Shown: positions 1 through 64,000 of the stretch, piece after piece | Layout: every line of letters starts with the position of its first letter | How positions within the stretch are numbered: position 1 is the stretch's first letter | NCBI GenBank assembly: GCA_030753015.1 | Contig: JASMDC010000001.1 | Location: 165,467-229,466, forward strand | DNA: 64,000 nt | Source: Candidatus Undinarchaeales archaeon | Lineage (GTDB): Archaea > SpSt-1190 > JASMDC01 | Reading direction: 5' to 3' | Translations under genes and position numbers: made by a program | The notes under the pieces: model-generated | Database searches by the model: none | What the model was told of the DNA's origin: nothing | The model's input: only the letters and a program-made list of their open reading frames with translations

Positions 1-238
1 TGCCGTCGAGTTCCTTGATCGCCTTGATCTGGTCGGCGAGGGAGTCGTCCTTCACCGCGCCGCGCACCCAGCTCTCGAAGTCGTTGCGGTTGTCCCGAAG
101 ATGGAAGAGCACGGCCTCGGTCTGGAGCTCTCTGAGGAGGTCACGGAACTCCTCGAGACTGCGAGCGATTGCGACGATGCGGTTGTCATGGGTCTTGAAG
201 TAGAACTCCTTCCCCGGCGGCACAGAGTGCTCTGACAT
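1..238 (-). CDS. DUF5752-like protein, 3' end outside window
   Basis: This reading frame starts with ATG at 238 and runs off the left edge of the window, so only the first 79 residues are visible. The protein begins MSEHSVPPGKEFYFKTHD, followed by a segment with SLEEFRDLLREL, then AVLFHLRDNRNDFESWVRG and a helical end containing DSLADQIKAIKEL. This order (FxFK start, SLEEF helix, FH-x-DFxxW core, LAxxI helix) is what I know from the small archaeal DUF5752 family, whose function is unknown. It is divergent from the large gene at 561, with about 320 AT-rich bases between them. The family call is from pattern memory and would need a profile search. Confidence 0.6.
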   Translation of the reverse strand, partial: MSEHSVPPGKEFYFKTHDNRIVAIARSLEEFRDLLRELQTEAVLFHLRDNRNDFESWVRGAVKDDSLADQIKAIKELDG

Positions 239-560
239 ATTATGACTGTTGATGACAGGGATTTTAAAACCTTTCGACTTAGAGGGCATACGTCCTTTTT
301 TTGATAAATTTTATTAAGAGATTTAGTTACAACATGTAAGAAATACGCCGAAATGCTTAGACCTGAATAGTATTTCCGTTTCTTTACATGTGAGTGAAAA
401 AAGGAAGGTTAATGCAACCTTATGATGTTAAGTTCGCATCTTGCGAGATGTGGGTATGCGACGGGATGTGGCGTGGGGATGCATTTTTTTATGAGCGCCA
501 TCGAGGAAATGAATTTAAATGGTCCCCGATGGGTCTAGAATACCTGTCAGGTGAATGAAC
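239..560. other. Divergent intergenic region with promoter
   Basis: AT-rich stretch between two divergent genes. I see no gene in it. A TATA-like AATTTAAAT lies at 512-520, about 45 bases before the ATG at 561, and is a plausible promoter for the plus-strand gene. A T-rich run near 296-312 could act in promotion or termination for the minus-strand gene, but nothing distinctive marks it. Confidence 0.5.
512..520 (+). promoter_or_regulatory. TATA-like box for the gene at 561
   Basis: AATTTAAAT; transcription would begin near 540-546. This leaves a short leader with GGTGA at 550-554, correctly spaced for the ATG at 561 but too close for the ATG at 555. Confidence 0.5.
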
Positions 561-3500
561 ATGGTAGAGCTATCTAAATCATCGGTCATCCAAATGGTCG
601 CCGTCCTGTCCGTGATCTTGATGCACACAGGGCTTGCCGCCCTCACGACCACGAGCTCCCAGATGGAGGAGAACTTCTTTTTCGACTTCTCTGAGAACAC
701 CAAGGTCGAAGGGACCGGTGACGTCTACTTCAACTATATGGGGACCTTCATGAACTCGTCAATCATCGACATGGGCGCGGTAACTCTGGACTCGGTGACC
801 GAGGCACCTGACACGGGGTACACCGACAGCGCTACCATCGCTGACGGTCATGTGTATGTCGTCCGCACTGCCGAGGACAACTACGTGAAGTTCCTGATCC
901 ATACGACCGATATGGTCTACATGCTCGATGTCGAGTTCGTCCTCCAGGACGACGGGAGCAGGACGCTGGTGGCGACCGCCGAGCCTACGGCCGAGCCGAC
1001 AGCTGAACCGACGGCCGAACCTACACCTGAGCCAACCCTCGAGGTGAAGGCCGCATCGAAGGAGGAGAAGCTCCGTATCAACAAGAACGAGCCCGTGACC
1101 TTCTGCGGCGTCAACGTCACCTTCACCGGGACCGCTCCGGGGACCGCCCGGGCGGAGTTCTCCGTGCTCGACGCTGAAGGTCAGAGCGACATGTTCTTGG
1201 CGGACTACGACTCGGTCCGCTCGTCCGGCCTCGAGGAACGGTTCGAGGTCGGGGAGATCGTGCTCGTTGTACGCAAGGACTGCATGAACTTCCCTTCATC
1301 TGTCGATATCTACGTGAACCAGTCGGGCACGTGCAGGAAGGAAGAGCTCACCGAGAAGTACAGCGACCTTACCGAGCTCACCTTCAGGACCTCGACCATC
1401 AAGCATCATGAGGGTTCCGGTACCGGGGAGGCCTTCATATTCAGGAAGGGCGTTGTGTACGAGTCATGGTTCCCCGAGGTCGATGGGCTGACAGCGGACT
1501 TCAACTTCAACGGCACCCATATCCGCATCGGTGGTATCAACGGCGTGCTCGCACAAGAGGACGACTTCGACTCAGTGGGCATCGCCACGCCGTCAGGCTA
1601 CCCGTGGGAGAACGTCCCCACGACGGCAGGTGCCGTTTACATATTCCAGACCGCTGACAAGAAGTACGCGAAGCTCGTGGTCAAGGAAGTATCGAACGAA
1701 TCGATGACCTTCAAGTGGGCCTACCAGCCCGATGGCTCGGGGTACTTCTTCGATGTCCCTGATACTGATGACATCCTCGTTGGACAGGATCCCGAGGACG
1801 GTGCAGTGAACGTCTCGTACGCTCTCACAAGAGCACAGCTAATCCTCAACAGGACCTTCTTCGACATGTACATGGGCCTGATGGGCAACAACACCGTCAT
1901 GGCCAGCCACTTCATGAACCTCACGGCGACCATCCTCGAGGACGGTGTCGAGGTCCAAGTGCTCCACGACGTCGACTTCGAGAACGGTACCATCATAGTC
2001 GATCTGACGCAGAGGCTCGATCCCGAGCAGGAGGTCGAACTCCACGTCACGGGATTCCAGGACTCGTGGGACAACACCCTCCTCGACTACCGATGGGGTT
2101 TCACCACCGCCGAGAAGGAGAAGGTGGCGCTCACATGGCTCGAGCTCGGGACCGCTGTCACGGCGACAGCCGAGCCCGGGAAGATGTCATGGTACGGGTT
2201 CAACCTCACCGTTCCCACAGAGGTGAGCATCGCCGTCGATGCCGCTACGGCAGGACCTGTGGCCGCGCTCGTGCTGGACGTGACGTCGCCGGACGCGATC
2301 GTCGAGGTGACCGCTACAGAAGAGGTCGCTCTCACTGTGCTCATCCCCGGGACCTACCTCGTGCGGCTCGCCACCACGGCGACCGAGAGCGCTGATGTGA
2401 CCCTCACCGTATCCGAGTCGGACTCCTGCCCCGAGTGCCTCACCGACGAGGCGGGTAGCACGCCCGACACGGCTGCCACCCTGGCCCTCGGCAAGGAGGA
2501 GATGGGCGTTGTCGCGTGCACAGCCCTGAGCGATACGTGCGATACCGACCTATTCGGGCTCATCCTCATCACCGACTCGAAGATCAGCGTTTCCTTCCAC
2601 GCCAGCGATGCCCATGGCACAGGTTGGAAGTGGACCAAGGCCACCATCGTCGATAGCGAGGGCAACGTCGTCAAGGAGATGGACTCCGGGGGGGACAAGG
2701 AGCGGGAAGAGGTGCTGGAGCTAGCGGCCGGGGCCTACGGCATCAACATCGCATCGAATCCTTCATGGAAGGGCTTCTTCCGCTACGCCCTGCGGGCCGA
2801 CACTGTCGTGGCGTGCGGAGGCGTCGAATGCCCCCCTAACGCTGAGTGCATCGACGACGCCTGCCAGTGTGCGAGCGGTTTCAAGGAGTGCGACGACGCG
2901 TGCATCGCGGACGACCTCTGCTGCGCTGACGCCGACTGCCCTGGAGGTGCATGCCTTGAGAACCGCACGTGCGAGGGTCCGGCAGTCATGCCCGAGATCC
3001 TTGCCAATGCCACCGCCAACGCGACGGCCACACCAACCCCTGAACCGACACCCGAGCCAACGCCCATGCCCACTCCCACGGTGGACGAGCACGGGCTGGA
3101 GCACTTCACGACGAAGATCGGGATCGGCCAGGTGCTCACCCTGGCACCCCTCGGCCTCATGAACGGAGAGGACGCACAACCGGGTGCGGGCGATATCGAA
3201 CTGCTCCCGGGCGGCACGCTCAATGCGCGGTCGGACAAGTCCGGACTGCTCGAGCTCAACGCGACGTCCGTGGAGGACGTCAAGGAAGTGCCCGAGACCG
3301 GATACCGACCTAACCTCACCCTGCGCAAGGGGATGGTGCTCGCAGTGAAGACACAGAAGGGCACCTATGCCATCGGTATCATAACGACCCTGCAGCTCAA
3401 TCCCTCCGTCGAGATCGAGTGGATCCACCAGCCTGACGGCTCACGGTCGGTTGCTCCGCAACCAACCCCGGAACCGCAGACGATCGTCGAGAGTGTCGTG

Positions 3501-5015
3501 ACGACCGTGAAGGAGAAGCCCATTCAGAGCGCGGCAGCAGGAGCAGCCGTCGTGGCTGTCGCCGCGGGGGCCGTCCAGGTGCTCGGAGGGGGAGCTGCAG
3601 CGACCGCCGCCGCGGGCGCAGCTACAGCGGCCGGAGCGGCCACGGCAGCAGCAGGCGCCGCCGGAGCAGCAGGCGCTGCCGGAGCGGCCGGAGCAGCAGG
3701 GGCTGCAAGCGCCACGACCGCCAGCGTCACCAGCGCAATGGCAGCGGGCGCGGGCGTATCGGGCGGTGCCGCGGGCGCTGCCACGACCACGGTAGCTGGT
3801 TCGGCCGCAGCGGGAAGTGCAGCGACCACCGGGGCCGCAGCGGCAGGTAGCGCGGCCACAGGGGCCGCAGCGGCAGGTGCCAGCACTGCGACGGCCGTCG
3901 CCGCATCGACGGGCTCGGCCACGGCGGCAGCATCGGCGGTACAGTCCATCGGTGGACAGGGTATCGCCTTCCTGGCAAAGAAGAAGGCCTACGGCATGGC
4001 CATGAACAAGGTCCAGGACAAGATCAAGGACAAGATGGTGGACAAGGGTGTCGCACACCTTGCCCAGCAGTGCGCAGCTCCTGCCCTCCTGGCGCAAGCG
4101 GAGCAGATGGAGGCCGATGACAAGCAGGACCTCGCCGAGACCTACCGCATAGCAAACCAGATACTCCTTATGTTGTACCGCTCACCGCAGACGTCCCCGG
4201 AGCTCTCCAAGGCCATGTGGGGCGGCGATGTGGACTACGCCAAGCCCATCATCGACATGCTCATCGAGCCGCTGGGCATCCTCGACCAGGATTCCGAGAC
4301 AGGCATCTACGCGATCACGCCCGAGGAGTACCAGCTCATGCACAGATGGGTTCGGGCCGCCGACCTCCAGAACGAGATATCGATCGTGCTGGACGGTCTC
4401 ACCGGCGATGTCGGCCTAGGTACGATCAAGAACATCAAGGAGACGTACCAGACGAAGTGGCGGACGCCCACGGAAGGAGAGGAAGAGGCGGCCGTGATGT
4501 TCGAGGAGCCGCCGGCCTACTTCAAGGAGGAGGACGTGGAGAAGGCCGAGCGGGTCCAGCCGCTGATGGATCCTGTCAAGCGCCGGCTAACGAACTTCCT
4601 CGAGGAGAAGTTGGCCACCGAGCTGTCGCGGCGCAAGTTCTCGGACCTCGCCGGAGAGTGCATGCTCGGCAGCCTGTTCGCCGACCGGTACCGCTCTACG
4701 AACGCTGACATCGCCAAGCAGGTGTCCGACGGCTACCAGCTCGTTCTGACGCTCTACAAGCAGCCTCTCACCGCGGCGGACCTCGACAAGGTCATCTGGA
4801 AGGCAGGCCACGGCAAGGCGGGAGAGTACATGCCCGGCTTCGTCGAGAAGGGCCACATAGTCGTCGACGAGATCACCGGCATCCACTCGCTGAGCCCTGA
4901 CGAGTTCAGGGCCACCGAGTCCTTCCTGCGCCTCACCGGCCTCAAGGGCGTCGTGGAACCCGTCCTGGACATGATGCTCGGGGCCAAGGACTGCCGAGGT
5001 CCTGGAGGGAGATGA
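561..5015 (+). CDS. Giant secreted/membrane protein: beta-modules, EGF-like knot, Ala-rich segment, two winged-helix-like repeats
   Basis: A protein of about 1484 residues. An N-terminal signal peptide (residues ~5-27) is followed by a beta-rich module. Three copies of this module end in a Q-x-DGS signature (near 935-960, 1710-1745 and 3420-3450). Between them lie TAEP/TPEP linkers, an Ig-like stretch, two segments resembling bacterial pre-peptidase C-terminal domains (~2130-2780), and a Cys-rich EGF-like knot (2815-2980). An extreme Ala/Gly segment (~3525-3950) includes a hydrophobic stretch that could span the membrane. The C-terminal ~300 residues hold two copies of a ~130-residue domain (about 4070-4430 and 4610-4995) that recurs six and a half times in the gene at 5752-10086. 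I infer an external sensor, a membrane passage and an internal winged-helix-like part. ATG 561 is preferred over 555 because of GGTGA at 550-554. Function is unknown. Confidence 0.8.
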   Translation: MVELSKSSVIQMVAVLSVILMHTGLAALTTTSSQMEENFFFDFSENTKVEGTGDVYFNYMGTFMNSSIIDMGAVTLDSVTEAPDTGYTDSATIADGHVYVVRTAEDNYVKFLIHTTDMVYMLDVEFVLQDDGSRTLVATAEPTAEPTAEPTAEPTPEPTLEVKAASKEEKLRINKNEPVTFCGVNVTFTGTAPGTARAEFSVLDAEGQSDMFLADYDSVRSSGLEERFEVGEIVLVVRKDCMNFPSSVDIYVNQSGTCRKEELTEKYSDLTELTFRTSTIKHHEGSGTGEAFIFRKGVVYESWFPEVDGLTADFNFNGTHIRIGGINGVLAQEDDFDSVGIATPSGYPWENVPTTAGAVYIFQTADKKYAKLVVKEVSNESMTFKWAYQPDGSGYFFDVPDTDDILVGQDPEDGAVNVSYALTRAQLILNRTFFDMYMGLMGNNTVMASHFMNLTATILEDGVEVQVLHDVDFENGTIIVDLTQRLDPEQEVELHVTGFQDSWDNTLLDYRWGFTTAEKEKVALTWLELGTAVTATAEPGKMSWYGFNLTVPTEVSIAVDAATAGPVAALVLDVTSPDAIVEVTATEEVALTVLIPGTYLVRLATTATESADVTLTVSESDSCPECLTDEAGSTPDTAATLALGKEEMGVVACTALSDTCDTDLFGLILITDSKISVSFHASDAHGTGWKWTKATIVDSEGNVVKEMDSGGDKEREEVLELAAGAYGINIASNPSWKGFFRYALRADTVVACGGVECPPNAECIDDACQCASGFKECDDACIADDLCCADADCPGGACLENRTCEGPAVMPEILANATANATATPTPEPTPEPTPMPTPTVDEHGLEHFTTKIGIGQVLTLAPLGLMNGEDAQPGAGDIELLPGGTLNARSDKSGLLELNATSVEDVKEVPETGYRPNLTLRKGMVLAVKTQKGTYAIGIITTLQLNPSVEIEWIHQPDGSRSVAPQPTPEPQTIVESVVTTVKEKPIQSAAAGAAVVAVAAGAVQVLGGGAAATAAAGAATAAGAATAAAGAAGAAGAAGAAGAAGAASATTASVTSAMAAGAGVSGGAAGAATTTVAGSAAAGSAATTGAAAAGSAATGAAAAGASTATAVAASTGSATAAASAVQSIGGQGIAFLAKKKAYGMAMNKVQDKIKDKMVDKGVAHLAQQCAAPALLAQAEQMEADDKQDLAETYRIANQILLMLYRSPQTSPELSKAMWGGDVDYAKPIIDMLIEPLGILDQDSETGIYAITPEEYQLMHRWVRAADLQNEISIVLDGLTGDVGLGTIKNIKETYQTKWRTPTEGEEEAAVMFEEPPAYFKEEDVEKAERVQPLMDPVKRRLTNFLEEKLATELSRRKFSDLAGECMLGSLFADRYRSTNADIAKQVSDGYQLVLTLYKQPLTAADLDKVIWKAGHGKAGEYMPGFVEKGHIVVDEITGIHSLSPDEFRATESFLRLTGLKGVVEPVLDMMLGAKDCRGPGGR
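3590..3950 (+). repeat. Low-complexity GCN (Ala/Gly) tract
   Basis: In-gene run of GCN/GGN codons giving AAGAAGAAGAAG-type sequence and later GSAATGAAAAG repeats. It lies between the external part and the C-terminal repeats of the protein at 561-5015. Its composition also opens long antisense frames that are not genes. Confidence 0.8.
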
Positions 5016-5392
5016 GAGTTCTGGGAGCGAGGTCGAGTAATCCAATAAGAAGCCCAAGAAGAAGGAATAGGGAACGAGTGGCCACGGGTCACACAGTATC
5101 TCGGGCTTTCACCTTAACATGGTGACGTAATTTCGTTACCCGTAAGGCCATCCAGTCGATACCCTTATATGGCAACCACGCCTAAACTCTATCCTGACAG
5201 TAGCTATGGGAATATGTATGTCCCGGAGCTGCCGCCAGATGCGAGAGGTCCCGCAGGTGAGAACAGGACACCCAAAAGACCCCGGACGCACCGTGTGCGA
5301 CGGGAAGAGGGAAAGCTATGGGTGGATCCAGCCAAGGACTAGACCAGGGTGGTAGAGCAAAGGAAGGACGGCGGGAAATCCCCTCCCGTGGT
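5016..5392. other. Intergenic/leader region
   Basis: About 380 bases without a supported gene. It contains a TATA-like CTTATATGG at 5164-5172 and an imperfect palindrome around 5123-5143 (GTGACGTAATTTCGTTAC) that could be an operator. The ATG at 5206 opens only a short frame and an in-frame ATG at 5318 lies upstream of the better GTG start at 5393. Confidence 0.4.
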
Positions 5393-5854
5393 GTGCGGAA
5401 GCTTTCCTTCACGCTCCTCCTGCTCGTCCTCCTCACCACTGCAGTGAACAACGCGCCCGTGTCCGGTTTCGGCAAGGCGCTGGACTTTGACGGAACGGAC
5501 GACTTCGTGAGCGTACCGGACCACAGCAGCCTCCAGATCACCGGATCGATCACCGTCGAGGCTTGGATCAGGGCCGCTGCCTGGACGTCTGAGTCCCATG
5601 AAGGCACCATCGTCAGCAAGGAGGAGTGGCCGGACAACGTGCGTAAGGGATACGTCCTCAGGGCGGGGGAGAACGGTAAACTCTCCTTCAGCATCGCGAT
5701 CGGTGACAACTGGCCGGAGGCCGTCTCCTCCCCGATCATGTTCACCCACACGTGGCATCACGTGGCGGGGACCTTCGACGGCACCAACATCAGGGTCTAC
5801 ATCGATGGTACATTACAGAACACCACCGCGGTCCGCGTTCGACAAAGCAGCTGA
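5393..5854 (+). CDS. LamG-domain secreted protein, truncated by an out-of-frame junction
   Basis: From GTG 5393 the protein opens with MRKLSFTLLLLVLL, an ideal signal peptide. An in-frame ATG at 5318 would add 25 residues of non-signal sequence. The mature part is a laminin-G-like (concanavalin A fold) domain with typical landmarks: ALDFDGTDDFVSVPDH near its start, ITVEAWIRA, and WHHVAGTFDGT followed by VYIDGTLQNTT. The fold normally needs two or more further strands, but the frame ends after TTAVRVRQSS at 5854. At 5827-5838 a different frame takes over that encodes half of the winged-helix-like repeat found in its neighbour. This gene therefore looks like the external sensor of a protein built like the one at 561-5015, with the middle missing. 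It may be a real deletion or an assembly join. Confidence 0.7.
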   Translation: MRKLSFTLLLLVLLTTAVNNAPVSGFGKALDFDGTDDFVSVPDHSSLQITGSITVEAWIRAAAWTSESHEGTIVSKEEWPDNVRKGYVLRAGENGKLSFSIAIGDNWPEAVSSPIMFTHTWHHVAGTFDGTNIRVYIDGTLQNTTAVRVRQSS

Positions 5855-8800
5855 ACGAACTCATCTGGCGAAAGGGAAAAGGCAAGTGCATGCACTTCAT
5901 CCGGGCACTGGCCGCGAAAGGGTACGTAGAGCGCCTTGGCTTCACGGGTTCATATCGCCTCAACGCCGATGAGGGGATGCGCGTGTCGGCCTTCCTGGCC
6001 GCTTCCGGGCTCGGGACCGTTGTCGAGCCGGTCATCGATATGATGCTCGGTGGCCTGGAGGACGTGACACGGGAGAAGGACGTGAGAGGGGTCGAGACCG
6101 CCACGAGCCGCCCGCGCAGGAACAGGTTGTCCATTCTGCTCGACCAGGAGCTCGTGGAGACGCTCTCACAGCGGCCGCCAGAGGGATTGATGGGCGACTG
6201 CCTGCTCTCGCGCCTCTTCCTCCAGCGGCTCCAGGTCGAGGACCCCTCCCTTGCAGATGAGCTCGTCTCAACCTACCAGCTCCTCCTCCTCCTTCAGCAT
6301 GGACCGCTCCTCGCCGGGGAGGCCGACTGGCTACTTTGGGAGGAAGGTGTCGGAAGGGGCGAGAAGTTGCTCAATGGCCTGCTGGAGCGTGGCTACCTCG
6401 ACAAGGAGGCCGCCACCGGCCGCTTCTTCCTCAGCCCCGACGAAAAGGAGCATGACTCGGCCTACCTGATCCGGACCGGTCTCCTGTCCGTCATCGATCC
6501 TGTCCTCGACATGATACTCGGTGTGATCGAGAGGACTCCCGCCGAGGTCGAACCTGTCGTCGCTCCCACGAGTGCTGCGTACCGGCACGCGCACCGTAGC
6601 TTCGCCAACGTCCTCGAGCGCGAGATCAATCGTGGTCTCGCCCGGCTCTCAGCGGAGAGCATCGAGGATAAGTGTCTGTTAGGGAGGTTGTTCACGGACC
6701 GCTCGCGGACGACGAAGGCGGAGGAGCTCCAGAAGTTCGCCGAGGTCTACCGGGGCGTCCTCGTGCTCTACCGGACCCCCGCCACCGCAGAGGAGCTCGA
6801 CCGTGTCCTGTGGGACGAGGGCGAGGGGAAGGGTGCCTCCTATATGGACGCTCTCGTGGCGAAGGGCTATCTGGAGCGTCGTGGTGAGCCCGCACGGGCC
6901 TTCCTGGTACCCGATGAACGGAGGAGGACAATGGCCTACCTCCAGCGCACAGGTCTCGAGGGACGGCTCGTACCCGTGCTCGATATGATGCTCAGGCATG
7001 CGGGCGTGCGACAGCTCCCCGTCCAGATCGTGGAGGAACTGACAAAAGAGCTCCCGCGGCCCCCGACACCTCCGACACCGACAGGCGAACCTGCGCTGTC
7101 ATCGCCGTCAGCCGTGCCGACGCCGCCTACGCCACCTGCCCCTGAGGATGTACAGTTCCCGCCCTCCCGGTTCAAGCCGCCCAAGCGACTGATACCCGAC
7201 AGGTTCAAGCCGCCGAAAGCGCCGGAAGAGCCGGACAGGTTCAAACCACCGAAGGGCCGGACGCTCCCGGAGGTACCTGCTCCGATCGAGGTGATCGAAC
7301 CGACAGTCGTGCCAACACCACCTACCCCACCGACCGTGCCAACACCACCTACCCCACCGACCGTGTCGACGCCACCCACCCCGCCGACCGTGCCGACGCC
7401 ACCCACCCCGCCGACCGTGCTGACGCCACCTGCCACAGAGGAGTTTCCGTCCCCACCCACTCGGTTCAAGCCGCCCAAGCGTCCGACGCTTGACAGGTTC
7501 AAGCCGCCGAAGATGCCGAGCCAGCCGGACCAGTTCAAACCACCGAAGGGCCGGGCGCTCCAGGAGGCACTTGCTCCTGCTGAGGCTGTCGTGCCAGTGC
7601 AGGAATCCAGGGCCCGAACCCGCCTATCGCTCGACCTCGACGAGCGGCTCTTGGCAGCGGTCCCCCGGCTCACGGGAGATGCGCTCAGCGATCCGTCCCT
7701 GGTAGCGAAGGTGCTCGCCGACGGCTCCAAGGTAACAGATGGAGGGCTAAAGGCAACGCTATCCGAGCTTGTGCAGGTGCTGCTCCTGCTCGACCGCGGC
7801 CCCATCGCTGAGGATGACCTTGACCAAGCTGTCTGGGAGGATAGCGGCAGGGCACACATGTGTCTTTCGGCGCTGGCTGAGACAGGCCATGTAGAGCGTA
7901 TGGGAAGGACGGGCCGATACGTCCTCGCGGTGGACCAGCGACGAATGACCGGGAAGTTACTCGAGCGCACCGGCCTCAGGGATTTAGTGAATCCAGTGCT
8001 CGACGAGATGGTCAGGAGAGTACGTGAGCGGCCGCGACCGAAGGTCAAGGCACCTCCCCGGGAGACCGTGCAGAAGGAGAAGAAGGACGTCCCCCTACCC
8101 GAGAAGGTCGTGCGCGAGGTCGCCAGGCTGGTAGCGGCCAACACCTACGCCAACATAATCGAGCGCGAGCTGAACCGGGCCTTGACAAAGCTCCCATTAA
8201 AGGCCCTGAAGGGCGAATGCCTCCTATCCAAGCTGTTCCGTGAGCGGATCAGTGCCACCGATGTTGAGAGCATGTGTAAGCTGGCAGAGGTGTACCGCGT
8301 CCATCTGGTGATCTACCGGACCCCGGTCACAGCAGACCAGCTCGACCGTGTCCTCTGGGGCGAGGGGGCCGGCAAGGGCGTGTACTACCTTGAGGCGCTG
8401 AAACTGAAGGGCTACGCCGAGCGGGACGAGAACGGCCGCTATGCTATGTTGCCCGAAGAGCGAGAGGCGATCGGATCGTTCCTGGACCGCACGGGTCTCG
8501 ATGAGCGGCTCGTTCCCGTTGTCGACATGATGCTCGGTCATTCCGGGATGAGGCCCGCGCCTGCTATCACTCGGCCAGCAAAGGTGGTCGCTCCACCGAA
8601 GCCACCGAGACCGAGGAAGCTCCCATCCCCACCGAAACCTCCGAGGCCGAAGGACGTTATTCCACCACCCGAGAAGAAGGTAGTCCAACCATCTAAGCCC
8701 CCACGTCCCCGTCTGCTGGAGCGCCCACCCTCTCCGCCCAAGGTCGAGAAGGTAACACCTTCTAAGGTTCTCCGTCCCCGTCTGCTGGAGCGCCCGCCCT

Positions 8801-10086
8801 CTCCGCCCAAGGTCGAGAAGGTGACACCCCGTCCCCGTCTACTGGAGCGCCCGCTCTCTCCGCCGAAGGTCGAGAAGGTGGCCCCTCCGAAGCCCCCTCC
8901 TCCCCCTCTGCTGGAGCCTCTGCCGGAACCGATCCCAGAGAAGGTCGCCTTGCCGGAGGCGACGCGTCCGCGCCTGCTGGGGCCCTTACCCCCACCGGGA
9001 TCACGGGAACCCTCCGAACCCGCAATAGGTACGCTCCGCGCTCTTGCGCAGCGGTTCCTGTCCTGGGCCACACCGCCCAAGCCGCCGGCCGCACTCGAGG
9101 CGCTCAGGTCGCGCAGGCTCCCGAGACCGTCGGAGGGACCGGTCACTGTATCAAAGACAGCCCCACCGATAAAGGCCGAGCCACCCCGATCCCCGGCGCC
9201 GCCAATGGGTTCCGGGGCCCTCGAGGCCGTCCTCAAGGCAGTGCTCTTCGACCGCTCGACCAAGAGCCTTGCCGGGAACTGCCTCCTGGCCCGGATGCTC
9301 GTGGACCACAGGCGGACAAGTGGACCCGAGTCAGAGGGCAAGCTAATAGAGCTCAACCAGGTGCTGCTCGTGCTCTCCCGGGGCCCGATCACCGCAACGG
9401 ACCTCGACCGTGTGCTCTGGTCCGAGGGGGCCGGCAGGGCAAGCACCTACCTCGGTGCCTTGGAAGAGGGCGGGTACGTGGAGCATCTCGGGCTGACAGG
9501 CCGATACCTCCTGGCACACAGGGAGCATGAGCGGATGGAGGATTACCTGGACCGTACGGGACTCGGGGAGGACCTTGGGCCTGTACTCGACACCCTCCTT
9601 GCGAAGGTGAGGCCGGGACATGCCCCGGATGCAGCGTCCAAGGTAAAGGCTCGTGGGGCTGTGGCCGACCAGGGACTGAGCGACATCCTGGACACGGAGC
9701 TCGTGGAGGCCATACACCGGCGGGATCCCGACGACCTCAGGGGCGATAGCGTACTGGCGCGAACGCTCGATGACCTGAACCGCGCCGACGATCCCCTGGC
9801 CGCACGCCGGCTCTCAGAGTTCGGGCAGGTGCTGATGGTGCTCTCCCGGGGCCCCATCACATCAGATGACCTCGACCGCGCGCTCTGGTCGTCCGGCGCC
9901 GGCAAGGCATCATCCTATCTGGAGGAGCTGATGGGCTCAGGCCACATCGAGCGGCTCGGGGTGACGGGACGCTACATCCTCGACCTGGACGAGCAGGAGC
10001 ATATCGAGGCCTATCTCAGGCGCACCGGTCTCGGCGACAAGCTGGGACCGCTCCTCGACAGGGTGGCCCGGTCCGGACCGGAGTAA
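5752..10086 (+). CDS. Giant repeat protein: six and a half winged-helix-like domains with Pro-rich linkers
   Basis: The frame is open from 5752, but before about 5827 it merely overlaps the LamG domain in another frame. True homology begins with RGP at 5827. A half repeat (5827-6055) is followed by full ~130-residue copies at about 6120-6525, 6595-6995, 7620-8020, 8140-8545, 9207-9610 and 9676-10080. Each copy reads roughly GP(I/L)TxxDLDRVLW, then GAGKxxxYLxAL, GYVERLGxTGRYxL and a final TGLxxxLxPVLDMML. This order of helix, helix, recognition-like helix and wing resembles a PadR/MarR-type winged helix, but no profile was run. Copies come in pairs separated by Pro-rich linkers (7030-7610 with RFKPPK motifs, 8560-9200 with RPRLLERP motifs). 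There is no signal peptide or membrane segment. Function is unknown; it may be DNA- or protein-binding. Confidence 0.75.
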   Translation: MASRGGDLRRHQHQGLHRWYITEHHRGPRSTKQLNELIWRKGKGKCMHFIRALAAKGYVERLGFTGSYRLNADEGMRVSAFLAASGLGTVVEPVIDMMLGGLEDVTREKDVRGVETATSRPRRNRLSILLDQELVETLSQRPPEGLMGDCLLSRLFLQRLQVEDPSLADELVSTYQLLLLLQHGPLLAGEADWLLWEEGVGRGEKLLNGLLERGYLDKEAATGRFFLSPDEKEHDSAYLIRTGLLSVIDPVLDMILGVIERTPAEVEPVVAPTSAAYRHAHRSFANVLEREINRGLARLSAESIEDKCLLGRLFTDRSRTTKAEELQKFAEVYRGVLVLYRTPATAEELDRVLWDEGEGKGASYMDALVAKGYLERRGEPARAFLVPDERRRTMAYLQRTGLEGRLVPVLDMMLRHAGVRQLPVQIVEELTKELPRPPTPPTPTGEPALSSPSAVPTPPTPPAPEDVQFPPSRFKPPKRLIPDRFKPPKAPEEPDRFKPPKGRTLPEVPAPIEVIEPTVVPTPPTPPTVPTPPTPPTVSTPPTPPTVPTPPTPPTVLTPPATEEFPSPPTRFKPPKRPTLDRFKPPKMPSQPDQFKPPKGRALQEALAPAEAVVPVQESRARTRLSLDLDERLLAAVPRLTGDALSDPSLVAKVLADGSKVTDGGLKATLSELVQVLLLLDRGPIAEDDLDQAVWEDSGRAHMCLSALAETGHVERMGRTGRYVLAVDQRRMTGKLLERTGLRDLVNPVLDEMVRRVRERPRPKVKAPPRETVQKEKKDVPLPEKVVREVARLVAANTYANIIERELNRALTKLPLKALKGECLLSKLFRERISATDVESMCKLAEVYRVHLVIYRTPVTADQLDRVLWGEGAGKGVYYLEALKLKGYAERDENGRYAMLPEEREAIGSFLDRTGLDERLVPVVDMMLGHSGMRPAPAITRPAKVVAPPKPPRPRKLPSPPKPPRPKDVIPPPEKKVVQPSKPPRPRLLERPPSPPKVEKVTPSKVLRPRLLERPPSPPKVEKVTPRPRLLERPLSPPKVEKVAPPKPPPPPLLEPLPEPIPEKVALPEATRPRLLGPLPPPGSREPSEPAIGTLRALAQRFLSWATPPKPPAALEALRSRRLPRPSEGPVTVSKTAPPIKAEPPRSPAPPMGSGALEAVLKAVLFDRSTKSLAGNCLLARMLVDHRRTSGPESEGKLIELNQVLLVLSRGPITATDLDRVLWSEGAGRASTYLGALEEGGYVEHLGLTGRYLLAHREHERMEDYLDRTGLGEDLGPVLDTLLAKVRPGHAPDAASKVKARGAVADQGLSDILDTELVEAIHRRDPDDLRGDSVLARTLDDLNRADDPLAARRLSEFGQVLMVLSRGPITSDDLDRALWSSGAGKASSYLEELMGSGHIERLGVTGRYILDLDEQEHIEAYLRRTGLGDKLGPLLDRVARSGPE
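7309..7430 (+). repeat. 27-bp in-gene tandem repeat (VPTPPTPPT)
   Basis: Four full 27-base units starting at 7309, 7336, 7363 and 7390, plus part of a fifth, encode VPTPPTPPT. They form a rigid Pro/Thr linker between winged-helix-like pairs. RFKPPK triplets flank the array on both sides (7168-7255 and 7462-7550) as a larger duplicated block. Confidence 0.85.
8696..8890 (+). repeat. In-gene tandem repeat (RPRLLERP-SPPKVEKV)
   Basis: Three near-identical units encode RPRLLERPPSPPKVEKV, within a longer Pro/Lys-rich linker separating the fourth and fifth full winged-helix-like copies. Confidence 0.8.
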
Positions 10087-10108
10087 AGCGCCCGGTCCAT
10101 GGGCAATG

Positions 10109-10116
10109 ATTTATAG
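10109..10116 (+). promoter_or_regulatory. TATA-like box for the gene at 10140
   Basis: ATTTATAG centred 27 bases before GTG 10140, implying a leaderless transcript that starts at the GTG. Confidence 0.65.
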
Positions 10117-10139
10117 CGTTTAGCCCCCGGGGCGGGTAC

Positions 10140-11642
10140 GTGAGAACTGTCGACTGGGACCGGCACTACGATGAAATGCTGCTGGGGGCACCGATCAAGA
10201 CGCTCCTGAAGCCCGATGACTTCCTTGGCCGTCTGGCAGGGCTGGAGAATCCGGTGTACGCACCTCTCATCGATACTATTTCCGCCTGGGGCCCGCGGAC
10301 GTACGAGGCAAAGCGGGATGAGTACGTGCGATCGCTGGTCGCCAACGACGTCATCTTCGGCAACGCGTCCATTGGCCTTGAGGAGACGGTCATCAACTCG
10401 AGCTTCATCCCGCGCATCGTGCCCAGCTCCTATGTCGAGAGCGAGCAGCGATGCATCCGGGCGATCATCGAGGCGTTCATCAATCTGGTGCACACGCCCG
10501 AGATCCTGAGAAAGATCTCCTACCTGCCCGAGTACAAGGCACTGGACGCCCTGGGCATCATGGACGCCATCAGCGTCGATACTACCGAGAGCAGCGTGCT
10601 GCGCATCGATAAGGCCGTTGTATCCGCCCCGGGCCCCCTCTACAGCACTCCTGCCAAGACCTACGAGCTCAACTGGTGGGGCGCTGCGGGGCAGTGGCTC
10701 GTCGGCCAGCTCGAGCGGGTGTCGTTCGAGACCTTCGGTCTCGAGGGCAAGGTCCGCAATCTCTCCTTCGGCGCGCTCAAGGCCCAGGCTGACGTGTTCC
10801 GGGCCGAGAGCGGTAAGAAACGTCCCACGGTCATCATGACCGTGTCCGATGAGAGCTACAATCCCAACGAGCACGCCAACTGGGCCGGGACCATGCGAAG
10901 CTTCGGCGTCGACGCTCACACCGTCAAGGAGGGCGAGCTCGCCTCAATTCTCACGTTCAAGGGGAGCGAGGTGTCCATGCACACCGAAGAGGGCGACACG
11001 ACGGTCGACGTCTTCTACCTGCGCAACCAGCCGGACGCCAGCACCTGGAACCATCCGGTCATCGACCGCATCCTCCGCGCATCGGTCAAGGGCGACATAG
11101 TCGTCCAGGAACCGCCGTGGACCGCGCTCTTCGAGGCCCGCGAGGCCATCGGTCTCGCTCTTGAGCACGCTGACAGCCTCACCTCCAGCTCGGAGGACGC
11201 CGAGCTCGTCCGCGCCGCCATGCCCGTCACCACGCAACTGCGGGGTCACGTCGACAAGGTGCGCGCCCGGGCGGACGACTTCATCCTGAAGTCGAACGCA
11301 GTCCACGGAGGGAGGAGCCTGCGTCTGACACGCGCAGAGGTGCTCAAGTCGCTGGAGGAGTTCCCCAGCATGGCCCCGGACGAGGCGGATGCGCTCATAG
11401 TCCAGGAGAAGATTTTCCCCAGCACCATGCCGACCGACACGGTGAGCCCGCAGAAGGACGAGCGGCGCAAGGGCAAGCTCGTAATCACCTCGGACCTGCT
11501 GGACTTCGATCCCTACGTGCACTGGGAGTGGCGCAATGGGAAGGTCACTGCCAAGATCGTCGAGGTGCTCACGCGTGCCGGCTTCCCATCCAACGTCCAG
11601 GGTGGTGGTGGTATCATCCCCGTGTTCCTGACAAAGAGCTAG
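10140..11642 (+). CDS. Circularly permuted ATP-grasp-like protein
   Basis: A 500-residue cytosolic protein with a GTG start supported by a TATA box 27 bases upstream. Landmarks recall circularly permuted ATP-grasp enzymes: an SSFIPRIVPSSYVESEQRC segment (~residues 90-108), a VDVFYLRNQP strand (~285-295), and a later FILKSNAVHGGRSLRL strand and glycine loop followed by a VQEKIF strand, where ATP-grasp enzymes bind nucleotide and metal. ATP-grasp ligases join a carboxylate to an amine or thiol. I cannot tell the substrate here. It converges on the DHH phosphoesterase, and the two frames overlap by four bases at their stops (11639-11642). The superfamily call is moderate; a structural search would settle it. 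Confidence 0.45.
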   Translation: MRTVDWDRHYDEMLLGAPIKTLLKPDDFLGRLAGLENPVYAPLIDTISAWGPRTYEAKRDEYVRSLVANDVIFGNASIGLEETVINSSFIPRIVPSSYVESEQRCIRAIIEAFINLVHTPEILRKISYLPEYKALDALGIMDAISVDTTESSVLRIDKAVVSAPGPLYSTPAKTYELNWWGAAGQWLVGQLERVSFETFGLEGKVRNLSFGALKAQADVFRAESGKKRPTVIMTVSDESYNPNEHANWAGTMRSFGVDAHTVKEGELASILTFKGSEVSMHTEEGDTTVDVFYLRNQPDASTWNHPVIDRILRASVKGDIVVQEPPWTALFEAREAIGLALEHADSLTSSSEDAELVRAAMPVTTQLRGHVDKVRARADDFILKSNAVHGGRSLRLTRAEVLKSLEEFPSMAPDEADALIVQEKIFPSTMPTDTVSPQKDERRKGKLVITSDLLDFDPYVHWEWRNGKVTAKIVEVLTRAGFPSNVQGGGGIIPVFLTKS

Positions 11643-12532
11643 CTATCGAGGCATCCTGCGGGAAGCGGTATGCCCTGGCGGGCGCACTCCTCTGTGATGA
11701 GCTCCTTTAGCCGCTCCACGGTCCCTTCCCTGAGCTCGGGATCGAACGACGCACCTGCAGCGTACGGATGACCGCCACCGCCAAGGGCCGAGGCCACACG
11801 GCTGCAGTCGAAAGGCACGTCACGGTCCGGATTGGTGCCGAAGGAGAGACGGCCCCGGCCGTCCGTATGCGTCGTCACGGTGATCACCAGATCGATACCC
11901 TGCTCGTAGAGGGCCAGCTCGGCCACCTTGGACGAGTACCGCTTCCGATCGGGTACGTCGACGAGGGCGATCCGCCCGTCGCAGACGGTGACACAGTCGC
12001 CGTTCTCCAGAAGCTTCAGGGTGGGCGCCTCCCGCTCCTCGGTGAACCGGCGCAGGCGCTTGAGGAACGTGGCGTCGGTGAACACCGCGTCCATCCCCTC
12101 GTCCCGGACCAGCCGGAGGATGTGCAGGAGGAACCTGCTGTCCTGGCGGTACTCTAGAGCGAAGGTGAGCCTACGCACGTCTGGTAGTTCCATCCGGAAC
12201 TGGTCGGTTGCACGGGCGAGCTCCAGGATACGGTCCACCCGCGGTCCTGCAAGCTCGTAGTAGCGCGCGACCACCACGGCCGCACAGGGTGCCGTGGGGT
12301 CCAACTCACCCTCGTAGGTGATGCCCTGCACACGCCCGGTCTGTGACGCGTGATGGTCGAGCCACACCGATGCTTTTGGCGTGTAAGGGAGGTCGACGAC
12401 GATGTCGCCCTCTTCCGCCACCTCGTCCACCGTATCGGGTCGGGTGAACACCACGTCGTCGATGCTCGTGGCCATGGACACCAAGGCGGCCGAGGCAAGG
12501 CCGTCGAAGTCCGTGTGCGCGACGATCCTCAC
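11639..12532 (-). CDS. DHH/DHHA1-family phosphoesterase
   Basis: A 297-residue protein with the family's metal-binding motifs in order: HTDFDG at residues 6-11, D47 in VVDLP, the signature DHH at 59-61, and a C-terminal DHHA1 domain with GGGGHPYAAG. Relatives split phosphodiester or phosphoanhydride bonds in short nucleic acids or nucleotides such as pAp, nanoRNA and cyclic dinucleotides. The substrate cannot be read from sequence. Its ATG at 12532 overlaps the stop of the upstream nucleoside phosphorylase by four bases (ATGA), so the two are translationally coupled. The pairing suggests salvage of nucleotides from RNA breakdown, which is an inference. Confidence 0.85.
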   Translation of the reverse strand: MRIVAHTDFDGLASAALVSMATSIDDVVFTRPDTVDEVAEEGDIVVDLPYTPKASVWLDHHASQTGRVQGITYEGELDPTAPCAAVVVARYYELAGPRVDRILELARATDQFRMELPDVRRLTFALEYRQDSRFLLHILRLVRDEGMDAVFTDATFLKRLRRFTEEREAPTLKLLENGDCVTVCDGRIALVDVPDRKRYSSKVAELALYEQGIDLVITVTTHTDGRGRLSFGTNPDRDVPFDCSRVASALGGGGHPYAAGASFDPELREGTVERLKELITEECARQGIPLPAGCLDS

Positions 12533-13293
12533 TTGAGCACGCCCTCGTCACCAGCCTCGTGCAGGCGGACGGCGGCCTCCAGAGCGCAGGTGATGGCGTT
12601 GTTGGTGCCCGGAGTAGTGTCGATGTCCGAGAACGGCTCGCCCTCGGCGGTCTCGCCCACGGCCACGAGCACGGTGCCCGCCTTGCATCCGCGGATCTGG
12701 GCGACCACGAAGATCGACGCTGACTCCATGGAGGTGGCCAGCACGCCGGCCTTCTTCCAGAATTCCCACTTCTTCTCTAGGTCGACACCGATGGGTATGT
12801 CAGCGGGCTCCTCGATGTAGAATGCGTCCTTGACATGCGCCAGGCCGATGTGGTACTGGTAGCCCTTGTCCCGGGCGGAGAGCCGGAGTGCGTCCATGAC
12901 GTCGATGTCGGCCACGGCGGGAAAAGAGATGGGCACGTACTGGCGGCTGGTCCCGTCCTCGCGAACGGCCCCGCTGACTACGACCAGGTCGTTGAGCTTG
13001 ACGTGCGGCTGGAGCGAGCCGGCGGTGCCCACCCGGATGAATGTGTCGGCGCCCACCTGGATGAGCTCTTCCACGGCTATGGCAGCCGACGGCCCGCCGA
13101 TGCCCGTGGACGTTACGCCGATCGGTACTCCCTTATAGCTGCCCACGAAGGTGGTGAACTCGCGGTTCTGGGCCAGCTTGCGCGGATTGTCGAAGAACTT
13201 GGAGATGTACTCAGCACGAGCGGGATCGCCGGGAAGGAGCATGATCTTGGGGACGTCGCCCTTGTTCAGCCCGATGTGATAGGTGTCGGCCAT
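12529..13293 (-). CDS. Nucleoside phosphorylase (uridine phosphorylase family)
   Basis: A 254-residue member of the PNP/UDP phosphorylase family, which splits nucleosides with phosphate into base and (deoxy)ribose 1-phosphate. Visible landmarks are GDPARAEYI (phosphate loop), STGIGGPSAAIAVEEL, RVGTAGSLQ and SMESASIFV (sugar-binding Glu). Length and motif spacing fit uridine-phosphorylase-like enzymes more than the trimeric PNPs, though base preference is not certain. It leads a two-gene operon with the DHH phosphoesterase. A TATA-like element lies 28 bases before the ATG. Confidence 0.85.
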   Translation of the reverse strand: MADTYHIGLNKGDVPKIMLLPGDPARAEYISKFFDNPRKLAQNREFTTFVGSYKGVPIGVTSTGIGGPSAAIAVEELIQVGADTFIRVGTAGSLQPHVKLNDLVVVSGAVREDGTSRQYVPISFPAVADIDVMDALRLSARDKGYQYHIGLAHVKDAFYIEEPADIPIGVDLEKKWEFWKKAGVLATSMESASIFVVAQIRGCKAGTVLVAVGETAEGEPFSDIDTTPGTNNAITCALEAAVRLHEAGDEGVLK

Positions 13294-13316
13294 GGGGGGC
13301 TTGGGGACGGTACAGT

Positions 13317-13325
13317 TTGATATAG
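13317..13325 (-). promoter_or_regulatory. TATA-like box for the phosphorylase-DHH operon
   Basis: CTATATCAA on the minus strand, centred 28 bases before ATG 13293, consistent with leaderless transcription. Confidence 0.55.
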
Positions 13326-13505
13326 GTTACGACTACGGGAGGGGCGGCTCCTGTGCAGATGATGCCTCGAACACAGCGAGGTCGATGACGAGTTCACTGG
13401 ATACAAGCTTGAGATTCATAATGATAGGGTAAGCAGTTAGGGCCTGTAAACTGATTACTATATCATTTAGAATTCGTCAACAATCCAGACACCAGAAATG
13501 ACATC
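13326..13505. other. Intergenic left flank of the cassette island
   Basis: AT content rises sharply from about 13400. No gene is supported. A GTTAGGGC at 13435-13442 resembles an attC end but has no clear partner, so it is not called. Confidence 0.4.
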
Positions 13506-13652
13506 GCATAACCACTATTATCGCGTCGTGGTGGAAATTCGGTAATTCGGATATCCACATGGGCGTTATTCAGGCTGAGGGGGCGACAACGTAGGTGTGC
13601 CTCTTACAGTCATTTGGAAGGAAAAGCGACGTCGGATAACCCCTTGTTATAC
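13506..13652 (+). repeat. attC-like recombination site 1
   Basis: A 147-base element bounded by GCATAAC (13506-13512) and GTTATAC (13646-13652), the inverted R'' and R' core boxes of integron attC sites. Inside, TTATCGCGTCG near the left end is an imperfect inverted match to CGACGTCGGATAA near the right end. A further hairpin (GTGGA...TCCAC, 13530-13558) lies between. The GTTATAC box is followed by GGCGTTGG, similar to the GCCGTTG after site 2. Length nearly equals that of site 2. Confidence 0.5.
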
Positions 13653-13712
13653 GGCGTTGGCGTTCTTGGTAAAGAAGGTTATTTAGCTTAGGCTTGTCAT
13701 TTCTGTATACAC

Positions 13713-14690
13713 ATGCCCTTTGCCAGTCCATTGAGTTCCCTACTTGCTATAGGGCTTATTGCATTTGTATGGATTGTGCTCTCGTGGGAGATAGTTTTCA
13801 TATTTCTTACAATAATGAGAAAGATTCCAGGAAAGCTGCTCAAAGATCATTTCAAAGAGGAAAAATACCGAAAGCTCATCTCTTCAAAACCAGCTTGGTT
13901 GATGCACATTCTCTTCATCTTTGTAATTATTTGTCTTTTCTGGGGCTATCTTGTAGAACCCTATCGTTTACATATTGAAAGAATTCAAGTTGAAACGAAG
14001 AAGATAGCAGCTGGGAGTACCGTCCGAATCGTACATTTAACAGACTCTCATTCCGTTGGAAGAGTCCGCAACGAAGCAAAGGTGACGGAGCTTGTTACAT
14101 CCTTGAATCCAGATATCGTCGTCTTTACAGGGGATGTACTCTCTGCTCCCGAAGGGCTTCCCATGTTCAAGGAAATGATGAAACCATTGTCTGCGCAAGG
14201 CGGAATCTTTGGAGTCAAAGGGAATTGGGATGAATGGTACTGGAATGAAATGGACCTCTTTGGGGGGACTCCAATAAAGGAACTGAAATCGGACCATGTC
14301 AATGTTACAATAAGGAATCAGACGATCTCTGTAATTGGAATTGGATTCGGACGTGAGATGTTATTGGAAGAATCAATTGAAGGAATCCACGAAGAACAGT
14401 ATAAGATCCTTCTGTATCACAAGCCCGATGAGATAAAGAATGCAAGAGATCTTGGAATAGACCTCTATCTCACAGGTCATACTCATGGGGGTCAGATAAG
14501 ATTGCCATTCTATGGGGCAATGATGACGCTATCGGATTATGGTAAGAAGTACGAATCGGGGTTATTCAGAGAAGGAGATACAACAATGTATGTTTCTCGA
14601 GGGATTGGTACAGAGGATGATGGTCTACTTCGAGCTAGGTTCCTTTGCCCACCAGAGATTACGTACATAGAAATAATTGGTACGGGTTAA
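13713..14690 (+). CDS. Membrane-anchored metallophosphoesterase (cassette gene 1)
   Basis: A 325-residue protein. Two N-terminal membrane segments (residues ~8-33 and ~66-84) are followed by a calcineurin-like phosphoesterase domain of the YkuE/YaeI type. Motifs in order are LTDSHS (D-x-H), FTGDVL (GD), KGNWDEW (variant of GNHD), the YHKPD histidine and GHTHGGQ. Bacterial YkuE-like proteins act at the membrane, and some hydrolyse UDP-diacylglucosamine or related phosphoesters; the substrate here is open. The gene is clearly more AT-rich than its neighbours and ends 13 bases before attC-like site 2, which is how integron cassette genes sit. It was probably acquired from bacteria. A TTATTTAG at 13678-13685 might serve as an archaeal TATA box. 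Confidence 0.85.
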   Translation: MPFASPLSSLLAIGLIAFVWIVLSWEIVFIFLTIMRKIPGKLLKDHFKEEKYRKLISSKPAWLMHILFIFVIICLFWGYLVEPYRLHIERIQVETKKIAAGSTVRIVHLTDSHSVGRVRNEAKVTELVTSLNPDIVVFTGDVLSAPEGLPMFKEMMKPLSAQGGIFGVKGNWDEWYWNEMDLFGGTPIKELKSDHVNVTIRNQTISVIGIGFGREMLLEESIEGIHEEQYKILLYHKPDEIKNARDLGIDLYLTGHTHGGQIRLPFYGAMMTLSDYGKKYESGLFREGDTTMYVSRGIGTEDDGLLRARFLCPPEITYIEIIGTG

Positions 14691-14703
14691 ATACGTCAAT
14701 GCC

Positions 14704-14846
14704 GTATAACGGTCCGGTGCCATCCGACGCGCCGACGTCTAGCGAAGGAGAGCGAGGTTCAAATCTGTCCCACTCAAGTAGATCGTCGGCGTGTTGGCGG
14801 AGGGCCGACGGGACGGAGGCCCGGAGCCGGATGCATTGAGTTATAC
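14704..14846 (+). repeat. attC-like recombination site 2
   Basis: A 143-base element bounded by GTATAAC (14704-14710) and GTTATAC (14840-14846), exact inverted complements. TGCCATCCG (14718-14726) pairs with CGGATGCA (14828-14835) leaving one unpaired base, and CGCCGACGTCTA (14730-14741) pairs with TAGATCGTCGGCG (14779-14791) again leaving one unpaired base. Single extrahelical bases on a folded strand are the recognition feature of attC sites. It lies directly after one cassette gene and before the next. Confidence 0.6.
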
Positions 14847-14909
14847 GCCGTTGTCCTTTGGTTTTATTAATGTGAATTGAGTTAACTACATAGAAGGGGA
14901 ATCAATAAG

Positions 14910-15116
14910 ATGTATGGTTGGAACTTATCAGATATTCGATGGTGGGGAGGAAAGGTCGATTATCTTACTAAACTCTTCCTTGGAGTTCTTTTATTTGATA
15001 TGGCTCATGTATTAGTTTACAATAGAACGCATTTCTTATTGGATATAATATTAGTTATCTTACCTGTGATTATTGGGTTAATATCATCATGGCAGTTGGA
15101 ACAAATTACTACTTAG
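14910..15116 (+). CDS. Small two-helix membrane protein (cassette gene 2)
   Basis: A 68-residue protein with two hydrophobic helices (about residues 20-36 and 42-58), short polar ends and many aromatics near the start (MYGWNLSDIRWWGG). GAAGGGG at 14894-14900 is a good ribosome site for the ATG. It is AT-rich like cassette gene 1, lies between attC-like site 2 and a half site at 15144, and ends 27 bases before that half site. I recognise no family. Small membrane proteins of unknown role are common cassette cargo. Confidence 0.6.
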   Translation: MYGWNLSDIRWWGGKVDYLTKLFLGVLLFDMAHVLVYNRTHFLLDIILVILPVIIGLISSWQLEQITT

Positions 15117-15143
15117 GGATATTATATACGAGTGGACAATAGC

Positions 15144-15150
15144 GTATAAC
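15144..15150 (+). repeat. Half attC-like site (left box only)
   Basis: GTATAAC preceded by AGC, matching the left box of site 2. No matching GTTATAC follows within 150 bases, so this third site appears truncated. The mobile-type gene ending at 15259 lies just beyond. A GTTATGCC occurs at 16925-16932 on the far side of that gene, but relating the two is speculative. Confidence 0.4.
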
Positions 15151-15258
15151 TACCTATATCTGCCCTTTTTGTTCCGATGAAGTGTCCTTCGTCCTTAGTC
15201 GTGTATCGCCCCTGATGCGCTCTAGGTATCTTCACTTTCCGAGATCATTGCAGATGAG

Positions 15259-16866
15259 TCAAGTTTTCGGAGCCCGTTTCGAAAGCATCGCCCCATCGAT
15301 GATCTTCCCGATCTCGCGGTCCACGTCCCTGAAGGCGCGTGCGAGTGGTCGAGGGATCGGGTCGTCGGGCTCCATCGCTGCAAAACCCGGACCGAACACG
15401 CGCGCATTCATCTTGGTGAAGAACATCGACACCTTCATTCCGTACGGCGTGAGGAGGTAGCTGTTTGTGTGGGGCACACGCCAGATGATACCCTTCAAGC
15501 GGAGCCGACGCAGGTCGTACGTCATCTGGCCGCTCAAGTAGGTCGTATGTCCATCATCAAGTAGGTCAGCCATCCCCATGCGCAGGTCCTTATGGGTGAA
15601 GCCGTGCGCTGCATGCAGGAACAAGGTGAGCGTCAGGAAGAGGCACATCACGCGCTTGTCACCAAAGCGCAGGCCTGACGCCCGTCGACCGTCTTCCGTG
15701 ACGGTGGGCTGCACCACACGTTCCACGCCCTCCTGCGAGAGGGCACAGTCCTGGCTGACGCGCTCGACGTCAAGTAGACGCCGGTTCGTCATACGACCGA
15801 TCTTCTGGAGATAGGGAAGGTTGTCGAGTCCCTTGTTCACCCTGAAGTCCTTCGGGTTGTTGATGGTGGTCTCCGTGCGAAGAGCACGGTTCTCCTTGAA
15901 ATACTGCTTGACTTGGTTCCTCTTGTAGTTGAAGTGGAGGCTGGGATGGACGCCCTGATTGATGACCCTGGTCCGGAACTTCCCGGGAGTGGCCTTCGTG
16001 ATGCGGCGGTCGAACACAACACTGATGCCGTCGGGCCTCCCCAGATCGATGTTCTCCCTTATGACGCCCTCAAAGAACCGTCTCCCGTTCTGGGGACGGT
16101 CGAAGACCTGGGTGCGGCTTACCTCCATTTGCCAGATGGAAAGCTTGTGACCGTACCCCGCTTCGATGCTCTCGTCACTCAATGGCCAGGGAAGACGTTC
16201 CCGCCATCGGGTGAAGAACTCCCTGATCTGCGTGGGACCGAGCCGGTCACAGATCTCTTGTAGCCTTTCGGGGTCGGTGCAGGAGCGGAAGCCGTTGTCC
16301 AGCGGCTCGAAGGGGATGCCCTCCTTCCGTAGTTGCTGCTTGGCCCACTCATGGCCGTTCAGGCAGACCTTGACCGGGAAGGGGACATAGGTGCAGACCT
16401 TGATGAACCCGGGACCGAACTCCTTGTCCTTGATGTAGAAATAGATGTGGTTGACATTGGCTGGCTGACGAGAGAGATCAAAGTAAACACGGCCCTTCTT
16501 CACCTTCTTGTACCCCTTGAAGGCTATCGCCCGCTCCTGGGCTATGCCGATGAAGACGACACCCTCCTCCTTATCGAACTTCTTGAGGTACTTGGCGGCG
16601 ATGTCGTCCTTGCGTTCACCACGCTTGAAGTGGATGATGGGGGTGTAGTTATCTCGTGCGAAGAGCTCGACGCGTGCCTTGAAGGTCGTCGTCATCTTCT
16701 TGAACAACGCAGGTGAGGGAATGGGATAGCCACGCTCACGAAGGTAGTAGACGAGTTGTCCGGATGTCTGGAGTGTGGGGATGTAGCCGTTCAGGTAGAT
16801 CCTGTCCATGCACTCGATGTCGAGCGTCACATGCTTGGAAAGGAGTTCGTTGATATTGACGGCCAT
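15259..16866 (-). CDS. Conserved mobile-type protein of unknown function
   Basis: A 535-residue protein opening MAVNINELLSKHVTLDIECMDRIYLNGYIP. I recognise this as a widespread bacterial family (HVTLDxECxDRIYLNGYVPxLQ, then RGYPIPSPALF, FxKGERKDD, GVVFIGIAQE and a VCLNGHEWAKQQ block), often in several copies per genome, with no assigned activity that I can recall. The spread suggests a mobile or phage-linked origin. It could be a nuclease or transposase-like enzyme, but I see no confident catalytic motif. It lies beside a broken attC-like site in an otherwise archaeal chromosome, which supports horizontal transfer. GC content is closer to the host than to the cassettes. Confidence 0.6.
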   Translation of the reverse strand: MAVNINELLSKHVTLDIECMDRIYLNGYIPTLQTSGQLVYYLRERGYPIPSPALFKKMTTTFKARVELFARDNYTPIIHFKRGERKDDIAAKYLKKFDKEEGVVFIGIAQERAIAFKGYKKVKKGRVYFDLSRQPANVNHIYFYIKDKEFGPGFIKVCTYVPFPVKVCLNGHEWAKQQLRKEGIPFEPLDNGFRSCTDPERLQEICDRLGPTQIREFFTRWRERLPWPLSDESIEAGYGHKLSIWQMEVSRTQVFDRPQNGRRFFEGVIRENIDLGRPDGISVVFDRRITKATPGKFRTRVINQGVHPSLHFNYKRNQVKQYFKENRALRTETTINNPKDFRVNKGLDNLPYLQKIGRMTNRRLLDVERVSQDCALSQEGVERVVQPTVTEDGRRASGLRFGDKRVMCLFLTLTLFLHAAHGFTHKDLRMGMADLLDDGHTTYLSGQMTYDLRRLRLKGIIWRVPHTNSYLLTPYGMKVSMFFTKMNARVFGPGFAAMEPDDPIPRPLARAFRDVDREIGKIIDGAMLSKRAPKT

Positions 16867-17289
16867 CAGTAGTGATGAGGCTCCTGAGAGTTATCCCTCT
16901 TTCCATGAGGATGACTAGCCTTTGTTATGCCATTGATTCACTCGACGGTTTGAGGCGAAGCTTCGCTAGTATACGAAAGAACAGTCATACTCCAGTAGTC
17001 CGATAAAATCTCAGCAACGTCTTTATCACGAACTCGATGTCCGATATAAGTCCATGTCGCATTTTTATCCGAACGTCCGAGATGACGGACCCGGTCCTCG
17101 TCATGTATCCGACTTGCGGTTCGGATATCACAGGTCCCTTATAGACCCGATCCATCCGCTCCGAAACCCTTATACCTTCACGCCGTCTACTTCTTTATCG
17201 AGGCGGATGACCGCACATCGATGTAAGAGCCTAACCGGGCTATGACAGGACCTAGGGTAGGAGACGCCTCGCTTCCTTCTGTCAGAGGC
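16867..17289. other. Intergenic region, no gene supported
   Basis: About 420 bases between two minus-strand genes. The middle is AT-rich with several short inverted repeats (for example TCCGAACGTCCGAGATGACGGAC near 17070). A 63-codon frame at 17054-17245 has no recognisable sequence, promoter or ribosome site. The right end probably holds the 3' end of the transcript from 19824. Confidence 0.4.
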
Positions 17290-19824
17290 CTAAGAGGAGC
17301 CCTCGTCCTCCTCGACCCGGCCTTCCTCCACATCGAGTTCGTACTTGGCGTCCTCGATGAAGGACTTGTACCGGTTGAGGTATTCCTTGGCGGTGTCCTT
17401 GTCCTTGGACTCTGCGATCACGTGGAACACGGGCCGCGATCCGTCGGGCCTGATGAGCACCCATCCGTCGTCGAACCACACCTTCAGGCCGTCCAGCGTC
17501 TCGATCTCCTTGCCCTCGGCCATCTCCATGATCGTCCGCATGATGCGGCCACGGTACTCCCACGGGCCCTCCACCGTGTCGCGGAGCACGTTGGTGACGG
17601 GCACCTTCTCCACGAGCTTGGACAGCGACTCATCGTGGGTCGCCACGATCTCTGCTAGCTTTGCCGCTAGCAGGATGCCGTCCCGGGAGAGCTGGAACTG
17701 CGGGAAGATGCAGGCCCCGAGCTCGTCCCCCCCGAGCTTAGCACCGCTCTCGACGATGGTCCTCTCGAGCACCGCCGGGCTCATCTTGGCGCGGATGACC
17801 TCGGCACCGACCTTCTGGGCTGCCTCCTCCACGACCAGCGACGCGGTGACGGGCACGACCATCTTCTCGCCCTTCTTGAGCAGGCACATGGCCATGAGCG
17901 CGAGGAGCACATCTCCCATCACGATCTGTCCGTCGTCGGTGACGCACATGAGCTTGTCAGCGTCCAGGTCATAGGCGACACCGAAGTCCGCCTGGAGGGC
18001 CTTCACCATCTTCGAGAGGTGGGAGAGGGCCTCGGGCGTCGGCCGGCTCTCCTGGGTCACGGTGCCCACCTGGGCATTGAGCGAGAGAACTTCGCAACCG
18101 ATTTCCTGGAGGATGAGCGGGGCGATGACGGAGCCCGCGCCCATGGCGCAGTCCACGACGATCCGAGGCCTGCGCTTGGTGATCGCCTCGATGTCCAGGT
18201 GCTTCTTGATGTTGCCACGGTAGCGATCGAGGTACCGTGCCGGGTACTCCACGTCACCCACGTTCATGGGCTCGGCGCGCTTGAGATCGCTCTTGAAGAA
18301 GATGTCCTCGATCTTGCGCTTCTCCGCCTCGTCGATATCCCTACCGTTGTCACCGAACACCTTGATGGTCACCTGTCCCATCTTGTGACCGCCGGTGACG
18401 GCGATACCGCCCTTGGCGGCGTAGGAGTTGACCAGGTACTGGATGACCGGCGTGGGCGCCACGGTCACGTTCAAGGCCGTCACACCGACGGAAGAGAGCC
18501 CTGCCACAAGAGCCCGCTTGATCATGCGAGTGGACAGGCGTGTGTCGCGTCCGATGATGACCTGGGTGCCCGATCCCAGGAACGTACCGATGGAGGCACC
18601 GAGCCTGGTGGCGAACTCGGGTGTGATCTCGATGTTCACCGTCCCGCTGACGCCCGAGTTGCCGAAGAGGTGCTGGAGCCAGGTGACGCCCACCTTGACG
18701 TCCATGTTCACTACCGCACCGGGTTCGACGACCTTCCCCGGCCAGAGCTTGATACCGGAATGGATGTGGCTCTTGCGGCCCACTACCGTGTTCTCGCCGA
18801 CCACCGCGTCGTGCTCGATGATGGCGCCGGACCCGACGTTGACGCCGGGGCACACGCAGCAGCGCTGGAGCACGGCACCCTCGAGGATGCGGGCGTTGCC
18901 CAGCACAACAGAACGGGAGATCTGGGCGTCCGGTCCGACGCTCACGTTGTTGCCGATAGAGGCCAGGGGGCCGACCTCGGCGCCCTTGCAGATGATGACG
19001 TTGTCGCCGATGACCGACGGGCCCCGGATGATGGCGCCATCCTCGATGATGGCATCCTTGCCGATCCACACGGTCTCTCCGCCCATTTCCTTGGCCTTTC
19101 CGGGTACTTCTGCCTTCACCTTCTGGGTGAGGACGTCGTGAGCGCCAACGATGAACTTCTCGGGATTGCCCACGTCGTGCCAGTAGCAGTCGTCGACGTA
19201 GCCGAACATGGGCTCCCCGTCGCCCAGCAGCTCGGGGAAGAGGTCCTTTGAGAAGTCGCGCACCTTGCCCTCGGGAAGGCGCTCGAACACGCGAGGCTCG
19301 ATGACGTAGGTACCGGTGTTGATGGTGTCACTGAAGACCTCGCTCCACCCGGGCTTCTCTAGGAAGCGGGTGATGCGACCGGTCTGGTCGGTGATCACGA
19401 TGCCGTACTCCAGCGGGTTCTCGACGCGTGTGAGGCCGATGGTCACGGCGGCCTTGTTCTTCTTGTGGAACTCTAAGAGCTTGGTGAGGTCGAAGTCGGT
19501 GAGCACGTCACCCGAGAGCACGAGGAAGGTGTCGTCCAGCTGATCGTGGACGAGCTTCACCCCGCCGGCAGTCCCCAGCGCCTTCTCCTCCACGGAGTAG
19601 GAGATGTTCACACCGTACTCCGAGCCATCGCCGAAGAACTCCTGGATCTGCTCGGCAAGGTAGCGTGTGGTGAGGATGATGTCAGTGATACCGTGCTTTT
19701 TGAGAAGCTCGATGATGTGCACGAGCATGGGCTTGTTGACTATGTGCGCGAGCGGTTTGGGGATGCCGCAGGTGACGGGGAGGAGCCGGGTACCCTTCCC
19801 TCCGGCCATGACGACTGCTTTCAT
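17290..19824 (-). CDS. Sugar-phosphate nucleotidyltransferase fused to degenerate phosphomannomutase
   Basis: An 844-residue fusion. Residues 1-~235 form a nucleotidyltransferase ([45 protein letters not shown]), which makes NDP-sugars from sugar 1-phosphates. Residues ~245-370 are a left-handed beta-helix of hexapeptide repeats ([20 protein letters not shown]). From ~380 the phosphohexomutase fold follows, with DLDADKL (metal loop), GGDELGA (sugar loop) and SRDGIL. The active-site TASHNP, whose serine carries the phosphate, reads VTGGHKMG, so the mutase part probably cannot catalyse. Similar fusions with altered mutase parts are known among GDP-mannose/glucose pyrophosphorylase-like proteins. 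The 3' end is acidic. Likely role: NDP-sugar supply for glycans. It shares a TATA box with the divergent gene at 19878. Confidence 0.85.
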
Positions 19825-19846
19825 GGTTCGGGGACAACGGTCGTAG

Positions 19847-19856
19847 AAATAAAAAC
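19847..19856. promoter_or_regulatory. Single TATA box positioned for two divergent genes
   Basis: AAATAAAAAC. Its centre lies 26 bases from ATG 19824 on the minus strand and 28 bases from ATG 19878 on the plus strand, so one AT box could serve leaderless transcription both ways. Confidence 0.5.
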
Positions 19857-19877
19857 TTTAGCAACTGATCAGTGACC

Positions 19878-20162
19878 ATGGCCGAGGCGCACATGGCCTT
19901 TCTGATCATCGGCTACAACCTGAGCTTCATCTCCGAGCGTGCCGCTCCCGAGTGGCGCGACCGTATCTACGAGGCACTTAAGTCCCTCCACACCTGGCTC
20001 GAAGTGCTCGGGGCGCAGGACGACGAGATCGGGCTCGAGGTCGCCGGATGGATAGACAAGTTCGACAAGGGCATCGACATAGATTACGAGCGTCTGCGCC
20101 GCAAGGCCCGGGCCGCCTGGTGGGACACCATGGAAGAGACCGTCCGGGAGTACGCGGGCTGA
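19878..20162 (+). CDS. Small hypothetical helical protein
   Basis: A 94-residue, mostly helical protein (MAEAHMAFLIIGYNLSF start; later WRDRIYEALKSLHTWLEVLG and RLRRKARAAWWDTME). No membrane segment, metal motif or family that I recognise. ATG 19878 is preferred over GTG 19872 because a TATA box lies 28 bases upstream. It is divergent from the NDP-sugar synthase and convergent with the methyltransferase, eight bases from its stop. Confidence 0.55.
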   Translation: MAEAHMAFLIIGYNLSFISERAAPEWRDRIYEALKSLHTWLEVLGAQDDEIGLEVAGWIDKFDKGIDIDYERLRRKARAAWWDTMEETVREYAG

Positions 20163-20170
20163 GCGCTGCC

Positions 20171-20866
20171 CTACTCCTCGCCCTGGGTGTCGAACGCCCG
20201 CCGACCCAGCAGGTACAGTTCCTTACCCTCGCCCCGCATGATGTGCTCGACGGCCACGCCCATCTCCATGAGCGCTGCCCGTCCAAGGTCCTCGAGCTCC
20301 TTCTCGTTCCCATCTCCCAGCTTGAGCACCTGGAGGACCCGTCCACCGGTGATCAGTAATGGTAGGAATCGTGCAGTGACGCCCAAGGAGGCGATCGGGT
20401 CCGCGGTGAGGTCGTTGAGGACGAGCGTCACGGGCTCTCCTTCGGTGATGATGGAGGGATCCACGGTGAAGGCGTCGGCGAAGGTCACCGAGACGTTGGC
20501 GGACCGGCCCCTCACCCCCTCGAGGGTCGGACGGAACTCATCGGTCACCTCGATCCCGTACACATGAGCACACCGGGGTGCGCAGTAGAGGATGAAACCT
20601 CCCGCGCTCGAGCCGAGGTCCAGTACGATGTCCTCCTTCTGGACGAAATACCACGCACCGTCGATGGTCGCGAGCTTGCGGTACCCGCGGGGGAGGATGC
20701 CCTCGGGCGTCACCTCGAGCCGGGTGGACGGATCCACCCTAGCGGACGGCTTGGTCACGACCTCGCCGTCCACCGACACGAGGCCGGCGATGACGGCATT
20801 CTTGGCCCTGGTCCGTGACGGTAGGAGCCCCTGCTCCACGAGCGCAGCATCGAGGCGCATGGTCAT
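20171..20866 (-). CDS. TlyA-like S4/FtsJ-domain methyltransferase
   Basis: A 231-residue protein with an N-terminal S4 RNA-binding domain (MRLDAALVEQGLLPSRTRAK, SVDGEVVTKPS, residues ~3-52) and a Rossmann methyltransferase domain with the SAM loop VLDLGSSAGGF (~residues 80-90), VYGIEV and VLNDLTADP. The order S4 plus FtsJ fits the TlyA family, which methylates ribose 2'-hydroxyls in rRNA in bacteria. The usual catalytic K-D-K-E order is not clear here: the first Lys (GYRKLATID) is present and a Leu-Asn-Asp replaces the typical D-x-S. The target is unknown. ATG codons at 20866 and 20860 are both possible. Confidence 0.75.
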   Translation of the reverse strand: MTMRLDAALVEQGLLPSRTRAKNAVIAGLVSVDGEVVTKPSARVDPSTRLEVTPEGILPRGYRKLATIDGAWYFVQKEDIVLDLGSSAGGFILYCAPRCAHVYGIEVTDEFRPTLEGVRGRSANVSVTFADAFTVDPSIITEGEPVTLVLNDLTADPIASLGVTARFLPLLITGGRVLQVLKLGDGNEKELEDLGRAALMEMGVAVEHIMRGEGKELYLLGRRAFDTQGEE

Positions 20867-21030
20867 CTACAGGGACATGGCCCTTGAAAAGGTTTCCGGC
20901 CAGGACAGCGCCGTCCCGGGAATCCCGTTAAGAGAAATGATTATGGGATTGCCTTCCACAGAGGCGGTCCGGGAAAGAGTCATCGCACCGGACGTCGCGG
21001 ATCATAACGGCAGGGTGACGTCCGTCCCGC
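20867..21030. other. Short intergenic region
   Basis: About 165 bases with no supported gene. It contains AGAAATGATTATGGG and a likely promoter (ACCTTTTCAAG on the minus strand, ~20884-20895) for the methyltransferase. Confidence 0.35.
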
Positions 21031-21969
21031 TCACAAGTACTCGAACCGGACGGTGCAAGGCGGGCCCACTTTCGTCATCTCGGCCCGAGGCTTGACCTTT
21101 GCGGTTTCCTGTTCGTAGAACATCTCGCCCAGGTCATTGGACACGAAGTCTGTCGGCACCATGACAGTGAACGTCTTCTTCGTACCGACGCTCTTGCACC
21201 CGTCGCATTCGGGGAGGCGGTGGCATTCCTCATCTTCCAGGAGCCAGACATCGGTGAAGGGGATGATCTCCACCTCGTTGATCCCCTCCTTAACCTTGTG
21301 GAAGTCCATGGACATATGCTGGATGACCGATGGTGGGATGGGTGCCTTCCCGTTGTTCTCGATGATGAAGCATAGCCGTTCCTCGGGCCTACCCTTGCAT
21401 CGTCCCACCGGACCGGTGCAGTAGCGTGCCTTCTTACACTGCATCTCGAAGACCCAGTCGCCGCCCGCCATGCCCTCTGCCACCTTCTCGGCGGTGAGCT
21501 TCCTGACGGTGGTGATGAACGCGAACTGGTAGGCGATGGCTAGGCCGAGGACCATGATGAACGCGCAGATGATGACCGCCGACATCATACCGGAGCCAGC
21601 GTCCTCGTCCGCGAAGATCTTCGCCAGCTCGCTCTCGGCCCCGGGATCGAGACCGTCCATACTGGCGGTCGTCAGGCTGGCATCCTGCGAGAACAGGCTC
21701 CCCTCAAGGGCGAGCGGTGGTCCCTGTCCGGGAGGGAGATACGATTGCGAGGTGGTATCAGTGCTCGGATTCCATTTCGAGTCGCTGTAGTCGCCCCACG
21801 CCGACTCGTCCTGGACCGCGGGCATTGCGGCGATCATCTCACCGGTGAGCTCGCCGCTACCTACCGAACTTATCGGTGTGCCGCACTTCGGGCAGGCAAG
21901 CGTCGGATTATCCTGACTGTACCTACCGCTGTTGCCACAACCCGCACAGGTGTAGTACACCCACTCCAA
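21031..21969 (-). CDS. Zinc-ribbon, single-pass membrane protein of unknown function
   Basis: A 312-residue protein. A zinc ribbon at the N-terminus (CAGCG at residues 8-12 and CPKCG at ~27-31) is followed by an acidic, low-complexity linker. A single membrane helix (VIICAFIMVLGLAIAYQFAFI, ~131-151) precedes a C-terminal domain of about 150 residues with eight or more cysteines (CKKARYC, RCKGRPEERLC, ECHRLPECDGC) that would form disulfides outside the cell. There is no ATG; TTG 21969 or GTG 21960 could start it. A TATA element (TTTATATAA, 22007-22015) sits about 40 bases upstream. It may link an internal nucleic-acid or protein contact to an external domain. Confidence 0.65.
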   Translation of the reverse strand: MEWVYYTCAGCGNSGRYSQDNPTLACPKCGTPISSVGSGELTGEMIAAMPAVQDESAWGDYSDSKWNPSTDTTSQSYLPPGQGPPLALEGSLFSQDASLTTASMDGLDPGAESELAKIFADEDAGSGMMSAVIICAFIMVLGLAIAYQFAFITTVRKLTAEKVAEGMAGGDWVFEMQCKKARYCTGPVGRCKGRPEERLCFIIENNGKAPIPPSVIQHMSMDFHKVKEGINEVEIIPFTDVWLLEDEECHRLPECDGCKSVGTKKTFTVMVPTDFVSNDLGEMFYEQETAKVKPRAEMTKVGPPCTVRFEYL

Positions 21970-22006
21970 CGATATCAGGACTCCAATGAATACTCAGTCC
22001 CTAGGC

Positions 22007-22015
22007 TTATATAAA
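22007..22015 (-). promoter_or_regulatory. TATA-like box for the gene at 21969
   Basis: TTTATATAA on the minus strand, about 40 bases before the TTG/GTG start; a short leader is expected. Confidence 0.5.
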
Positions 22016-22043
22016 GCTTATTTCGAGTGGCGGATAATTCCGT

Positions 22044-23117
22044 CTAATCCTCTCTCTCACGCACCTGGAGGACGCGCTGTATGCGCAGTGACTCGTCGAT
22101 GATCGTCCGGATGAGGGATGTGCCCAGTTCCCGGGGGAGGCCGAGACGCGCGCATGCCTCGGTGAAGTTCTCTGTGTTCTTGATCTCCTGGTCCGGAACT
22201 CGGAGGGAGAGCCCGTACCGACGCTTGATATCGTAGATCTCCCGCGCCACATGGAAACGTTCCCCAAGGAGGGACGCCATGGCGAGGTCGACGCCCCGGA
22301 GGCGCTCGCGGAGCCGGGCGAGCTCCTTCTGGCCGGATGGTGGGACCTCGTCGAGCGTCGTACGGGCCTTCGTCTCAACGACCGTGCCGCCCCGCAGGTC
22401 GTCGAGGCATGTCACAGACACGTGCGTACCCTCATCGATGAAGTCCAACGCCTTCCGCTGGACGATGGGCGAGCCGTTCTTTGCCAGGGTGAGGATGTCC
22501 TTGGTGCTCATGGTGGAGAACCGTGCATTCCTGACCGCTCTCTTTGGATCGTCGGGATAGCAACCGTCCACGTCCTTGGCGAGCACGACACGCAGGCCGA
22601 GGAGACGTCCGACCAGTATCGCCGAGAGGTCGCTCCCGCCGCGCCCGAGGGTCGTTATACGCCCATCCCCGGTCATACCGAGGAAACCTGACATGACCAC
22701 AGTCGTCCCCTTGTCGAGTGCCTCGCGGACCTTATCGAGGGCCGCGTCCGTCATGTCGAGGAGCGGAGTGGCGTCCCCGAAGCGGTCATCGGTTATGATG
22801 GGCCATTCCCCGTCGTAGGGCGTGAGCACTTTCGTATCGATGCCCCGGTGCTCCAGTGCTGCACCCAGGATGCGGCAAGTGGTGACCTCTCCCTGGGCCA
22901 AGATGGAATCTACGGCATCGGGTGATGTGATCCCGGCACCCAGGGCCGTCGAGAAGAGCCGGTCCGTCTCCCCCTTCATTGCCGAGACGACGATGACGGC
23001 AGGGAGACCGAGGGAATCGTTGATGCTCTCGATCACATGGCCTATGTCCAGTGGCGTGGCGAGCACGGACCCACCGACCTTCACCACGTATGGAGCCTTT
23101 GTCCCCTTGCGTGTCAT
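22044..23117 (-). CDS. Aspartokinase-chorismate mutase fusion
   Basis: A 357-residue protein. Residues ~10-250 are an aspartokinase-type amino acid kinase: VVKVGGSVLA, the TLGRGGSDLSA loop and KDVDGCYPDDPK, the last typical of aspartokinases. This enzyme phosphorylates aspartate, the first step to lysine, threonine and methionine. The regulatory ACT domains expected at the C-terminus are absent. Instead residues ~262-352 look like an AroQ-type chorismate mutase: LRERLRGVDLAMASLLGER, then REIYDIKRRYG, and a last helix ending IIDESLRIQRV. The D-x-x-RE element of typical mutases reads PDQEIK, so activity is uncertain. Archaea using the aspartate-semialdehyde (DKFP) route to aromatic amino acids would give such a fusion a logic, as aspartate feeds both branches. 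Confidence 0.7.
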   Translation of the reverse strand: MTRKGTKAPYVVKVGGSVLATPLDIGHVIESINDSLGLPAVIVVSAMKGETDRLFSTALGAGITSPDAVDSILAQGEVTTCRILGAALEHRGIDTKVLTPYDGEWPIITDDRFGDATPLLDMTDAALDKVREALDKGTTVVMSGFLGMTGDGRITTLGRGGSDLSAILVGRLLGLRVVLAKDVDGCYPDDPKRAVRNARFSTMSTKDILTLAKNGSPIVQRKALDFIDEGTHVSVTCLDDLRGGTVVETKARTTLDEVPPSGQKELARLRERLRGVDLAMASLLGERFHVAREIYDIKRRYGLSLRVPDQEIKNTENFTEACARLGLPRELGTSLIRTIIDESLRIQRVLQVRERED

Positions 23118-23142
23118 GACGAATCACACGAAGGATGCGAAG

Positions 23143-23149
23143 CTATAAA
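23143..23149 (+). promoter_or_regulatory. TATA-like box deciding the start of the gene at 23183
   Basis: TATAAAT. It lies downstream of the in-frame ATG at 23135 and about 37 bases upstream of ATG 23183, so 23183 is the likely start. Confidence 0.55.
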
Positions 23150-23182
23150 TTCCTTGATGGAATCCTGTGTATCGAGCAGACC

Positions 23183-23689
23183 ATGCAACAGGGAGGGTAC
23201 GGGCAGGCTGGATATGGCCAGGGTACCTACGATCGTAGTCAGTACCAACAGTACTATCCGGCTTATTACACCTACAAGACCTATGCCAACACCCGCCAGT
23301 ACCAGGAGAGCGTCGTGAGCGGGGACAATCCGGCCCATCCGACAGCATCCAGCTCGGGCTCGAAGGGAGACAAGAAGAAGCAGATGGCTGTTGCGGCCGT
23401 CATCGTCGTGGCCCTCGTCGCCGCAGCCGTCCTCTTCAACATGGGAGAACCGAAGATAGATCCCACCCTGACGGACAAGGTCAGCACCGATCCCGATTCC
23501 AGCTACGTGATCGGTGTGTATGTGACGGAGGGTGCGCCCGAGGACATCCAGGGCTACTTCAATACGAAAGGCGCCAAGTATATAGGTAGCAAATCCAACG
23601 CCTCCATAGTGCTCGCCGAGGTCCCGGGGAGGGACATCGAGGTTCTCGGCAGTGAGGACTGGGTGACGAGGATCGTCAGCCAGGAATAG
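23183..23689 (+). CDS. Tyr/Gln/Gly-rich single-pass membrane protein
   Basis: A 168-residue protein from ATG 23183. Its first ~45 residues are low-complexity and rich in Tyr, Gln and Gly (MQQGGYGQAGYGQ; QYQQYYPAYYTYKTY). A Ser/Lys-rich stretch precedes a membrane helix (MAVAAVIVVALVAAAVLF, ~residues 78-95). The outer ~70-residue C-terminal domain is alpha/beta in character (SYVIGVYVTEG, SIVLAEVPGRD). I recognise no family. Two other membrane proteins in this window carry similar Tyr-rich tails (48229-48957 and 51211-51900). It is divergent from the aspartokinase fusion. Confidence 0.6.
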   Translation: MQQGGYGQAGYGQGTYDRSQYQQYYPAYYTYKTYANTRQYQESVVSGDNPAHPTASSSGSKGDKKKQMAVAAVIVVALVAAAVLFNMGEPKIDPTLTDKVSTDPDSSYVIGVYVTEGAPEDIQGYFNTKGAKYIGSKSNASIVLAEVPGRDIEVLGSEDWVTRIVSQE

Positions 23690-23713
23690 ACTCCCGCCCG
23701 TACGGGAAGAGAC

Positions 23714-24616
23714 TCATTCGTTCGACTTCTCGAACAGCTCCTTGATCTGTACCTCGCGCTGCTCCACGTCCCCCGGATCCACACGCGGGCACCAGGAACC
23801 GGGCGACTCCACCGCGAATGAGGCCAGCGCCGTGCCGGCGAATGCCGAGGAGAGTGGGTCGGCGTTCGACGCGTACCGAGCCAGGAAACCGCCGATGAAC
23901 GCGTCACCGCATCCTGTGGGATCGGTGATGGGGAGGTCGAGGCTGGGGATGGTGTGAATGTTCACGCCATCGAAGATAATGCAGCCACCTGTCCCGATAG
24001 TGATGACCACGCAGCCCACTCCTTGGGCGTGGAACGCCTCTGCGCACGCTTCAAGATCGTTCTTACCGACGAGAGCCCTGGCCTCGAACTCGTTGGGGAA
24101 GGCCAGGTCGACCGATCCGAGGCCGGGGAATCCCTTGATACCCTTCTTCTCGTAGATCTTCGCATACGTCTGGTTGAAGTCGAGGCTCACGAGACTCGCG
24201 TTCCCGTCCATCGCTATGATGAACTTCGACTGGAGGGGAGGGGGCATGGGACAGATGTGCGCGAAGAACGCTCCATTGTAGGAGTCGGGCACAAGGGACG
24301 GGCTCAGTTGTTCGGAAACGCCCTCTTCCAGTTCGATCGATGTAGCGTCCCCCTTGTCGTTGTAATAGTAGTCGATACGCGTGGACTCGCCCTCGATCTC
24401 GGTGAGCCCGGAGGTATCGATACCATAGTACTCGAGGTCGGTGATCCAGTTCTTCGGGAAATCCGGACCCACGGCCGAGACGAGCCCCGTCTCCAGACCG
24501 AGCTGGACGGCCGAGGTAGCCACGGCAGGTGCCGAGCCCCCGGGCAGTACCTTCTCGCGTCCGTCAGGGTAGATGATGCGGTCGATGACCGAGTGTCCGA
24601 TGGTAATCAGGTCCAT
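23714..24616 (-). CDS. PfkB-family sugar/nucleoside kinase
   Basis: A 300-residue PfkB-family kinase. Visible signatures are LPGGSAPAVATSAVQLGL near the start (PfkB motif 1, GG switch) and DPTGCGDAFIGGFLARY near residue 232, whose Asp is the catalytic base and whose Gly-x-Gly-Asp forms the anion hole. Substrates in this family include ribose, fructose, adenosine, ADP-ribose precursors and sugar acids. I cannot choose among them from sequence. Its ATG overlaps the end of the upstream PfkB gene by ten bases, so they form an operon of two kinases that probably act in one pathway or on related substrates. Confidence 0.85.
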   Translation of the reverse strand: MDLITIGHSVIDRIIYPDGREKVLPGGSAPAVATSAVQLGLETGLVSAVGPDFPKNWITDLEYYGIDTSGLTEIEGESTRIDYYYNDKGDATSIELEEGVSEQLSPSLVPDSYNGAFFAHICPMPPPLQSKFIIAMDGNASLVSLDFNQTYAKIYEKKGIKGFPGLGSVDLAFPNEFEARALVGKNDLEACAEAFHAQGVGCVVITIGTGGCIIFDGVNIHTIPSLDLPITDPTGCGDAFIGGFLARYASNADPLSSAFAGTALASFAVESPGSWCPRVDPGDVEQREVQIKELFEKSNE

Positions 24617-25566
24617 TTACGTCCCTCTCCGATGGTCTCTGCGACCTCCATTATGTCCTCGTGGGAGGTGGTGAGCATGTTCTCGATACCGTTGCCCTGG
24701 ATGACGAAGGACGCTGCCGCGCATCCGTTGACCGCAGCGTAGTACACGTCCTGTTCCTGGGCATAGGTGGCCAGAAAGGCGCCAGCGAAGGTATCACCTG
24801 CACCAGTGGGATCGGTGACGTTGGTGACCTCATAGGAAGGTATCTCCCAGATGACCTCGTCGTCCGCCACGACCACGCCCCGCTCGTCGCACTTGAGGCA
24901 GAGCACACCCTTGAAGAACCGCTGGAGATGGTCGGCGATGCGCACGAGTTTGCGTGATGTGAGCGCACCCGCTGCCTCCTTGGCCTCCGGCACGCTCATG
25001 AGCTTCCCATCCTTGATGTAGCGGTAGAGCATGACCGCCTCCTCGCGGTTGGGGAAGTAGAAGTCGGCTTTAGCGAACACCCTGTTGGTGAACACGTAGT
25101 GCTCACGGAAGATCTCGGCGGAGATCGAGTCGAGCGAGACGGCCGCGCTCCCCGTCGCAAGCTCCTCGATGAAGCGCTCCTGGAGCCGTGGACTGTTGGG
25201 GCAGAGGTGGATGATGCGGGCGTTGCGTCCATGTGTGGGGATGTCGTCGAGGCAGAGGGAGTTGCCCACGTTGATTTCGTAGTCGCAGTAGGTCGCCTTG
25301 AAGGCGTCGTGCTCGATGGTGAACCGCGTCGAGCGGCCTCCTGGTATGATCCTGAGGCCGGACAGGTCGATGCCGATCCGCCTGAGGCTCCGCAGGTAGT
25401 CGAGACGGAAGTCCCGGCCGATACGGCCGACGAGGCAGGTGTCGCCCTTGAGGAGCGATGACGATATCGCGGTATACACCGCGGCACCCCCCTGTGCGTC
25501 CACGAGGTTACCGCTGGAGCCCACCCGGTCCATGGAGACGTTCCCCACAACAGCGATATCCGTCAT
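24607..25566 (-). CDS. PfkB-family sugar/nucleoside kinase, first gene of pair
   Basis: A 319-residue PfkB-family kinase that opens MTDIAVVGNVSMDRV. It carries the GG switch (QGGAAVYTAISSSLL), the long FPNREEA segment seen in many PfkB enzymes and the DPTGAGDTFAGAFLATY signature near residue 254. It is only distantly similar to its downstream partner outside the motifs, so the two are not a recent duplication. It starts the two-gene operon. The ATG at 25566 is followed at once by the beta-alpha unit usual for the family. Substrate unknown. Confidence 0.85.
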   Translation of the reverse strand: MTDIAVVGNVSMDRVGSSGNLVDAQGGAAVYTAISSSLLKGDTCLVGRIGRDFRLDYLRSLRRIGIDLSGLRIIPGGRSTRFTIEHDAFKATYCDYEINVGNSLCLDDIPTHGRNARIIHLCPNSPRLQERFIEELATGSAAVSLDSISAEIFREHYVFTNRVFAKADFYFPNREEAVMLYRYIKDGKLMSVPEAKEAAGALTSRKLVRIADHLQRFFKGVLCLKCDERGVVVADDEVIWEIPSYEVTNVTDPTGAGDTFAGAFLATYAQEQDVYYAAVNGCAAASFVIQGNGIENMLTTSHEDIMEVAETIGEGRKWT

Positions 25567-25694
25567 AGTCTACCAGCCCACCCTGAAGGGTAACCCATTT
25601 GAATGTATCGTAGCCGTCGGCTGAAGTTCCGAACAACTCATATGGACCTGTTCAGAACAACGCAGCAAAACATAAAAGAGGTCTTTCGCACTCC

Positions 25695-25703
25695 TTAAAT
25701 ATA
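25695..25703 (+). promoter_or_regulatory. TATA-like box for the gene at 25726
   Basis: TTAAATATA centred 27 bases before GTG 25726, consistent with a leaderless GTG start rather than ATG 25735. Confidence 0.55.
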
Positions 25704-25725
25704 TTTTGAACGACCATCCTATCAC

Positions 25726-26493
25726 GTGACGGAGATGGCCGACGCATCGCCTAAGGGATTCGAGACCGAGTATGCTGCATGGAACGGATCACAAGAGCGC
25801 GTACTCAGTATCCTCGATGAGGTCAAGGAATCAGCGAAAGCCGGGGGACTGCAGCCGCCCACTCTGGAAGAGCTAGGGCTACACCCTTCGATCATGCCCG
25901 AGCTCTCCGACACGATGGTGTCATCTATCACAGACAAGGACGTCAGAGACGCTTATCTGTTCTCGATCGCCCTCGCCAGAAAGTTCACGATCAACTTCTG
26001 GAACGGCCAGGGGTACCCCTTCAAGGAGGGGTGCGAGCAGCACGCTGAGAGGTTCATCTGGCTCAAGGACTCGCTCTCCCGCCGCCCTCCTGTGGTCGCC
26101 TGGGCGGACACTCTCCAGTCATTCGTGTCCTCGTGCCTCGAGTTCTTCGACGGGATAAACGCGATGCCGGAGTTCGAGCGCAAGGATGATCTCCTCTTCT
26201 CATGGGGAGTGTCCTACGCGTACATATCCCTGTTCGACGTGGCCTTGAACGTCAAGTGCCGCTACTATGATTGTGAGATTGATGGGGCAGGGAAGGACCA
26301 GCCCAAGCTCCTGCTCTCTACCGGCGACGTGTTCCTCGAGGACGGGGATCCCGTGAAGGCGGCCGAGTATATGCTCCAGGCCTGGCGGAACGGGGACAAG
26401 AGCATCAAGGATCAGGTGAACAAGCGCATCAAGCATGTGAAGGAGATAGATCCCGATGTCGCCGCGACGCTGGCGGGTCTGATCAAAAAGTAA
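25726..26493 (+). CDS. Hypothetical helical protein
   Basis: A 255-residue cytosolic protein, apparently all helical, with no signal peptide or membrane segment. Its last ~70 residues (LLSTGDVFLEDGDPVKAAEYMLQAW onward) look like a single tetratricopeptide-type helix pair, suggesting protein contacts. No catalytic motif is apparent. The start GTG 25726 is placed by the TATA box 27 bases upstream. It precedes, with its own promoter in between, a membrane protein and an NrnA-like phosphoesterase on the same strand. I do not recognise a family. Confidence 0.55.
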   Translation: MTEMADASPKGFETEYAAWNGSQERVLSILDEVKESAKAGGLQPPTLEELGLHPSIMPELSDTMVSSITDKDVRDAYLFSIALARKFTINFWNGQGYPFKEGCEQHAERFIWLKDSLSRRPPVVAWADTLQSFVSSCLEFFDGINAMPEFERKDDLLFSWGVSYAYISLFDVALNVKCRYYDCEIDGAGKDQPKLLLSTGDVFLEDGDPVKAAEYMLQAWRNGDKSIKDQVNKRIKHVKEIDPDVAATLAGLIKK

Positions 26494-26494
26494 G

Positions 26495-26503
26495 CATATA
26501 AAA
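26495..26503 (+). promoter_or_regulatory. TATA-like box for the gene at 26526
   Basis: CATATAAAA centred 27 bases before ATG 26526. Confidence 0.6.
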
Positions 26504-26525
26504 CTTCATCCATGACAGCCCCAGT

Positions 26526-27077
26526 ATGCCACGCAACCTCCTTGTAGCACTGAACTCGTTCTGGATCACAGTGTTCCTTGGAGCGCTGATCGGGGCAATC
26601 GTCTTTCGCGACGTCGCCTCGATCGTGGTATTTGCCGTGCTCCTCCTTGCCGCATATATTTCTGACCGTGAGCGGATCGCTCGCCGTACCGACGCCTTCG
26701 ACTTCGTGGAGGCGGTGTTCGAGAAGCTCGAGGAGCCGATGTTGATCAGCGAGGTCTACCGGCTGGGCTCCAAGGGATTCACGAGCAAGAAGGCGATCAT
26801 CGCTGACCTCCTACACCGGGGTGTGCTGAAGTGGGACGACCACCACCACCTCATGCTCGATGAGACCAACCTCATGATCCGCAAGAACGAGGTGTTCACG
26901 CGTGCTCTTGCGTTCGCCCTGTTCTTCCTCATAATCGTCCTGACGTACAAGTGGACCTATGGAGATCCATTCGTTGACAGGTTCCTCCATGCAATCTCGG
27001 CTCTCATCGTGGTCGTGACCCTCATCAAGACGGCCTATCTGTCGATGATCCCCATCCATCTCAAGTTCTGGGATTAG
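26526..27077 (+). CDS. Membrane protein with internal winged-helix-like segment
   Basis: A 183-residue protein. Two membrane helices at the N-terminus (about residues 9-46), a soluble middle of about 70 residues, and two more at the C-terminus (~125-170). The soluble part reads DFVEAVFEKLEEPMLISEVYRLGSKG followed by KKAIIADLLHRGVLKWDDHHHLML, the helix, turn, helix and hairpin order of a small winged helix. It could be a membrane-tethered sensor or regulator, or just use the fold as a scaffold. It ends two bases before the start of the NrnA-like gene, so they are co-transcribed. Confidence 0.6.
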   Translation: MPRNLLVALNSFWITVFLGALIGAIVFRDVASIVVFAVLLLAAYISDRERIARRTDAFDFVEAVFEKLEEPMLISEVYRLGSKGFTSKKAIIADLLHRGVLKWDDHHHLMLDETNLMIRKNEVFTRALAFALFFLIIVLTYKWTYGDPFVDRFLHAISALIVVVTLIKTAYLSMIPIHLKFWD

Positions 27078-27078
27078 G

Positions 27079-28086
27079 ATGGAGACCGCCCGCGCTGTCA
27101 GGGCCATCAAGGACCTGGTCGCCGACACCTCGCGCGTGCTCATCCTGACCCATAACAATCCCGATCCCGATGCTGTCGCGGCCGCCTTCGGCCTGAAAGC
27201 GCTCGTGGAGGCGTTCGGCCCACGAGCCGTCATCGGGTACGGGGGCATCATCGGCAGGGCGGAGAACCGTGCTATGGTCAAGCAGCTGCGCATCCAGATG
27301 TTCCCTATGGACATGGTCGATCCGGAGGAGCACGATGTGGTCGCTGTCGTGGACGCACAGCCCTCGGGCGGGAACACCCCATTCGGCCAGAAGATGCGTA
27401 CCGACATAGTCATCGACCATCACCCCCTGCGTGAAGGGATGCCTGATGTGCAAGTGCTCGACGTGCGCGAGGAATACGGCGCCACAAGCACCATCATCAC
27501 GGGATACCTCCACATGGCGAGCGTTGAATGGGACGAGAACCTGGCCACGGCCCTCTTCTACGGTATCAAGTCGGACATCGGCGACCTCTCCCGGGACAGT
27601 ACGCGTGCCGACCACCTGGCCATGCGGATGCTCTTCCCCACCATCTCCCACAACCTCCTCACACGCATCGAGCGCCCGCGCATCCCCGCAGCCCACTTCC
27701 TTGCGCTCCGGGACGCGATCGGTAATGTCCAGATATTCGATGACGTACTGGTGTGCGACCTGGGAACGGTCGACTCACCGGACATGATCGCCGAGATGGC
27801 GGACGACTTCCTCAGATTGAAGGGCATCCTGTGGACCATGTGCCTTGGAGAGTGCGATGGGAAGCTCAACTTCTCCCTTCGGGCATTGCTCCATGGGAGC
27901 ATCGCGGGCCCCGTAGCGGAGCGGTTGCTCCAGGGAGTGGGTTCGGGCGGTGGTCACGACCGGTCCGCAGCCGGTACGATGCTCCTTCCCGAGGACGAGG
28001 AGGCCCGGCGCGAGATCAAGGCACAGCTCATCGAACGGTTCCTTCAGGCGCTCGACCGCCAGAACGCCGAGGGACGCTACCTCTGA
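27079..28086 (+). CDS. NrnA-like DHH-family phosphoesterase
   Basis: A 335-residue DHH/DHHA1 protein. Motifs in order: LTHNNPDPDA (metal ligands, ~residues 24-33), VVDAQPSGG, VIDHHPLREGMPDVQV (DHH), and the C-terminal GSGGGHDRSAAG. NrnA-type enzymes remove nucleotides from very short RNAs and dephosphorylate pAp; GdpP-type enzymes hydrolyse cyclic di-AMP. No PAS or GGDEF part is present here, which favours the NrnA type, but the substrate is not proven. Differences in length and motif context show it is not a close copy of the DHH protein at 11639. It is co-transcribed with the small membrane protein before it. Confidence 0.85.
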   Translation: METARAVRAIKDLVADTSRVLILTHNNPDPDAVAAAFGLKALVEAFGPRAVIGYGGIIGRAENRAMVKQLRIQMFPMDMVDPEEHDVVAVVDAQPSGGNTPFGQKMRTDIVIDHHPLREGMPDVQVLDVREEYGATSTIITGYLHMASVEWDENLATALFYGIKSDIGDLSRDSTRADHLAMRMLFPTISHNLLTRIERPRIPAAHFLALRDAIGNVQIFDDVLVCDLGTVDSPDMIAEMADDFLRLKGILWTMCLGECDGKLNFSLRALLHGSIAGPVAERLLQGVGSGGGHDRSAAGTMLLPEDEEARREIKAQLIERFLQALDRQNAEGRYL

Positions 28087-28113
28087 CGCCGCCACCCATG
28101 CCTGAGGACAACC

Positions 28114-28121
28114 TATTTATT
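28114..28121 (+). promoter_or_regulatory. TATA-like box for the SixA-like gene
   Basis: TATTTATT centred 26 bases before ATG 28144. Confidence 0.55.
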
Positions 28122-28143
28122 CCTTGTCCGGGAACGACCACCT

Positions 28144-28671
28144 ATGGAGCTCTACCTGATCCAGCATGCCCAGGCACACACCAAGGAGGAGGACCATGGT
28201 CGGAGCTTGAACACCGAGGGCCGGAAGACCATCGATAACGTATCCGCCCATCTCAAGCGTCTCGGGCTGCGGACGCATATTATCTATCATAGCACGAAGC
28301 TCCGGTCACGCCAGACCGCACAGGAGTACGCCAAGGTAATCCCTTCATGGCGGGGTTGCGTCGAGCGTCAGGGCCTCTGCCCCAACGATGATATCGGGCC
28401 CGTGATGGAAGAACTGAGCTCGAGTCGCAAGGCAGTGGCCATCGTCGGCCACCTCCCCTTCCTTTCCCGACTCGCCAGCGCGCTCCTCTTGGGGGATCCT
28501 GAACGGGACGTGATCAAATTCCAGCACGCCGGCGTGGTGAAGCTCGAGCGTAACGATGAGACTGGCCGCTGGCAGGTTGCCTGGACACTGTTCCCTGAGC
28601 TCCTGGCGCCGGCGTCTCTCCTGGACGAGGATGATGAAGAAGGGGACCGACCGCTTTTCCGTCGGCCCTGA
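28144..28671 (+). CDS. SixA-like histidine phosphatase
   Basis: A 175-residue histidine phosphatase of the SixA group, which removes phosphate from phosphohistidine or small phosphoesters through a phosphohistidine intermediate. The catalytic block reads LIQHAQAH at residues 5-12 in place of the usual RHGEA, so the first Arg is Gln, a change I have seen in SixA-like proteins. The second histidine sits in AIVGHLPFLSRLAS (~residue 102). It has its own promoter. A two-domain PEP-synthase-like protein with a phosphohistidine domain occurs at the right end of the window; a functional link is possible but unsupported. Confidence 0.8.
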   Translation: MELYLIQHAQAHTKEEDHGRSLNTEGRKTIDNVSAHLKRLGLRTHIIYHSTKLRSRQTAQEYAKVIPSWRGCVERQGLCPNDDIGPVMEELSSSRKAVAIVGHLPFLSRLASALLLGDPERDVIKFQHAGVVKLERNDETGRWQVAWTLFPELLAPASLLDEDDEEGDRPLFRRP

Positions 28672-28674
28672 GCC

Positions 28675-29088
28675 TCACTCGGAAACGGGCTCGATCCACA
28701 CGCCGTCGGTCACCCGGTTCTCTTCGGAGATGCCTTTACGGATGGAGGCATGCTTCGGATTACCGACGAAGATCCAGGCCTTGAACCGCCTACCATCATT
28801 CCGTGTGACCGTGCGGACCTCGCGAGTGAAGGGCGGCGTCTTCTTGTTGATGTCCATGTAACTGTCGAAGATGTCAGGCTTATCGATGAGCTCGGGGAGC
28901 GTCATGAGCAGGCCGTGGACGATGTCATCTTTTCCGGGATTCTCAGGTTCGATGAGCACCGGGAAGGTGTCGATGTCAAAGAGCATCCCCTGGATTGCCG
29001 CGTCCTCGGTCTTCTTCGGCATCACCGAGAAGCACAGGTCGAGAAATGAGATGTTCATCAATGATCCGTACACGAATACCTTGTCCAT
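28675..29088 (-). CDS. Gamma-glutamylcyclotransferase-like protein
   Basis: A 137-residue protein from ATG 29088. The start MDKVFVYGSLMN shows the YGSL signature of the gamma-glutamylcyclotransferase/AIG2 fold, and the remaining beta-barrel order (GMLFDIDTFPVLIEP, VHGLLMTLPELIDK, WIFVGNP) fits. Relatives cleave gamma-glutamyl amides or cyclise gamma-glutamylamines. The usual catalytic Glu is not obvious, so I name no substrate. A longer frame back to TTG 29130 is less likely, because the TATA box at 29112-29121 would fall inside it. It converges with the SixA-like gene, three bases apart. Confidence 0.75.
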   Translation of the reverse strand: MDKVFVYGSLMNISFLDLCFSVMPKKTEDAAIQGMLFDIDTFPVLIEPENPGKDDIVHGLLMTLPELIDKPDIFDSYMDINKKTPPFTREVRTVTRNDGRRFKAWIFVGNPKHASIRKGISEENRVTDGVWIEPVSE

Positions 29089-29111
29089 ATGCAATGCCCC
29101 CGTCTCCCCAC

Positions 29112-29121
29112 AATTATTAAA
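29112..29121 (-). promoter_or_regulatory. TATA-like box deciding the start of the gene at 29088
   Basis: TTTAATAATT on the minus strand, centred 28 bases before ATG 29088. Confidence 0.55.
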
Positions 29122-29147
29122 TCGGTACAATTCAATAAAGGTTTCGG

Positions 29148-29753
29148 TCAGGCCCTGCGTGGTACCTCACTATCCTTGCCCACGAGCGAGGCGACCGAGC
29201 GCGGGAACACCTTGGCCAACCGCCTGAGGAGGTCCTCGAGACCCACCAGGTCCGCAGTCAGGTGCCGCGCGATATCGTCGGTCCGGCCTTCCATGAACCA
29301 CAGGATGCACAGGAGGTTCTCCCGTCCCTGCTGCTCCCGCCCTACGAGCAGATGCTCGAGCACGTTGGAGTCCGATGCACCCTGGCCGGGATTGACCATC
29401 GTCTCGACGAAGAGGCGCTTGAGATCGAAGTGTCTCTTCCGTGCGACCGATATGCGATCCCCCAGAGGGATGTCGTGCTGGAGGCATTTCGCGGCAAGGA
29501 AGTTGAAGTCGTAGGCACCGTTCCAGGTGACGATGGGCTCACCGCGGTGCGCCTCCATCATCTCGAGGAGAGGGGGAAGGCATCGCTCGAGGAATGTCAG
29601 CTCCGATTCCATTACGAGCGTGCCGTCACCGGCATCGTCACAGCGGCGGACCCACAGTGTTGGCTCACCGCCCAGTGATTTGATACCGACGGCCGTGACC
29701 TGGTTGATGAACGTATCAGCACCCGTGCCCTCGATGTCGAAAAGAATGGTCAT
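29148..29753 (-). CDS. DEDD-type 3'-5' exonuclease (RNase H fold)
   Basis: A 201-residue protein from ATG 29753 (ATG 29762 is also possible but is only 16 bases from the TATA element). It shows the exonuclease motifs: ILFDIEGTG (Exo I, D-x-E), IVTWNGAYDFNFLA (Exo II) and a late helix with DIARHLTADLVGLEDLL (Exo III). The middle FDLKRLF fits the 'predicted exonuclease' group related to YprB. Such enzymes trim DNA or RNA 3' ends; the substrate is unknown. It is divergent from the small interrupted reading frame at 29806, with one AT box between them. Confidence 0.75.
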   Translation of the reverse strand: MTILFDIEGTGADTFINQVTAVGIKSLGGEPTLWVRRCDDAGDGTLVMESELTFLERCLPPLLEMMEAHRGEPIVTWNGAYDFNFLAAKCLQHDIPLGDRISVARKRHFDLKRLFVETMVNPGQGASDSNVLEHLLVGREQQGRENLLCILWFMEGRTDDIARHLTADLVGLEDLLRRLAKVFPRSVASLVGKDSEVPRRA

Positions 29754-29773
29754 GCTCACCATGGGGGGGACAA

Positions 29774-29782
29774 CACATAAAA
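29774..29782. promoter_or_regulatory. Single TATA box positioned for two divergent genes
   Basis: CACATAAAA. Its centre is 28 bases before ATG 29806 on the plus strand and 25 bases before ATG 29753 on the minus strand. Confidence 0.5.
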
Positions 29783-29805
29783 CCCTGAGCCGCCATCACG
29801 GATCC

Positions 29806-29964
29806 ATGGACGTCGGGTGGGTGAAGCGCGACCTGCTCTGTGACAACTGTCACTAGGAGCGCACGCACATCCGTATCGTCGACATAGGTCTCTACCGGAA
29901 GGACATGGTCCTGTACGCATCGTGCCTGGCGGAACTGAAGGGGCTTCTGGATAGGGCCGATTAA
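29806..29964 (+). pseudogene. Small zinc-finger-like protein with in-frame TAG
   Basis: A 52-codon frame from ATG 29806 to TAA 29962-29964 is interrupted by a TAG at 29854-29856 (codon 17). The flanking residues read LLCDNCH before and ERTHIRIVDIGLYRKDMVLYASCLAEL after. This looks like one continuous small protein: a CxxC half zinc finger, a basic strand, then a lone late Cys. The late CxxC would need a second Cys, which is missing (ASCLAEL). A correctly placed TATA box at 29774-29782 argues the gene was, or is, expressed. It could be a decayed gene, a sequencing error or stop readthrough. TAG also ends normal genes here (11642, 23689, 27077, 32119), which weakens a recoding reading. Confidence 0.5.
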
Positions 29965-29985
29965 CGGGTGCGCCTGACCGGTTTA

Positions 29986-29993
29986 CTTATAAG
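29986..29993 (+). promoter_or_regulatory. TATA-like box for the gene at 30017
   Basis: CTTATAAG centred 27 bases before ATG 30017. Confidence 0.6.
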
Positions 29994-30016
29994 GATAACG
30001 CTCCCCAACTGGGGTC

Positions 30017-32119
30017 ATGGTTATCAAGAGCGAGAAGAAGAGCGATACTGAGTCTCTTCTCAAGCGCATCGATGCGCTCAACCGCAACATCGGGGAGCTC
30101 GAGTACAGGACCGACTCCCTGGAGGGCGGATCCACCCCGTGGATGCTCGCCACGGGAGTACTGGCCCTGGCCATTATCATCTCGGCCGTGGGATTTGCGA
30201 ACGGTTCCATAAGGGTGAACGCGGCCGGACTTCCCGCCGCAGGCACCGGGACCGCGTCGGACCTTAACGTCGAGGGGATGTACAACCTCATGCTCGAAAA
30301 GGGTCTGCCGTCGGAGGAGATCGATACGATCCTCATGCGCGGTGGTATCCAGAAGACGGACGTGGACAAGATACGGTACAAGGTTACCACCACCGGTGCC
30401 GCCCCGACGGCGACACCTACGGCGAAACCGCCCACTCCCACTGATAAGCCGCCCAGCGCGGCCACACCCACGCCCAGGCCCAAATCCAGCGGCACCGGCG
30501 AGCAGGTCAACTTCCAGATGTTCGTCATGACCTACTGTCCCTTCGGCACCCAGGCCGAGGCCGGCATGCTCGACGCCTGGGACCGCATCGGCAAGTACGT
30601 CGACCTGGACGTCCGCTTCGTTATCTACAGCCAGTACCAGGGCGGGGGCGACGACTACTGCATCGACGGCGGCGAACTCTGCTCAATGCATGGCATCGCG
30701 GAGCTCAACGAGGGCATCCGCCAGGCGTGCATCATGAAGTACTACGACATGGACAAGTGGGTCGAGTACACCAAGATAATCAATGCCCAGTGCTCGCTGG
30801 GCGACATCGAGACCTGCTGGAAGGGTATCGCCAAGGACGTCGGCGTGGACGTCGCCAAGATCAGCACCTGTCAGAAGGACGAGGGCGTTGCGCTCATGCG
30901 TGCCGACAAGGACGAAGGGGACGCTCTGGGCGTCCGCGGATCTCCGACCATGTTCATCAACAGTGCACCCTACAGCGGCGGCCGTGATGCTCTGAGCTAC
31001 ACGCGGGCTATCTGCAACGAGCTCAATAACGAGCCGTCCGAGTGCGGGAGCCTGCCCGCCTGCGGCCAGGACACCGACTGCACAAAGACCGGCAAGATCG
31101 GCAAGTGCGTCAATCCCAACACCGATGACGCGGCCTGCGAGTTCATCGACCCGGTGGCGGTCAAGCTCACCATACTCAACAAGCAGAGCGACCCGTCCTG
31201 CGACTCGTCGCAGATCGAGGCCGCACTCGTGCGCCTCTTCCCCGGCGTCGATGTAGAAAAAGTGGACGTTGCTTCCGCTGAGGGCAAGGCTCTCGTCGAG
31301 AAGTACGACGTCCTCATCGTGCCCAAGTACATCCTGGACGATAACCTCGAGAACACCAACACTTGGGACACGAACGTGGGTATCCGCTCCGTGTTCGAGA
31401 ATAAGGGCGACGTCTGGATGCTGACCGACGATGCGTCCGGTGCTAGCTGCTACATAAGCGACGAGGCGAAGGTCGCGGCCGAGGAAGCCGCGTGCGCCCA
31501 GATCCCCAAGGCCGACGTGCCCACCATGAAGATGTTCGTGATGACCTACTGTCCGTTCGGCACACAAGCCCTGGACGGTATCAAGCCCGTTGTAGAGCTC
31601 CTCGGGGACAAGATCAATGTGGAGCCTCACTACGTCATATACGCGAACTACAATGGCGGAGGTCCCGATTACTGCCTGGACGACGATAGTAAGTACTGTT
31701 CCATGCACGGGATCCAGGAGCTCAACGAGGGCGTGCGTCAGCTCTGCATCTATCGTGACCAGCGCGACAAGTGGTGGGAGTACTACACGCTCGTCAGTAA
31801 AGGGTGCAGCTCGAACAACGTGGACAGCTGCTGGGAGGCCAAAGCCAAGACCGCGGGCATCGACATCGATGCCGTGAAGAAGTGCTACGAGGATGAAGCA
31901 TTGGATCTGCTAGCGGAGGAAGTGAAGCTCAACGAGAAGTACGGTGCTCGTGGCTCGCCGACCATGGTGATCAACGAGGTGGCCTACCAGGGCAACCGGG
32001 ATCCGGAGAGCTTCAAGAGCTCCCTCTGCTGCGGCTTCAAGGCGGGACAGCGACCTTCCGGATGCGACACGAAGCTGGCCGGCGGCGGCTCCGCCCCCGC
32101 ACCGCAAGGTAACTGCTAG
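30017..32119 (+). CDS. Membrane-anchored protein with two DsbA/GILT-like thioredoxin domains
   Basis: A 700-residue protein: a short coiled coil (residues ~10-38), one membrane helix (MLATGVLALAIIISAVGF, ~42-59), a Pro/Thr linker and a large external part. Two DsbA-like thioredoxin-fold domains (~174-340 and ~510-690) both begin FVMTYCPFGTQA and share D-DYC, CSMHGIxELNEGxRQ, CW and GSPTMxIN blocks. Each has a single active-site cysteine (CPFG), as in GILT-type or thiol-binding proteins rather than CxxC oxidases. Between them lies a third segment (~370-495) with a thioredoxin-like strand order (VKLTILNKQSDPSCDSSQ) but no CxxC. Many paired cysteines suggest disulfides. Likely role: thiol-disulfide chemistry at the cell surface, fitting the many Cys-rich surface proteins nearby. 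Confidence 0.8.
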   Translation: MVIKSEKKSDTESLLKRIDALNRNIGELEYRTDSLEGGSTPWMLATGVLALAIIISAVGFANGSIRVNAAGLPAAGTGTASDLNVEGMYNLMLEKGLPSEEIDTILMRGGIQKTDVDKIRYKVTTTGAAPTATPTAKPPTPTDKPPSAATPTPRPKSSGTGEQVNFQMFVMTYCPFGTQAEAGMLDAWDRIGKYVDLDVRFVIYSQYQGGGDDYCIDGGELCSMHGIAELNEGIRQACIMKYYDMDKWVEYTKIINAQCSLGDIETCWKGIAKDVGVDVAKISTCQKDEGVALMRADKDEGDALGVRGSPTMFINSAPYSGGRDALSYTRAICNELNNEPSECGSLPACGQDTDCTKTGKIGKCVNPNTDDAACEFIDPVAVKLTILNKQSDPSCDSSQIEAALVRLFPGVDVEKVDVASAEGKALVEKYDVLIVPKYILDDNLENTNTWDTNVGIRSVFENKGDVWMLTDDASGASCYISDEAKVAAEEAACAQIPKADVPTMKMFVMTYCPFGTQALDGIKPVVELLGDKINVEPHYVIYANYNGGGPDYCLDDDSKYCSMHGIQELNEGVRQLCIYRDQRDKWWEYYTLVSKGCSSNNVDSCWEAKAKTAGIDIDAVKKCYEDEALDLLAEEVKLNEKYGARGSPTMVINEVAYQGNRDPESFKSSLCCGFKAGQRPSGCDTKLAGGGSAPAPQGNC

Positions 32120-32177
32120 GTCGGATATCGAAGGAACAGGGGGGGTGCGGGCACGTCCCGCACCCACCGCCGCTAAA

Positions 32178-32186
32178 GATTTAAAC
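32178..32186 (+). promoter_or_regulatory. TATA-like box deciding the start of the gene at 32211
   Basis: GATTTAAAC centred 29 bases before ATG 32211; the longer frame from 32145 would include it. Confidence 0.6.
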
Positions 32187-32210
32187 CAAGCTCTGGCCTT
32201 GGTCACACAT

Positions 32211-32699
32211 ATGGCACCGCAGGCGAACGGCCGGCCTGACTGGGACGAGTACTACATGAGGATCGCCCTGGACGCGGCCCGCCGGTCGACTTGCCTTCGC
32301 CATCATGTGGGCGCCATCATCGTCAAGGACCGTCAGATACTCGCAACCGGGTACAACGGAGCGCCGCGGGGATTCCCGCACTGTGAGACGATCGGCTGCC
32401 TTCGCGAGCAACTGGGCATCCCCTCAGGGGAGCAGACCGAACTGTGCAACGCAGTGCACGCCGAGCAGAACGCCATAATCCAGGCCGCCGTGCACGGAGT
32501 GTCCCTTGCAGGCGGCATTCTCTACACGACCCACCAACCGTGCATACACTGCTCGAAGATGATCATCAACGCCCGGTTGGACCGTGTCGTGTACGGTAGG
32601 GACTACTCGGAGACGCGCGGGCTCGAGATGATGCGCAAGGTAGGCATCGAAGTAGTGCGCTTCGACGGCGACCTCGAGATCACTGACCTCCGAGAGTAG
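32211..32699 (+). CDS. dCMP deaminase-like protein
   Basis: A 162-residue zinc deaminase. It shows the core CNAVHAEQNAI (zinc His and catalytic Glu) and HQPCIHCSKM (PCxxC zinc cysteines), with the N-terminal WDEYYMRIALDAARRSTCLRHHVGAIIV and the LATGYNGAPRGFPHC strand typical of dCMP deaminase/ComE-type enzymes. These make dUMP from dCMP for thymidylate synthesis. The length is usual for the family. The start is set by the TATA box, giving MAPQANGRPDW. It is followed by a convergent small coiled-coil gene. Confidence 0.9.
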   Translation: MAPQANGRPDWDEYYMRIALDAARRSTCLRHHVGAIIVKDRQILATGYNGAPRGFPHCETIGCLREQLGIPSGEQTELCNAVHAEQNAIIQAAVHGVSLAGGILYTTHQPCIHCSKMIINARLDRVVYGRDYSETRGLEMMRKVGIEVVRFDGDLEITDLRE

Positions 32700-32717
32700 G
32701 CCGAACCCCGAAAACCT

Positions 32718-32960
32718 CTACATCCGGTCCTTCCGGGTCTCCGTCCACTCCATCTCGTTCATGAGCGCGTCTCGTGCCGCCTCGAGCTCCTCGAGCACCT
32801 TATGGAAACCCACTATTCGCTTGTCCTTGCCCGAACCCGTGGAGCTTCGGAGCTGGCCAGTGAACCGGTCGAGCTCCTCCAACTTATTACGGACCGCTCT
32901 GATGTCCCGGAGGAGGGCGAACCGGCGAGTACGTACCAGGGACTTCTTCTCGTCATCCAT
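32718..32960 (-). CDS. Small coiled-coil protein
   Basis: An 80-residue, highly charged protein (MDDEKKSLVRTRRFALLRDIRAVRNKL...) with two predicted helices of coiled-coil type joined by a Ser/Gly turn (SSTGSGKDKR). There is no known motif. ATG 32960 is chosen; upstream TTG 32972 would add four residues. An AT-rich CTTTTTCAA lies about 25 bases upstream. It lies between the deaminase (convergent) and the membrane protein ending at 33003. Confidence 0.5.
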   Translation of the reverse strand: MDDEKKSLVRTRRFALLRDIRAVRNKLEELDRFTGQLRSSTGSGKDKRIVGFHKVLEELEAARDALMNEMEWTETRKDRM

Positions 32961-33002
32961 CCGTGAGACCAATGTCGGCGGTCGTTGAAAAAGCTTTGCT
33001 TC

Positions 33003-33896
33003 TCAGAGCACGCTCACACGAGCGGTGCGCTCGACCTCTTTCCCGGTGTCACCGTTCTGGACCACCACGCGGAGGACGAAGGCACCGGGCTCACGGGGCG
33101 CATCGATCCCGATCCGCCAGGTCCCATCGGCCTGGGCAGTAGCGCACGCGCACATGCCGCAACGTTCGTCGACCGAACATGGCACCCAGCCGGACGGCGC
33201 GCTACCGTCCCACTCGAGGCCGATACCGACACTGAAGGTCGATCCGGACAGGCCACCGGGCGTGGAAACGACGCCCTCCACGACCAGCGGATCGCCGGGA
33301 GCTACGGTGGAGGGGATGTCACTGAGCGAAACCAAGAACGTCTCCCCTCCCGGGGAACCGGCGAAAGTGAACGCCGCGCCTAGAAATAGGACGCTCGCGA
33401 CCACCGCCGTCATACCACCTGTGTTCTCCTCGCGGCCGGCGAGGGCCCATTGCTCGTACACGACGAAACCGAAATTGACCGTCATGATGAGGGCCATGCC
33501 CTGGGCCATCTCACCGGCCGGGGGGAGGACGCCAAGGAAAGCTGCAAGTCCCGATGAGTTGAGGGGTTCAAGTGCCTTAACGATCAGGCGCAGGACCAGC
33601 AGGAGGAGGATGGCCAGGAGCCCGGTCCAGACCTCGGGATTGCCACGATGCTCCTCGCTGGCCTTCTGCACCGCCTCGCTACGGAGAGCGGCCACCAGAG
33701 GGACGTGGACGGCCACCACACCGCCTAGGCCGAGCGCCGGCAGGAGCCAGTACGGTCCCCCGGAGAAGAGGAGGGAGATGTAGAGGATAATGATGAGGAA
33801 GACCGGGAGGACCACGGCGATTGTGGGCAGTACGCGGGCGCTCCCCGTACGTACTACGGACATTCCGATTGCGTCCGTGTAGGGCTCCAGGTCCAT
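33003..33896 (-). CDS. Multi-pass membrane protein with external Ig-like domain
   Basis: A 297-residue protein with five or so membrane helices in the first two thirds (for example TIAVVLPVFLIIILYISLLF and TGLLAILLLLVLRLIVKAL), then a final ~110-residue beta-rich domain with an Ig-like strand order (DPLVVEGVVSTPGG, WRIGIDAPREPGAFVLRVVVQN). A CSVDERCGMCAC cluster there may be disulfide-bonded. No family is recognised. A TATA box 29 bases upstream indicates leaderless transcription. It ends before the small coiled-coil gene on the same strand. Confidence 0.65.
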   Translation of the reverse strand: MDLEPYTDAIGMSVVRTGSARVLPTIAVVLPVFLIIILYISLLFSGGPYWLLPALGLGGVVAVHVPLVAALRSEAVQKASEEHRGNPEVWTGLLAILLLLVLRLIVKALEPLNSSGLAAFLGVLPPAGEMAQGMALIMTVNFGFVVYEQWALAGREENTGGMTAVVASVLFLGAAFTFAGSPGGETFLVSLSDIPSTVAPGDPLVVEGVVSTPGGLSGSTFSVGIGLEWDGSAPSGWVPCSVDERCGMCACATAQADGTWRIGIDAPREPGAFVLRVVVQNGDTGKEVERTARVSVL

Positions 33897-33920
33897 ACCG
33901 CACCCTCGGAGGACCGCGAA

Positions 33921-33930
33921 CTATTTATTG
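33921..33930 (-). promoter_or_regulatory. TATA-like box for the gene at 33896
   Basis: CAATAAATAG on the minus strand, centred 29 bases before ATG 33896. Confidence 0.55.
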
Positions 33931-33991
33931 TCATCCCCCCGGACGGGCCCGGTCGGCCCGCCCGGGGAGAAACCCCTTCATGTCCCCTTTC

Positions 33992-36900
33992 TTACACTGC
34001 TGCAGCTATGCAGGAGCAAGTGCTGCCGGGCGGATCGCACACGCCCTCGGATCGGAACGTGCACGTCGGCTGGTCCACCAGGATCTCGCAGGTGGGTAGA
34101 CAACCTGTGCACTCCACACGCAGCACACAGGTACCCAGTGCATAGGTGATGGTGTAGTCCTTGGGACCCTCGCCCTGGACGGTGGATAGGTCCTGGACGT
34201 CTAGGACAGCGTACGGGTAGGTGATCCGCGACAGCTGCCGCTTGAACCAGTCCACGTCGTCCGCGACCGCGTGCACCAGGATATTGTACGAGTGCCCCTC
34301 CTCGGCAAGGAAGGCGTCGGTCGTGATGGTGTACTTGCCATCCTTTGCCAGCGCTTTGTCCTTGAGATCGGCCGTAGCGGCCGTAATAGCGGTCCCCGAC
34401 TCGTCCTGCACGGTCACCTTCACGGTCCCATCGAACGCTACGCCCACTGCATTGCGCACCGTGACCTGGGCCCTGACATCCCGTTTCTGGTATAGACCTG
34501 TCGCCGGGATGTGCTCGCCGTCCGCGTCGATGAAGTTCGCGCCGGCCACCTTGAGCTCTGGGTTCTCGATCTTCAGGTAGGCGTCGGGGTACTCCATCAG
34601 GACATTGATATAGTCCTCGGGGCAGGTGTCGCAGATCACCGGCGTGGAGAGGACGGACTTGGCCACGAGCTGGTCGTTCTTGTCGAAGGCCTCGAATCCG
34701 ATGCGAAGGATGTTGCCGAAGTAGGCGAACTCCTTGGGCACCGTGAACGTGTTGGTCTTGACGATGACGGGGTCGGTGATCTTGGCCGCGTACGTATGCG
34801 ATACCCGTGTACCCTCTATCTCCCTGTTGTTGGTGTCCGTCAGATAGACATCCGCCTTCAGCGGGAAGTATTCGGACACGAGCTTCACGTGACCGGTCAC
34901 TTCCTGGAACGGGTAGGCCGTGATGATGCGCTCCTCATTGAAGAACGCGTCCGTTGGCGCGATAACGCCCATCTTGAGCACGCTCACTCCCGTCTTCGAC
35001 TCGTAGGCGCCGACGACACCGGAACCATCCCGTAGGTTCAGTACGAGCCAGACCTCGTTACCGATCCATGATGCATCCACGTCGAAGGGTTCGCTCTCCA
35101 GTGTGATCGTGGCTGCCGGAATGAGGTTGATCTCGTTGTTCCCTTGGACCGTTCCGAGGGTGTTGTACTCGATGTAGTCGCTCCAATCGCACCCCGTCTC
35201 GGGGCACGGTGGAAGGACAATCACCCCGAACGATACCTGTCCACTGAAGTACAGAGCGCCCGCGTTGGTGATGTCGGCCTTCACGGTCGCTATGTCACCA
35301 CCATAGACCGTGGTCTGGGCGACGTCGTCCTTGTAGAGCCCCAGTCCCGATACGGTGAAGCTCGGCAGCATCCCCTTCTTGGCCTGTGCGCACTTGATGT
35401 TCTCGGCGATGGAGTACGTACTGGGACTGCGCTGGAAGCATCCGATGATCTGTCGGTACACTTTATCATTGGCACCGCAGTCTCCCAGGCCGGGTATCTC
35501 CCCGTTCATGCACTTGAGCAGTGTGGTCGAGTCCTGTGTGATGGGTGCCTCGATACAGCCCTTCTCACAATCGACGTTCGCTTCCTTACACGCAGCTTCA
35601 CATGCCTTCTCGTTCGAGGGGTATAGGTCCTGACAGGCCTTCTGGCATGTCGCGTACTCGTCCTGATAGTAGCACTTCTTCGTGAGCGGCTTCTCCTCCA
35701 GACCCTGGTAACAGCAGTAATTGTTCAGGTCAGAGTACTTGGTCCTGCATTTGTCGAAGTGCACCTTCCCGTCCTTGAACACTGCGGCACTGGAACATTC
35801 GGTCGTGGAGGTGTCCTCGAACGGGTTCGGGAGGTCGAGTGTGTCAGGCTCGATACCGAAGAGGCTGTTGCAGCACGCCATCATCTTGGACTTCACGTCC
35901 GGGGATATCTCTGGCGCATCGCACTTCTGGCTCGTGCCCTTCCACTCGAAGCCGATGTTGCAGACGCAGTAGCCGAGCTCGGAATGGCACCGGCCATTGA
36001 TGGCGCCGATGTTGCACGTCTCGCGGCAGAACGCGGCGCAGAAGTTGGCCGAGCTGGGATCCTCCTCCGGAGGGATCTCTTCGGGGGTGACGCAGTAGTG
36101 GAGCGAGGTATCGCAAACCTCGTTCTGGAGACAGTCGCTGTTCGACGAGCAGCACTCGGCACGGTTCGTGCAACAGATACCGCTCTTACAGTTACCACTG
36201 ATGCAGTGGTTGGGATAGGTGCACGACTCACCGTTGTCCTTGGAATTGGGCTGGACGTAGTTCGGGTCTTCTATACAGTAGTTATCCCCTCCGCACATCT
36301 GTCCCGAGGACGTGGAACACTGGTCCGGGCCCGTGCAGCACTGCTCATGGCGCTTGCAGCAGATATTGCTGCGGCAGTTCGCGCTCTTGCACTCGTCGTC
36401 ATAGTCGCAGTCGCCACCATCGTCCTCTTTCGGATCGGACGGACAGGCGGTGCCTCCCGCCGTCTTCAGACAGTAGGAGGTGTTCGGGTCGCACTTGGCG
36501 TCAGAGCCGAAGCTCAAGCAGTGGCTGTCGACGAAACAGCAGTATCTACTGTTTGCGCAGCAGATGTCGTTGATACAGTTCCCCGAGGGGCAGTCGCTGT
36601 TCCTGTTGCATCCCTGGCCGATACCCGTGGTGTCATCGGTGTCCGTGTTACTATCGGTATCAGTATCCGTGTCGGTGTCAGTATCGGCATCCGTGTCGGT
36701 GTCAGTATCGGTATCATCGTCCGTTTCAGGGGTGATTGTCTGACCCCCCGTCGTCGTATAGGACATGCACGACTGGTGGATCTCGTAGAGGAGCGTGTCG
36801 TCCTGAATGGGCGTGGTCGCCGAGTCGACAGCGTTGAGCTTGCTCAGTGCGCTGTCGTGCTTCGTACCCCAGTCATCGAACTGCTGGTCCTTGATGGTCT

Positions 36901-39900
36901 TCTCCTCAGTGTCGCCCATCTCGCAGCGGCCGATGGGCTTGTCGCTGGTGATCGTCCCATCGATGATGCACCGAGAATCCCGGGCAAAGGACATCGGACC
37001 TGAGCCCTCGGGCTGGCTCGTGAGATACTGCAGCACCTTCTGATAGAACGGATCGATGAGCGCCTCGCGCTCTTCAGGCAGATGATACTTCGGCTGGTAA
37101 GCGCAGTCACCCGAGTAGCCGAGCTCCCGGTACCGGACGACGATATCGGGGCATTCGTCCTTGAACTTCCAGTCAGCGGTCCCTGCCCCGATCGACTCGA
37201 TGCCCTGGTACTGTGTCACTGTACCTTGCTCGTTCTCGTCGGCAGTGTCCGTGATGATCCTGTCGACCATGGCGACCGAGTTCTTGAGGTTCTTGCGGAA
37301 GGTGTCGGTGGAGCCCTTGTCCGCGATCTCAGCGAGCTTTGTGTTCAATTGAATGAGGACGCTAGTGACTTTAACGTCGTCAATATTGGTAGATCCCTCG
37401 TACTCATCGATGAGGTCGCTGGTAACCTCGATGCCTGTCACGAGCTCATCGATAAAGGTCTTGAGCGTTGTGACGACGTTCTGGACCGTGTCCCGGGTGC
37501 GGCACGGGCCAGCTTTGATCTCGTCGTACAGATCCTCGGCGCCGTCCACCGTGCACAGGTCCTTGAGGTCGGACACCTGCTGCTGACACTCCACGAGCTT
37601 TGCGGGGACGATTGCCATGTTCGTGCGGTACTCGACCTCGAGGACGCCTGCCGAGATGTCGGTCTCGTCGTTGGTACAGATGACCTTGCCCTCCGAGTCC
37701 GTCCTCTCGCACTCATCGGAACATCCGTTCTTCTCCTCGCAGTTCGATGTCGCGGCGCTGAATCCGAGGTCGGAACCTGCGGCTGGATCGTTCGCCGAGC
37801 AGATGTAGAGCTGGTTTGAATCGCACGAGGTGCTGCAGCAGTCCTTGTCACTCCCAGCGTAGCCGTTGTCGTCGGTCTTCGGGTTCATTTCGTCGGCCTT
37901 GCACTCGATGCTATTGAGGCCGCCGTCATGCACGTCCACTCCAGCAACACATGGCAGAGGGATGCAAACGGGGCAGTTCAATGCTTTCTGGAAGTCATCG
38001 GTGCGAGCGGTAAGGTCCGAGGCAAGCGCCGGGCACTTGGTGTTCGTCTCCGTCAGGCAGATCGCCTGGACACCCCGGTGACAGAGTCCGGGGACGAACG
38101 CATCGCTGGCCACGAAGTCCTCTGTGATATAGGTCTCCAGGCCGAGGTCCGCATCGCAAGCACAGAACTTACCGGGACTGCAGACAGAGGGGACGGTTGT
38201 GGACGAACCACTGGAAGGATTGGAGGTCACCCAAGCGAATGAGTCACGCTTGAACTCGCAGCTAGTTGTAGCGATGTTCGATTGACTGCCACCCGGAGCC
38301 AGGTCGATGTGAACGGCCGTGCTAGTGCTCTTGTTCACGTATCCCTTGACATCGTTCGTGTTCTTGATCTTATAGAACACGATATTCTGATAGCCCTTGT
38401 TCTTCAATGCCGTCTTGCAGTGGAAGTCGTTGTCCTCGGAGTCCTTGTCGGGTAGATCATCCAAGTCGATGGGGGTGCCGAAGATGAACTCGATCTCCAC
38501 ATCATCGATCTTCACATTCACACCTGTGGGGATCTGCTGTTGCCCCGTGCCTGTTGAGGCGGTGTAGCCGGTGCCCAGGAAGTCGGTAAGTGCCGTATTG
38601 CACGAGTCGCACTGCTTTTCCAGAGCGTCCAGCATCGTGATGAGGTTGGCGTGCAGGTCGGTATAGAACTCATGGGCGCCCACTTGGAATTTCTTCACCT
38701 CTTTGAGGTAATCTGCGAAGTTGTTCTTGGCAGGTATCTCTCCGTCCTCGCACTTGACATTTCCGAGATGGTTGGCGATGTCTTTCTGCTCAGCGTCACC
38801 ATCGTATTCAGTGATATCGATGTGGTCTATGTCCTCACCGATAAGCTCTTCGTCCCTAGAGCAGGCGCCGATGTTCAGGACCGAGCTCTTGACCTTGAAG
38901 ATCCTGAGGTTGTCCGCATCTCCCGGATCGATACTGATGAGTTCATCACCGAGGAAGTCCTCGAGCTGCGTGATACACGCGGCCCTGCTACAACCGCTCG
39001 TAAGGTCAGGGTCTGGGGAGATGCACACCTCGTACTTCATACCATTGGTCGTGGTACCATCATTGTTCGTGTCGCTGAATCCGCTAACGTACGTGTGCTT
39101 AACCTTACATCCGAGGCATCCTTTCTCCGCAGCCGGCCGGTGTTCCAGGAGCCTGAGGTAGGCGATCGTCATGGCGTAGGGAGTGACATCGTACTGATCG
39201 GGATCGGCTTTGACCTCGTCATTCGGGAAGAACAGCCTCTGGACATATCCGGGATCACCGCCCTCCTCCGATTCGCAGAGGGACTTGTACTTGTCGTCAC
39301 AATTATTATCGTTCCATTTCCCTGAGGTGTAGATCTGGCCACAATCCTCGTTACCCCACCAATTGTTCGGTTCGTTGTTTTTCCAGTTAGAATAGAGTCG
39401 CTCCGTATTCGGGGGTCCATCGGACTCGCAGATACCCTCGTGCTTGTCCGTGCACTTCTCATCGTTCCATACTCCGTTCGAGTAGACCTCGACACAGTTC
39501 TCACCCGTGCCGCCGTTCGGTTCGCCCGATTTCCACTTAGCGAATGCGTTAGACACGCCCTCAACCCAGGTCCAACCACCTTCAGAACCTTCGTCAGTCA
39601 AGCCGATCCATTTGTCTCCCGAGAACTGGGCCTTGATGTAATTGTTCTCCCCGTCATCATTGATGGTCGTTAAATAACCACCCCACCCGACGCATTTTGC
39701 CTTGGCTTCTGCCCATGTGAGTTTTTCAGTGGGTTTGTAGCAGTGACCATTGTAGAAGTAGCCGTCGCTACAGACATCGGATAAGTCACTAAAGGACGGA
39801 TCTGTCGTCCATACATAGCGACCCTCCTGAGTACGGTCATTGTAACCGATCCAGAGATTCTCAGCGAACGTCTCCTTGATAAATTCGTTCTCCAATGCAT

Positions 39901-41890
39901 CGTCGATCGTCACGAGGTGTGCGTTCCACGACTCGCACTTCGATTTCGCAGCAGGCCATTCCAGCTTATCGGTCATCTTGTAGCAGTGCCCGCCGAACGT
40001 GCGTGCACCATCGCATATACCGGCCTCCGGCGCCTCGCCCCCTGACGTTTCGGTCAGGCTCATGACCAGAGTGACCTGGCAATCGTTGCTGCTCTTCTTG
40101 GCAGCCGTAACATGGAGCTCGGCTTTCTCGTCCGGATCGACCTTATAGGAGAGGCTCTGGCTCTCAACACTCCCACATGTCACACCCGATCCGCCTTGAT
40201 AGCATTCTATCTTGCGCTCACCGGAGCTGTCCCTACAGTCGTCAGCGTACCTGGCTGTAAGGTACACCTCAGGGAGGTCCTGGTCGCCCTGACAAGTGCC
40301 CGTGATGTCGAGTTCACAGAACTCTGAAGAGAACATCACTCCGGTCTCGGTCTCTAGCTTGGTGGAGCACTCCTCCCGGGTCATGGTTTGGAAATCAGCA
40401 TTGTCGCCATCCTTGATCACACAGCATGCCATGCTCTCGTCGCGAGGACCGCAAAGCGAGGGATCTGTAGCCCGTTCCGGCAGGGGGCACGTGATGCCCT
40501 GGTCGGGATCGATGTCCAACCATGCATATATGTCACCGTGGGCCCTGCAGCAGACCTTACCCTTGAGCGTGTAGGTAGAGGCGTCCTTGATCACATTGCA
40601 TCCTGAGGCCTCTTTCCACGTGGTGCACGACACACTATCACTTGATTGGGTCTCGCAGCAGTCCATTCTCGATGCGGCCTCGGTGTATCCATCAGACGCA
40701 CATGAGGTAGGCATCCAGTCATAAACAGGTGCATCCGCGGTCCCTTTATTGCAGCAAAATAGACAGTCGGGCTTCACGGGCCGGGGTAGGGCGCACGTCC
40801 CGTCATCACCGTCGTTGTATGGCGCGTCTGTACAGAGGTTCGGATCGACGGTGTGGCCAGGGCCGTATTTGTTAGTTGTATCACCAGTGCATTTGCCCTC
40901 GTTCTGGACCCAGCGATAGGGATAGTTTTCATTCCCGGGGATGTGACAGCAAGAGCATGAACGGAACTGACACAAGCAACCGAACGTGATCGGGCCATTG
41001 ACATCCTCCTTCCGCTGGAAGTTCATGATTAGAGGCGTGAATAATGTGTCCGCCTTGTCCGGATAGACCTGCTTGCACAGTTCCGTACAACTATCTATCT
41101 CCTTGGCGCTGACCGTCGTGACGTCATCCTTCGAGGTATCCATATCGATGCCGCCGGCAGGTTCCCAGACACGCGGATCGTAGCAGCCCTGAAGACCTCT
41201 GAAATAAGGCGGATCGGGATCCCCGTAATCGAAGGCCGCGAGACGTCCCTTCTTGCAATAGTCGGGGCAGTGGTCACGGGCATATTGGAGGGCTTCTTCC
41301 TTAGCAATTTCCCTCTCAGCAGAGTTGCCCGACGTGTAGGTGAAGGCCTTGCCGATGAAGACCTTGTCGGTGCACCTGCTATTGTACGCCTCGATGTTCT
41401 GAGGGGGAGTAGGGGATTCAGAGGTAGTCTCCTCCTCTTCAGCGGCTTCCTCTGGTTTCGCGATATTGAAGGAATAGGTCTTGAGATTGCTCAAGGACGA
41501 GTCGGGAGCGTTCCCCTCACGGTCGCCGAATAGCTTCAGCTTCCCTGACTTTCCGTCATAGGTAGCATAGGGTATCCTCACGGTTGCCCACCCGATGGTA
41601 GAGCTCCAGCAATAGTCTGCTTCCGGAGTCTCAGTGGATGTTAACTTTGACTTGTCGCATAAGAAATCTGCTATATGAACGTCATCGACCTTGACGAAGA
41701 TACCAATCGTCGATGATGTTTCGGTATGATAGCAGAAGATCCTCAGATGTGTATCTTCTAAAGTTTCTTCACAAATGAACGCACCCCTGTCGTCCTCGTC
41801 GGTGCTTGTCGCCGTCGCGAGGAGCGCGCAGAGCACAAATGCCGTGAACAGCGCGTAGGTATATCTTGTTCGATTGGTACTGAATCCCAT
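33992..41890 (-). CDS. Giant secreted Cys-rich surface protein with nested C-type lectin domains
   Basis: A protein of about 2630 residues from ATG 41890, whose start gives a clear signal peptide (TRYTYALFTAFVLCALLATATS); the frame upstream to 42016 lacks one. Order: a beta-rich N-domain, Cys-rich segments, two C-type lectin-like domains at nt ~40025-39258 with one lying inside the other (GGHCYK, WIG, EPN and WND motifs), long mixed regions with paired cysteines, an Asp/Thr tract (nt ~36640-36730), three knot repeats of the CxxxxDCxSGNCxxxICC type (nt ~36060-36630), and several Ig/CARDB-like beta domains to the end. No C-terminal membrane helix or sorting signal is visible; it ends CSCIAAAV. 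Likely an adhesin or cell-envelope protein. It is last in a four-gene surface cluster but has its own TATA element at 41923-41933. Confidence 0.8.
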   Translation of the reverse strand: MGFSTNRTRYTYALFTAFVLCALLATATSTDEDDRGAFICEETLEDTHLRIFCYHTETSSTIGIFVKVDDVHIADFLCDKSKLTSTETPEADYCWSSTIGWATVRIPYATYDGKSGKLKLFGDREGNAPDSSLSNLKTYSFNIAKPEEAAEEEETTSESPTPPQNIEAYNSRCTDKVFIGKAFTYTSGNSAEREIAKEEALQYARDHCPDYCKKGRLAAFDYGDPDPPYFRGLQGCYDPRVWEPAGGIDMDTSKDDVTTVSAKEIDSCTELCKQVYPDKADTLFTPLIMNFQRKEDVNGPITFGCLCQFRSCSCCHIPGNENYPYRWVQNEGKCTGDTTNKYGPGHTVDPNLCTDAPYNDGDDGTCALPRPVKPDCLFCCNKGTADAPVYDWMPTSCASDGYTEAASRMDCCETQSSDSVSCTTWKEASGCNVIKDASTYTLKGKVCCRAHGDIYAWLDIDPDQGITCPLPERATDPSLCGPRDESMACCVIKDGDNADFQTMTREECSTKLETETGVMFSSEFCELDITGTCQGDQDLPEVYLTARYADDCRDSSGERKIECYQGGSGVTCGSVESQSLSYKVDPDEKAELHVTAAKKSSNDCQVTLVMSLTETSGGEAPEAGICDGARTFGGHCYKMTDKLEWPAAKSKCESWNAHLVTIDDALENEFIKETFAENLWIGYNDRTQEGRYVWTTDPSFSDLSDVCSDGYFYNGHCYKPTEKLTWAEAKAKCVGWGGYLTTINDDGENNYIKAQFSGDKWIGLTDEGSEGGWTWVEGVSNAFAKWKSGEPNGGTGENCVEVYSNGVWNDEKCTDKHEGICESDGPPNTERLYSNWKNNEPNNWWGNEDCGQIYTSGKWNDNNCDDKYKSLCESEEGGDPGYVQRLFFPNDEVKADPDQYDVTPYAMTIAYLRLLEHRPAAEKGCLGCKVKHTYVSGFSDTNNDGTTTNGMKYEVCISPDPDLTSGCSRAACITQLEDFLGDELISIDPGDADNLRIFKVKSSVLNIGACSRDEELIGEDIDHIDITEYDGDAEQKDIANHLGNVKCEDGEIPAKNNFADYLKEVKKFQVGAHEFYTDLHANLITMLDALEKQCDSCNTALTDFLGTGYTASTGTGQQQIPTGVNVKIDDVEIEFIFGTPIDLDDLPDKDSEDNDFHCKTALKNKGYQNIVFYKIKNTNDVKGYVNKSTSTAVHIDLAPGGSQSNIATTSCEFKRDSFAWVTSNPSSGSSTTVPSVCSPGKFCACDADLGLETYITEDFVASDAFVPGLCHRGVQAICLTETNTKCPALASDLTARTDDFQKALNCPVCIPLPCVAGVDVHDGGLNSIECKADEMNPKTDDNGYAGSDKDCCSTSCDSNQLYICSANDPAAGSDLGFSAATSNCEEKNGCSDECERTDSEGKVICTNDETDISAGVLEVEYRTNMAIVPAKLVECQQQVSDLKDLCTVDGAEDLYDEIKAGPCRTRDTVQNVVTTLKTFIDELVTGIEVTSDLIDEYEGSTNIDDVKVTSVLIQLNTKLAEIADKGSTDTFRKNLKNSVAMVDRIITDTADENEQGTVTQYQGIESIGAGTADWKFKDECPDIVVRYRELGYSGDCAYQPKYHLPEEREALIDPFYQKVLQYLTSQPEGSGPMSFARDSRCIIDGTITSDKPIGRCEMGDTEEKTIKDQQFDDWGTKHDSALSKLNAVDSATTPIQDDTLLYEIHQSCMSYTTTGGQTITPETDDDTDTDTDTDADTDTDTDTDTDSNTDTDDTTGIGQGCNRNSDCPSGNCINDICCANSRYCCFVDSHCLSFGSDAKCDPNTSYCLKTAGGTACPSDPKEDDGGDCDYDDECKSANCRSNICCKRHEQCCTGPDQCSTSSGQMCGGDNYCIEDPNYVQPNSKDNGESCTYPNHCISGNCKSGICCTNRAECCSSNSDCLQNEVCDTSLHYCVTPEEIPPEEDPSSANFCAAFCRETCNIGAINGRCHSELGYCVCNIGFEWKGTSQKCDAPEISPDVKSKMMACCNSLFGIEPDTLDLPNPFEDTSTTECSSAAVFKDGKVHFDKCRTKYSDLNNYCCYQGLEEKPLTKKCYYQDEYATCQKACQDLYPSNEKACEAACKEANVDCEKGCIEAPITQDSTTLLKCMNGEIPGLGDCGANDKVYRQIIGCFQRSPSTYSIAENIKCAQAKKGMLPSFTVSGLGLYKDDVAQTTVYGGDIATVKADITNAGALYFSGQVSFGVIVLPPCPETGCDWSDYIEYNTLGTVQGNNEINLIPAATITLESEPFDVDASWIGNEVWLVLNLRDGSGVVGAYESKTGVSVLKMGVIAPTDAFFNEERIITAYPFQEVTGHVKLVSEYFPLKADVYLTDTNNREIEGTRVSHTYAAKITDPVIVKTNTFTVPKEFAYFGNILRIGFEAFDKNDQLVAKSVLSTPVICDTCPEDYINVLMEYPDAYLKIENPELKVAGANFIDADGEHIPATGLYQKRDVRAQVTVRNAVGVAFDGTVKVTVQDESGTAITAATADLKDKALAKDGKYTITTDAFLAEEGHSYNILVHAVADDVDWFKRQLSRITYPYAVLDVQDLSTVQGEGPKDYTITYALGTCVLRVECTGCLPTCEILVDQPTCTFRSEGVCDPPGSTCSCIAAAV
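36640..36730 (-). repeat. Asp/Thr dipeptide tract
   Basis: Alternating GAT/GAC and ACN codons encode TDTDTDTDADTDTDTDTDTDSN in the giant secreted protein. Asp-rich spacers of this sort bind calcium in some surface proteins. It adjoins three Cys-knot repeats. Confidence 0.75.
39258..40025 (-). other. Nested C-type lectin-like domains inside the giant protein
   Basis: The first lectin domain starts GGHCYKMTDKLEWPAAKSKC and reaches YVWTTDPSFSDL. A complete second domain then begins (GHCYKPTEKLTWAEAKAKC) and ends GICES near 39425. The missing half of the first follows: YSNWKNNEPNNWWGNEDCG to KSLCES. Both copies keep the EPN sugar-contact triplet and WND calcium motif. Confidence 0.7.
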
Positions 41891-41922
41891 TGATAAACCC
41901 CAGTAATATACTCCATTACAGC

Positions 41923-41933
41923 GGTTTAAAACC
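41923..41933 (-). promoter_or_regulatory. TATA-like box for the giant surface protein
   Basis: GGTTTTAAACC on the minus strand, centred 38 bases before ATG 41890; the transcript would carry a leader of about 10 bases. Confidence 0.5.
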
Positions 41934-42074
41934 ATTTCTCGCAACGGTTTGGGAGAACGAACCGGGATGGTCCCTCCAGATTGCCTACCTCGTGAAATCG
42001 TCGGAAGTCGTCCCAAGTCGTCCCAATGCGAAGATAAGCTATTTTTTCATCCAATGGGCCAAGAAACGCCAGTT

Positions 42075-44003
42075 TCAGCAATCCTCGTCCCGGGACACGA
42101 CATTGTGATAGGTGCCTTCCCGGTCGAGCTCCACGGTGATAGGCTTCATCGCGATGTCCGGGAGCGAGCTTGTGCCCTCGACCACCTCGAGGATCATCCC
42201 CTTCGGAAGGACCGGGTAGATGGGGCGGTCCGAGCTATCCTTGGACGATACTGCTAGCAGGAGGTACTTGCCCGGATTCACCGTGGGGAACTCGATCCCC
42301 CCATCCTCATCGGTTATCGCACTAACAACGTCACCGAGGGTTGTGTCCATGGGAAAGAGGAATACCTCGACGTATGCTGGCGGCCTCCCATCGACATAGC
42401 CGAGCGGCACCGGCTCCCGTTCCTCAACCGTCTGGGATGACGCGCAGTAGACGTCGTTCCTCATGACCACCCGGCTCGAAAGGGCGCCGAATTTCCGCAC
42501 CGGGAGGGTGACTTGGCTCGCGGCCCCGATCTTTTCCTTCAAGCTCGATCTGGCGTACTCGGTCCCCTCTGCCTCGAACACGATGTCATGGACTCCGCAC
42601 GGGACGCCATCCCAGGTCGTTCCAGAGGAATAGCTCATGTCAACGTCGTTCGATGGATAGCGGCATGAGTCGATCCGGAGAGAACCTTCCATCGCTGGTG
42701 GATCGAGGTCCACCGTGAGGGAGCAGGCGCCCTGACACTGGTCCTCGATGTACTTGGGCGCTGAAACTGACTCGTTGGTAGCAGCGGACAGCTTCTGAAG
42801 ATAGGGTTCCATGTAGAACTTGAACTCCAATGGCTTGATCTCGGATGACGTCCCGGCGGCGCCGACGACCTTTGCCGAGGGTAGGAGGTCGCGAAGGATG
42901 ATCTTGACGGGGAAGTGGATGGAGTAGTTCATCTTGTACCCCCCCGTACAATCGCCCGAAGGGGACAGACCGAAGGGACCGAGTCTGAAGAAGTACACCG
43001 TGTCGGTCGAGCGGTAATCGGGCTTATCCTCGTTGGCGATGAAGGAGAACTTGAACTCGTTCTCATAGAGGTCGAAGGTCCACTCTACGAACTCCATGAC
43101 CTTCTCGATATCAGCCTGTTCCATCCCGGTGAATGTCTCCACTCCACTGAAGTCGGCTTTGCGTACGCGGCGCATCTCGTTAGCGACAGCCAGGCGGGAA
43201 TGTTCCCGGAAGGGCTCGATAAGGTTCCCATGCTTCGAGAGGGGATTCCCATCGGTCGAGATCACGCTGATCTCGTACCGAGCATCCTGGTCACAGGACG
43301 GGATGCCCTTGCAGCAGTCACCACCCGGTTTGGGGATGCGCGGATCCGACGTGATGCTGTCGAAGATGGAGTCCTCCATGGTCCGGGCGTCGATGTAGCT
43401 CTCGACATAGTACACTGCGATGTCGTGCAGAAACTTGAGCCGGAGCGGCACGTTGACATCGAACTCGATGTCGGTCTTCACTTCCTCGCCCTCAGCCCTG
43501 ATGCGGACGGGAAGGCTCAACCGTGCCGTGATGGAGTTGTCCAGTAGGGTGACGTTAGCCTTTGGGAATCCGAAGGAGTAGAGGTCCCTGCGTAGGGTCT
43601 TCTGCAGCTCAAGGACACGCTCCTTGACGTTGCGCTCGATCTCCTGGACCATCATCTGCTCCATTACCTGGCTCGTGGGTATGTTCACGATTTTTCCCTC
43701 GTAGAACCAGTAGGGGACGCCCAGGTGGCTCAGAGGTGGATGGTTCTCTTTTGTATAGCCGCCATGCGCGGCCATCTCCTCTGCGGACTCGTGGACAGCA
43801 GCCTCGAGGAACCGCTCCAGGGAGGATTGGACCGACTCGAGCTCGTTACGGACCGTTTCCGATTGTATCTCTTGTCGACGTACTTCGGATTCCGTCTTCC
43901 CTCTGGAGAACATCGTGTAGAGCACGAAGATGACCACCACCGCCAGGGCCATGATGCCAAACAATGCAATCTGTCCCCGGGTGCCTTTACGCCTCATGTG
44001 CAT
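42075..44003 (-). CDS. Membrane-anchored surface protein with class III (pilin-like) signal
   Basis: A 642-residue protein. The N-terminus RRKGTRGQIALFGIMALAVVV has a charged stretch, a Gly-Gln junction and a hydrophobic helix, the pattern of archaeal class III signal peptides cut by a PibD-type peptidase. A coiled coil follows (VRRQEIQSETVRNELES), then a region with ESAEEMAAHGGY and VPYWFYEGK, which I associate with a family common in DPANN-type archaea. Later parts are beta-rich with paired cysteines, including a CPASE/carboxypeptidase-like repeat near the end (SAITDEDGGIEFPTVNPGKYLLLAV). It overlaps the upstream gene by ten bases and precedes the giant lectin protein, so they probably form one envelope assembly. 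ATG 43997 is an alternative start. Confidence 0.7.
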   Translation of the reverse strand: MHMRRKGTRGQIALFGIMALAVVVIFVLYTMFSRGKTESEVRRQEIQSETVRNELESVQSSLERFLEAAVHESAEEMAAHGGYTKENHPPLSHLGVPYWFYEGKIVNIPTSQVMEQMMVQEIERNVKERVLELQKTLRRDLYSFGFPKANVTLLDNSITARLSLPVRIRAEGEEVKTDIEFDVNVPLRLKFLHDIAVYYVESYIDARTMEDSIFDSITSDPRIPKPGGDCCKGIPSCDQDARYEISVISTDGNPLSKHGNLIEPFREHSRLAVANEMRRVRKADFSGVETFTGMEQADIEKVMEFVEWTFDLYENEFKFSFIANEDKPDYRSTDTVYFFRLGPFGLSPSGDCTGGYKMNYSIHFPVKIILRDLLPSAKVVGAAGTSSEIKPLEFKFYMEPYLQKLSAATNESVSAPKYIEDQCQGACSLTVDLDPPAMEGSLRIDSCRYPSNDVDMSYSSGTTWDGVPCGVHDIVFEAEGTEYARSSLKEKIGAASQVTLPVRKFGALSSRVVMRNDVYCASSQTVEEREPVPLGYVDGRPPAYVEVFLFPMDTTLGDVVSAITDEDGGIEFPTVNPGKYLLLAVSSKDSSDRPIYPVLPKGMILEVVEGTSSLPDIAMKPITVELDREGTYHNVVSRDEDC

Positions 44004-47000
44004 CCCACCACGTATCGGCCGGGATTGGACTTCACTTGGAGGTCCGTACGCTTCGATTCGACGACACCCTGCGGAGTATGGATCTCCACGAGCAGCTCCA
44101 CTGTGCTACCGCCGTTCGGTGGATGCGGACAGAGGGAGATGTCTGAGAGATGCAATCTGACACCCGATGTCGTGCTGACAAGATAGGCGAGGTTCTCTGT
44201 AACGTTCCGATCCCCGATGAACACACGGAAGTTACGCTCGGAGACGTCGATGGTTCCTTTGATCTGGAGGAATACGTCGAGATTGAAGCCCATCACAGCA
44301 AGGTAATGGATGAGCGGCTCGTTGTCGTTGCCCGGGCTCGCTCGCTGGATTCTGAAGTCGAGAGGGACATAGTCCGTAACTTCGATGGGCTCTTTCGAAT
44401 TACCAATGCGCCCGAGGTGCTCGATGGCAACAGATATGGCCTGTTCGGTGGGCAGGGTGGTGTACACAATCAGGTGCTCCATCTCCTCACGGACGGCGAG
44501 CTCATGGCCCTGTCCGTCGTCCGTCCGAACAGCGGCCTTGATGTTGTTATCGTCCAAGGCGAATTCGATCCATTCATTGCCGGATGCTAAGGTGATGGTT
44601 CGGTCATCAGCGCTCTTGGAGATCTCGGCATACTCCATCCAGTCCTTACCGAACGTGCGCCGTAGGTAGCTCCGCACTTTTCCATTGTCGGTGCCCGGAA
44701 CCTCGTTCCAGGTGAAGAGGAGTGTGTCCATGAACGTCGTTGATAGCTGCCAACGGTCCGAGAGCTTGTTATATGTCGGTGTGAAGTCAGCGGGCGTGAG
44801 CCCTCCGAACGTGATGTTGAAGGCCTTCTTGGGTAGGTTCACCACGGACCTTCCATCGAGGTCCTGGACGACCGCATCGGTCTGGAGCGGGAAACCGATC
44901 TCGAAGTCCTTGGGCCGCACCCTGTCCGGCTCGATGTCGTGCAGGCTCACTCGCAGGAACGATTCGTCCTCAGGGTACCATACCTCGAATGGCCGCCGGA
45001 TGACATGGATGTTGCCTTTGTACCCGATTACAATGAAGACCTCGTAATCCCCGGGCGGCAGATCCGCTGTGAAGGATGCCTCGATCTTCCAGCCGCCGGC
45101 ATGGTCGTCGTGTACCTTCTTGATGGTGGGCGCATTGAGGGCTTCATGGTCGTGGAGGGACGCGTTCACGTTGAGCTCGTCGAGCGCTTCCTCCTCGAGA
45201 AGTACTCCCTCGTACCTGATGTTCCCGCGCCAGATGACGTTCACGGCGTCCGTTCGGAGCACGTCCGCCCTGACATGATCGGGTTCGAGATCGAGAAGCG
45301 AGAACTCGAGGTTGGACGGGGCACATCCTCCCTTGGCGCACATCTCACCGATAACGCAGGTGGCCTCGGGATTCTTGTCCTTGCCGAGGCAGATGCAGGT
45401 GCCCATGCATACCTCTCCGATATCGATGCACGAGAGCGTCTGGAGGCCGCTCTTGGCCATACACTCTCCCTCGGACTCAATGATGATGAAAGGGCTCTTG
45501 ATACGCTGCTCGGTGCAGTCGGAGGGGCTACAATATCTTCCGTACTCACACACGTCAAGGACGTCACCTGTCTCCTTATCGAAGCAGAGGCAGAGGGGGA
45601 TGTCGGAGGACGAAGGAGTACAGGTCTGCCCCGTCTGGATGCACGGGAGGGTCGCACCGAGAACGTGCATGGAACCGCCATCGCACACCTCTGACTGGGG
45701 TGTGCGGAGCTGGGGTCGCCACTCCGAAACCTCGATCATGTTCACCGAACCGCCGACGTTCTGGTTGTCGCGGTAGGCCGTGGTCTGGATTGTATAGGCT
45801 CCCGGATCGAGCGAGGGATCGAGGCTGAGCTCAGCGTTGCCACATCCGAGCGACTCCTCCTCCATCACCTTGATGCCGTCCTGATTGAACACCTGGACAC
45901 TGCATATGTCCCCCGGCGCGTCGGTGTAGAGGGAGACATCCTCGCCGGCCTTGTACACGTCCTTGTCGGTTTTCGTATCAGCAGGCATTACTCCACCGAC
46001 ACCGATCAGTTCGAAACGGGCAGTAGCACGGCCGACAAGGCCCTGGTGATAGCCCTCCACTTCCACAAGGTAAGTGCCGGGCGCCCACGAAGTGGACGTG
46101 CCCACGACCACGTTCGTACACGTCTGGAGCTCCAAGGTGTTCTTCTTGGTCCAGAACGAATCATAGACGTTCACCGTGCACCCTTCCAAAGGCTGTGCTG
46201 GGTGGACATCCAGCACGAGGCCGGTCCCCAGATGGACGGATGTCCGCTCTGTCACGAGACGGATCGCTAGGGGGGGTTCGGCCAGCCTGAACTCCTGCTT
46301 GATATACTCCATGGCGTCGCCGCGCACACCGATGATATGGAGGTCATAGAGAACGGCGTCCATGGAGCCGTCAGTGGGGATAACGAGCTTCTCACAGGAC
46401 GAGCCGAAGGCCTTGGCGACCGGTCGGTCATCTCCTCGTTCCGTGAGGGCCGCGATGCAGAACTTGAAGCTGCCTGAAACCTCACCTACCTTCTCGATGT
46501 CGATGGTGTCGCCAACAGTATGGTCGCCACGTTCAGGCGCCTTCAGGGAGAAAGCATCCATCGCCACCATGCGTCCGGCCAGGGTGAAGTTCGATTCCAG
46601 GGTCAGGTCGGTGACATTGGCCACCCGTAGCGTATAGAGCGAAGGATAGGTGATACGCAGCTTCCTGCCGTAGGTGAACACGCCTGGGATGAGGTCGAAC
46701 TGTTTCGGCCGATAGTGGAGCGTGAACTCGACCTCAAGGCTCTCTCCTTCAATCGTGAAAGTGTTGAAGCTGATACGCGGGACCTCGCCCAGGGTGAACC
46801 TCACAAGGTCCTCCTGCTTAGTGATCGTTGAGTAGGTGTGGTCGAATATATCGAACCGTTTTTCGAGCGCCAGCTCGTCAAGCTCGTCCACGTATCCGGG
46901 TGACAGGCTCATGTCATAGTCCACCGAGATGATCGCGTGCTTGAAGTTGAGCACCTCCACTCTTTCGAGGATGCTGTCCGCGACGAGGTAGCCCCTGTAA

Positions 47001-47074
47001 CCCGAGGCGAGGCAGAGGAGTGCGAGGGCCAGAGCGGCAGCACCGCGGAACACCAGCAGGCCGTGGTGATTCAT
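43994..47074 (-). CDS. Large secreted or membrane-tethered Cys-rich protein
   Basis: About 1026 residues from ATG 47074, which has a TATA-like element (47103-47115) and GAGGTAGTGA before it; ATG 47092 lies too close to that TATA. An N-terminal hydrophobic helix (GLLVFRGAAALALALLCLAS) is a signal or anchor. The body is beta-rich and carries a duplicated Cys module: C-CIQTGQTC...CLC...C...C near nt 45540-45690 and C-CIDIGEVC...CIC...C near nt 45320-45460. Ig-like segments lie on both sides (for example DKDVYKAGEDVSLYTDAPGDIC). The C-terminus overlaps the next gene by ten bases. Function is unknown; it belongs to the surface cluster. Confidence 0.65.
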   Translation of the reverse strand: MNHHGLLVFRGAAALALALLCLASGYRGYLVADSILERVEVLNFKHAIISVDYDMSLSPGYVDELDELALEKRFDIFDHTYSTITKQEDLVRFTLGEVPRISFNTFTIEGESLEVEFTLHYRPKQFDLIPGVFTYGRKLRITYPSLYTLRVANVTDLTLESNFTLAGRMVAMDAFSLKAPERGDHTVGDTIDIEKVGEVSGSFKFCIAALTERGDDRPVAKAFGSSCEKLVIPTDGSMDAVLYDLHIIGVRGDAMEYIKQEFRLAEPPLAIRLVTERTSVHLGTGLVLDVHPAQPLEGCTVNVYDSFWTKKNTLELQTCTNVVVGTSTSWAPGTYLVEVEGYHQGLVGRATARFELIGVGGVMPADTKTDKDVYKAGEDVSLYTDAPGDICSVQVFNQDGIKVMEEESLGCGNAELSLDPSLDPGAYTIQTTAYRDNQNVGGSVNMIEVSEWRPQLRTPQSEVCDGGSMHVLGATLPCIQTGQTCTPSSSDIPLCLCFDKETGDVLDVCEYGRYCSPSDCTEQRIKSPFIIIESEGECMAKSGLQTLSCIDIGEVCMGTCICLGKDKNPEATCVIGEMCAKGGCAPSNLEFSLLDLEPDHVRADVLRTDAVNVIWRGNIRYEGVLLEEEALDELNVNASLHDHEALNAPTIKKVHDDHAGGWKIEASFTADLPPGDYEVFIVIGYKGNIHVIRRPFEVWYPEDESFLRVSLHDIEPDRVRPKDFEIGFPLQTDAVVQDLDGRSVVNLPKKAFNITFGGLTPADFTPTYNKLSDRWQLSTTFMDTLLFTWNEVPGTDNGKVRSYLRRTFGKDWMEYAEISKSADDRTITLASGNEWIEFALDDNNIKAAVRTDDGQGHELAVREEMEHLIVYTTLPTEQAISVAIEHLGRIGNSKEPIEVTDYVPLDFRIQRASPGNDNEPLIHYLAVMGFNLDVFLQIKGTIDVSERNFRVFIGDRNVTENLAYLVSTTSGVRLHLSDISLCPHPPNGGSTVELLVEIHTPQGVVESKRTDLQVKSNPGRYVVGCT

Positions 47075-47102
47075 ATCACTACCTCTACGCATCTACGGGC
47101 TC

Positions 47103-47115
47103 AATATATTAAATA
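47103..47115 (-). promoter_or_regulatory. TATA-like element before the gene at 47074
   Basis: TTTAATATATTGA on the minus strand overlaps the end of the regulator gene and could give the structural genes their own promoter. Confidence 0.45.
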
Positions 47116-47119
47116 GCTA

Positions 47120-48118
47120 TCAGGAACCGATATCGGCCGATTCGGGCTCCTTCTTATCGATCCGTGCGCGCTTGAGGTCATCGCGGAGGACGAGGCGATT
47201 CGTGTTCCCCATCCTCTCCTTGCGGAGCACGCTTCGTGACTCAAGGTCCATGACCAGACGGCTGAGCTTGGACTTGGAAATGTCTAGCTTTACCAGCAGG
47301 TCGCGCTGCTTGAGCCTCCCGCCGGCGTGGATCAGGGATTCGACGACCGCCTGCTCGTCCTCCGTGAACACCGAAAGGACAGAGGGCCGCTTCTGTGTAG
47401 CCCAACGGCCAAAGGAGAACAGCGCCAATCCGATGAGGAGACCGACCACGATACCTTGAGGTGTGATGGATTGGTATACCTCTTTGACCTCTTCCTTTGG
47501 GCGCGTGAACCGAGCGAATACACTTATGCTGTCATCGGCGGTGACGTTGGTACGGGCCCATACGAGAAGTAGGTGCTGCCCGTCAGTCTTGAGCTCAGCT
47601 GGCGGGAACAGGACGGAATGCGTCTGCGCTGCCATCCCGCCTACGGGGAGTATATAGCCGGGGGGGAGTTGCACTGTGAGGGAGAAGTCACTGATTGGAG
47701 TAGAAGGATTATATGTCGTACGGAACTCAAGATCCTCCCCTTCCTTGCGTACGAACTGGTCTGTTGTGAAGGATATCGAATAATGACGGTCCTTGCCCGG
47801 GAGCACGGGATAGGTGAACGTGATGTTCACGAGTTTGATCCACTGGTTCTCTGCCACGGTCCATGAGACGTCCTCCCCTACACCGCGGACCGCGATGTCC
47901 TGAACGTCCCGAACGACCGTGAAGAAGGCGTTGCGGATCGGCTCTTGGCCAGTGTTGCGGATGTGAACATCGATGGTCTCATGGCAGGTGCCATTGGGGA
48001 TTACTGCGATCCGCATATAGTACTCCTCATACACCTTTCCCTCGTCCCCGACGGCGGGGCTAAGGAGCGTGAGCACCGCAAGGAGAAGAACACTAAGGAG
48101 ATGGACCCGGGAGTACAC
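47120..48118 (-). CDS. Membrane-anchored winged-helix regulator with external sensor
   Basis: A 332-residue protein from GTG 48118. An N-terminal signal peptide (RVHLLSVLLLAVLTLLSPAVG) leads to a beta-rich external domain of ~190 residues (FTYPVLPGKDRHYSISF; LPPGYILPVGG), then a single membrane helix (IVVGLLIGLALFSFGRW, ~220-236) and an internal winged helix (FTEDEQAVVESLIHAGGRLKQRDLLVKL, then SKSKLSRLVMDLESRSVLRKERMG). This layout matches archaeal membrane-bound transcription regulators with DUF7343-like winged helices. GTG 48118 lies 30 bases from the TATA box; GTG 48139 would be upstream of transcription start. As first gene of the surface cluster it is a natural candidate to control it. 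Confidence 0.75.
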   Translation of the reverse strand: MYSRVHLLSVLLLAVLTLLSPAVGDEGKVYEEYYMRIAVIPNGTCHETIDVHIRNTGQEPIRNAFFTVVRDVQDIAVRGVGEDVSWTVAENQWIKLVNITFTYPVLPGKDRHYSISFTTDQFVRKEGEDLEFRTTYNPSTPISDFSLTVQLPPGYILPVGGMAAQTHSVLFPPAELKTDGQHLLLVWARTNVTADDSISVFARFTRPKEEVKEVYQSITPQGIVVGLLIGLALFSFGRWATQKRPSVLSVFTEDEQAVVESLIHAGGRLKQRDLLVKLDISKSKLSRLVMDLESRSVLRKERMGNTNRLVLRDDLKRARIDKKEPESADIGS

Positions 48119-48144
48119 TGGGTAGTGGGTGTGGCTCACTTCGT

Positions 48145-48151
48145 TTAAATA
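48145..48151 (-). promoter_or_regulatory. TATA-like box deciding the start of the regulator
   Basis: TATTTAA on the minus strand, centred 30 bases before GTG 48118. Confidence 0.55.
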
Positions 48152-48228
48152 GGTTTCACGAGGCGCCTCCTGTGTCTTTTTATAATTTCAACGCCCTATG
48201 ATTAAGACCTATAAGGGGGAATGCTCCG

Positions 48229-48957
48229 ATGTCGATGACGAGGATAGGGTTCGTGGTACTTGCGCTCCTACTCGTCATGGTCTCGTCCCTCGACATCCTC
48301 AACCTCGTCGTTGAGGAAACCGAGCAGTCAGGATGTCGGGGGGAGAAGATCAGCGTCGTAGCCAAGTACGAGAGCCTTCTCAAGGATCCGGCCATCTTTG
48401 TCGTCAAGCTCGATGATCCCCACGGTTTCTATCAGAAGAAGAATCCCTACAAGGTGTCCTTGGGGGCCGCTGAGTACGTGGACCATCGGTACGAGCTCAC
48501 ACCCCCCGTGGGGCTCGATCCGGGCCGGTACGAGCTTCCTCTCGTGGCATACCCTGCCATTTCCCCCCAGTTCACCGTTAAGCGGGAGATCGTCATCGTC
48601 GTGAAGGACTGCGTTGCCGAAGGGGCGACGGCGAGCGTGGAACCGTCAGAAGGCCCCGAGGCCAGCAGTGCCGCGACCGCGACGGCCACCGCAACGGCGG
48701 GTGGTGGCGGGGACGACCAGGGAGGCTCAAGCATGACATCCCTCATCGGGATCGTGCTGGCCATCATCGTGCTCGTCATGGGATTGACACTCTTCACCAG
48801 GAGCCGGGCGATCGCACAACAGGCCGCCCTCCAGCAGCAGCAACAAGCGGCCAGCATGGCCCAGGCCGGCTACTACGGATACCAGTACCCGGCGTACCAG
48901 GGGAGCTCGTACTACGCGGGCCGTGGCGGGTATGCGAACGTGTACGGCCGGTACTGA
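48229..48957 (+). CDS. Single-pass membrane protein with external beta-domain and Tyr-rich tail
   Basis: A 242-residue protein: signal peptide (IGFVVLALLLVMVSSLDIL), a ~105-residue external Ig-like domain with two cysteines, a Thr/Ala/Gly linker, a membrane helix (LIGIVLAIIVLVMGLTLFT, ~residues 169-187) and an internal tail. The tail has QQQQQ and a Tyr/Gly-rich end (YYGYQYPAYQGSSYYAGRGGY). GGGGG at 48215-48219 is a possible ribosome site for ATG 48229. Two other membrane proteins in this window have similar Tyr-rich segments. Divergent from the regulator. No family is recognised. Confidence 0.65.
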   Translation: MSMTRIGFVVLALLLVMVSSLDILNLVVEETEQSGCRGEKISVVAKYESLLKDPAIFVVKLDDPHGFYQKKNPYKVSLGAAEYVDHRYELTPPVGLDPGRYELPLVAYPAISPQFTVKREIVIVVKDCVAEGATASVEPSEGPEASSAATATATATAGGGGDDQGGSSMTSLIGIVLAIIVLVMGLTLFTRSRAIAQQAALQQQQQAASMAQAGYYGYQYPAYQGSSYYAGRGGYANVYGRY

Positions 48958-48965
48958 GCCAAACG

Positions 48966-48974
48966 GTTATAAGC
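48966..48974 (+). promoter_or_regulatory. TATA-like box for the HAD gene
   Basis: GTTATAAGC centred 27 bases before GTG 48997, implying a leaderless GTG start. Confidence 0.6.
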
Positions 48975-48996
48975 CGGGACATCATTCTAATCCCTC

Positions 48997-49626
48997 GTGA
49001 TCGTCATCTTCGACCTCGACGGCACGCTCACCGCTGGCCGACTGAACCTCGACGGCATCAAACGCGAGATGGACGAAATCTTCTCAGAGCGCGGTGTGGA
49101 CGTGTCGGACGAGTTCGGCATCGTGGAGAAGATCGCACTGGGCGCCGCTGCACTGGGTGATCCCGAGCTCGGTCGCACGCTCTGTGCACGGCTGGAAGAG
49201 GAGGAGGTGGCCGCTGCGGACAACGCCAAGTCGCTCCCTGGCACGCGTGGGGCGCTGGAAGAACTCCGCTACCGGGGCCTGCGTATGGCCGTGCTCTCCC
49301 GTAACTGCCGTTCTGCGGTGGACCGGAGCCTCGAGCGGCTGGACCTGAGCACCTTCTTCGAGAGCGTGATCACACGGGAGGACGCTCCTCCCAAGCCGCT
49401 CCCCGACGGCGTCGAGCTCATCATCGGCACCCTGGGCGGCGGACCTGCAGTGATGGTGGGGGACAGCACCCTTGACATAATGGCCGGGCGCAATGCGGGG
49501 ATCACGACGATCGGAGTGCTCTCAGGCTACGCTTCGCGCAAGGATCTAGAGGCCTCCGGTGCCGACCACATAATCGACGATGTATCCCAGCTGCCTGCCC
49601 TGCTGGTGCGACTGAAAGGTAGATGA
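48997..49626 (+). CDS. HAD-family phosphatase
   Basis: A 209-residue haloacid dehalogenase-type hydrolase. Motif I is VIFDLDGTLT at residues 3-12 (Asp nucleophile), motif II is AVLSRN (~100), motif III the Lys in EDAPPKPLPDG, and motif IV is MVGDSTLDIMAGRNAG. The helical cap after motif I fits the phosphoglycolate phosphatase/PSP-like groups. The substrate is unknown. It has its own promoter and precedes the PdxS-PdxT pair; a role in dephosphorylating a B6 or sugar intermediate is possible but unsupported. Confidence 0.85.
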   Translation: MIVIFDLDGTLTAGRLNLDGIKREMDEIFSERGVDVSDEFGIVEKIALGAAALGDPELGRTLCARLEEEEVAAADNAKSLPGTRGALEELRYRGLRMAVLSRNCRSAVDRSLERLDLSTFFESVITREDAPPKPLPDGVELIIGTLGGGPAVMVGDSTLDIMAGRNAGITTIGVLSGYASRKDLEASGADHIIDDVSQLPALLVRLKGR

Positions 49627-49651
49627 GGCGCCCATCGACCCCACAAGAACC

Positions 49652-49659
49652 CTTAAAAC
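49652..49659 (+). promoter_or_regulatory. TATA-like box for pdxS-pdxT
   Basis: CTTAAAAC centred 27 bases before ATG 49683. Confidence 0.6.
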
Positions 49660-49682
49660 CTTTGGTAAAATGACGTGCCGTC

Positions 49683-50576
49683 ATGATCCCCGAGATCGTT
49701 CACGGTTCAGAGCGCCTCAAGCGAGGCTTTGCGAAGATGCAGAAGGGCGGCGTCATCATGGACGTCACCAACGCCGAGCAGGCCCTGGTTGCAGAGCAGG
49801 CTGGTGCCGTCGCTGTCATGGCGCTCGAGCGCGTGCCCGCGGACGTGCGGGCGGAGGGCGGAGTCGCGCGGATGCCCGATCCTGCAAAGGTCGAGGCCAT
49901 CGTCAAAGCCGTGACCATCCCCGTCATGGCGAAGTGCCGCATCGGCCACTTCGTCGAGGCGCAGATCCTCGAGACGCTCGGAGTGGACATGATCGACGAG
50001 TCCGAGGTGCTCACTCCCGCGGATATGAACAACCACGTGGATAAGTCCGGTTTCACCGTGCCGTTCGTATGTGGCGCCCGTGATCTGGGCGAGGCCCTCC
50101 GGCGCATCAACGAGGGCGCGGCAATGATCCGAACCAAGGGCGAGGCAGGCACCGGTAACGTTGTCGAGGCCGTACGGCACACACGCCAGATAGCCGATGA
50201 GATCCGGGCGCTGGGCGGACAGGACAACGAGTTCCTGGCCCGAAAGGCCCGTGAGTACGGCGTCCCCATCTCCCTGGTGAAGGAGACGGCCAAGCTCGGC
50301 CGGCTCCCCGTTGTCAACTTCGCTGCAGGCGGCATCGCCACACCTGCAGACGCTGCACTGATGATGCAGATGGGCGGCGACGGCGTGTTCGTGGGGAGCG
50401 GTATCTTCAAGTCCTCCGATCCCCCGCGGTTCGCCCGGGCCATCGTGGAGGCCGTGAACCACTTCGACGAGCCTGCAGAGATCGCCAAGGCTGCCAAGGG
50501 GCTCGGCGAGCCCATGAAGGGTATCGAGATGGCCACGCTCTCCGATGACGAGCGGCTTCAGGCGCGGGGCGTCTGA
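49683..50576 (+). CDS. pdxS: Pyridoxal 5'-phosphate synthase subunit PdxS
   Basis: A 297-residue TIM-barrel lyase, the synthase subunit that makes pyridoxal 5'-phosphate from ribose 5-phosphate, glyceraldehyde 3-phosphate and ammonia. It shows the strongly conserved blocks [57 protein letters not shown] and [17 protein letters not shown], plus the [25 protein letters not shown] phosphate site. Full length. ATG 49683 has a TATA box at 27 bases. PdxT follows four bases after the stop, forming the usual synthase-glutaminase pair. Confidence 0.97.
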
Positions 50577-50580
50577 AGGC

Positions 50581-51189
50581 ATGCGCATCGGTGTCGTCGG
50601 GCTCCAAGGCGCTGTCTCGGAACACATCGCTATGGCCGAGCAGGCCCTCAGTGAAGAGGGCATCGAAGGCGAGGTGTTCTGGCTGCGCACACGTGTCGAG
50701 CTCGATGACATCACCGGTGTGATACTCCCTGGTGGCGAATCCACGACCATCTCAGACCTCCTCCAGGAGCGGGATATGTTCGGCCCGCTTGCGGAATTAG
50801 GCCGGACCGGTCTCCCCATCATGGGCACCTGCGCGGGCCTCATCATAATCTCGGCCTCGGGCGGTGAACAAGTGGCGCACACGGGACAGCCGCTCATGGG
50901 GCTTTTGGAGGTCGAGGTGAACCGGAACGCCTTCGGCCGCCAGCGCGAGAGCTTCGAGGCCGAGCTGGAGCTCGAGGGCGTGGGCACCTACCATGGTGTG
51001 TTCATCCGCGCACCCGCCGTGGAGAGAATGTGGGGCGACACCCGGTCCCTGGCAACGTTCGACGGTCGCATCGTGGCCGTCCAGCGCAAGAACGTCCTGG
51101 GACTTGCCTTTCACCCCGAACTCACCGATGATACCCGCATCCACCGCCTGTTCTGCCGCATGTGCAAGGAATACGCATTTAATGGATGA
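50581..51189 (+). CDS. pdxT: Pyridoxal 5'-phosphate synthase glutaminase PdxT
   Basis: A 202-residue class I-type glutaminase that frees ammonia from glutamine and passes it to PdxS. The start MRIGVVGLQGAVSEH, the ILPGGESTT loop, the nucleophile Cys in IMGTCAGLI and the LAFHPELTDD His-Glu pair are all present. ATG 50581 gives the standard N-terminus; longer frames overlap PdxS. Co-transcribed with pdxS. Confidence 0.97.
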   Translation: MRIGVVGLQGAVSEHIAMAEQALSEEGIEGEVFWLRTRVELDDITGVILPGGESTTISDLLQERDMFGPLAELGRTGLPIMGTCAGLIIISASGGEQVAHTGQPLMGLLEVEVNRNAFGRQRESFEAELELEGVGTYHGVFIRAPAVERMWGDTRSLATFDGRIVAVQRKNVLGLAFHPELTDDTRIHRLFCRMCKEYAFNG

Positions 51190-51210
51190 ACCAGGCTGTA
51201 TTAGGTGACC

Positions 51211-51900
51211 ATGCGTTCTGCCACGGTGCTCGCCCTTCTCCTGGCCACGTTGCTCCTCGCCGGCTGCATCACGCCGACGGCCGAACGCCCTCCCGATCCG
51301 GAAATGCTCGAGTGCGGCCTGGAAGAGAAAGGTCCGGAGCGTGACCGATGCCTGGCCAGGCTCGCCCCCTACACGGCGTGGGACGATGCGGACCAGGCAC
51401 TGTCGATGTGCCGCGACATCAGTGATAGCGGCCGCCGGGACGGGTGTCTGCGACTGACCGCCATCGAGGTCGCCAAGAACGAGCCCGAGAAAGGGATGAC
51501 CGCGTGCCGATCGCTTACCGACGAGGGCCGGCGGTCGATGTGCCTGAACCGGCTCCTCCCATGGATCGACACGGAATCACGCGTGCACGTCCTCATCGAG
51601 ACCCGCCCTCTGGTGGCAGGAGCTATCGGTGTGGTGATCTTCGGTATCTTTGTCCTCTTCGTATTCCTCTTCTTCAAGTTCCGCCAGGTCGAGACGCCCC
51701 ATGTTGTCGAGGACGAGCCGGAGACCAACCTCGCCACCTATGAATCCTACTATGCGAACATGTACGCCCAGTCGTACTATGCTCCGCCCCCGCCGCCCCC
51801 ACCCGTCCAGGAGGAGAGACCCGTGGAGGAGCGGCTGGAGAAGGTGAGAATGCTGGACGATGACGGGAACGTGGTCGAGGTCTATCTCGAGAACGATTGA
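51211..51900 (+). CDS. Putative lipoprotein with membrane helix and Tyr-rich tail
   Basis: A 229-residue protein from ATG 51211 with GGTGA at 51204-51208 in front. The N-terminus ends in a lipobox-like LLLAGC (residues ~15-20), followed by a Cys-containing external part with four spaced cysteines (ERDRCLARL, MCRDIS, GCLRL, ACRSL, MCLNRL) in a repeated helical pattern of about 30 residues. A membrane helix (LVAGAIGVVIFGIFVLFVFLFF, ~134-155) precedes an internal tail with YESYYANMYAQSYYAPPPP and an acidic end. A lipid anchor plus a later membrane helix is unusual. It sits directly after pdxT, but no link to B6 synthesis is evident. Confidence 0.6.
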   Translation: MRSATVLALLLATLLLAGCITPTAERPPDPEMLECGLEEKGPERDRCLARLAPYTAWDDADQALSMCRDISDSGRRDGCLRLTAIEVAKNEPEKGMTACRSLTDEGRRSMCLNRLLPWIDTESRVHVLIETRPLVAGAIGVVIFGIFVLFVFLFFKFRQVETPHVVEDEPETNLATYESYYANMYAQSYYAPPPPPPPVQEERPVEERLEKVRMLDDDGNVVEVYLEND

Positions 51901-51923
51901 GCGCTCTACCGCGACTCGAACAG

Positions 51924-51930
51924 CTATAAA
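51924..51930 (+). promoter_or_regulatory. TATA-like box for the glycosyltransferase-like gene
   Basis: CTATAAA centred 27 bases before an in-frame GTG at 51954 and 18 bases before ATG 51945, favouring GTG 51954. Confidence 0.5.
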
Positions 51931-51944
51931 GTTTGGTGTCGTCC

Positions 51945-53498
51945 ATGGCCCCCGTGTTCTTGTTCTCGGTCTCGCAGATCAAGGGCTCGACGGTCGAGTA
52001 CGGGCTCCTCTATCTCCTACTTCTCATGCTCCTCCCGCTTCTCGTCCCTTCGCTCCACATCATGGTCAGGCGGATCAGGCGCACACGTGACCGCACCCGC
52101 AAGATAGTCCTCGCCGCAACGGTCATCGCCCTGCTCCTTCGGCTCTCCCTCGATCCATTCCGGCCGATGGTGTTCTTCGACGAGTGGCAGTACGCCGAGG
52201 TGGCCAAGTTCCTCCTCCTCGACCACAGGGGTGTCATCTGTGCACAGGGGAGCGCGGCACAGTGCAACATCTACTGGCACATGTCGGACTCGGCGGGGTA
52301 TCCGATGCTCGTGGCAATGGCGACCGGGGCGATAGGGCCATTGGGCGGTGGCGAGTGGGTGTCGCTCGCGCTGTCCGTGCTCACAGTCCCCCTTCTCTTT
52401 GTCGTCGGACTCTTCATGCTCCGCGACGAGGACGCTGCTGCTGCTGCCGCCGTGCTCTTGTCGCTCCTCCCGCTCCACGTGACGTACGCCACCACCCGCT
52501 CGTCTGACGCGACCTCTCTCTTCTTCATCACCCTGGTGTTCGCTCTCCTCGGGGCGTACCGCTCCACAGGCTCGCGACGGGCCTTCTGGGCCAGTGTGCT
52601 AGCCCTCGCCTATGCCGGGGCGGTCCGCACGGAGAACCTCATCCTCCTTGCCCCGGCGCTCCTCTTCATATCCCTCGGTCCATCGCGGAAGACGGCCGCC
52701 CTTGTGATCGTGCCCCTGGCGGTCACCCTGCTGGCCGCGCCCTCCGTCCTGGCCAAGACCGGCATGGTCTCCTTCGGCGGCTACGCCGGCCAGAACATCA
52801 CCCTACAGGCCCGTTGGTGGATCGGTGAAGCGCACCACAGCCCCGTCCTCTTCCTCCTGGCGCTGGCAGGGCTGGCCTGGCTCAAGGGATCCGGCCGCCG
52901 CCTCCTGTTCATCACATGGTTCATCGTGTTCATAGCACTGTTCACCGTCCAGGACATCTACCTCGGAGAGGGCGACCAGGACCGCCACATGCTCCCCAGC
53001 TACCTGCCCTTCCTGCTCCTGGCGGGGATGGGTGGCGTCGAACTGGCACGTCGGTACCCTGTCGTGGCGCTCGCTCTGGGCGCGGTGCTCCTCTGGCAGA
53101 CGTCGGCGCTCTACGGTTTCTGCCAGGGATGCGACCGCCCTATCGTCCGCGAGGCGGCCTTCGCCGAGCAGTTCAGGGACCAGGTGTCGACCGGGTGCAT
53201 GGTCGTGACCCAGGTGCCGTTCTTCGTCAACAACGCATGGGAGCGGCGCGTGGTCCACGTCTCGCTCATCGACGAGATCCGCGACTACGTTCGGAACGGG
53301 ACCTGCCTGTACTTCTACGAGAACGTGTTCTGCGATGAAGCACACCTCTACCAGTACCCGGAGAGAGCCCGGTCGTGCAGACGCATGCACGCCGACTACA
53401 TCCTCAGGACCGTCCATGAGGAGCCAGGGCTCGACTACTCGCTTGCTCTGTACGAGGTCGTGGGCTTCCGCGAAGGGAGCTCGCCCAAACCTGTTTAA
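51945..53498 (+). CDS. Multi-pass membrane glycosyltransferase (ArnT/PMT-like)
   Basis: A ~515-residue protein with about ten membrane helices in the first 420 residues and a soluble C-terminal part. The first loop after helix two reads MVFFDEWQYAEVAK, the acidic catalytic loop (DE) of GT-C enzymes that use lipid-linked sugars. PMT/ArnT-like proteins add sugars to proteins or lipids on the outer face. A few cysteines occur in the external tail. TATA position suggests GTG 51954 as the true start. Given the surface proteins in this window, protein or lipid glycosylation is a reasonable inference. Confidence 0.75.
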   Translation: MAPVFLFSVSQIKGSTVEYGLLYLLLLMLLPLLVPSLHIMVRRIRRTRDRTRKIVLAATVIALLLRLSLDPFRPMVFFDEWQYAEVAKFLLLDHRGVICAQGSAAQCNIYWHMSDSAGYPMLVAMATGAIGPLGGGEWVSLALSVLTVPLLFVVGLFMLRDEDAAAAAAVLLSLLPLHVTYATTRSSDATSLFFITLVFALLGAYRSTGSRRAFWASVLALAYAGAVRTENLILLAPALLFISLGPSRKTAALVIVPLAVTLLAAPSVLAKTGMVSFGGYAGQNITLQARWWIGEAHHSPVLFLLALAGLAWLKGSGRRLLFITWFIVFIALFTVQDIYLGEGDQDRHMLPSYLPFLLLAGMGGVELARRYPVVALALGAVLLWQTSALYGFCQGCDRPIVREAAFAEQFRDQVSTGCMVVTQVPFFVNNAWERRVVHVSLIDEIRDYVRNGTCLYFYENVFCDEAHLYQYPERARSCRRMHADYILRTVHEEPGLDYSLALYEVVGFREGSSPKPV

Positions 53499-53500
53499 AG
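53493..53500 (+). promoter_or_regulatory. TATA-like box for the gene at 53523
   Basis: GTTTAAAG, overlapping the end of the glycosyltransferase gene, centred 27 bases before ATG 53523. Confidence 0.6.
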
Positions 53501-53522
53501 CTGTCCGCGGGACGGCCTGGGC

Positions 53523-54350
53523 ATGGACCGCCTGCTCTTCGGCACCGCCGGCAGCCCCATTTCCTCCCGCGTCCGGACCCGGGCGGCAGGTCTCGACCGG
53601 CTCGTCGAGCTCGGGCTGGACGGGATGGAGCTGGAGTTCGTCCGGGGCGTGCGGATGGCCGAAGACCCCGAGGCAGTGCGCGAGCAGGCACAGCGGCTCG
53701 GGCTGACCCTCACGGCACACGGCCCCTATTATATCAACCTGTTCTCATTGGACCCGGCGAAGACGAGCGCGTCTGTGGAGCGGGTATTGGCCACCGCTCG
53801 TACGGCCCATACCTGTGGCGCGTTCTCGTGCACCTTCCACGCCGCCTTCTACCAGGGGCGGCCGGCCGATGTGGTGTACGCGGCGGTGCGCGACCGGTTG
53901 AAGGGCATCGTACGCGTCCTCCAGGACGAGGGCAATCCCATCTGGGTCCGCCCCGAGACCACGGGCAAGCCGTCGCAGTTCGCGGGGCTGGAGGAGCTGT
54001 TATCCCTCAGTGCGGAGATAGAGCAGGTGCGGCCAACCATCGACTGGTCCCACCTCCACGCCAGGAGCGGTGGGAAGGTCAACACATCCGAGGAGTTCCG
54101 CACCGTCCTGGACCGTGTGGAGGACGTGCTCGGGAAAGAGGGGCTGCAGGACATGCACATGCACGTGGCGGGCATCGAGTACACCGACAAGGGCGAGCGT
54201 CGTCACTTGGACCTGGTAGACTCGGACCTGTGCTGGCGCGAGCTCCTCTCGGTGATGAAGGAGTACAACGTCACGGGGATGCTCATCTGCGAGAGCCCCA
54301 GTATCGAGGGGGACGCGTTGAAGCTGCGGGACGCCTTCAGAACCCTCTGA
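53523..54350 (+). CDS. Endonuclease IV-like TIM-barrel protein
   Basis: A 275-residue protein of the AP endonuclease IV/xylose isomerase-like fold. Landmarks: GTAGSPIS near the start, GLDGMELEFVRGV, LTAHGPYYINL (metal His), CTFHAAFYQG, VRPETTGK (Glu), TIDWSHLHAR (Asp, His) and a late CESPS. Archaeal relatives (short Nfo type) cleave abasic sites in DNA; other TIM-barrel members act on sugars. The metal-ligand order fits Nfo, although the second-half ligands are less exact. It is convergent with the helical-repeat operon, whose last stop is four bases away. Confidence 0.75.
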   Translation: MDRLLFGTAGSPISSRVRTRAAGLDRLVELGLDGMELEFVRGVRMAEDPEAVREQAQRLGLTLTAHGPYYINLFSLDPAKTSASVERVLATARTAHTCGAFSCTFHAAFYQGRPADVVYAAVRDRLKGIVRVLQDEGNPIWVRPETTGKPSQFAGLEELLSLSAEIEQVRPTIDWSHLHARSGGKVNTSEEFRTVLDRVEDVLGKEGLQDMHMHVAGIEYTDKGERRHLDLVDSDLCWRELLSVMKEYNVTGMLICESPSIEGDALKLRDAFRTL

Positions 54351-54353
54351 GGT

Positions 54354-56036
54354 CTACAGTCGCCTGAGCACTTCGTCGACGACCTGCGTGGATGTCTGGC
54401 CCGAGGTACCGTGGTCGACCTCCTTTACGAGCTCCTCCATCCGGTCGAGGCTCAGGCTCTTGGCGTGGGCGGCCTCCATGAGCCTGATGGTGTTGTCCGC
54501 CACGGTGGTGCCGGTGTCGCCACCTGTGTCCTCGTACCGGTCCACGTTCCACATCAGGTCGGTGACGTCGTCCTCGGAGTCGCCGTAGGCCTTCATGGCG
54601 TCCATGAGCTTGACCGTCTCGGCCACGACCTCGGCGCCGGTCTGGCCTCCGGTGTTCTCCCACCGGTCCACGGCGTACATGATGTCGGTGGCGTCGTCCT
54701 CTGACAGACCGTTCCGCTTCATGGCGTCCATGAGCTTCACGGCACCGTCCACGACCGATGCCCCCGTGTCACCGCCGCTGTCGTTGTACCTGTCGATGGC
54801 CCACATGATGTCCGTGGCCTCGCTCTTGGACACACCGTTCCGGTGCATTGCGTTCATGAGCTTCACGGTCTCGGTCACTACCTCGGCGCCGGTCTGGCCA
54901 CCCGTGTCCTCGTACCGGTCGACGGCCCACATAAGGTCGGTGGCCTCGTCCTCGCTGACACCGTTCTCGTGCATGCCCTTGGCGATGCGGAGGGCGTCGG
55001 CGACGACCTCGGTGGCAGTCTGTCCGCCGGTGTCGTTGTAACGGTCCACGCCCCACATGATGTCCGAGAGGTCGCTCCGGGACACGCTGTAGGCCTTCAT
55101 GCCCGCGATGAGCTTGACCGTGTTGGCTGCGAGGATGTCGGCGGTGTCATCACCTGTGTCCTCGAACCGGTCCACGTCGTAGATGACGTCTTTAACGTCG
55201 TCGATGGAGATGTCGTGCTCATTGGCCGCGTCGACCACTTGGGAGGTGGCCTTGGCCAGCGCAATGGCCCCGTCGGAGCCGGTGTCCTTGTGGTAGTCGA
55301 GGGTCGAGAGCACCTGCCCTACCTGGTCGATGGGGATGCCTGTGGCTGCGCTCGTGTTGCCCAGCACGCTCACCGCCTCGATGAGCTCGGTGCTGGTAGG
55401 AGTGGTGTCGGCGTACTTGGCGACATTGCCGATCAGCCCGGCCACGTCCTTGGGCGTGGGGATGTGATCTTCCTGCACCAACCTGCCGATGAGCTCGCGG
55501 GAGAATACCGTCGCCTCTTCGGCGGATGCGATCTTCGACGCATTGCTGGTGATGGCCTCGACGATGACCTGCTGGCCCACCTCGGTGTAGGACGTGGTGA
55601 GCACATCCATCGCTTCGCCGGCGGTCATGTACCCGATGGCACTGTCAACGTCCATGCCCTTGTCCATGCAGTAGTCGAGGAGGAAGTCGGTGTGGCTGCC
55701 CGTGTAGCCGTGCTCCGTGGCGGCCTCGAGCACCTTGTCCGCCGTCCGCGCGAGCTCTGCGGGATCGTCGTCGATAGCGAACGAGCCCGCGATCCGGCGC
55801 ATGACGTACTCGGCCTGGTCCGGCGAGACCGCGTCGTACTTCCCGGCCACCTGCTCGGCCTCGGCGTCCATGTCGTTGCCGTGCTCAGCTATCTTGATGA
55901 GCCCGAACAGCCCGAACCCCAGCGCTGTCAGGACTACTCCTGCCTTGTTCTTGGATGAGAGATCCTCGGCCTGGGCGTAACCCTCGGCAGTATCGGCATG
56001 TCCGTAGGCACCGTCAAGGTCGAGGTCGTACGTCAT
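54354..56036 (-). CDS. Helical-repeat protein, paralogue 4 of operon
   Basis: A 560-residue protein, last gene of the operon. The N-terminal ~280 residues are shared with three neighbours: a Tyr/Ala opening (DLDLDGAYGHADTAEGYAQAEDL), a short hydrophobic helix (VVLTALGFGLFGLIKIA, ~33-49), then helices with SPDQAEYVMRRIAGSFAIDDDPAEL and LLDYCMDKGMDVD. The second half is at least six repeats of 42 residues with the pattern DRYxDTGGQTGAEVVxETVKLMxAMxxNGVSEDEATDLMWxV. Each should form a helix pair joined by an Asp/Gly loop, giving an alpha-solenoid. No known repeat family (TPR, HEAT, ALF) clearly fits. Function is unknown. Its ATG has GGAGAGA about 12 bases upstream. Confidence 0.75.
   Translation of the reverse strand: MTYDLDLDGAYGHADTAEGYAQAEDLSSKNKAGVVLTALGFGLFGLIKIAEHGNDMDAEAEQVAGKYDAVSPDQAEYVMRRIAGSFAIDDDPAELARTADKVLEAATEHGYTGSHTDFLLDYCMDKGMDVDSAIGYMTAGEAMDVLTTSYTEVGQQVIVEAITSNASKIASAEEATVFSRELIGRLVQEDHIPTPKDVAGLIGNVAKYADTTPTSTELIEAVSVLGNTSAATGIPIDQVGQVLSTLDYHKDTGSDGAIALAKATSQVVDAANEHDISIDDVKDVIYDVDRFEDTGDDTADILAANTVKLIAGMKAYSVSRSDLSDIMWGVDRYNDTGGQTATEVVADALRIAKGMHENGVSEDEATDLMWAVDRYEDTGGQTGAEVVTETVKLMNAMHRNGVSKSEATDIMWAIDRYNDSGGDTGASVVDGAVKLMDAMKRNGLSEDDATDIMYAVDRWENTGGQTGAEVVAETVKLMDAMKAYGDSEDDVTDLMWNVDRYEDTGGDTGTTVADNTIRLMEAAHAKSLSLDRMEELVKEVDHGTSGQTSTQVVDEVLRRL
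54440..55200 (-). repeat. 126-bp in-gene tandem repeats (42-residue helical units)
   Basis: At least six units of 126 bases. The Asp-Arg-Tyr-x-Asp loop codons recur at about 54527, 54653, 54782, 54908, 55035 and 55161. The repeat is strong at protein level and partly at DNA level, showing recent expansion. Confidence 0.85.
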
Positions 56037-56059
56037 CGTTCGTCTTCTCTCCGTGGGAC

Positions 56060-57745
56060 CTACTTCAGTGCCTTGAGTACTTCATCTACAAGTTTGCTTG
56101 TCGACTGGTTATTGGCGACCTGGTCTGCCTGGTTCAGGTGCTCCACCATCTTGGACCGTGAGATGCCCTTCTCATGCATGGCCTTGAGCAATCGAACGGT
56201 GTTGTCCACGAGCACGGTACCGGTATCGCCGCCAGTGTCCTCGTACTGGTCCAGGTTGGATATGAGGTTCACTGTGTCTGAACGGGATGTAGTGTACTTC
56301 TGCATGGCGTCCATGAGCTTGAGGCTCTCGGTCACCAGCTCTGTGCCGGTCTGGCCTCCCACGTCCTCGTACTGGTCCACGGCGTTCATGATGTTGACCG
56401 CGTCGGAGCGCGAGACGCCGTATTGCTTCATGCCTTCCATGAGCCGGAGGGACTCGGTCACCAGTGAGGTACCGGTCTGGCCACCCACGTCGTCGTACTG
56501 GTCCACAACGTTCATGATGCTGACGGCATCGGAGCGCGATATGCCATACTGCTTGATCCCCTCCATCAGGCGGAGGGATTCGGTCACCAGCTCGGTACAG
56601 GTCTGGCCTCCTACGTCCTCGTAGGAGTCCACGACGTTCATGATGTTGACCGCGTCGGAGCGCGAGATACCGTACTTCTTCATGCCCTCCATGAGCCGCA
56701 CGCTTTCCTGGACGAGGGTGGTACCGCTGACGCTGCCCACGTCCTCGTAGGAATCCACGACACTCATGATGTTGACCGCGTCGGAGCGGGATACGTCATT
56801 TTCATCCATCCCCTTCATGAGGGCACTGACGTTCTCGGCCAGGGAAGAGGCCGTGTCGGAACCAAGGTCCTCGTACTGATCAATATTGATGATGAGGGCA
56901 CGGGCATCCCCGGGGGACACGCCGTTCTCGTGAGCCGCGTCCATGACCTTGACGGTGTTCTCCACGAGAGAGCCTGCACCGTCCGTGCCGGCGTCCTTGT
57001 AACCGTCGAGGGTCGTGAGAACGTTGACCGCCTCGCTGAGGGTGAAACCGTCCCGGGCGCCGGCAGCACCCAGGGTAGTGACCGCCTCGATGAGCTCGGA
57101 GCTGGAGGGCTTGACGTCGGCGTAGCGAGCGACATTGGATATGAGGTCCGCCATGTTCTGGGGTGTCTGGAGGTAGTCCTGCTGGACCATCTTGTCGATG
57201 AGCTTGTGCGAGAAGGCGGTGGCGTCCTCCAGGGAGTCCACCTTGGAAGCACTGCGGGTGATGGCGTCGGTGATGATCTTTTCACCAGCCTCCATGTAGG
57301 TGGAGTGGAGCACTTCCATGGGCACGTCTGCCGTCATGTAGGCGACAGCCTCGTCCACGGACATGCCCTTGTCCATTGCATAGTCGAGGAGGAATGTGAC
57401 GTGGTTGCCCGAGTAGCCGTGGTCGGTGAACGTCGAGAAGAGCTCGTCGGTCCGCTGGGCCAGCTCGGCAGGATTATCGTCGATGGCGAAGGAGCCGGAG
57501 ATGCGGCGCATGACGTACTCGGCCTGGTCAGGTGTGACCTTGTCATACTGAGAAGCGATCCCCTCGGCCTCAGCGTCCATCTCGTTGCCGTGCTGGGCGA
57601 ACTTGATGAGCCCGAAAAGACCAAAACCGATGGCGCCCAGGACAACGCCTGCCTTGTTCTTGGAGGAGAGGTCCTCGGTCTGAGCGTAGCCGTCGGCAGC
57701 ATCTGCCCGTCCGTAGGCACCGTCCAGGTCGAGGTCGTACACCAT
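56060..57745 (-). CDS. Helical-repeat protein, paralogue 3 of operon
   Basis: A ~561-residue paralogue. Same N-terminal region (DLDGAYGRADAADGYAQTEDLSSKNK; hydrophobic VVLGAIGFGLFGLIKFA), same middle, then about seven 42-residue repeats with VDSYEDVGGQTGTELVTESLRLMEGMKQYGISRSDAVNIMNV. The loop residues are D-x-Y-x-D-V-G. ATG 57745 is chosen over GTG 57751, because GGAGG lies about nine bases before it; the stop of the preceding gene (TGA, 57748-57750) falls between the two starts. Tight spacing shows co-expression. Confidence 0.75.
   Translation of the reverse strand: MVYDLDLDGAYGRADAADGYAQTEDLSSKNKAGVVLGAIGFGLFGLIKFAQHGNEMDAEAEGIASQYDKVTPDQAEYVMRRISGSFAIDDNPAELAQRTDELFSTFTDHGYSGNHVTFLLDYAMDKGMSVDEAVAYMTADVPMEVLHSTYMEAGEKIITDAITRSASKVDSLEDATAFSHKLIDKMVQQDYLQTPQNMADLISNVARYADVKPSSSELIEAVTTLGAAGARDGFTLSEAVNVLTTLDGYKDAGTDGAGSLVENTVKVMDAAHENGVSPGDARALIINIDQYEDLGSDTASSLAENVSALMKGMDENDVSRSDAVNIMSVVDSYEDVGSVSGTTLVQESVRLMEGMKKYGISRSDAVNIMNVVDSYEDVGGQTCTELVTESLRLMEGIKQYGISRSDAVSIMNVVDQYDDVGGQTGTSLVTESLRLMEGMKQYGVSRSDAVNIMNAVDQYEDVGGQTGTELVTESLKLMDAMQKYTTSRSDTVNLISNLDQYEDTGGDTGTVLVDNTVRLLKAMHEKGISRSKMVEHLNQADQVANNQSTSKLVDEVLKALK
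56230..56900 (-). repeat. 126-bp in-gene tandem repeats
   Basis: About six consecutive units repeat with a 126-base period in paralogue 3 (loop codons near 56245, 56371, 56497, 56623, 56749 and 56875). Adjacent units are nearly identical in places (IMNVVDSYEDVGG). Confidence 0.85.
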
Positions 57746-57747
57746 GG

Positions 57748-59298
57748 TCACTGTGCCTCCGTCATCCGTTTGATGGTCTCGTCGGCGAGCTCCATGGCGT
57801 TCTGGCTGCTGGCGGCCCCGTCTGCGTCCTTGATGAGCCCGATGACCGTGTCGAGGGAGGTCTTGTACTGGGACATGCCAGCTATGAGCGTAGCAGTCCC
57901 CTCGCCAAGCTCGCTGGCCTTGGAGCTGTCATCAGCGTAGTAGTCGAGCTTCTTGAAGAGCGTGATAGCGTCGTCCTGGGAGATGTCGTACGTGTCGCAC
58001 GCCTCGATGACCTTGACGGTACCGTCTGCCAGCTCATGGGCCTTGGTGCTGGAGTCGGCCCAGTAGTCGAGCTTCTGGAAGAGCTTGATGGCCTGGTCGT
58101 GGGATACGTCATACTTGTCACTGACCTCGATGAGCTTAACAGTGCCGTCGGCCAGCTCGTGTGCCCTTGTGCTCGAGTCGGCATAGTAGTCGAGCTTCTG
58201 GAATAGCTTGATGGCCTGGTCGTGGGATACGTCATACTTGTCACAGGCCTCGATGAGCTTGGCCGCGCCCTCACCCAGCTCGTCGGCCTTCGTGCTCTTA
58301 TCGGCGTAATAGTCGAGCTTCTTGACGAACGTGATGGCCTGATCGTGGGAGGCGCCGTGCTCCCCGCGGGCCTCCAGGATCTGCTGGGTGCCGGTCATCA
58401 GCTCCTCGGCGGTCTCGCTGGTGTCTGAATAGTAATCAAGGCTCTTGATGGTGGCCGTGATGTCGTCCGTGGGGATGTCGTACTGCTTGGCGGTGGTCAG
58501 GAGGTTCGCTGTGCCGTCGGACAGCGAGGTGACCGTGTCCCCGGATTTGTTCTCGCTGTGGTCGATCTGGTTCAGGACGGTCAGCACCTTGTCGAACCCG
58601 ACACCGGCCTGTTCCGAGGCCTCAGAGAGGGTGGTGTAGGCGGCGATGAGCTCGGCGCTGGTCGCCCTGGTATCGGCGGCGTTGCCGATCCCGCGGATGA
58701 ACCGGGCCATTTCCTCAGGCGTCTGGGCGTATCCGTCAGTGATGAGCTTCTCGGTCATTTGATTAGCGAAGGCCTGGGCCTCCTCCGTGGATCCGACCTT
58801 GGATGCACCCTTGATTGCATCGAAGATGGCCTGGGGTCCGGTCTCGGTGTAGACGGTGTGGAGGATGTCCGTGGCCTGGTCGCCGGTCATGTAGGTGATG
58901 GCTTCATCGACCTCCATGCCCTTGTCGGTGCAGTAGTCGAGGAGATAGGTGAGCTGGTTCCCGCTGTAGCCATGGCCAGTGGCCTGACCGATGAGCTGGT
59001 GGGCCTGCTGGGCGAGCTCGGCGGGATCGTCGTCGATGGCGAAGCTACCGGCGATCTCGCGCATGACATACTCGGCCTGCTCCGCTGAGACGCCCTCGTA
59101 CTTGGATGCGACCTGTGCGGCCTCCTCGTCCATGTCGTTGCCGTGCTGAGCGAGCTTGATGAGCCCCATGAGGCCGAAGCCCGCAGCGGTCAGCACGATG
59201 CCCGCGGTGTTCTTTCCGGAGAGATCCTCGGCCTGGGCGTACCCGTCGGCAGCATCTGCCCGTCCGTAGGCACCGTCCAGGTCCAGGTCGTACGTCAT
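57748..59298 (-). CDS. Helical-repeat protein, paralogue 2 of operon
   Basis: A 516-residue paralogue with the shared N-terminal region (DLDGAYGRADAADGYAQAEDLSGKN; IVLTAAGFGLMGLIKLA) and a divergent repeat set: units of about 41-42 residues of the form LDYYADSSTKAHELADGTVKLIEASDKYDVSHDQAIKLFQK. Here the loop is D-Y-x-x-D-S-S-T-x-A rather than DTGGQT, so each paralogue has expanded its own repeat type. The last unit precedes a short helical end (MELADETIKRMTEAQ) also seen in the others. GAGGAAA lies ~7 bases before the ATG. Confidence 0.75.
   Translation of the reverse strand: MTYDLDLDGAYGRADAADGYAQAEDLSGKNTAGIVLTAAGFGLMGLIKLAQHGNDMDEEAAQVASKYEGVSAEQAEYVMREIAGSFAIDDDPAELAQQAHQLIGQATGHGYSGNQLTYLLDYCTDKGMEVDEAITYMTGDQATDILHTVYTETGPQAIFDAIKGASKVGSTEEAQAFANQMTEKLITDGYAQTPEEMARFIRGIGNAADTRATSAELIAAYTTLSEASEQAGVGFDKVLTVLNQIDHSENKSGDTVTSLSDGTANLLTTAKQYDIPTDDITATIKSLDYYSDTSETAEELMTGTQQILEARGEHGASHDQAITFVKKLDYYADKSTKADELGEGAAKLIEACDKYDVSHDQAIKLFQKLDYYADSSTRAHELADGTVKLIEVSDKYDVSHDQAIKLFQKLDYWADSSTKAHELADGTVKVIEACDTYDISQDDAITLFKKLDYYADDSSKASELGEGTATLIAGMSQYKTSLDTVIGLIKDADGAASSQNAMELADETIKRMTEAQ
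57880..58400 (-). repeat. ~125-bp in-gene tandem repeats
   Basis: Four clear units with loops near 57945, 58070, 58195 and 58315 encode YDVSHDQAIKLFQKLDYYADSS-type sequence. Two units are almost identical at DNA level. Confidence 0.8.
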
Positions 59299-59309
59299 GT
59301 GCTTTTCCT

Positions 59310-60734
59310 CTATTTCATCCGCCGGATCATCTCGTCCACGACCTCGTAGGCGTCGTAGCCGGAGTTGTCGCGGTCGACGTCTTTCATGAGCTCGGTCATC
59401 TTTGCGAGCGATAGCTTATGCTGGGTCATGGGCTCCATGAGCTTGACGACGTTGTCGGCGATGTCACCGGCGTTCACGCTGCTGTCCGACGCGCGGTCGA
59501 GTGCCTTGGCGAGCGCCGCGGCGTCATCGGTTGAGATGCCGTACGCATTGCACCCCTCCACGAGGTTGGCGGCGTTGCCGGCCAGGTCGATGGCGTGCTC
59601 GCTAACGTCGGAGGCGCGATCGAGTGCCTTCACGAAGCCGATGGCGTCGTTGTAGGGGACCTCGCTCTTGTGGCTGGCGTCCATGATCCTGATAGCGCTG
59701 GTCACCAGGTTCGAAGCGTGCTCGCTGTAATCCGAGCCACGATCGAGCTCCTTGATTAGCCCGATGGCGTCCTCATGGGACACGCCGTACCGGCCGCGGG
59801 CGTCCAGCAGCTTGATAGAGCCGCTGATCAGGTCGTCCGCGTGCTCGGAGTAGTCCGATGCGCGGTCGATGTCCTTGATCGTACTAGCGATGTCGTCGAA
59901 CGCGATATCGTGCTGCTTGGCCGTCGTCAGTAGGCGGGCGGTGCCGTTCGCCACCGAGATGACGGAACCTCCCGTGTAGTCCTCGGCGCTGTCGATGGCC
60001 TCCATAACGTCGACACCCTGCTCGAGGGAAGCGCCGGTCTGTGCACTGGTCTCGGCAAGGGTCCTGTAGGCCTGGATGAGCTCGCCGCTGCGTGTGGTGA
60101 CGTCGTCGGCCCCCCCGATGTCCTTGATGATGGTGGCTATGTCGTTGGGGGTGTACCTGCTCCCGTCGGCGATGAGCTGGTCGTTGACCTGCTTGGCGAA
60201 GGCCTGTGCGTCGTGTTCCGATCCGATGGAGGACGCGTCGTCGACCGCCTCGTAGATGATGTTCTGGCCTACCTCGCCGTAGGTGGCGGAGAGGACGTCA
60301 GCTGCGCCCTTTGCGGTGATGTGCGCCACAGCGTCGTCGACGGACATGCCCTTGTCGACACAGTAGTCGAGGAGGAAGGTGACCTGGTTGCCGGTGTAGC
60401 CATGGGAGGTGGTTGACGAGAGTATGTCGTCCGCTGTCCGCGCCAGCTCGGCCGGATCGTCGTCGATGGCGAACGAACCCGCCACCTTGCGCATGACGTA
60501 CTCGGCCTGGTCGGCGGACACACTCTCGTACTTGGACGCGACCTGCTCGGCCTCCTCGTCCATGTCGTTGCCGTGCTGGGCGACCTTCACCAGGCCCAGA
60601 AGACCGAACCCCAGGGCTGTCAGCGCGATGCCGGCCTTGTTCTTACCGGAGAGGTCCTCGGCCTGGGTGTAACCGTCTGCGGCCTGGGCGTGCCCGTAGG
60701 CGTCCGTTGTCAGGTCGAGGTCGGCGGCGTACAT
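59310..60734 (-). CDS. Helical-repeat protein, paralogue 1 of operon
   Basis: A 474-residue paralogue. The N-terminal region is again shared (DLTTDAYGHAQAADGYTQAEDLSGKNK; IALTALGFGLLGLVKVA; SADQAEYVMRKVAGSFAIDDDPAEL). The repeats take a third form, LDRASDVSEHAIDLAGNAANLVEGCNAYGISTDDAAALAKA, of about 41 residues with a D-R-x-S-D loop. About four or five units are visible. It ends in the common helix (YEVVDEMIRRMK). The stop of the small membrane gene lies two bases before its ATG. Confidence 0.75.
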   Translation of the reverse strand: MYAADLDLTTDAYGHAQAADGYTQAEDLSGKNKAGIALTALGFGLLGLVKVAQHGNDMDEEAEQVASKYESVSADQAEYVMRKVAGSFAIDDDPAELARTADDILSSTTSHGYTGNQVTFLLDYCVDKGMSVDDAVAHITAKGAADVLSATYGEVGQNIIYEAVDDASSIGSEHDAQAFAKQVNDQLIADGSRYTPNDIATIIKDIGGADDVTTRSGELIQAYRTLAETSAQTGASLEQGVDVMEAIDSAEDYTGGSVISVANGTARLLTTAKQHDIAFDDIASTIKDIDRASDYSEHADDLISGSIKLLDARGRYGVSHEDAIGLIKELDRGSDYSEHASNLVTSAIRIMDASHKSEVPYNDAIGFVKALDRASDVSEHAIDLAGNAANLVEGCNAYGISTDDAAALAKALDRASDSSVNAGDIADNVVKLMEPMTQHKLSLAKMTELMKDVDRDNSGYDAYEVVDEMIRRMK

Positions 60735-60736
60735 CG

Positions 60737-61318
60737 CTAGTTACCGTCCTCGCTATCGGACGTCGACTCGGTCTTGTCGAAGAAGTAGGCTTCCTCGAAG
60801 GCCTCGTACAGCTGCTGCCCATCGGCGAGCTTGGTGTCGAGGGCGGGTCGGTGCTCGCTCTCCAGCGAGCTCAGCTTGCCCTTCTCGGTGGCGTTGATAG
60901 CGACGGTGCCCGCGCCCTCCACCACGTACATGTCCGTGAGGTAGCCGGCCACGAGCCCCAATCCTCCGGTCAGGATGGCGACGAGGGGTCCACCGGCAAG
61001 ACCGGTGATGAAGCCGTAGGTGGCCATGCCCAGAGGGGTGGCCACCTGCACACCCTTGTGGATGTTGCCGGGCTCGCACCGCTCGTCCAGGTCCTCGCGG
61101 ATGTCCCTGTACTTGCGGGTGATGTCACGGAAGCCGTCGTGGTAGGTACTGACCTCCGAGTGGAGCTCGGTGAAGTAGTCCTTGAGGGCGCGGTTGGGCG
61201 CGTCCTTCACAAGGAGGTCGAGCTTCTCGTCGATGGTCCTGTAGGAGTCGGCCAGCCCCGTGCCGGAGTAGTCGGCCTCCAGGATCGTTTGGAATGCGTC
61301 AAGGTATTCTGCGTCCAT
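60737..61318 (-). CDS. Small membrane protein of helical-repeat operon
   Basis: A 193-residue protein from ATG 61318, with GAGGTGA at 61324-61330 in front (GTG 61327 is less likely). A helical N-half (RTIDEKLDLLVKDAPNRALKDYF; SEVSTYHDGFRDITRKYRDI) is followed by two hydrophobic helices joined by a Gly turn (GVQVATPLGMATYGFITGLAGGPLV and AILTGGLGLVAGYLTDMYVV, ~95-135), and an acidic helical tail. No family is recognised. Its place in the operon and two-helix hairpin suggest a membrane docking part for the repeat proteins, which is inference. Confidence 0.65.
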   Translation of the reverse strand: MDAEYLDAFQTILEADYSGTGLADSYRTIDEKLDLLVKDAPNRALKDYFTELHSEVSTYHDGFRDITRKYRDIREDLDERCEPGNIHKGVQVATPLGMATYGFITGLAGGPLVAILTGGLGLVAGYLTDMYVVEGAGTVAINATEKGKLSSLESEHRPALDTKLADGQQLYEAFEEAYFFDKTESTSDSEDGN

Positions 61319-61328
61319 CATGATCACC

Positions 61329-62960
61329 TCACAGGAACTTCATGTCCCCCCTATGTCCGGAGTGCTGTGATGCGTACCGGTCGACGTCGTTCTCGTGCCG
61401 CCCGATGCGGTGCGCGATATCGTAGAGCTTCTCGGCCATGCCGTCCAGGTCGGCGGGATCGACATCCTTGCCGTCAACCACCACCTTGTAGGCCAGGACC
61501 TGGCCGGGATTGCTCCACATGTTGTGACCGTAATCTGTCTCGTGATAGTACCAGTCGCCGCCCTTGCACAGCGCCCAGACGTAGACGTGCTCGATGCCGC
61601 TTGGGTTCTGCCAGGTGCCCTTGTTGAGGTTGAAGTACTCCTCGCCGATGAGGCTGAGCCCGTTTGTAGAGCCGCCGTTCCAGGATTCGATCTGCTTGAG
61701 CGCCTCGATGCGCTTGGCACCGGGGGACTGCTGGGGGTCGAGGTTGTACGCGGTGCGCGAGGGCTCCACGAGCCCGTACTGGTCGAGCACCTTGAATCCA
61801 TCGGACCGCGGGCTGATCCCATCGTTGCCGATGTCCTGGAGCGTGTCCCGGTAGACGCTCGCGGCGTTCTGGAGGCCGCGGAGCTGGATCATCTCGTCGC
61901 TCAGCTTCCCCTCGACGCCCTTGAGCTTCTCTTCGTAGGCCTTGATGGTGACGTTCAGCTCCTCCATCCGTGCCGTCTCGTCGTGGATGGTGAGGGAGTA
62001 GGGCTGGGCCTTCTCCTCCTTGCTGGCGATCTCGCCCTTGAGCATGTCTTGGCGGCCCTTGGCGTTGTCGAGCATGCGCTCGTACCGATGGACGCTCTGC
62101 TCGTCGAGATTACGTCCGCCGAAGGAGGTCTTTTCCAGGGCACTTTCCTCCTCGAGGATCTTGACGTACTCCTTGCCCCGGCCCAGGAAAGAGACCGAAC
62201 CGCCAGCGTCGAGCATCTGGTCGCGGGCGGCCAGCACCTTCTCGGCTTTGTTGCGGTCGTAGACGACGGACTGGAGCTCGGTCCGCATCTCGTTGATCGT
62301 TTCAATGCGGCTGTCCAGTTCCTCCTGATTGGCCTTCCGCTCGGCCGAGAGCTTCTCCCACTCCTGTTGACTCGCAAGGTACTCGGCGGTCTGTGCGATT
62401 TCCTCCTTGTCGCCCTCCAGGCCGCTCAGCTTGGACTGCTGCTCCTTGATCTCGCCTAAAAGATTCTTATAGGGCTTGTCCAACGTCCGGTAGCGGACCT
62501 CCTTCTCGGCGATGCCAGCGTTGTGGAGCACGTCCAGGTCCTCGGCGAGCTTGCCCTCGGGATCGATGAACTCGGAGCCCTTCCCGACCACGCGCTCGTA
62601 CACGTCAGCGTTGCGCATGTCGTTGAACCAGGTAGTGAGATAGCCGTTGTCGCTCACGCTGATGTTCGTGGCCCCCGAGTCGATGGGGTAGATGCCCAGC
62701 GTTCTGATGATGTAGCGGTGGGCGCCCCAGGGCCGTGCTCTGGTCATCTCGGTCATGACCTTCTCCATGGTGGAGCCCTCATTGGTGCCTCCTGGTGCGG
62801 CGTGCTGTCCGCGCCGGCCCCGACGACCGCCCGCCTTCTGGGCGTTCACGCGGCCTTCCTTGGTCGGGTGCAGCGACATGATGACCTCAGCGGCCTCGTC
62901 GCCGTTGATAGGTGATAGCGTATCGGGAACCCAATCCCCTGCCGGTCCTCTCCATCCCAT
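61329..62960 (-). CDS. Long coiled-coil protein of helical-repeat operon
   Basis: A ~543-residue protein. After an Arg/Gly-rich start, a segment with RYIIRTLGIYPIDSGATNISVSDNGYLTTWFNDM precedes a long coiled coil (about residues 155-385; KNLLGEIKEQQSKLSGLEGDKEEI and similar heptads), then a C-terminal globular part with WNGGSTNGLSLIGEEYFNLNKG, HVYVWALCKGGDWYYHETDYGH. ATG 62960 is favoured since GGAGGAGG lies about ten bases upstream; ATG 62969 lies inside the previous gene's end. No family is recognised. One base separates it from the PEP-synthase-like gene's stop, so the two are co-translated. It could act as a scaffold. Confidence 0.7.
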   Translation of the reverse strand: MGWRGPAGDWVPDTLSPINGDEAAEVIMSLHPTKEGRVNAQKAGGRRGRRGQHAAPGGTNEGSTMEKVMTEMTRARPWGAHRYIIRTLGIYPIDSGATNISVSDNGYLTTWFNDMRNADVYERVVGKGSEFIDPEGKLAEDLDVLHNAGIAEKEVRYRTLDKPYKNLLGEIKEQQSKLSGLEGDKEEIAQTAEYLASQQEWEKLSAERKANQEELDSRIETINEMRTELQSVVYDRNKAEKVLAARDQMLDAGGSVSFLGRGKEYVKILEEESALEKTSFGGRNLDEQSVHRYERMLDNAKGRQDMLKGEIASKEEKAQPYSLTIHDETARMEELNVTIKAYEEKLKGVEGKLSDEMIQLRGLQNAASVYRDTLQDIGNDGISPRSDGFKVLDQYGLVEPSRTAYNLDPQQSPGAKRIEALKQIESWNGGSTNGLSLIGEEYFNLNKGTWQNPSGIEHVYVWALCKGGDWYYHETDYGHNMWSNPGQVLAYKVVVDGKDVDPADLDGMAEKLYDIAHRIGRHENDVDRYASQHSGHRGDMKFL

Positions 62961-62961
62961 T

Positions 62962-64000
62962 TTATGCATCCTCCTCCAGGGTGTATATCATCCCTGCACT
63001 TGCGTCCACGTATACGTCCATCCCGTCCTTGAGATCACGGGTGACGTCCTTGACGCCGACGAGCGTGGGGATACCGTTCTCGCGGGCGGTGATGGCGGCG
63101 TGACAGGTCTTGCCGCCCTCCTCGGTGATCATGGCTACTGCGCGGAGCATACGTTCGCCGCTCTGGTCCTCGTTGTAGATGAGCGAGGTCATGTCAGGAG
63201 TGGTCTCCCGGGCCACGAGGACGTAGTTCTCGAGGTCGTCCGGGACGTCGGAGGGCTTCTCCACGATGCGTACCTCGCCGTGGGCGGTCCCGCCCCAAAC
63301 ACGATGGCTGCGGTCCAGCTCGTAGAGCACATTCGCATCGGAAGGCACCTCGTGGTGCGAGAAATCCCGGTCCTCGTCCTTGACGGTGAGGGCGCGGGCC
63401 TGGGTGATATAGATCGTGTCGCCTTCGATGGCCCACTCGATGTCCATGTCCTTGCCGTACTCGGCCTTGATGACCTTGGCGATGCGGGTGAGCTCCTTGA
63501 CCTGAGCGTCGGTGATGCACTGCTTGTCACGCATGTCCGTCGGCACGGGGACGAACTCGGTCCCCTTGTCGGAGAACACGCACATCTTAGCTTTGGCGTC
63601 GATGTAGCGCTCAGTGATCTCTCCGGACTCGGGATCGACGATGAACTCGTCGGGCGTGACCTTACCGGATACGACGGATTCTCCCAGTCCGTAATTTGCG
63701 TCGATGATGATGACGTCATCGCCGCTGTCCACGTCCTTGGTGAACAGGGTACCGGCAGCGGTCGAGTTGATCTGGCGCTGGACCACCACGCCCATGGAGA
63801 CGTGCTGCCCAAAGCCGTTCTCGCTGCGATAGCGGATGGCCCGCGGAGTGTAGAGCGAGCCCTGACAGGTCGCGGTCTTGTCGAGGACGTCGTCGAGGCC
63901 CTCGACATTGTTGTAGGAGTCGTGCTGGCCTGCGAACTGCTTTGTTGCATAACTAACCTTTTCTCGGCTCCAATCCCTTGTCCTCTTCGACAGTCAGGTC
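62962..64000 (-). CDS. PEP-synthase-like phosphotransferase lacking the PEP-binding barrel, 5' end outside window
   Basis: The visible part begins inside the ATP-grasp (PEP/pyruvate kinase-type) domain: FAGQHDSYNNVEG, RAIRYRSENG, VVVQRQINSTAAGTLFTKDV, then IDIEWAIEGDTIYITQARAL. It ends with the phosphohistidine domain (ITEEGGKTCHAAITARENGIPTLVG, His near nt 63090), with only ~30 residues after it. PEP synthases and PPDK carry a further ~300-residue PEP-binding barrel here, which is missing; rifampin phosphotransferases have an extra domain between the two, also missing. It may therefore phosphorylate another substrate or protein. A stop at 63994-63996 interrupts the frame upstream. Deleting one A from the A4 run (63959-63962, minus strand) would restore DLTVEEDKGLEPRK directly before VSYATKQFAGQ, so a frameshift or sequencing error is likely. 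Confidence 0.75.

What the first reader, a model, noticed from the sequence alone, without database searches (positions are those of the whole stretch)
13506..15150. Integron-like gene cassettes (attC sites, no integrase) in an archaeal chromosome
Two elements of 147 and 143 bases are bounded by GCATAAC/GTATAAC and GTTATAC core boxes. Site 2 has two inner stems with single unpaired bases (14718-14726 with 14828-14835; 14730-14741 with 14779-14791), the feature integrases read on a folded strand. Each is preceded or followed by one AT-rich gene ending 13-27 bases before the next box. No integrase gene is in the window, so this fits a cluster of attC sites lacking integrase. Integrons have been reported in some archaeal genomes, so this would be a fresh example and a route for bacterial genes into archaea.
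Basis: partly seen in the sequence, partly recalled or inferred. Interest (0 to 1): 0.85.

Follow-up and report, generated by a model that had tools for sequence, protein, structure and literature searches.

The report
Scattered gene-cassette system in an archaeon
The window holds one of at least nine scattered landing sites of an integron-like system in an archaeal genome, where foreign genes such as toxin-antitoxin pairs sit as swappable cassettes separated by DNA that folds into a conserved hairpin; no standard integron integrase was found.

Summary
Site 2 (14704-14846) is a real attC-like site. BLAST against the window's own 3.85 Mb genome, then profile searches, found at least 18 relatives on five other cassette arrays. 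A model built without the window site hits it at E 1.6e-18. Sixteen aligned sites show strong compensatory pairing (60 double-change cells against 24 in shuffles). In 16 of 16 testable cassettes, including both in the window, the start matches the cassette's own end far beyond the 7-base box (0 of 20,000 permutations). This is the mark of integron cassettes.

Site 1 (13506-13652) is not an attC. It is the inner end of a ~240-bp platform present in nine copies, conserved in sequence up to G|TT, where locus-specific cargo begins; it looks like an attI.

Cargo is AT-rich: toxin-antitoxin pairs, enzymes and even an archaeal TATA-binding protein, which occupies two different arrays. No IntI passes its model. 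The only full-length candidates are IntI/XerA-like recombinases lacking the IntI-specific insert.

Archaeal integrons are known (PMC9668308). Dispersed platforms without a linked integrase and the branched attC family appear to be a new variant. Recombination is inferred, not shown.

The parts
13415..13646 (+). LEFT platform (attI-like): palindrome 13422-13465 plus ~180 conserved bases, ending at the crossover-like G|TT
   Evidence: nine copies in the genome at 72-96% identity; conservation stops at (C)ATAACCC(A)CTG|TT
13627..13659 (+). putative recombinase core site: arm CGACGTCGGATAAC, spacer CCCTT, inverted arm GTTATACGGCGTTG
   Evidence: direct reading; the pattern CGNATAAN{6,7}TTATNCG is unique in the genome
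13647..14840 (+). cassette 1: own start (TTATACGGCGTTGGCG), metallophosphoesterase gene, own R'' and attC
   Evidence: start matches rc of own end: 7/7 in the box, 8/10 in the first ten bases beyond
13713..14690 (+). metallophosphoesterase, 325 aa, LpxG/YaeI-like, N-terminal hydrophobic segments
   Evidence: PF00149 6e-10; LpxG model 1.3e-31 and YaeI model 2.7e-30, both below cut-off
14704..14846 (+). attC-like site 2 (R'' 14704-14710, L'' ~14718-14726, L' 14828-14835, R' 14840-14846)
   Evidence: leave-one-out profile hit E 1.6e-18; covariation of the family
14841..15150 (+). cassette 2: own start (TTATACGCCGTTGTCC), ORF68, own R'' 15144-15150; its attC stem is not recognisable
   Evidence: start matches rc of own end: 7/7 in the box, 8/10 beyond
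14910..15116 (+). 68-aa ORF, hydrophobic, no family
   Evidence: GC3 0.30
15151..15225 (+). RIGHT flank type A
   Evidence: 77-80% to C73:52378-52472 and C73:100390-100486, conserved from the R'' box on
17019..17137 (.). continuation of the RIGHT flank, separated by the 535-aa gene 15259-16866
   Evidence: 76% to the C73a right flank

Best explanation
This is a gene-cassette array of an integron-type site-specific recombination system. LEFT platforms (attI-like, double-stranded, conserved in sequence) receive cassettes at G|TT. Each cassette is a circle-capable unit whose start (R') and end (R'') are complementary and meet at its own folded attC-like site of 130-150 bp. Several platforms share recombination functions in trans. 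The most likely enzyme is one of the IntI/XerA-like tyrosine recombinases encoded elsewhere in the genome (contigs C31, C76). Shown here: platform copies, attC-family homology, compensatory base pairing, cassette-specific matched ends, and the same TBP cassette in two contexts. Inferred: single-strand folding as the substrate, circular intermediates, present activity, and the identity of the enzyme.
For: Nine LEFT copies with unrelated cargo after G|TT. At least 19 attC-like sites on six arrays, with the window site found by a model that never saw it (E 1.6e-18). Covariation: 87.5% of cells paired, 19 of 33 pairs with double changes, 60 double-change cells against 24 shuffled, and slid controls at 33-43% paired. 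16/16 cassettes with own-end match: mean score 9.3 against 4.2 between cassettes, 0/20,000 permutations. The same kind of match, shorter, is seen in bacterial cassettes. The TBP cassette lies after LEFT on C44 and after an attC on C53 (88% over 691 bp), homology starting at the box. Cargo is toxin-antitoxin-like pairs, RibD/DHFR, ICMT and others, mostly low GC3. Recombinases are 33-36% identical to IntI1 and share its RSPLD tail.
Against: No IntI over the TIGR02249 cut-off. The recombinases lack the ~40-residue IntI insert and none is shown to be linked to an intact platform. A covariance model of bacterial attC does not hit, and the archaeal model does not hit bacterial attC. Last cassettes run from R'' into RIGHT without a complete attC. 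G.T pairs exceed A.C on the top strand (59:18), whereas bacterial integrons recombine the bottom strand. Everything is from one MAG.
Confidence: 0.82

Rival explanations
1. Relic CALIN: cassettes captured in the past by a bacterial-type or lost IntI; nothing moves now. (This overlaps with the best explanation, differing on present activity and enzyme.)
For: No IntI in a 98.9% complete assembly; degenerate sites (C87 s4 R'', C82 site 1), C53 recombinase remnant and a stop in the C76 recombinase.
Against: Near-exact matched cassette ends (15 of 16 bases in C87 cassette 4) and an intact recombinase reading frame on C31 argue against long inactivity, but do not prove activity.
Confidence: 0.35
2. 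Xer/dif-module system: double-stranded dif-like sites recombined by XerA, no folding.
For: LEFT edges look like inverted arms with a 5-6 base spacer; the recombinase passes the archaeal XerA model (224.7 vs cut-off 220).
Against: Spacer sites between cassettes keep pairing through compensatory changes instead of sequence; boxes are cassette-specific; the dif-like pattern occurs once in the genome.
Confidence: 0.1
3. Family of transposons with conserved ends and captured cargo, terminal inverted repeats being the boxes.
For: LEFT and RIGHT ends are conserved at several loci; units are bounded by 17-18 base inverted repeats.
Against: Inverted ends are cargo-specific, not element-specific; no target duplications seen at the window units; arrays with several cassettes separated by a second conserved site are unexplained.
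Confidence: 0.08
4. The attC-like elements are structured RNA genes that merely lie between genes.
For: G.T over A.C bias of 26:4 in the inner helix for the top strand.
Against: No Rfam match (gathering thresholds, window only); the elements end at R boxes that pair with the ends of the neighbouring cassettes.
Confidence: 0.08

Closest known systems
Archaeal integrons / CALINs (Ghaly et al. 2022, PMC9668308)
   Same: cassette arrays with folded attC-like sites in an archaeal MAG, toxin-antitoxin cargo, mostly no intI nearby
   Different: at least nine repeated attI-like platforms; no IntI with the specific insert; sites not found by my bacterial attC model; whether this MAG was in that survey is unknown
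Sedentary chromosomal integron of Vibrio (VCR arrays)
   Same: many cassettes, attC conserved within the genome (~130 bp), matched cassette ends
   Different: Vibrio has one attI next to intI; here platforms are dispersed, matched ends reach 15-19 bases, and the fold has a three-way junction
XerA/dif and plasmid dif modules
   Same: IntI/XerA-type recombinase, inverted arms with short spacer, toxin-antitoxin cargo
   Different: structure-conserved rather than sequence-conserved sites between genes

Membership tests
integron | intI gene with the IntI-specific insert | tested here: not met
   no hit over the TIGR02249 cut-off; recombinases on C31 and C76 lack the region of IntI1 ~192-228
integron | attI site receiving cassettes | tested here: inconclusive
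   LEFT platform conserved to G|TT with variable cargo behind it, nine copies, but none next to an intI
integron | attC sites with R and L boxes that pair in one folded strand | tested here: met
   compensatory changes in the L stem and inner stems; recombination itself not tested
integron | cassettes of about one gene or gene pair plus attC, arranged in tandem | tested here: met
   arrays on C29, C53, C82, C87, C26 and in the window
integron | recognition by a standard attC covariance model | tested here: not met
   own model of gammaproteobacterial attC: no hit in window, arrays or genome; IntegronFinder itself could not be run
integron | integrase-dependent excision and insertion | not testable with these tools
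   needs an assay
Xer/dif modules | repeated near-identical 28-bp dif sites flanking cargo | tested here: not met
   dif-like pattern CGNATAAN{6,7}TTATNCG occurs once in the genome; boxes are cassette-specific
TIR transposon | element-specific inverted ends with target duplication | tested here: not met
   ends are cargo-specific; no duplication by direct reading of the window units

The most novel reading that the evidence does not exclude
A distinct archaeal class of integron: many dispersed attI-like platforms served in trans by an IntI/XerA-type recombinase without the IntI-specific insert, using a branched attC family whose cassettes carry 15-19 base matched ends. It would be an intermediate between Xer/dif recombination and classical integrons.
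Probability: 0.4. Interest if true: 0.92.

Novelty: new variant of a known kind. Interest (0 to 1): 0.8.

Why it matters
Integrons were long thought bacterial, and archaeal ones are known mostly as attC clusters without a resident enzyme. Here an archaeal chromosome carries a whole family of platforms and cassettes with evidence of cassette exchange, including a core archaeal transcription factor (TBP) as a cassette. It makes testable whether a Xer-like recombinase without the IntI insert can work folded attC sites, which bears on how integrons arose, and points to a search blind spot: model-based scans trained on bacterial attC may miss such systems.

Tried and rejected
Rfam: nothing. Folding energies of single sites are uninformative: site 1 and many real Vibrio sites do not form the core stem in the minimum-energy fold. 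The viral hit to GTTATACGCCGTTGTC is coding sequence, a chance match. A search for relatives of the phosphoesterase in 85,000 genomes found none. No IntI at E <= 1e-55 in 394 archaeal relatives (no positive control rang, so weak). The archaeal SSU search found no 16S in the assembly. I first took site 1 as an attC with canonical spacers; the repeat search overturned this. A reversed reading (RIGHT = attI) was considered and set aside because the TBP cassette joins LEFT and an attC at the same G|TT.

Full report
Observation. The four boxes, their spacings and the two genes are as described, and a third R''-like box lies at 15144. Chance is excluded: only four box pairs occur in the 229-kb contig, the two described are the only ones with a good inner stem, and no simulated contig had two such pairs close together. 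The genes differ sharply from the host in GC3.

Host. The window lies in a 229-kb contig of a 3.85-Mb, 117-contig assembly (98.9% complete, 5% contamination) with no genus-, family- or order-level relative held. The neighbouring 844-aa protein scores best with the archaeal GlmM model, and its best relative by coverage is from a Sigynarchaeota MAG at 44%. TATA-binding proteins lie inside one array and beside another platform. The arrays are therefore in archaeal DNA, although a MAG cannot exclude every misbinned contig.

What the insert is. BLAST of the insert against its own genome split it into three kinds of repeat. LEFT (13415-13657) has copies on C73 (two), C87, C29 (second locus), C11, C62, C95 and C44. 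RIGHT type A has copies on C73 (two). Site 2 has relatives on C87 and C26. Alignment of LEFT shows 85% column identity that stops at G|TT, after which each locus has different cargo. RNAalifold on LEFT gives no covariation support (term +0.27), so LEFT is conserved as sequence, like an attI.

The attC-like family. Seeds from the window, C87 and C29 found further sites on C53 (five), C82 (four) and C26 (two); a covariance model confirmed them (in part circular because these sites trained it). Leave-one-contig-out profiles recover every aligned site, 3e-30 to 4e-5 for a 4-Mb search, and the window site at 1.6e-18 within the window. Sixteen sites fold into an R stem, an L stem, and a three-way junction with two hairpins; double changes, pairing and slid controls all separate clearly from background.

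Cassette logic. In bacterial integrons a cassette's first bases and its R'' box come from the same circle. I found that bacterial cassettes match modestly beyond the box. Here all 16 testable cassettes match strongly with themselves and less with others. In the window both cassettes do so (8 of the first 10 bases beyond the box). The TBP cassette occurs directly after LEFT on C44 and after an attC on C53, with homology beginning at the R' box; its right boundary on C44 is decayed. This fits cassette exchange at G|TT and supports reading LEFT first.

Cargo. Besides the phosphoesterase and ORF68, arrays carry an antitoxin-like ORF with a weakly ParE-like partner (C73a), MNT/HEPN-like pairs (C73b, C62), a ParE toxin with antitoxin (C53), a YoeB-like pair (C87, weak), a RibD/DHFR-like enzyme (C95), an ICMT-like methyltransferase (C29) and TBP (some assignments are by eye from the sequence).

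Enzyme. No IntI passes its cut-off. Two recombinases on C31 and one on C76 (with an internal TAG) are 33-36% identical to IntI1 and share its RSPLD tail, but lack the IntI insert. One of them passes the archaeal XerA model, whose name already reads 'site-specific tyrosine recombinase/integron integrase'. C53 has a recombinase remnant beyond its array. RIGHT-like sequence lies upstream of the C31 and C76 genes. This is circumstantial; the enzyme is inferred.

Open points. Last cassettes pass from R'' into RIGHT without a full attC. The window RIGHT is interrupted by 1.8 kb holding the 535-aa gene. G.T bias favours the top strand or an RNA. The genome was sampled only in part for attC-like sites, so counts are lower bounds.

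Verdict. An integron-like cassette system in an archaeon is well supported. Membership in integrons sensu stricto is not established because the IntI feature was tested and not met. Archaeal integrons as such are known (PMC9668308); dispersed platforms and this site family are the new part as far as I could check.

Noticed in passing
window 13422-13465; C62:12819-12861; C73:53282-53325; C73:98955-98998: Palindrome TGATAnnGTAAnCAGTT...AACTGnTTACnATATCA at the outer side of LEFT; in C11 and C44 its left half is replaced by another shared sequence.
   Followed up: partly
window 15259-16866: 535-aa gene without a Pfam match and absent from 60 archaeal relatives lies inside the RIGHT flank of the platform.
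   Followed up: no
L119:703-1287 (C53:9702-10286) and L115:384-968 (C44): Archaeal TATA-binding protein carried as a cassette in one array and next to a LEFT platform in another.
   Followed up: yes
L034 (C31:1-2571), L035 (C76:912-1991): Tandem IntI/XerA-like recombinases with an extra ~90-residue N-terminal region; the C76 copy has an internal TAG.
   Followed up: partly
L062 (Klebsiella sp. wastewater IncP plasmid NZ_CP056487) 11123-14896: Cluster of attC-like sites with GTTATGC boxes about 3-7 kb beyond intI1 on the opposite side from the resistance cassettes.
   Followed up: no
attC-like alignment A2: G.T pairs outnumber A.C mismatches on the top strand, mainly in the inner helices, hinting at an RNA-level or top-strand constraint.
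   Followed up: partly
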